Source of the DNA: Candidatus Omnitrophota bacterium
Lineage (GTDB): Bacteria; Omnitrophota; Koll11; Zapsychrales; Zapsychraceae
NCBI GenBank assembly: GCA_023140095.1
Contig: JAGLMJ010000010.1
Location: forward strand, 1 to 18,521
Length of the DNA: 18,521 nt
Direction: 5' to 3'
Shown here: one piece after another, positions 1 to 18,521 of the stretch
How positions within the stretch are numbered: position 1 is the first letter of the stretch
Layout of the letters: the number at the start of each line of letters is the position of its first letter
Made by a program: the position numbers and the translations under genes
The notes under the pieces: model-generated
Told to the model about the DNA's origin: nothing
Databases searched by the model: none
Seen by the model: the letters and a program-made list of their open reading frames with translations, nothing else

Positions 1-96
1 TCAACAGTTTAACCACCAGAAAATCTCATTAAGAACCAGTATAAATCTCTGTTATTGAGTAAAGGTCTATTTTTGTGGTATTAATTTTCTGCAAAA

Positions 97-1011
97 TCAC
101 CGGGCATATTGCGGAGAAACCAAAATGGGTTCTTTTGGGATCGTGGTGAGCATCTGCTGAATCTCGTTTCGTGCGGAGAGAGTATCCCCCACCTCTAACC
201 TCCTGATCGCTTGTTCTGACTGTTCCTTTAACCTCCTGATCGCTTGTTCTGACTGTTCCTTTACATTTTCCTTTGTGATTTCCAATATAACTTGTTTGCG
301 CGCATCAATGACCTGTGGATTCTTAGGTGACAGATACAGTGCCTGGTCATACTCTTTGAGGGCGCCTTTATAATTCTCCTCATCGAAAAGCTCATTCCCT
401 CTTCGATAGTGTTCCTGCCCCCGCTTGACGCGTTGATAAAATTCTCTGCGAAACTGTCTCTCCAACTGTCTATTAAAGAGATCCGCTTCGCGCACCAGAG
501 CCCATTCTTCATACGTGGGATCGATCTTGATAAGCTCATCTTTAGCTTTTTGCGCCCACGGATCCATTGGGTCGCCAAGCTCAAAGCGCGTTTTAAAATA
601 TCGCGCCGCTTTTTTATTTTTGCCGAGCCTCTGATAGAGATAGGCCAAATTATTGTAGGGCGGCAAATAATTTTGATCGCTTTGAATCGACCTCGCATAG
701 AACTGTTCCGCCCTGCGATAACGATCAATCCCCTCATAAAGAACGCCCATATCATTGAGAAGTACCGCATTTTCTATTCCCAATGATGTCGCCTTCGTAT
801 AATAGGATAACGCTTCGTGCACATTACCCTTTTGCTGCTCCTCATAGCCTAAAGCGCGATATTCTTCAGCGAGTTTTTCTTTAGGGTCTTTGGATGCAAA
901 TGTATGAATGGTAAAGCAAGAAATGAAAAAAAGAAGAGCAATAACAATTTGAAATGCTTTTTGTGACCTTCTGATTAGATTAAGCATAATATACATTCTG
1001 TGTTTTAGCAA
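97..1011 (-). CDS. Exported TPR-repeat protein with a C-terminal coiled coil
   Basis: This 304-residue protein has a basic N-terminus and a hydrophobic stretch at about residues 20-38 ending HTFASKD, a probable Sec signal peptide; ISC within it is a weak lipobox-like alternative. Residues 46-155 and 195-235 contain tetratricopeptide-type helical pairs (for example LLNDMGVLYEGIDRYRRAEQ and YNNLAYLYQRLGKNKKAARY). TPR arrays are protein-binding scaffolds, so an envelope adaptor role is inferred; no enzyme motif is visible. Near the C-terminus the 11-residue unit EQSEQAIRRLK occurs twice in tandem, consistent with a coiled coil. The TTG start is chosen because AGGA lies 8 nt upstream; ATG codons at 996 and 987 are alternatives without a good ribosome site. 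It has its own candidate promoter and lies 79 nt after the oxidoreductase gene. The specific function is unknown. Confidence 0.8.
   Translation of the reverse strand: MLKHRMYIMLNLIRRSQKAFQIVIALLFFISCFTIHTFASKDPKEKLAEEYRALGYEEQQKGNVHEALSYYTKATSLGIENAVLLNDMGVLYEGIDRYRRAEQFYARSIQSDQNYLPPYNNLAYLYQRLGKNKKAARYFKTRFELGDPMDPWAQKAKDELIKIDPTYEEWALVREADLFNRQLERQFRREFYQRVKRGQEHYRRGNELFDEENYKGALKEYDQALYLSPKNPQVIDARKQVILEITKENVKEQSEQAIRRLKEQSEQAIRRLEVGDTLSARNEIQQMLTTIPKEPILVSPQYAR
196..263. repeat. 33-bp perfect tandem duplication in the TPR gene
   Basis: Positions 197-229 and 230-262 are identical over 33 bp, and the period-33 match extends one base on each side. The unit is in frame and encodes EQSEQAIRRLK twice. 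Exact identity including third codon positions points to a recent slippage or unequal-crossover duplication, and the copy number may vary between strains. Confidence 0.95.
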
Positions 1012-1041
1012 GAAATTTTTCCTGCCTGCCTTTTATCTTGT

Positions 1042-1070
1042 ATGATACAGTACAATCCGTTAATTATCAA
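1042..1070 (-). promoter_or_regulatory. Candidate sigma70-type promoter for the TPR gene
   Basis: On the minus strand TTGATA (1070-1065) is followed after exactly 17 nt by TATCAT (1047-1042), each one or two mismatches from the consensus -35 and -10 boxes. It lies in the 79-nt gap before the TPR gene, placing a start site near 1035, about 25 nt before the start codon. This is motif evidence only, in an AT-rich spacer. Confidence 0.45.
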
Positions 1071-1090
1071 TGAGTTCTGTAGAAACATTT

Positions 1091-2311
1091 TCACCCGCTT
1101 ATGTCGCCCGCATAGCATTCATTTTCACCGCTATGATCGATCCCTTGCTTTTCCTGTGGGCAATCGAAATGAGCCTTCGCGCGAATTTTTCCAAGAAGAT
1201 AGTCCCTTTCATCCTCCTTATTGACCAAAATAGCGCCAACAAGACAGTTGTCCTTTACATACAGTCCTTTATATGTACCGGATTCTTGATCAAAAGCATG
1301 GCTTACCGTAACTCCTTCTTCATCGACGCGCCCTAAAACCGTTATGACAAACCCTTCGATATTCTCACTCCAACAGCATACCGGCATTGAAAATACGATC
1401 TCTTGACCATTGATGACAGCCGCAACGGCCTTTCCCTGCTCTTCAAGCACCGAAAGCGGTGTTACCGGCTCAGTCCCGCTTAAACCGCATGCCTGGTCAA
1501 TAACAAAAACATCATCCGCCTCGGCTTTAAATTCAGGGCTAACCTCGATCTTCTGGTCCGTCTTCAGCGAGGAACCGGAAAATAACCGCAAATCCTCATC
1601 CGTTTCAACAAAAAGAATAACTTCGGCCGAAAAAACTTTTCCGGATTGAAGCCGGACGGCCTTGGCATCCTTATCACCTAATATTTCCGATATCGTATTG
1701 CCCCGTATGATACGCAAGCCTTTTTCTTCCCATTGGCTGATCAACCATTCAAGCGTCTCTGCCTCAAAGTGCGCGGCCAGAAAATCGTTCTGCGAAGAAA
1801 CAAGAATAACTTCTTTTTTCCGTTTGATAAAACTAAACGCCGCTGCAAGGCCCGAGAAACTGTCTGATTGAATGACCACGGTCTTGATAACCGGCAAGGC
1901 ATTGACGATCCGGTCGATATCTTTGAGCTTTTTATACCCGTAAATATTTTCCTTATTCGTGCCCTTAATATCCGGATATCTGTTTTCCGGAGTATCGGTC
2001 ACGACAAGAACATCATAATCGATCGCACTTTTATCCTCGGTAAAGATCTTTTTACGCTTAAAATTAATGCGGGATATTTTCTGGTCAAGGATCATATTGA
2101 CCTTATGCTGATCATAAAAATCCTTCGGCCGGTAAAAAACGTTCTCGGGGGTTATTTCGCGGGCAATAAAAGGCGCGAAGGCATCGCGCTTATATGGATA
2201 ATGCCCGTCAAGGGCAATGATCGTGATCTCGCTTTCCGCATCATGGCGGCGGACTTCTTTGATCATTTTCGCACCGGCAGCCGAGCTGCCTAAAATAACG
2301 ATTCTCTTCAT
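1091..2311 (-). CDS. Pyridine nucleotide-disulphide oxidoreductase-like flavoprotein with degenerate motifs
   Basis: The 406-residue protein has the layout of FAD/NAD(P)H oxidoreductases of the rubredoxin-reductase/NADH-oxidase type. It has an N-terminal Rossmann strand IVILGSSAAG (4-13), a YPYKR segment after the second strand, a central second Rossmann unit (about 143-195), and a C-terminal domain with GLYVKDNCLVGAIL (349-362). Several cofactor signatures are eroded. The ATG motif position reads VVTDTP (103-108). The central glycine-rich loop reads QSDSFSG (148-154) instead of GGGxxG. The late GD motif reads VFVIDQA (268-274), keeping D but not G. There is no redox CxxxxC motif. The ATG start follows the folD stop by 2 nt; an upstream GTG at 2320 overlapping folD is possible. 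Cotranscription with fchA and folD suggests a one-carbon or redox partner role, but catalysis is uncertain. Confidence 0.75.
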   Translation of the reverse strand: MKRIVILGSSAAGAKMIKEVRRHDAESEITIIALDGHYPYKRDAFAPFIAREITPENVFYRPKDFYDQHKVNMILDQKISRINFKRKKIFTEDKSAIDYDVLVVTDTPENRYPDIKGTNKENIYGYKKLKDIDRIVNALPVIKTVVIQSDSFSGLAAAFSFIKRKKEVILVSSQNDFLAAHFEAETLEWLISQWEEKGLRIIRGNTISEILGDKDAKAVRLQSGKVFSAEVILFVETDEDLRLFSGSSLKTDQKIEVSPEFKAEADDVFVIDQACGLSGTEPVTPLSVLEEQGKAVAAVINGQEIVFSMPVCCWSENIEGFVITVLGRVDEEGVTVSHAFDQESGTYKGLYVKDNCLVGAILVNKEDERDYLLGKIRAKAHFDCPQEKQGIDHSGENECYAGDISG

Positions 2312-2313
2312 AC

Positions 2314-3189
2314 TTACCACTGGCCTTTCTTCTTTGCTTGTGCTTTAAACGCTTCGATGCCGTTGCGCATGAGCATGACCACCGTCACCGGACCGACCCC
2401 GCCGGGTACCGGCGTTATAAAAGACGCTTTTTTGCGTGCAACATCAAACTCAACATCACCGACGATCTTATCGTTAACCTGATTGATCCCCACGTCAATG
2501 ACGACCGCACCCTCTTTGATCCAATCGCCTTTGATCACCGATGGCTTGCCGACGGCGACCACGACAATATCCGCGCGGCGAACATGCTCCTCGAGCCGTC
2601 CGGCCTCGCTCGTTGCGATATGGCAAACGGTGACTGTCGCAAATTGCTCGAGCAACAGCAGGCTCAACGGCTTGCCGACGATCACGCTGTGGCCGACGAT
2701 CACCGCTTCCTTCCCGTAGAGATCAATACCGGTCGACTTAATGTGCTCCATCACGGATGCCGGCGTGCAGGGAATGATCTTAGTCTCGCCGATGAGCATC
2801 TTCCCGATATTCGTAACATTGATCCCCTCGAGGTCCTTGTCGGTATCGACATACTGCGCGACATCACTGTATTTGATGTGCCTCGGCACCGGCTTGTGGA
2901 TCATGATGCCGTTGACGGTCTCGTCGCCATTGAGGCGCTTGATGCATTCGCTGAAATCTTTCCGGGAAACATCGTCCGGCAGGGCTTCCAGATCATATTG
3001 AATGCCGATATATTCTGCCGCTTTTCTTTGCGACTTGGCGTACGCGCAGGCGCCGTGATTATCCCCGACCATCACGTTGACTAAACGCGGGACAGAACCG
3101 ATCTCGGCCTTTAAGGCCGCCACTTCATCCTTCAAAGTACTTTTAAGGTTCTGGGCAAGTAACTTACCGTCTAAAATCTTCGCGCTCAC
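2314..3189 (-). CDS. folD: Methylenetetrahydrofolate dehydrogenase (FolD family), cyclohydrolase site altered
   Basis: This 291-residue protein aligns without gaps to E. coli FolD through its active-site region. It has the N-terminal KILDGKLLAQ, the PCTP motif (140-143), the dinucleotide loop VGHSVIVGKP (165-174), and the C-terminal signatures GDWIKEGAVVIDVGIN and ITPVPGGVGPVTV. The family interconverts 5,10-methylene-, 5,10-methenyl- and 10-formyl-tetrahydrofolate in the cytoplasm. Y50 is kept, but the catalytic lysine position is Q54, the conserved glutamine is H98 (followed by K98+1) and the conserved aspartate is E121. In the human enzyme the equivalent lysine (K56) is needed for cyclohydrolase activity, so a monofunctional dehydrogenase is inferred. 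The nucleotide loop has H where NADP-specific enzymes usually have R, so NAD use is possible. The GTG start overlaps the fchA stop by 4 nt (GTGA), implying translational coupling. Confidence 0.95.
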   Translation of the reverse strand: MSAKILDGKLLAQNLKSTLKDEVAALKAEIGSVPRLVNVMVGDNHGACAYAKSQRKAAEYIGIQYDLEALPDDVSRKDFSECIKRLNGDETVNGIMIHKPVPRHIKYSDVAQYVDTDKDLEGINVTNIGKMLIGETKIIPCTPASVMEHIKSTGIDLYGKEAVIVGHSVIVGKPLSLLLLEQFATVTVCHIATSEAGRLEEHVRRADIVVVAVGKPSVIKGDWIKEGAVVIDVGINQVNDKIVGDVEFDVARKKASFITPVPGGVGPVTVVMLMRNGIEAFKAQAKKKGQW

Positions 3190-3671
3190 GTATTGATCTC
3201 CACATTGATATGCGCCGCATTAAACGCTGCCAAGAACATCTCGCCAGCGACTTCAATATCGCTGATTAAATGCGGATTGCCTTTTTCAACCAGATACGGC
3301 GTTAATTGTACGCCCTTGTAACAGAGCCAACAGACTTCGCGCGGAACCTTCGCCGCCTCGCGCAATGCCTTCTTTTTAACTTGAGCCGATTGCTTACGCG
3401 CCTTGACCACACCAAGATAAGCGCGCGTATCAAGATCAACAAGTTCCAAAAGGCGCTTACGGATCTGCTCGCTTTTTGTCAAAATCGAACGGATCTTATT
3501 CTCAACTCTCTTGGATCGGCTTCGGCCTTTCGAATAGTTCGCCACCATGGAAACAAGCGCCGCTCCGGTTGCCGCCGTTAATGCCGCGGCCGAGCCTCCG
3601 CCGGGAACCGGCGTCTTTCTCGACAAGACATCGAGATATTCAGAGAGTGTGTGATTCTTGTATTTTTTCAT
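3186..3671 (-). CDS. fchA: Cyclodeaminase/cyclohydrolase family protein (FchA-like)
   Basis: The protein belongs to the formiminotransferase-cyclodeaminase family, whose stand-alone bacterial members act as methenyl-tetrahydrofolate cyclohydrolases or formimino-THF cyclodeaminases. Visible hallmarks are HTLSEYLDVLSRKTPVPGGG at residues 7-26 from the chosen start, followed by SAAALTAATGAALVSMVAN, a charged helical middle and the family end GNPHLISDIEVAGE. I chose the ATG at 3671 because homologues begin just before this domain. The frame is open to a TTG at 3743 with ATGs at 3719 and 3707, and none has a convincing ribosome site. The 161-residue product stops at EINT, where relatives usually continue for another helix, so it is C-terminally short. 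Its stop overlaps the folD start, so the two are probably made together as successive one-carbon enzymes. Confidence 0.85.
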   Translation of the reverse strand: MKKYKNHTLSEYLDVLSRKTPVPGGGSAAALTAATGAALVSMVANYSKGRSRSKRVENKIRSILTKSEQIRKRLLELVDLDTRAYLGVVKARKQSAQVKKKALREAAKVPREVCWLCYKGVQLTPYLVEKGNPHLISDIEVAGEMFLAAFNAAHINVEINT

Positions 3672-3780
3672 GAATGAACTTAGGATTGCTGTATCAGGAG
3701 GTTCCATCACCGCGAACATTTTATCGTGCTCATCATAACCCAAACAATTCGCGTTTTCAATAGCTACCTATTGTTTTTAC

Positions 3781-3813
3781 AGGCTCAAACTGCACCGTAT
3801 GCTCAGTTTGCCT
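3781..3813 (-). other. Hairpin at the yraN stop codon
   Basis: AGG/CCT and CAAACTG (3786-3792)/CAGTTTG (3804-3810) form a 10-bp stem with a 2-nt bulge and an 11-nt loop. On the minus strand it overlaps the yraN stop codon and precedes the 131-nt gap before fchA. No T-run follows on the transcribed strand, so it is not a classical intrinsic terminator; RNA processing or attenuation between yraN and fchA is possible. Confidence 0.4.
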
Positions 3814-4171
3814 CGAACGCGTTGGTGATGATCTCAACCTGAGGCCCGTCCTCATCCCCGAGGATAACGGAAACTACATCAAAGCGCACATTCGCCTCAT
3901 CCCTCCCCTGCATCTTCAGATAACTTAACGCAACATAAATGATCTTCCGTTGTTTCGCCTTTGTGACCGATTCGAACGGCGAGCCGAAGGCGTCCGACTT
4001 GCGGGTCTTGACCTCGATAAAACAAACCGTGTCGTGATCCTTGGCGATGATGTCGATCTCGCCTAATTTATTGCGAAAGTTCCGTCGAAGGATATGATAC
4101 CCCTCACGCTCTAAGAACATGACGGCGACGTCCTCGCCGGCCCGGCCCAATTGGCTTCTTTGGATTGTCAC
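3803..4171 (-). CDS. yraN: YraN family protein (UPF0102), predicted nuclease-fold
   Basis: The 122-residue protein shows the full UPF0102 pattern: LGRAGEDVAVMFLEREGYHI at the N-terminus, then GEIDIIAKD (37-45, with D40) and FIEVKTRKS (51-59, with E53 and K55), and a later RFDVVSV strand. The D...ExK arrangement is that of Holliday-resolvase-like nuclease folds, and biochemical function remains poorly defined for the family. Length is typical. The GTG start has AGGA 8 nt upstream. It lies 14 nt after rnhB, the usual rplS-rnhB-yraN order in many bacteria, and may be the last gene of the trmD cluster given the hairpin at its stop. Confidence 0.92.
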   Translation of the reverse strand: MTIQRSQLGRAGEDVAVMFLEREGYHILRRNFRNKLGEIDIIAKDHDTVCFIEVKTRKSDAFGSPFESVTKAKQRKIIYVALSYLKMQGRDEANVRFDVVSVILGDEDGPQVEIITNAFEAN

Positions 4172-4185
4172 AAGAAATGTCCTGC

Positions 4186-4812
4186 TTAAGAATGTTTGTA
4201 GCTTCGTCGATGGATCAATGAAAGTCCGTGCGTGCTGATCGCCTCTTTATGTTGCTGCGTAGGATAACCTTTATGCCTCTTAAATCCGTATTGGGGATAG
4301 ATCGAATCATAAACATTTAAAATGCGGTCCCGCGTCACTTTGGCAACGATCGACGCGCACGCAATCGATAAAACACACCCGTCGCCTCCAACAACTGTGC
4401 GATAGGCATAGGGCAGATCCGTTCTGAATAAATTGCCGTCAATCAGAAGGCAGACATTTTGCCGGAACGCGTTGCCTCCGTCTTCGGCCGCCGCGAACTG
4501 GGCAACTGCATTCTCGACGGCATTGGTCATTGCCAGGAACGTGGCTTCGAGAATATTACCGCGGTCAATAACCGACTCGCTGATGATGCCGACGCCGACA
4601 TAAGCATTTTCGTAAATTTCATAAAATGCCTCTTCGCGTTGCCGCGCCGAAAGGGTCTTGGAATCGCCTATTTTAGATTGAAATTGATCGCTTTTTAAGG
4701 CGACCGCAGAAGCGACAACCGGACCGGCTAAAGGCCCACGGCCGGCTTCATCAACACCGATGATTAGATTAAAGCCTTCGGCCCTAATCTCATGTTCATG
4801 ATCTGAATTCAC
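4186..4812 (-). CDS. rnhB: Ribonuclease HII
   Basis: RNase HII cleaves RNA in RNA-DNA hybrids and removes single ribonucleotides misincorporated in DNA. The 208-residue protein carries GVDEAGRGPLAGPVVASAV (19-37, catalytic D21 and E22), GDSKTLSARQRE, LLIDGN (D125), a fourth acidic residue at D144, and ASIVAKVTRDR followed by YGFKRHKGYPTQQH. All four DEDD metal ligands are present. The position before D144 is G where K is common. The GTG start lies 47 nt after rplS behind a hairpin and has no strong ribosome site; no later in-frame ATG precedes the catalytic motif. Cytoplasmic, part of the trmD-rplS-rnhB-yraN cluster. Confidence 0.96.
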   Translation of the reverse strand: MNSDHEHEIRAEGFNLIIGVDEAGRGPLAGPVVASAVALKSDQFQSKIGDSKTLSARQREEAFYEIYENAYVGVGIISESVIDRGNILEATFLAMTNAVENAVAQFAAAEDGGNAFRQNVCLLIDGNLFRTDLPYAYRTVVGGDGCVLSIACASIVAKVTRDRILNVYDSIYPQYGFKRHKGYPTQQHKEAISTHGLSLIHRRSYKHS

Positions 4813-4825
4813 GATAAGCGGGATC

Positions 4826-4860
4826 AGGTTCTTTCCATCGCTTTAAATAAGAAAGAACCT
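4826..4860. other. Perfect 10-bp hairpin between rplS and rnhB
   Basis: AGGTTCTTTC (4826-4835) and GAAAGAACCT (4851-4860) form a perfect 10-bp inverted repeat with a 15-nt AT-rich loop, touching the rplS stop codon. It is not followed by a T-run on the minus strand, so strong termination is doubtful; it may be a processing or 3'-end stabilising structure limiting rnhB expression relative to L19. Confidence 0.5.
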
Positions 4861-5222
4861 TATTTGGTTTGACGTCTCTTGACGCGAGCCTTCTTGCCGA
4901 CACGGTCTCGCAGATAATAAAGTTTAGCTCTGTTAACAACCCCTTTGCTCGTCACTTTCAGGCTTTCAATCACAGGCGAATGGAGAGGGAATATCCTTTC
5001 CACACCTTCCCCAAAAGAGATCTTGCGCACAGTAAACGTAGCCTTGATGCCTCTTCCGGTCTTGCGGATGATCGTTCCTTCAAAAGGGTGCAGCCGAACC
5101 TTGTCGGCCTCCTGAACTTTAACTTTCATCTTAACCGTATCGCCAACATGAAATTCGGGGATGTCCTTGCGGACGTATTTACTGTCAATTTGCTTGATCC
5201 TCTCTCCAACATTCGTTGCCAT
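4860..5222 (-). CDS. rplS: 50S ribosomal protein L19
   Basis: This 120-residue protein matches L19, a protein of the large subunit near the interface with 16S rRNA. Visible family signatures are FHVGDTVKMKVKVQEADKVR, FEGTIIRKTGRGIKATFTVR, ERIFPLHSPVIESLKV and RAKLYYLRDRVGKKARVKR, in the usual order and at normal length. The ATG is preceded by AAGGAG with an 8-nt spacer, a strong ribosome site fitting a highly expressed protein. It follows trmD by 27 nt, the widely conserved trmD-rplS pairing. Confidence 0.98.
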   Translation of the reverse strand: MATNVGERIKQIDSKYVRKDIPEFHVGDTVKMKVKVQEADKVRLHPFEGTIIRKTGRGIKATFTVRKISFGEGVERIFPLHSPVIESLKVTSKGVVNRAKLYYLRDRVGKKARVKRRQTK

Positions 5223-5249
5223 AATGCTAACTCCTTGTACTTTTACTTT

Positions 5250-5921
5250 TTAATTTATCAGATCAGGACGGTTTTTCTTTGTCCGGATGCGAGATTGTTC
5301 TTTTCGCCACTTATTTATGGCGCTATGATTCCCAGATAATAGCACATTTGGTATTGTCTTGCCACGAAAATCTGCGGGACGTGTATATTGCGGATAATCG
5401 AGCAAATTGTTCTCAAATGACTCATCCGTAAGGGATTCGGCGGCCCCTAAGACCCCCGGCAGAAGACGCGTAATGCAATCGATCAGGACCATGGCCGGAA
5501 GCTCGCCTCCGGTCAGCACATAATCCCCGATCGACAGCCGCTCATCGATCACCAGATCATTCAGGCGGCCATCGACTCCCTCATAATGGCCGCAAATAAG
5601 GATCAAATTGCGCTCTTTTGCATACTTTTTGACGGCCGGCTGGCGCAGCGGCTTGCCTGTCGGGCACAGGAGGACGACCTTGGCCTTGCGGCGGCCCTTG
5701 ATCTTTTTGACGGCATCGTAGATCGGCTGAACCATCATCACCATGCCCGGCCCCCCGCCAAACGGGCGGTCATCGACCTTTCTGTGCTTATCATCCGTAA
5801 ATTTCCGCAGGTCATGGATATGGATCGATATCTTTTTCTTCGCCTGCGCGCGCTTGACGATCGATTCATTAAGGACGGGGTCGAACATTTCGGGAAAAAT
5901 TGTGATCACATCGATGCGCAA
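5250..5921 (-). CDS. trmD: tRNA (guanine-N1)-methyltransferase TrmD
   Basis: TrmD makes m1G37 next to the anticodon using S-adenosylmethionine and prevents +1 frameshifting. The 223-residue protein shows MRIDVITIFPEMF, DDRPFGGGPGM, then the SPOUT trefoil-knot loops ICGHYEGVDGR and SIGDYVLTGGELPAMVLID, and the PQYTRPADFRG segment. The start codon is TTG: a perfect AGGAGG lies 8 nt upstream and the conserved MRID sequence begins there. It is the first gene after the 157-nt palindromic spacer that follows tgt, so it probably begins a new translation unit. The usual upstream partners rpsP and rimM are absent here. The C-terminus is shorter than in E. coli (about 255 residues). Confidence 0.97.
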   Translation of the reverse strand: MRIDVITIFPEMFDPVLNESIVKRAQAKKKISIHIHDLRKFTDDKHRKVDDRPFGGGPGMVMMVQPIYDAVKKIKGRRKAKVVLLCPTGKPLRQPAVKKYAKERNLILICGHYEGVDGRLNDLVIDERLSIGDYVLTGGELPAMVLIDCITRLLPGVLGAAESLTDESFENNLLDYPQYTRPADFRGKTIPNVLLSGNHSAINKWRKEQSRIRTKKNRPDLIN

Positions 5922-5929
5922 TTTATTAG

Positions 5930-5935
5930 CCTCCT
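5930..5935 (-). promoter_or_regulatory. Perfect Shine-Dalgarno site that fixes the trmD TTG start
   Basis: The minus strand reads AGGAGG, then 8 nt, then TTG (5921-5919). This consensus site supports the non-ATG start for trmD. Confidence 0.8.
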
Positions 5936-5936
5936 A

Positions 5937-6078
5937 AATTCCAATAAACAAATTCCAAATCACAAACAATTAACAAATTCCAAAAAACAAAATTATCAAA
6001 CAATTGTGTAAATACGTTTTGGTCATTTGAATTTTGATATTGTTTATTGTCTGGAATTTGGTGCTTGTCATTTGGATA
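5937..6078. repeat. AT-rich imperfect palindromic element, copy 1
   Basis: This spacer fills the gap between the tgt stop and the trmD ribosome site. The left half is built of short CAAATTCCAA/ACAAA-like units, and the right half of their reverse complements (TGGAATTTGG, TTTGAATTTTG), so the whole can fold into one long imperfect hairpin. Its reverse complement resembles the left arm of the element at 8122-8269, sharing the pattern CCAAAT.ACAAGC.CCAAAT. No ORF is present. It may be a small non-autonomous mobile repeat or a 3'-end structure. Confidence 0.75.
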
Positions 6079-7215
6079 TTATAGTTTACTTTCTATCAAC
6101 TCTGATCCATACATATCCAGAAACTCTTTTTGGAATTCCTGATAACGGTCTTGCGTGATCGCCGCGCGAATTTGCTTCATTAAATTAACATAAAAATAAA
6201 CATTGTGAAAGGTAATAAGCTTTAGCCCCAGGATCTCATTACTGTTAAGCAAATGGCGGATGTAACTGCGCGAATATTTCTTACAAACACGGCATGCGCA
6301 CGTATCATCAATGGGGCCGAAATCTTTTGTATGCACCGCGTTGCGGATCACGACCCGTCCAACACGCGTAAAGGCCGAACCATGACGGCCGTAGCGCGTC
6401 GGGATGCAGGTGTCGAACATATCGATGCCTTCACCGACCCCCTTGACGATCTGGTCCGGCAGGCCGATGCCCATAAAGTAACGCGGTTTGCCCTCGGGTA
6501 AAAGCGGCATGACCCAATCAAGGGTCTTGAACATAACCGGCACCGGCTCGCCGACACTGACCCCGCCAATCGCGTAGCCGTCAAAACCAATATCCATGAT
6601 CTCTTGCGCCGAGCGCTCGCGCAAGTCCCGATACATCGCGCCCTGAATGATCCCGAATTGGAACTGCCGCCCCTTTTCCTTCTGCACCTTCAGGAAATAT
6701 TCGCGCGACTGCCTCGCCCAAACAGTGGTGCGCTGGACCGATCTTTCTGCCTGCTCGCGGTCGCAGGGATACGGAGTGCATTCATCCAAAGGCATCATGA
6801 TGTCGGAGCCGAGCACGCGCTGAATATCGACAACCTTCTCGGGCGTGAAGAACTGCACGGACCCGTCATAATGCGACTGGAACTGCACGCCGCCGTCGGT
6901 CAGCTTGCGCAGCTTCGCAAGGCTAAAGACTTGATATCCACCGCTGTCGGTCAAGACCGGCCCGTCCCAGCTCATGAATTTATGCAAGCCCCCGGCCCCG
7001 CCGATCACGTCCAATCCAGGACGAAGAAAGAGATGGTACGTATTCGAGAGAACGATCTGCGTGTCAAACTCAAGCAAACTTTCAAACGAGAGCGTCTTGA
7101 CCGTCCCGTTGGTCCCGACGGGCATAAAGAACGGAGATATGATCTTCCCGTGCGCCGTCGTCAACGTTCCTATCCGCGCTTTTGTATTTTTATCTTTTTT
7201 TATGAATTGAAACAT
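6079..7215 (-). CDS. tgt: tRNA-guanine transglycosylase
   Basis: Tgt exchanges G34 of GUN-anticodon tRNAs for preQ1, the step before QueA in queuosine synthesis. The 378-residue protein has VLTDSGGYQVFSL (with D90), GYAIGGVSVGEP, GIDMFDTCIPTRYGRHG (nucleophile D268, where the usual text is FDCVMPTRNARHG) and the zinc site C306-x-C308-x2-C311-x25-H337. All catalytic and zinc ligands are present, and the length is normal. The ATG start is 22 nt after the frameshifted small gene. In many bacteria tgt directly follows queA; here a PEBP gene, repeats and the small gene intervene. Confidence 0.98.
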   Translation of the reverse strand: MFQFIKKDKNTKARIGTLTTAHGKIISPFFMPVGTNGTVKTLSFESLLEFDTQIVLSNTYHLFLRPGLDVIGGAGGLHKFMSWDGPVLTDSGGYQVFSLAKLRKLTDGGVQFQSHYDGSVQFFTPEKVVDIQRVLGSDIMMPLDECTPYPCDREQAERSVQRTTVWARQSREYFLKVQKEKGRQFQFGIIQGAMYRDLRERSAQEIMDIGFDGYAIGGVSVGEPVPVMFKTLDWVMPLLPEGKPRYFMGIGLPDQIVKGVGEGIDMFDTCIPTRYGRHGSAFTRVGRVVIRNAVHTKDFGPIDDTCACRVCKKYSRSYIRHLLNSNEILGLKLITFHNVYFYVNLMKQIRAAITQDRYQEFQKEFLDMYGSELIESKL

Positions 7216-7237
7216 ATGACATTCCGTTAAACGGCCC

Positions 7238-7421
7238 CTACTTATTACATTTGCAGAATTTCGTTCCTTTCAGCCCGCATAATATTAACGCAACGCCGAC
7301 GACAATGGCTAACACATGCGGCAATCTAAACCCACCGCCACCTATGAGGCCGGAAAGCACGCTCGAGATAAGAACAACAAGGCCAAAACCCAAACAACAA
7401 TTGCATTTTTTCTTCCGTCAT
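7238..7421 (-). CDS. Small two-helix membrane protein with terminal cysteines, interrupted by a +1 shift in a six-A run
   Basis: Reading from the ATG at 7421-7419, preceded by AAGGAGG (7432-7426) with a 4-nt spacer, gives MTEEK and then enters a six-A run (7411-7406). Skipping one A there yields a continuous 60-residue protein ending at TAG (7240-7238), 22 nt before tgt. It begins MTEEKCNCCLGFG, has hydrophobic segments at about 11-27 and 33-50, and ends GTKFCKCNK. Without the shift the frame closes after 32 codons with a non-membrane-like tail. The restored protein has two plausible membrane helices and matching Cys-rich ends (CNCC and CKC), which suggests metal binding or disulphides. I do not recognise the family. 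It could be a consensus error, a recent disruption or slippage-dependent expression. Confidence 0.6.
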
Positions 7422-7435
7422 GTTGCCTCCTTCCC

Positions 7436-7508
7436 AAACTGCCCCCCCAAACTGACCCCTCCCGAACTGACCCCCGGGGTCAGTTTACAGGGTCAACCCG
7501 GGGGTTGG
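7436..7508. repeat. REP-like cluster of AACTGACCCC palindromes
   Basis: Three direct copies of AAACTGNCCCC-like units (7436-7445, 7449-7459, 7464-7474) are followed by the inverted copy GGGGTCAGTT (7476-7485). The last pair forms a perfect 10-bp inverted repeat around one base. A second palindrome, CAACCC GG GGGTTG, follows at 7494-7507. The cluster fills the gap between the PEBP stop and the ribosome site of the small gene. It resembles the extragenic palindromes mobilised by REP-associated tyrosine transposases; no transposase is in this window. Confidence 0.7.
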
Positions 7509-7515
7509 TTTACGG

Positions 7516-8091
7516 TTACTTAGTTTTTTCGTACGTTCCCATTAAGACCGCTTCTGCAATAATATGCCCTTCCATCGCCGCTTCAATATCAGATTTTGCC
7601 GGAGCTTTCATTTCTGGAAGTAGTATATCAAGCGCATATAATTTGAAAAAGTAACGATGGCGGCCGATTGGCGGACACGGGCCGCGATAGCCGGACCGAT
7701 GCCAATCATTAAGTCCGTTTCTCGCCGTCTCCGGAATATCCATCAACGTTGCCCCCTCTGGAAAACCGGTCGTATCCAGCAGAATATTGTAGACAACCCA
7801 ATGGACCCACGTCATCTTTGGCGCTGCAGGGTCCGGCGCATCCGGATCATCAACAATTAAAACAAGACTAACCGCATCTTCGGACACCCCTTCCCATTCT
7901 AAGGACGGCGCAATATCTTCCCCCTGGCAGGTATATTTTGATGGAATTTCACCTTCATGAACAAAAGCAGTGGATTCGATTGAAAGCGACATATCCTCCT
8001 CCTTTGTAAAACCAAACCTGGTAGACAAAGAAATGAAACAGCAGAGCGCCAGCGCTGCTGTAATCCCCAAAAAATATCCTCTTTTCTTCAT
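7516..8091 (-). CDS. Secreted YbhB/YbcL-family (PEBP-like) protein
   Basis: From the chosen start the protein is 191 residues: MKKRGYF followed by a hydrophobic segment, a likely Sec signal, then a phosphatidylethanolamine-binding-protein fold. Family motifs are YTCQGEDIAPSLEW, VDDPDAPDP, TWVHWVVYNI and GYRGPCPPIGRHRYFFKLYALD, the canonical ligand pocket of bacterial YbhB/YbcL proteins, whose cellular role is unclear. The start is fixed by GGGAGGAG 7 nt upstream of ATG 8091; the frame is open further to 8121 but those codons overlap the ribosome site. It sits alone between two repeat-filled spacers, separating queA from tgt, and looks like an inserted accessory gene. Confidence 0.93.
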   Translation of the reverse strand: MKKRGYFLGITAALALCCFISLSTRFGFTKEEDMSLSIESTAFVHEGEIPSKYTCQGEDIAPSLEWEGVSEDAVSLVLIVDDPDAPDPAAPKMTWVHWVVYNILLDTTGFPEGATLMDIPETARNGLNDWHRSGYRGPCPPIGRHRYFFKLYALDILLPEMKAPAKSDIEAAMEGHIIAEAVLMGTYEKTK

Positions 8092-8098
8092 AAGCGGT

Positions 8099-8106
8099 CT
8101 CCTCCC
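8099..8106 (-). promoter_or_regulatory. Shine-Dalgarno site that sets the PEBP-gene start
   Basis: The minus strand reads GGGAGGAG, then 7 nt, then ATG (8091-8089), which directly precedes the MKKRG signal-peptide start. It rules out the longer reading from 8121. Confidence 0.75.
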
Positions 8107-8121
8107 CATCAGCATTGTCAA

Positions 8122-8269
8122 AAGTTACCAAATCCCAAATTACAAGCGCCAAATAACAAACAAATATCAAATTTCAATACCCAAATTCCAAACTTCTTGT
8201 TTTGTTCATTAGAATTTTGGTCATTGTGATTTATTTGTTATTTGAGATTTGTTATCTGGAATTTATTCT
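8122..8269. repeat. AT-rich imperfect palindromic element, copy 2
   Basis: This spacer runs from the queA stop to the region upstream of the PEBP gene. CCAAAT/ACAAA/TCAAATTTC units on the left are mirrored by TTTGGTCATTGTGATTT, ATTTGTTATTTGAG and CTGGAATTT on the right, giving a long imperfect hairpin centred near 8194. It shares composition, arm motifs and size with the element after tgt. No ORF is present. Confidence 0.75.
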
Positions 8270-9280
8270 TTATATGATCAGCATCGCATCACCATAACTG
8301 AAAAATTGGTATTTTTTCTTCACGGCTTCTCTGTACGCCCTAGCCATCAAATCTTTTGTCCCAAACGCATATATTAACATTAAAAGTGTACTTAAGGGTA
8401 AATGAAAATTTGTTATTAAAATATCAACCATGCGGAATGCGAAACCTGGGTAAATAAAGATATCGGTGCTGCCTTTGAGGCCACGGCCCGTCGCTACCGA
8501 TTCCAAAACCCGACAGCTTGTTGTGCCGACCGCAACGATCTTCCGCCCCTTTGCCTTGGCATCCTGGATCGCGCTCAACGTTTTCTTTGTTATCGAATAA
8601 TCCTCCACATGCATCTTATGTTTCGTAATATCCTTCTCTTCGACCGGCTTGAAAGTCGCGTAGTTAATATGCAATGTGACCTTCTCAATCGTATGCCCGT
8701 CTTTCTCAATACTCTTAAGCAGCCTATTGGTAAAATGCAGTCCGGCCGTCGGTGAGGCGACCGATCCGCGCCTTTGCGCGTAAACCGTCTGATAATACTT
8801 GCGGTCGGCCGCGCGGTCGGGGCGCTTGATATACGGCGGCAGCGGTATGTGCCCGATCTTTTCCAGATCACCGGAAATATTTTTCTTATTGAACTGGACG
8901 ATCCTCTTTTCCCAGTCCGTAATCTGCGCGACAAGGGTTCCGCCGTTGAAAATAAGCCGGTCCTCATTTTTCAGACGACGTAGCGGACGCAGCAGTGTTT
9001 TGTACGAATACCCGTCCGAAAGCCTCTTGAGCAAAAACACCTCGACCTTCCCGCCGCTGCGTTCCCGTTTTCCCAAAAGCCGCGCCGGGACAACTTTGCT
9101 GTCATTGAGCACCATGCAGGATTCTTTGGGGAGGTATTTTCGAATATTAGCAAAACAATCATGAACAATGCGCTTTTCTTTTCTGTCAATGACCATTAAC
9201 CGCGCTTGATCCCGGCGATGAAGCGGATGCTGCGCGATCAAATGTTCGGGTAAAGTATAATTGAAATCCTCTAGCTTCAT
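8270..9280 (-). CDS. queA: S-adenosylmethionine:tRNA ribosyltransferase-isomerase
   Basis: QueA transfers and isomerises the ribosyl group of SAM onto preQ1-tRNA to form epoxyqueuosine. The 336-residue protein starts MKLEDFNYTLPEHLIAQHPL and has LNDSKVVPARLLGKR, GGKVEVFLLKR, the characteristic SVASPTAGLHFT, HINYATFKPV, VGTTSCRVLES, and the C-terminal TDIFIYPGFAFRMVDILITNFHLP and MLIYAF signatures. All conserved blocks are present at normal length. The ATG overlaps the upstream SpoIID stop by 4 nt (ATGA), so it is translationally coupled and the last gene of the long proS operon before the AT-rich spacer. Confidence 0.98.
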   Translation of the reverse strand: MKLEDFNYTLPEHLIAQHPLHRRDQARLMVIDRKEKRIVHDCFANIRKYLPKESCMVLNDSKVVPARLLGKRERSGGKVEVFLLKRLSDGYSYKTLLRPLRRLKNEDRLIFNGGTLVAQITDWEKRIVQFNKKNISGDLEKIGHIPLPPYIKRPDRAADRKYYQTVYAQRRGSVASPTAGLHFTNRLLKSIEKDGHTIEKVTLHINYATFKPVEEKDITKHKMHVEDYSITKKTLSAIQDAKAKGRKIVAVGTTSCRVLESVATGRGLKGSTDIFIYPGFAFRMVDILITNFHLPLSTLLMLIYAFGTKDLMARAYREAVKKKYQFFSYGDAMLII

Positions 9281-10434
9281 AATTCAGATATTTTTATGAT
9301 CTTTGCTCCGGGATAATAATGCGCTAAAATGCTTCGATATTCGTAACGTTTTTTTGCCATACCGTAAACACCCCACTGGCACATCCCGACGCCATGCCCC
9401 CAGCCGCGCCCCTTAACGTCAAAATAATACCCCTTCATTTCAATGTCATACTGATTGCTTCTGATCACATTCGGTCCGATAACATCGCGGAATTTTATTC
9501 CCGAAATGGTTTTCGTTTTTCCGTCACGCGTTTTGATCTTCAGATTCTTGATGCGTCCGCTCTTCGTGCGGCTAGCCACGGCGATCTCTTTAATCAACCC
9601 TAATGTATACCCGTTCGCATTCAGCTTCTCCTGAATATCCTTGGAACGGAAATTCTTCTTCCATCGGTAGCTCGGCATCCCCTTGCAAAAACCGCACTTG
9701 ACGCCCTTTAAAGGCGGCAGGTCATTCTTCCATAATTCCGCCACATCTTCCGTGCGCCCGCCGCAGTTCGAATGAAAATACGCAGGTAACACTTTACCTC
9801 TATAGGACAAGATCTGCCCGCGCGTGCGATTGGCGGCAATATTCGTCCGATAACGCTCGGCACTGCGCCCGCCATAGACCTGCGAATAAATACCGCTGGT
9901 GACATCGTACTCTTGCTCCTTGCTCTCGCCGGTTTTATAAAGCGCATAGGAGCGCGTGGCTACCGCCTGGGCCTTGATCGCGTTCATCGGCCAACGGTGC
10001 GGGACTTCATGATATAAGACCCCTTTGACATACGATTCTAAGTCCAGCGTGTTGACGACAAGAAGCGTACCGTTCTTGGCAAGAATAACGTCGATCTTCT
10101 CGCGGTACCGCCGTTTTCTTCCTCCCCGATAGATCGCCACATCTTTTTTGGCAATGATCCGTAACCGGCGAATGCCATAGGCGCGCCCGCCAATGCGGAT
10201 CCCTCCCTGCCCGGCCGTCACAGTCGATCGCTTCAGACGCTTCCCGCGGTCGATCACGCCATTTGTTTGCGGATCGATAACCGTGTATTTTCCCCGGACC
10301 GAAAGATCAAACCCGCCTGTCTCCTTCAGCACGGCCACACGGACCACATCCTTCCTGCCCGACGCTGCCGAAAAAGAAATGCCCTTTGCCGCAAAAGCAA
10401 AAAGACATATTGCAATAAGAACGTATCGGATCAT
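9277..10434 (-). CDS. SpoIID/LytB domain protein (exported)
   Basis: The 385-residue protein begins MIRYVLIAICLFAFAAKG, a Sec signal peptide, and carries a SpoIID domain. Visible blocks are VNTLDLESYVKGVLYHEVPH (with the glutamate equivalent to the SpoIID catalytic residue), AIKAQAVATRSYAL, AYFHSNCGGRTEDV, and the terminal GRGWGHGVGMCQWGVYGMA. SpoIID proteins are lytic transglycosylases acting on denuded glycan; in non-sporulating bacteria relatives are peptidoglycan-modifying or amidase-enhancing proteins. The start at 10434 overlaps the DUF2905 stop by ATGA. The longer frame to 10587 would overlap that gene completely in another frame and is rejected. No sporulation genes are seen nearby. 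Confidence 0.94.
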   Translation of the reverse strand: MIRYVLIAICLFAFAAKGISFSAASGRKDVVRVAVLKETGGFDLSVRGKYTVIDPQTNGVIDRGKRLKRSTVTAGQGGIRIGGRAYGIRRLRIIAKKDVAIYRGGRKRRYREKIDVILAKNGTLLVVNTLDLESYVKGVLYHEVPHRWPMNAIKAQAVATRSYALYKTGESKEQEYDVTSGIYSQVYGGRSAERYRTNIAANRTRGQILSYRGKVLPAYFHSNCGGRTEDVAELWKNDLPPLKGVKCGFCKGMPSYRWKKNFRSKDIQEKLNANGYTLGLIKEIAVASRTKSGRIKNLKIKTRDGKTKTISGIKFRDVIGPNVIRSNQYDIEMKGYYFDVKGRGWGHGVGMCQWGVYGMAKKRYEYRSILAHYYPGAKIIKISEL

Positions 10435-10646
10435 TTTTGGTTCCATAGAAGAAACAAAAGGCTGAAGACGACACTGATTAAAAAACATGTCGTAATGGGA
10501 ATATACAGCGTGAAACTTTCTTTCTTGATCAAAATATCGCCTGGCAGCCGTCCAATTCCCGGGATCTTTCCGAAGATATGAAGGCACAAACCGCCTATAA
10601 TTAAAGCAATGCCGACAATAATGAGTACTTTTACAATATCCGCCAT
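10431..10646 (-). CDS. DUF2905 small membrane protein
   Basis: This 71-residue protein has two hydrophobic helices (about 5-25 and 47-67) linked by a loop containing the family signature GKIPGIGRLPGDILIKKESF. DUF2905 proteins are short inner-membrane proteins of unknown function that commonly lie just after ruvB. Here it begins 4 nt after ruvB and its stop overlaps the SpoIID start (ATGA), so it is embedded in the operon. No catalytic residues are evident. Confidence 0.93.
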   Translation of the reverse strand: MADIVKVLIIVGIALIIGGLCLHIFGKIPGIGRLPGDILIKKESFTLYIPITTCFLISVVFSLLFLLWNQK

Positions 10647-10650
10647 CTTA

Positions 10651-11676
10651 TTATATTTTCTGGGGTAAATCAGGACAGGAAGCAGCCTTGATGTGCTTGA
10701 TGGAAATATCCGTGAGTTCTCGCCCGCGGGGCGTTCGCTTTAAGAATCCGATCTTCAAAAGATACGGCTCGATCACATCGACGAGCGTATCGACTTCTTC
10801 ATTTAAGGTCGCCGCGAGGGTCTCAATGCCAACGGGCCCGCCGCTGTAATTCTCGTGTATGACATTCAATAACTTCCGGTCGATATCATCGAGCCCGCTC
10901 TGGTCGATGCGAAGCGTCTGCATCGCCGCCCCAACGATTTCCTCCGTGATCGAACTTCCGGGGGTCTTGACTTGCGCGTAATCCCGTACACGCCGAAGAA
11001 GGCGGTTCGCGATCCGCGGGGTCCCGCGGGCCCGCCGGGATATCTCAACAGCCGACGCCTGGTCGATGACAACATTCAGCTTCTTGGTCGAGCGCATCAC
11101 AATTTCGCTCAATTCTTCAGGGCTATAAAATTCCAAATGATAGAAAATCCCGAACCGGTCGCGTAAAGGCGAGGACAACAGCCCGCTGCGCGTTGTCGCC
11201 CCGATCAATGTAAAAGGCTTTAAATTAAAGTTGATCGTCTTGGCATAGGGCCCTTTATCGACGGTAAAATCGATCTTGAAGCTCTCCATGGCCGGATACA
11301 GGAACTCTTCAACAACCTTGGACAAACGGTGGATCTCATCGATAAAAAGAATATCGCCGGCTTCAAGATTTGTAAGGATCCCGATGAGGTCCCCGGCACG
11401 GTCGATCGCCGGACCGGACGTCACGGTGATCCGTGCCCCCATTTCATGGGCCACGATATTCGCCAGCGATGTCTTGCCAAGCCCGGGCGGGCCGGAAAAA
11501 AGCATATGCTCGATCGGCTCTCCCCGCTGTTTCGCCGCCTGAATGGAAACCTGAAGATTATTGATGACATCTTTTTGCCCGACAAACTCATCGACACAGG
11601 ACGGGCGCAAGGATAAACTGTAAACTTGGTCTTCATCCGTCTCCTGATTAAAAACGATCTTTCGCTTCTCGTCCAT
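10651..11676 (-). CDS. ruvB: Holliday junction branch migration ATPase RuvB
   Basis: RuvB is the hexameric AAA+ motor that drives branch migration with RuvA. From the chosen ATG (341 residues) the Walker A GPPGLGKTS is at 62-70, Walker B FIDEIH at 111-116, sensor GATTRSGLLSSPLRDRFG at 159-176 including the arginine finger, sensor 2 GTPRIANRLLRRVRDYAQ, and the C-terminal winged helix ending RTPRGRELTD. All motifs are intact. A GTG one codon upstream is possible, but AAGGA lies 6 nt before the ATG. ruvA and ruvC are not adjacent; the ruvB-DUF2905-spoIID-queA order is kept. Confidence 0.98.
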   Translation of the reverse strand: MDEKRKIVFNQETDEDQVYSLSLRPSCVDEFVGQKDVINNLQVSIQAAKQRGEPIEHMLFSGPPGLGKTSLANIVAHEMGARITVTSGPAIDRAGDLIGILTNLEAGDILFIDEIHRLSKVVEEFLYPAMESFKIDFTVDKGPYAKTINFNLKPFTLIGATTRSGLLSSPLRDRFGIFYHLEFYSPEELSEIVMRSTKKLNVVIDQASAVEISRRARGTPRIANRLLRRVRDYAQVKTPGSSITEEIVGAAMQTLRIDQSGLDDIDRKLLNVIHENYSGGPVGIETLAATLNEEVDTLVDVIEPYLLKIGFLKRTPRGRELTDISIKHIKAASCPDLPQKI

Positions 11677-11685
11677 CACTTTTCC

Positions 11686-12453
11686 TTATGATTGTTCGCT
11701 CGTATCCTTTGCCGCATCAATAGGCACCATATTGTCCGTATTGCGCGATATCTTGATATCTTCGAACATCCTCGTCTGAACGGCCTTGATCTCTTTCAAG
11801 CGGATAAGCTCAAGAATCGCCAAGAACGTGACAACCATTTCGACCTTACTTTTTGCCGTCCGAAACAGATGGTTCAGCGAGACGCTCGATTCATTAAGTA
11901 TGCAGTGGAGAATATCATGGATCTTCTGTTCGACCGTGAATTCCTCAGCAATAATTTCATGAATAATCTCTTCGGGAACTTTATTAAGGGCATCCGAAAG
12001 AGCATTGATCAAGTCAAAAAGGCTTGCCTCAAAAAAGATCTCTTTGGCATCCTCCCTGAGTTGACTTTTGGCCTCTTCGTCGATCGTCCGCGAAAAGAAG
12101 TCTTTACGCTTAAGTTCCTTCTCTTTTAAAGCATCCGCGATCTCCTTGAACTTTTTATATTCCTGAAGCCGGCGGACCAGTTCATCGCGGGGATCTTCTT
12201 CCTCAACTTCCTCTTCTGTCGGGTCCGGCGGAAGAAGCATTTTTGACTTGATCTGCATCAGCGTCGCGGCCATCACAAGAAAATCACCGACGACATCCAG
12301 GTCCAGCATCTTCATCATCTGGATATATTCCATGTATTGCTCGGTGATCTTGGCGATCGGAATGTCGCTGATATCGATGTCATTCTTCTTGATCAGGAAA
12401 AGCAGAAGATCTAAAGGCCCTTCAAAAATGTCTAATTTAAGTTTATATCCCAT
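11686..12453 (-). CDS. scpA: Segregation and condensation protein A
   Basis: ScpA is the kleisin that bridges SMC heads in the bacterial condensin. The 255-residue protein starts MGYKLKLDIFEGPLDLLLFL and continues with DISDIPIAKITEQYMEYI, the VVGDFLVMAATLMQIKSKML helix, an acidic segment (TEEEVEEEDPRDEL), and a C-terminal winged-helix FLAILELIRLKEIKAVQ. These are the N- and C-terminal SMC-binding regions. The frame is open to 12561, but those codons lie inside trpS; the ATG at 12453 comes one nucleotide after the trpS stop. The usual partner scpB does not follow; ruvB does. trpS-scpA adjacency is known in several phyla. Confidence 0.95.
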   Translation of the reverse strand: MGYKLKLDIFEGPLDLLLFLIKKNDIDISDIPIAKITEQYMEYIQMMKMLDLDVVGDFLVMAATLMQIKSKMLLPPDPTEEEVEEEDPRDELVRRLQEYKKFKEIADALKEKELKRKDFFSRTIDEEAKSQLREDAKEIFFEASLFDLINALSDALNKVPEEIIHEIIAEEFTVEQKIHDILHCILNESSVSLNHLFRTAKSKVEMVVTFLAILELIRLKEIKAVQTRMFEDIKISRNTDNMVPIDAAKDTSEQS

Positions 12454-12454
12454 A

Positions 12455-13432
12455 TTAAAAAATAACCTCTTTGATCTCGGCGATGGTTTTCTTGGCGATT
12501 GTTTGCGCTTTCTTGCGTCCGTCGTCGAGGATATCCCGGATGCGGCCCTTATTTCTTTCAAGTTTAGAATGCTTCTCTCGTATAGGCGCTAAATAATCAA
12601 TAAGGATATCGGCTAACATCATTTTGCAATCAGTGCATCCCTTTTGCGCTTTGGCGCACCATTCGTAAACCTCTTCTTTTTTTTCGGGCGCGAACACTTC
12701 ATAATAGTTGCAGACATTGCATTTTTTCGGATGCCCGGGGTCAGTTAACTTGATCCTCTTGGGATCCGTAAACATATTCTTCGCTTTTTTCTTGATCACG
12801 GCTTCCGGGTCGCTGAGACTGATCGCATTATCATAACTCTTGCTCATCTTGCGCCCGTCGAGGCCCAAAAGGCGCGGCGTCTTGGTTAAGATAGCTTCAC
12901 AATCTTCGAAGAATTTCGTTTTGTAAATATGGTTGAACCGCCGGACGATCTCGCGCGTTAACTCAATATGCGGCAACTGGTCCTCACCGATCGGCACGGC
13001 ATTGGCCTTGTACAACATGATATCCGCTGCCTGAAGGACAGGGTATCCAAGAAAACCATACGTCTGCAGGTCGCGCTTCTTGATCTCGCGCAATTGTTCT
13101 TTATAGGTGGGATTACGCTCCAGCCACCCCAAAGGAGTTATGCAGGAGAATATCATTTGAAGTTCTAAATGTTCAGGGACGTGGGATTGGACAAAGATAA
13201 TGGATTTTTCCGGATCGATACCGCAGGCGATCCAATCGATCGCCATATCAATAATATTTCCCTGGATCTCCTTGCTCTGCTCGTACTCGCCCATGAACGC
13301 GTGCCAGTCGACGACCCCGAAAATACAGTCGTATTTTTTCTGGAGTTCGAGCCAATTGTTCAGCGCCCCCACCAGGTGTCCCAGGTGCAGCTTTCCGGTC
13401 GGACGCATTGCGCTAAAAACTATCTTTTTCAT
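12455..13432 (-). CDS. trpS: Tryptophanyl-tRNA synthetase with an Fe-S-type cysteine motif
   Basis: The enzyme charges tRNA-Trp. The 325-residue class I synthetase has a HIGH-type motif HLGH (16-19) in GKLHLGHLVGAL, the MLYKANAVPIGEDQLPH pocket, and KMSKS at 195-199. Cysteines 238, 259, 266 and 269 are spaced C-x20-C-x6-C-x2-C, with an extra C241. This closely matches the C-x22-C-x6-C-x2-C motif that holds a [4Fe-4S] cluster near the anticodon-binding region of Thermotoga maritima TrpRS. Cluster binding is therefore likely but inferred. The ATG overlaps the infB stop by 4 nt. Confidence 0.97.
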   Translation of the reverse strand: MKKIVFSAMRPTGKLHLGHLVGALNNWLELQKKYDCIFGVVDWHAFMGEYEQSKEIQGNIIDMAIDWIACGIDPEKSIIFVQSHVPEHLELQMIFSCITPLGWLERNPTYKEQLREIKKRDLQTYGFLGYPVLQAADIMLYKANAVPIGEDQLPHIELTREIVRRFNHIYKTKFFEDCEAILTKTPRLLGLDGRKMSKSYDNAISLSDPEAVIKKKAKNMFTDPKRIKLTDPGHPKKCNVCNYYEVFAPEKKEEVYEWCAKAQKGCTDCKMMLADILIDYLAPIREKHSKLERNKGRIRDILDDGRKKAQTIAKKTIAEIKEVIF

Positions 13433-15903
13433 AATGTCTGGGCGATTGATTCTACTTCATAGGCTTCAATAATATCGCCTTTTTCATATTTATTAAAGCC
13501 ATCAATCGTAACGCCGCATTCCATCCCCTCGGTGACATCCTTCACATCATCCTTGAACCTCTTAAGCGATCCAATGGTTCCCGAGAAAATAATTTCGCCA
13601 TCGCGTATAATGTCCGCTTTGGCCTTCCGGTGAACTTTCCCCTTTTGGACATAGCACCCGGCCACAATGCCCTGTTTGGAAAGCTTGAACACTTCCCGAA
13701 TCTCGATACGGCTTAAGAAATTCTTTTTGATCTTTGCTTCGAGAAGCCCCTCAAGCGCTTTTTTCATGTCGTTGACCGCATCATAAATGATCCGATATTC
13801 CCGGACATCGACGAGCTCTTTCTCGATCTCTTCTTTGGCTCTTAGATCAACCCCAACATGAAACGCAATAATGATCGCATTGGAGGCAACCGCCAAAAGC
13901 ACATCAGAAGCGTTAACATCTCCAACGGCAGAATGAATAAATCTTACCTTGACCTTATCGCTCGGGATCTTTTCCAAAGAATCCTTCAGGGCTTCAAGCG
14001 ATCCCTGGACATCGGACTTCAAGATAACATTCAGTTCTTTAATAGCGCCTTCTTGCAATTGAGAATGCAGATCCTCAAGTGTGATTCTGGGTGTAGCCCG
14101 CAATTTCTTATTCTTGATCTGGTCCTGGCGCCTTTGTGTTATTTCTCTAGCCAGCTTTTCGTCCTCAACAGCATAAAATAATTCGCCGGCATCCGGCACA
14201 CTGGAAAGCCCAAGTATTTCTACCGGCATTGAAGGGCCGCCGCTTTTGATCGGACGGCCATGATCATCGAACATCGCACGGATCTTGCCGTAAAACGGCC
14301 CGAGTACGACGATATCTCCTTCATTGAGCGTTCCGCTCTGAATGATCAATGTTGTAACAGCGCCCTTTCCGTGGCTTAAATGGGCTTCGACAACGATCCC
14401 TGAGGCCTTCTTTTGATCATTCGCTTTCAATTCAAGCATTTCAGACTCGAGAAGGATCAGTTCAAGTAATGCGTCAACACCTTCACCGGTCACGCCAGAA
14501 ACTCCGGCGACAACGGTCTTACCGCCCCAATCCTCAGACATGAGATCATGTTCGGAAAGTTGTTTCTTCACGCGGTCCGAATCAGCGTTTTTCTTATCCA
14601 TTTTCGTTAAGGCCACAACGATCGGAACATCAGCCGCACGGGCATGGTCGATCGCCTCCATCGTTTGGGGCATCAGCCCTTCATCGGCGGCAACAACCAA
14701 AACAACGATATCCGTAATATGAGCGCCCCGGGCACGCATTGCGGTAAACGCTTCATGTCCAGGCGTATCAAGAAAGGTAATGCGCCCCTTTGGAACAGAG
14801 ACCGAATAGGCCCCCATATGTTGCGTAATACCGCCATGTTCTCCATCGGCAACTTTGCTTTTGCGTATTTGATCTAAAAGCGTTGTCTTTCCGTGATCAA
14901 CGTGCCCCATAAAAGTAACGACGGGAGACCTTGCCTTCAGCAGGCCTTCATCTTCCTCTTCCATTTTATGCGTTTCGATCAACTGCTGCTCTTGAGTCCG
15001 GATCTTCGCTAAATTAAAGCCGAAATCCCGCACAATACGGCTAACGATATCCGCATCAAGAGATTGATTGATATGGCATAGAACTCCCATCTTCATCAGG
15101 TACTTAAGCACAATGCTTGGCTTTTGCTGAAGCTTAACACTTAGGTCTTTGACCGTAATGGGAACTTGAATTTCGATATCGGGCAGGGATTCATCGCGTG
15201 AAATTTCTACTACCGGTTCAGCAACAGGCTGGTCTTCCTGCACAACGGTTTCCTGAACTCCAGTAAAAGGAGATACCACTTTAATTTCATCTTTCTTCTC
15301 TGCAACAGCGGAAGTCCCCGGCTCACCTTTTCCCATTGGAGAAGGTTTTTTGCGCTTTCGAGCCAGAGGTTTAAGCGTAATGACCGGCGCCTTGCTGATC
15401 TTCGGATGCGGCTTGGAAACGTCCTTTACTGGCGCTTTTTTGACAACTGTTTTCTTCTTTACAGTCGTTCCCTTTTCTGTCGTTCTGACGGGTTTTGAAA
15501 CAACCTTTTTTGTCGCAGGTTTTGATTTTACAGCCTTCTCTTCGCCCGCCTTCGCCTTCGTTTCCGGCGCCTTCTTGGCTTTAGGTTCAGAAACCGTTTC
15601 GGCCTTGGCCACTTTCTTCTTGGGTGCTGTTTCCTTTGCGGCTACCTTCTTTTTTGTCACAGTCGCTGCTTTTTTCTTTGCTTTTTTCGCAGGAGCGTCG
15701 GCCTTGGCGGCCTTGCGCGCTGTTGTTTCTTTCTTGCTTGCCGTCGCCTTCTTCGGCGGTTTCAGCTCGCTTTTAATGACAGAAACAACCGCCGCACTAA
15801 GCACCTGTTCACTATCTTTCGCTTTTAGTTTTAAAGACCGTAACGCCTTAAGAACGGCATCGCTGGTCGTGTCGAGATCTTTTGCTAGTTCTGATACTTT
15901 CAT
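13429..15903 (-). CDS. infB: Translation initiation factor IF-2
   Basis: IF-2 is the GTPase that places initiator tRNA in the ribosomal P site. The 824-residue protein has an N-terminal IF2N helix domain (MKVSELAKDLDTTSDAVLKA), a long Lys/Ala/Glu/Pro-rich linker (about 50-230), a second IF2N module (about 245-310), and a G domain with GHVDHGKTT (G1), GGITQHMG (G2) and DTPGHEAF (G3), followed by domains II-IV ending near YEVESIAQTL. Two GTPase motifs deviate: G4 reads TKMD instead of NKMD or NKID, and G5 reads VSGVTGEG instead of VSAKTGEG. The start is 6 nt after nusA, with AGGA nearby. It is followed by trpS, not by the frequent rbfA-truB. Confidence 0.98.
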   Translation of the reverse strand: MKVSELAKDLDTTSDAVLKALRSLKLKAKDSEQVLSAAVVSVIKSELKPPKKATASKKETTARKAAKADAPAKKAKKKAATVTKKKVAAKETAPKKKVAKAETVSEPKAKKAPETKAKAGEEKAVKSKPATKKVVSKPVRTTEKGTTVKKKTVVKKAPVKDVSKPHPKISKAPVITLKPLARKRKKPSPMGKGEPGTSAVAEKKDEIKVVSPFTGVQETVVQEDQPVAEPVVEISRDESLPDIEIQVPITVKDLSVKLQQKPSIVLKYLMKMGVLCHINQSLDADIVSRIVRDFGFNLAKIRTQEQQLIETHKMEEEDEGLLKARSPVVTFMGHVDHGKTTLLDQIRKSKVADGEHGGITQHMGAYSVSVPKGRITFLDTPGHEAFTAMRARGAHITDIVVLVVAADEGLMPQTMEAIDHARAADVPIVVALTKMDKKNADSDRVKKQLSEHDLMSEDWGGKTVVAGVSGVTGEGVDALLELILLESEMLELKANDQKKASGIVVEAHLSHGKGAVTTLIIQSGTLNEGDIVVLGPFYGKIRAMFDDHGRPIKSGGPSMPVEILGLSSVPDAGELFYAVEDEKLAREITQRRQDQIKNKKLRATPRITLEDLHSQLQEGAIKELNVILKSDVQGSLEALKDSLEKIPSDKVKVRFIHSAVGDVNASDVLLAVASNAIIIAFHVGVDLRAKEEIEKELVDVREYRIIYDAVNDMKKALEGLLEAKIKKNFLSRIEIREVFKLSKQGIVAGCYVQKGKVHRKAKADIIRDGEIIFSGTIGSLKRFKDDVKDVTEGMECGVTIDGFNKYEKGDIIEAYEVESIAQTL

Positions 15904-15909
15904 GAATTC

Positions 15910-17085
15910 CTATCCTTTAAGTAATGCTTTAGCTTCCTTGATCATTTTCTCCGCTTTAACCTTTCCGACGCCTTTGACTTGGGTCAGATCCTCCACCTTC
16001 GCCTCAGCAATCTTCTCCAGCATGTCAAATCCTGCCTCGGTTAATTGAGCAATAGCCTTATCTCCAACCCCGGAAAGATCAGCAATAGAAACTTCCTCTT
16101 CTGTTTCTTCATCATGCTCTCCCCCCTCGTCTTGCAGTTCCTTCCATTGTTCAAATGAGAACAAGTTCAATTCCCATTCAACAAGCTGGCTGGCCAAACG
16201 CACATTTTGCCCATGTTTCCCGATCGCCAAAGATAATTGATCATCAGCAACAATGATGTTGGCTTTTTTGTCGTCAAAATCAAGCTGGATCTGCGAGATC
16301 TCGGCCGGTGAAAGCGCCGCCTGGATATATTCCTTGATATCCGACGCGTAACGGACGATATCGATCTTCTCGCCTTGAAGTTCCGAAACGATATTCTTAA
16401 CGCGGGAACCGCGCATGCCGACGCAGGCGCCAACACAATCAACCTTCTCGTCCTTCGAATACACCGCAATCTTGGTCCGCTCGCCGACGTCCCTGGAGAT
16501 CGCCTTGATCTCAACGATCCCCTCAAAGATCTCCGGAACCTCTAACTGGAACAGGCGCTTAATGAAATTCGGATGGGCCCGCGATAACATGATCTGCGGG
16601 CCTCTATTTTCACGCCGCACATCCAAAACGTAAGCCCGAATGCGGTCTCCCTGACGGAATTCCTCTTTCGACGACTGTTCCTTCCTGGGAATGTAGGCCT
16701 CGGTCTTGCCTAGATCGACAATGATATTTCCCTTCTCAAAGCGATAAACGGCCCCGCTAATGATCTCTCCGATCCGCGCTTGATATTCTTCAAACACAAC
16801 GTCCTTTTCCGCCTCGCGGATCCGCTGAATAACAACTTGCTTTGCGGTTTGCGCCGCGATACGGCCAAATTCGCTCGAACGGATCTCCTCATCCCCGGCA
16901 TACGCGGTCAACTTACCTGTCTTGATATCCAAAACGGCACGGATATCTTCTTCTTTATCAACCGTCCATAGTTTCCTGGCAGCCGATGCCACCGCTGCCT
17001 CAACAGCCTCGATAAGAATTTCTTTTTTAATGCCCTTATCGCGCTCCAACTGTTCGAGAATCCCTAATAATTCACTACTTTCCAT
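15910..17085 (-). CDS. nusA: Transcription termination/antitermination factor NusA
   Basis: NusA binds RNA polymerase and nascent RNA to control pausing, termination and antitermination. The 391-residue protein has the N-terminal polymerase-binding domain (about 1-125), an S1 domain (GEIISGAVYRFEKGNIIVDL onward, about 130-200), KH1 with ACVGMRGSRVKNIVSELQGE, KH2 with LAIGKHGQNVRLASQL, and a single C-terminal helix-hairpin-helix region (ADLSGVGDKAIAQL and LTQVKGVGKVKAEKMI). It is shorter than E. coli NusA (about 495) because the paired acidic repeats are absent. GGAAG lies 5 nt before the ATG. It sits 21 nt after rimP in the conserved rimP-nusA-infB order. Confidence 0.97.
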   Translation of the reverse strand: MESSELLGILEQLERDKGIKKEILIEAVEAAVASAARKLWTVDKEEDIRAVLDIKTGKLTAYAGDEEIRSSEFGRIAAQTAKQVVIQRIREAEKDVVFEEYQARIGEIISGAVYRFEKGNIIVDLGKTEAYIPRKEQSSKEEFRQGDRIRAYVLDVRRENRGPQIMLSRAHPNFIKRLFQLEVPEIFEGIVEIKAISRDVGERTKIAVYSKDEKVDCVGACVGMRGSRVKNIVSELQGEKIDIVRYASDIKEYIQAALSPAEISQIQLDFDDKKANIIVADDQLSLAIGKHGQNVRLASQLVEWELNLFSFEQWKELQDEGGEHDEETEEEVSIADLSGVGDKAIAQLTEAGFDMLEKIAEAKVEDLTQVKGVGKVKAEKMIKEAKALLKG

Positions 17086-17106
17086 AACTTCTTCCTTCCT
17101 CTGTCT

Positions 17107-17562
17107 CTATTCGATCACTTGTACCGCTTTGGAAATAGCCCCTAACGGTATTGTGATGGTTTTATCCTTCGTTTTAATTAAGACTTCATTCTCTTTAACT
17201 TCGAGAACCTCGCCGAGATGTTCGACCTTTCCTTCAACTTCTTCCAAGAGGTGGAACCTTACTTCCCGCCCTAATGCCCTTGAGAAATCCTTTGACGTTG
17301 TAAGTGCCCTGTCTAATCCTGGAGATGCTACCCCAACAACATAATCCTCGCCGAACCATTGTTTTTTTTCTATTTGACGATTAACTTTCTTGTTAATGAA
17401 CGTGCATTCGCCGATCGTAATTCCGCCCGGCCGATCCGCAACAATATCAATCATAACGGTCTTCCCCCGATGCTTCACGTTCAATTCGACAAGCTCGGCG
17501 GATAACTCTTCAATGTATGGCATTATAAGAGTTTCGATCTGTTCTGTCAATTTGTCACACAT
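17107..17562 (-). CDS. rimP: Ribosome maturation factor RimP
   Basis: RimP assists 30S subunit assembly. The 151-residue protein has the expected two-domain layout: an N-terminal alpha/beta domain (IMPYIEELSAELVELNVKHR, VMIDIVADRPGGITIGECTF) with the junction signature VGVASPGLDRALTTSKDFSR, and a C-terminal SH3-like domain (GREVRFHLLEEVEGKV, EVLEVKENEVLIK, IPLGAISKAVQ). Length and motif order are typical. The ATG lies 16 nt inside the end of proS, implying translational coupling, and nusA follows by 21 nt. Confidence 0.96.
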   Translation of the reverse strand: MCDKLTEQIETLIMPYIEELSAELVELNVKHRGKTVMIDIVADRPGGITIGECTFINKKVNRQIEKKQWFGEDYVVGVASPGLDRALTTSKDFSRALGREVRFHLLEEVEGKVEHLGEVLEVKENEVLIKTKDKTITIPLGAISKAVQVIE

Positions 17563-18521
17563 GGCCGGCCCGTCATCTCTGAGACTTTTTGCTTCACCTG
17601 GCCCTTTTCGACCAAAACGACTTCATTGGTCTCGCGAACCTTGATCTCGACCTTTCCTTCGGCAAGATTCCGCTTGCCGATCGTGATCCGCAGCGGAATG
17701 CCGATAAGGTCGGCGTCATTGAACTTGCGCCCCGCGCTTTCCTCCCGGTCATCAACAAGAACCTCTAAACCTCCCGCCGTTAAACCCGCGTAATACTGCG
17801 CTGTAAGATCCTTGATCTGATGATCTCCTTTGGATCCTTGTATCGGCAAGATCTCCACATCAAAAGGAGCCACCTGAGATGGCCATATAATCCCTTGATC
17901 ATCATTGTGCTTTTCAATGATCGCCGCGATTACCCGGCTGACACCGATCCCGTAACATCCCATAATGATCGGTTTCTGCTTTCCGTTTTCATCGAGGAAT
18001 TGCGCTCCTTGGGCCTGGCTATACTTTGTCCCCAATTGGAAGATGTGGCCTAATTCAATGGCGACCTGCGCTGTAAGCTTCGCCTTTTTACATTTCGGAC
18101 AGGACGCGCCTTCCGCCTTTTCTTCCGTCGCGCCGGCTTGAAGGCCGCACGCACCGCAACTGACGATCGTATCTTCACCGATCGAAGCCGGGACCATAAA
18201 TTCATGAGATACATCACCGCCCATCGCTCCGGAATCAGCCTCTAAAATAACCGTCTCCAGGCCGCAACGCTTAAAAATGTTTTTGTATGCCTCATACATT
18301 AAGTCATAATTCTTCTGGAGCCCCTTCTGATCACGGTCAAAACTATACGCATCCTTCATAATAAACTCACACGCCCGGACAATGCCGAAACGTGTCCGCA
18401 ATTCATCGCGGAATTTCGTTTGTATCTGATAAAGAACGACCGGAAGCTGCCGGTACGATTGGATAAAATCTTTAACTAAATTTGTGATCACCTCTTCATG
18501 GGTCGGGCCTAAACACATTGG
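17547..18521 (-). CDS. proS: Prolyl-tRNA synthetase, C-terminal part, without the editing insertion
   Basis: The gene runs off the window end; about 324 C-terminal residues are visible, starting within CLGPTHEEVITNLV. Class II motif 2 (FRDELRTRFGIVRACEFIMKD), DAYSFDRD, SGAMGGDVSHEFM, EIGH-type ELGHIFQLGTKYS, motif 3 GCYGIGVSR and the anticodon-binding domain (VLVDDREESAGRKFNDADLIG) are all present. Bacterial-type ProRS normally carries an editing insertion of roughly 180 residues between motifs 2 and 3. Here that place holds only a short linker with two CxxC pairs (CGACG and CPKCK), a likely zinc ribbon. The stop overlaps rimP by 16 nt. Confidence 0.96.
   Translation of the reverse strand, partial: PMCLGPTHEEVITNLVKDFIQSYRQLPVVLYQIQTKFRDELRTRFGIVRACEFIMKDAYSFDRDQKGLQKNYDLMYEAYKNIFKRCGLETVILEADSGAMGGDVSHEFMVPASIGEDTIVSCGACGLQAGATEEKAEGASCPKCKKAKLTAQVAIELGHIFQLGTKYSQAQGAQFLDENGKQKPIIMGCYGIGVSRVIAAIIEKHNDDQGIIWPSQVAPFDVEILPIQGSKGDHQIKDLTAQYYAGLTAGGLEVLVDDREESAGRKFNDADLIGIPLRITIGKRNLAEGKVEIKVRETNEVVLVEKGQVKQKVSEMTGRPCVTN

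Follow-up and report, generated by a model that had tools for sequence, protein, structure and literature searches.

Does the FolD encoded at this Omnitrophota locus still carry out both reactions of a bifunctional FolD, or has the cyclohydrolase step passed to the FchA-family protein encoded beside it? The question arises in an 18,521-nucleotide stretch of DNA from a Candidatus Omnitrophota bacterium (the window), where the initial annotation saw a FolD that had lost its three catalytic residues next to a stand-alone FchA and proposed that the two enzymes divide the labour. Our comparison of sequences suggests, with a probability of roughly three in four, that the window FolD is a dehydrogenase only, one that prefers NAD, and that FchA hydrolyses or forms methenyl-THF. 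Published work is cited by PMC identifier.

The folD-fchA locus

The genes in question (Table 1) follow one another along the minus strand in the order fchA, folD, oxidoreductase, with no metF between them. The overlap of folD with the FchA-family gene, already reported in the initial annotation, is confirmed, and its GTGA would be consistent with translational coupling. Read from its GTG start, the oxidoreductase frame reaches 7 nt into folD, and an ATG lies three codons later; this gene adjoins folD in close relatives as well, and a gene related to it stands beside metF and acsB in locus L014. Before fchA on the same strand are genes that we take to be tgt, trmD, rplS, rnhB and yraN; in the relative L014, TGT, tRNA m1G methyltransferase and RNase HII are confirmed.

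Table 1. Features of the folD-fchA region of the window.
Feature	Position	Strand	Description
folD	2314..3189	-	PF00763+PF02882, GTG start; predicted NAD-preferring monofunctional methylene-THF dehydrogenase
fchA-like	3186..3671	-	ATG start, 161 aa, PF04961; stand-alone FTCD_C / methenyl-THF cyclohydrolase family protein
folD/fchA start/stop overlap	3186..3189	-	GTGA, 4 nt; read from sequence
FAD/NAD(P) oxidoreductase (Pyr_redox_2)	1091..2320	-	downstream of folD

The window FolD scores 99.9 bits against PF00763 (gathering cut-off 32.8) and 212.1 bits against PF02882 (gathering cut-off 27). It reaches none of the NCBIfam cut-offs among the best 25 of 30 matching models, its best scores against the bifunctional models being 301 (cut-off 423) and 299.5 (cut-off 355). 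Its AlphaFold model (mean pLDDT 95.4) matches E. coli FolD chains in Foldseek with TMq 0.85-0.91 and other FolDs with up to 0.93. No FolD relatives were found in viral contigs.

Aligned to E. coli FolD and numbered after it, the protein has Y50, Q54, H98, K99 and E121, together with K52, H167, I191, A192 and a three-residue insertion after T193. The triad and the intact Y50 thus stand as first read, in place of the catalytic K54/Q98/D121 of bifunctional FolDs. The alignment had also been called gap-free, which it is not: apart from the insertion, each of the two sequences has a gap of one residue around position 30, and since these cancel, the window numbering equals that of E. coli FolD up to residue 193. 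Q54/H98/E121 recurs in 119 of the 120 homologues listed (the best 120 of 8000 scored), which rules out an assembly or sequencing artefact. The sole exception among the 120, P0078, is a protein of 442 aa with an extra PF16994 domain and Q54/Q98/D121.

The window FchA scores 147.4 bits against PF04961 (gathering cut-off 24.5; profile positions 1-164 of 182) and 116.7 against the FchA equivalog NF045657, below that model's cut-off of 275 (positions 3-169 of 207). Its model (pLDDT 96.6) matches M. extorquens FchA (7vg4) with TMq 0.85-0.92 and 36-37% identity, and the T. maritima cyclodeaminase (1o5h) with TMq 0.93; a sequence search also matched both. Since both match by fold, fold does not separate a cyclohydrolase from a cyclodeaminase. 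M. extorquens FchA has 216 aa against the 161 aa of the window protein, and FchAs of the window clade are without the last ~40-50 residues of characterised FchA, whereas another Omnitrophota group (L014 type) is without ~24 internal positions instead. The columns invariant over 44 aligned FchAs (S27, L39, M42, D81 and D138) are kept in both shortened groups. From family and context we infer that the window FchA acts on methenyl-THF.

Distribution in Omnitrophota

A genome scan gave 94 stretches encoding a FolD relative, the best 80 of which were analysed. Q54 and E121 occur at 32 of these loci (L009 is cut by a contig edge before position 54 can be called), 30 of them labelled Omnitrophota; the other two are labelled Planctomycetales (L012) and Poribacteria (L038). 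In 29 of the 32 the gene directly upstream is fchA; the exceptions are L009 and L021, at contig edges, and L027. At 39 more of the 80 the FolD is K54/Q98/D121 and the flank contains no fchA (among them L045, split by a stop). The remaining nine are Bacillota loci, each with a Q54/E121 FolD and, after it, one of the K54/Q98/D121 type (L073 breaks off before position 54). L012, a Planctomycetales-labelled contig with an Omnitrophota-like fchA-folD, is possibly mis-binned or transferred.

Among 145 genomes drawn evenly from the phylum to which L002 belongs, FolD occurs in 132, FchA in 132, both in 131 and neither in 12; G132 has FolD only, and G116 a weak FchA match only. We typed 128 FolDs, from 30 loci and 98 fetched regions, and the FolDs of four more genomes (G002, G004, G011 and G019), taken from the best-80 scan, agree with them. 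Q54 is present in 127 of the 128, E121 in all and Y50 in 126, while position 98 is Q in 75, the rest having H, S, A, T, N, E, G, M and others. A lone FolD of this phylum (L192:2438-3340) has L54/F98/E121 and a long branch. An fchA open frame is located no more than 400 nt upstream of folD in 123 of the 128; in the five others it lies 844 nt away (L084), it is on another contig (L195, L207 and L166, the last with folD at a contig edge) or the genome is G132 (L107). A Q54/E121 FolD with an adjacent fchA is thus a phylum trait in Omnitrophota.

Fhs exceeds its cut-off in 54 of the 145 genomes and in 53 of the 131 that carry both FolD and FchA. In the other 78 of these 131 sampled carriers neither Fhs nor another FolD was found, so that there FolD and FchA form the only route from methylene-THF to 10-formyl-THF among the searched families. 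Some carriers have the gene order fhs-fchA-folD (e.g. G080 and G133), and L014:7460-12745 has fchA-folD-metF-FAD/NAD oxidoreductase-acsB, an acetyl-CoA pathway setting.

The near-universal adjacency, the 4-nt overlap in the window and the clade-specific shortening of FchA would also suit a physical complex of FolD and FchA that channels methenyl-THF, the split enzyme acting as one unit. We regard such a complex, which is compatible with a dehydrogenase-only FolD, as possible if on the unlikely side, given that fchA and folD lie on different contigs in G070, G125 and G167 (in G167 folD is at a contig edge).

Two genomes, both drafts of several contigs, lack a detected partner: no FchA was found in G027, and neither FchA nor Fhs in G132. 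In G027 (L027:488-9088) a FolD with Q54/Q98/E121 sits in the cluster metV-metF-folD-CODH-oxidoreductase-acsB, and Fhs is in two pieces; having Fhs and an acetyl-CoA pathway cluster, this organism should need a cyclohydrolase. If FchA is truly absent from these genomes, the step would fall to residual FolD cyclohydrolase, another enzyme or spontaneous hydrolysis.

Catalytic role of the replaced residues

The initial annotation counted all three substitutions as catalytic losses, and here the comparison supports it in part. K54Q stands. Position 98 is ruled out as the key change because Q is kept in 75 of the 128 Omnitrophota FolDs; the position is relaxed, which leaves K54Q and D121E as the defining changes. 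Among the 156 distinct non-tandem Q54/E121 FolDs it is Q in 90, against 68 of 68 canonical ones, and H98-K99 accordingly marks a sub-clade, 98 being Q in most of the wider clade. D121E is conservative, with the carboxylate kept.

Published mutants bear on these positions. In E. coli FolD, K54N has ~19% of the dehydrogenase activity and undetectable cyclohydrolase, and Q98H ~8% and ~1%, respectively (PMC5688156). In the B. mori enzyme, K53A keeps both activities (cyclohydrolase kcat/Km 0.097 vs 0.13 for wild type, in vitro), and D120A keeps cyclohydrolase, its kcat/Km for MTHF being undetectable; an E. coli D121 mutant is cited there at 0.17% (PMC6443876). A modelling study argues that the lysine is not the base, yet holds that a catalytic role for it is not excludable (PMC9173628). 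The E. coli data thus support a role for the lysine in the cyclohydrolase reaction, and one insect enzyme contradicts it; as for E121, we would sooner see in it a changed binding residue than the loss of a catalytic one.

Could the window FolD still be bifunctional, with K99, K52 or water replacing K54, and FchA redundant or a differently used cyclodeaminase? The insect K53A enzyme, which retains cyclohydrolase (PMC6443876), would allow it, as would K99 beside H98 in the window, its K52, which is the commonest residue at that position in the Q54/E121 clade (76 of 156), and the two drafts without detected FchA. However, K99 occurs in just 29 of the 156 distinct clade members and position 99 is M or L in 100, which rules it out as a general replacement lysine; the E. 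coli K54N enzyme has undetectable cyclohydrolase (PMC5688156), and a redundant FchA is not what one expects in 131 of 132 FolD-bearing genomes. We consider a bifunctional window FolD improbable.

It seems to us very unlikely that FchA uses some other folate (e.g. formimino-THF), that methenyl-THF opens spontaneously or elsewhere, and that a dispensable cyclohydrolase allowed the FolD residues to change. PF04961 does include formimino-THF cyclodeaminase (1o5h, 1tt9), hydrolysis can be spontaneous (PMC5688156), and the window FchA has a shortened C-terminus and scores under the equivalog cut-off. Yet both by fold and by sequence its best match is 7vg4, a methenyl-THF cyclohydrolase; Q54 and E121 show fixation and not drift, and fchA adjoins folD, with fhs or metF also there in relatives. 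Since spontaneous hydrolysis occurs and E. coli K54N cells live (PMC5688156), FchA need not be essential.

Adjacency and phylogeny

We scored positions 54, 98 and 121 against the presence of an adjacent fchA, as had been proposed with the initial annotation. All loci together gave 359 FolD rows and 313 distinct sequences, 307 after six with gaps at typed positions were dropped. None of the 198 distinct, fully typed FolDs adjacent to fchA is canonical, 149 being Q54/E121 and 49 other. Those with neither an adjacent fchA nor a tandem FolD number 75, of which 68 are K54/Q98/D121 and seven Q54/E121 (L021, L027, L084, L107, L166, L195 and L207). Tandem FolDs make up the rest, 18 canonical (one being the split L045) and 16 Q54/E121. 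As a control, any PF04961 match was found in 6 of 38 searched canonical-FolD genomes (L058 left out), three of them in open frames >400 aa.

Bacillota offer a comparison. In a draw of 249 genomes, FchA occurs in 146 and FolD in 240; 110 FchA places were examined (30 loci, 80 regions), a part of the draw's total. FolD adjoins fchA at 51 of the 110. Positions 54 and 98 could be read in 50 of these, without a canonical FolD among them: 24 are K54/E98/D121 in the order folD-fchA, 25 have A/I/V54 with M/F/L98 in the order fchA-folD (two cut before 121), and one is L54/L98/D121. The 30 best-scoring Bacillota FolDs, which form a biased sample, are canonical throughout and never fchA-adjacent. The presence of FchA alone is ruled out as a predictor of loss, a non-adjacent PF04961 gene being present in the genomes of 6 of these 30 and likewise in 6 of 38 other genomes. 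The loci L247-L273 and L304-L383 represent two further Bacillota active-site states, each tied to one gene order.

In a tree of 182 rows, built by a quick method and with long-branch warnings, all Q54/E121 FolDs and the L54/F98/E121 row lie on one side of a branch with SH-aLRT 99, and the first FolD of the Bacillota tandems (FolD-1) lies inside this side with one Omnitrophota and the Poribacteria row (SH-aLRT 97). In a careful tree of 73 rows without the longest branches, a Q54/E121 group excluding FolD-1 appears in 0 of 200 bootstrap trees, and the canonical FolDs are also on one side of a branch. Given this position of the canonical FolDs, a single ancient split would account for the pattern of canonical and non-canonical FolDs, which may thus be one ancient event; an independent-pairs test of adjacency against loss gave three pairs, one informative, with p = 1. 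Because the three active-site states differ, a single event cannot account for every residue change.

Cofactor preference

Of 68 distinct canonical FolDs, 64 have R167, 64 have S191 and 52 have R192, whereas of the 156 distinct non-tandem Q54/E121 FolDs 11 have R167, 12 have S191 and 151 have G or A192. With H167, I191 and A192, the window FolD is without the putative NADP 2'-phosphate residues, as in a monofunctional NAD-type enzyme. We take positions 167 and 191 to correspond to Arg166 of B. mori and Ser197 of human MTHFD1, from the alignment made here. Arg166 (PMC6443876) and Ser197 (PMC9173628) have each been tied to cofactor binding.

The methylene-THF dehydrogenase of T. phaeum is reported to prefer NAD+ ~10,000-fold over NADP+ (printed values 2,757,304 vs 275 mU/mg, obtained with a chromatography fraction). 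The same paper assigns dehydrogenase and cyclohydrolase to the tandem genes Tph_c16310-16320, which it describes as two subunits of a single enzyme with both activities (PMC6895022). Another paper calls the T. phaeum tandem FolDs bifunctional, with NADP (PMC12674515). The NAD+ figure, which comes from a cell fraction rather than from separated proteins, fits the NAD-preferring prediction.

Tandem FolDs in Thermacetogenium-type Bacillota

In one Bacillota class, of which 20 genomes were covered, tandem FolDs occur in 17 of 17 FolD-bearing genomes (L209-L238; e.g. L033:7998-9823), and tandem loci carry labels such as Thermacetogenium sp. (L039) and Syntrophaceticus sp. (L073). FolD-1 has Q54/E121 (16 distinct sequences; G041 is cut at 54), H167, I or V191, A192 and T193, and keeps the GxSxxxG motif. 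FolD-2 has K54/Q98/D121 in all; R167 (W, F or H instead), S191 (P instead) and T193 are absent in 17 of 17 distinct sequences (L045 excluded), the exact register near 192-195 being uncertain owing to a short deletion. The loss is reciprocal, FolD-1 being without K54 and D121 and FolD-2 without R167, S191 and T193 of the dinucleotide site. In the 182-row tree FolD-2 falls with the ordinary FolDs of Bacillota, on a stem as long as 1.19 changes per site. No PF04961 match was found in the drafts G186 and G187, two of the 17 tandem genomes. G191 has the FolD tandem and two strong fhs matches, and T. phaeum is said to have two fhs genes (PMC5113046).

Relatives that carry the residues without fchA had been named in the initial annotation as evidence against a division of labour. 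Taken literally such relatives exist, namely G027, G132 and the tandem FolD-1 with Q54/Q98/E121; FolD-1, however, has as its neighbour another FolD in which the cyclohydrolase residues are intact. A simple reading is that FolD-1 would have arrived as a dehydrogenase without cyclohydrolase and that the native FolD kept only cyclohydrolase, with a direction of transfer that we infer. More generally, we lean towards a distinct lineage of NAD-preferring, dehydrogenase-only FolDs, defined by K54Q and D121E and dependent on a partner for cyclohydrolase, which in Omnitrophota would be FchA, and which moved into the ancestor of the Thermacetogenium-type syntrophic acetate oxidisers, where the adjoining native bifunctional FolD lost its cofactor site and became cyclohydrolase-only.

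Discussion

The proposal of a dehydrogenase-only FolD with FchA as cyclohydrolase gains support from the phylum-wide Q54/E121 FolD with fchA, from the want of any canonical FolD among 198 adjacent ones (68 of the 75 non-adjacent, non-tandem FolDs being canonical), from the reciprocal loss in the tandems and from the E. coli K54N and Q98H enzymes. We envisage that K54Q would remove the cyclohydrolase lysine; with the lysine gone, position 98, the Gln partner of that lysine, would be free to drift, while E121 would keep the carboxylate for pterin binding. Loss of R167/S191/R192 would shift the cofactor to NAD+, and FchA, encoded directly upstream with its 4-nt overlap, would hydrolyse (or form) methenyl-THF. 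Several points tell against this explanation: the B. mori K53A enzyme, the modelling study that doubts the lysine as base, the viability of E. coli K54N cells, G027 and G132 without detected FchA, the canonical FolDs lying on one side of the tree, the window FchA below the equivalog cut-off, and the 11 and 12 of 156 that keep R167 and S191.

How does the window compare with known systems? Acetogens are known to have a monofunctional methylene-THF dehydrogenase and a separate cyclohydrolase, and Acetobacterium woodii and Clostridium formicoaceticum use two proteins for the two steps (PMC9124964), as proposed for the window; like the prediction made here, they use NAD+ (titles cited in PMC7793690; A. 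woodii activity table, PMC6436200). The fchA-adjacent Bacillota FolDs typed here differ from the Q54/E121 type of Omnitrophota in having K54/E98/D121, or A/I/V54 with M/F/L98 and D121. They also mostly keep R167/S191/R192, which the Omnitrophota type has mostly lost. With bifunctional FolD (E. coli, human MTHFD1 D/C domain) the window protein shares the fold (TMq 0.85-0.93; 50 PDB matches listed), Y50 and PGGVGP (aligned by structure, it is 43% identical to E. coli FolD), and it differs in the replaced K54, Q98 and D121, in H167, I191 and A192, and in the three-residue insertion. Yeast MTD1 (1edz) is alike by description, monofunctional and NAD-dependent (titles cited in PMC5718140), but distant in sequence from the window FolD (78 bits); it has been called cyclohydrolase-only instead (PMC11064299).

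Paired monofunctional enzymes are thus already known. What is new, as far as we searched, is the lineage with Q54/E121, the near-fixation of this type across a phylum and the reciprocal pairing of FolD-1 with FolD-2. In open-licence PMC full texts, where residues as such are not searchable, we came across neither the reciprocal tandem pair nor the residues of the Omnitrophota FolD. The database models matched here call these FolDs bifunctional, and papers on syntrophic acetate oxidisers repeat the label. We suggest that positions 54/98/121 and 167/191/192 be checked before "bifunctional FolD" is written.

If our reading is true, the tandem pair would provide natural single-function versions of the textbook bifunctional enzyme, and the disputed role of the lysine could be tested in proteins of a cultured organism. 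On the same premise, the C1 branch of the whole phylum Omnitrophota would be NAD-linked and dependent on FchA.
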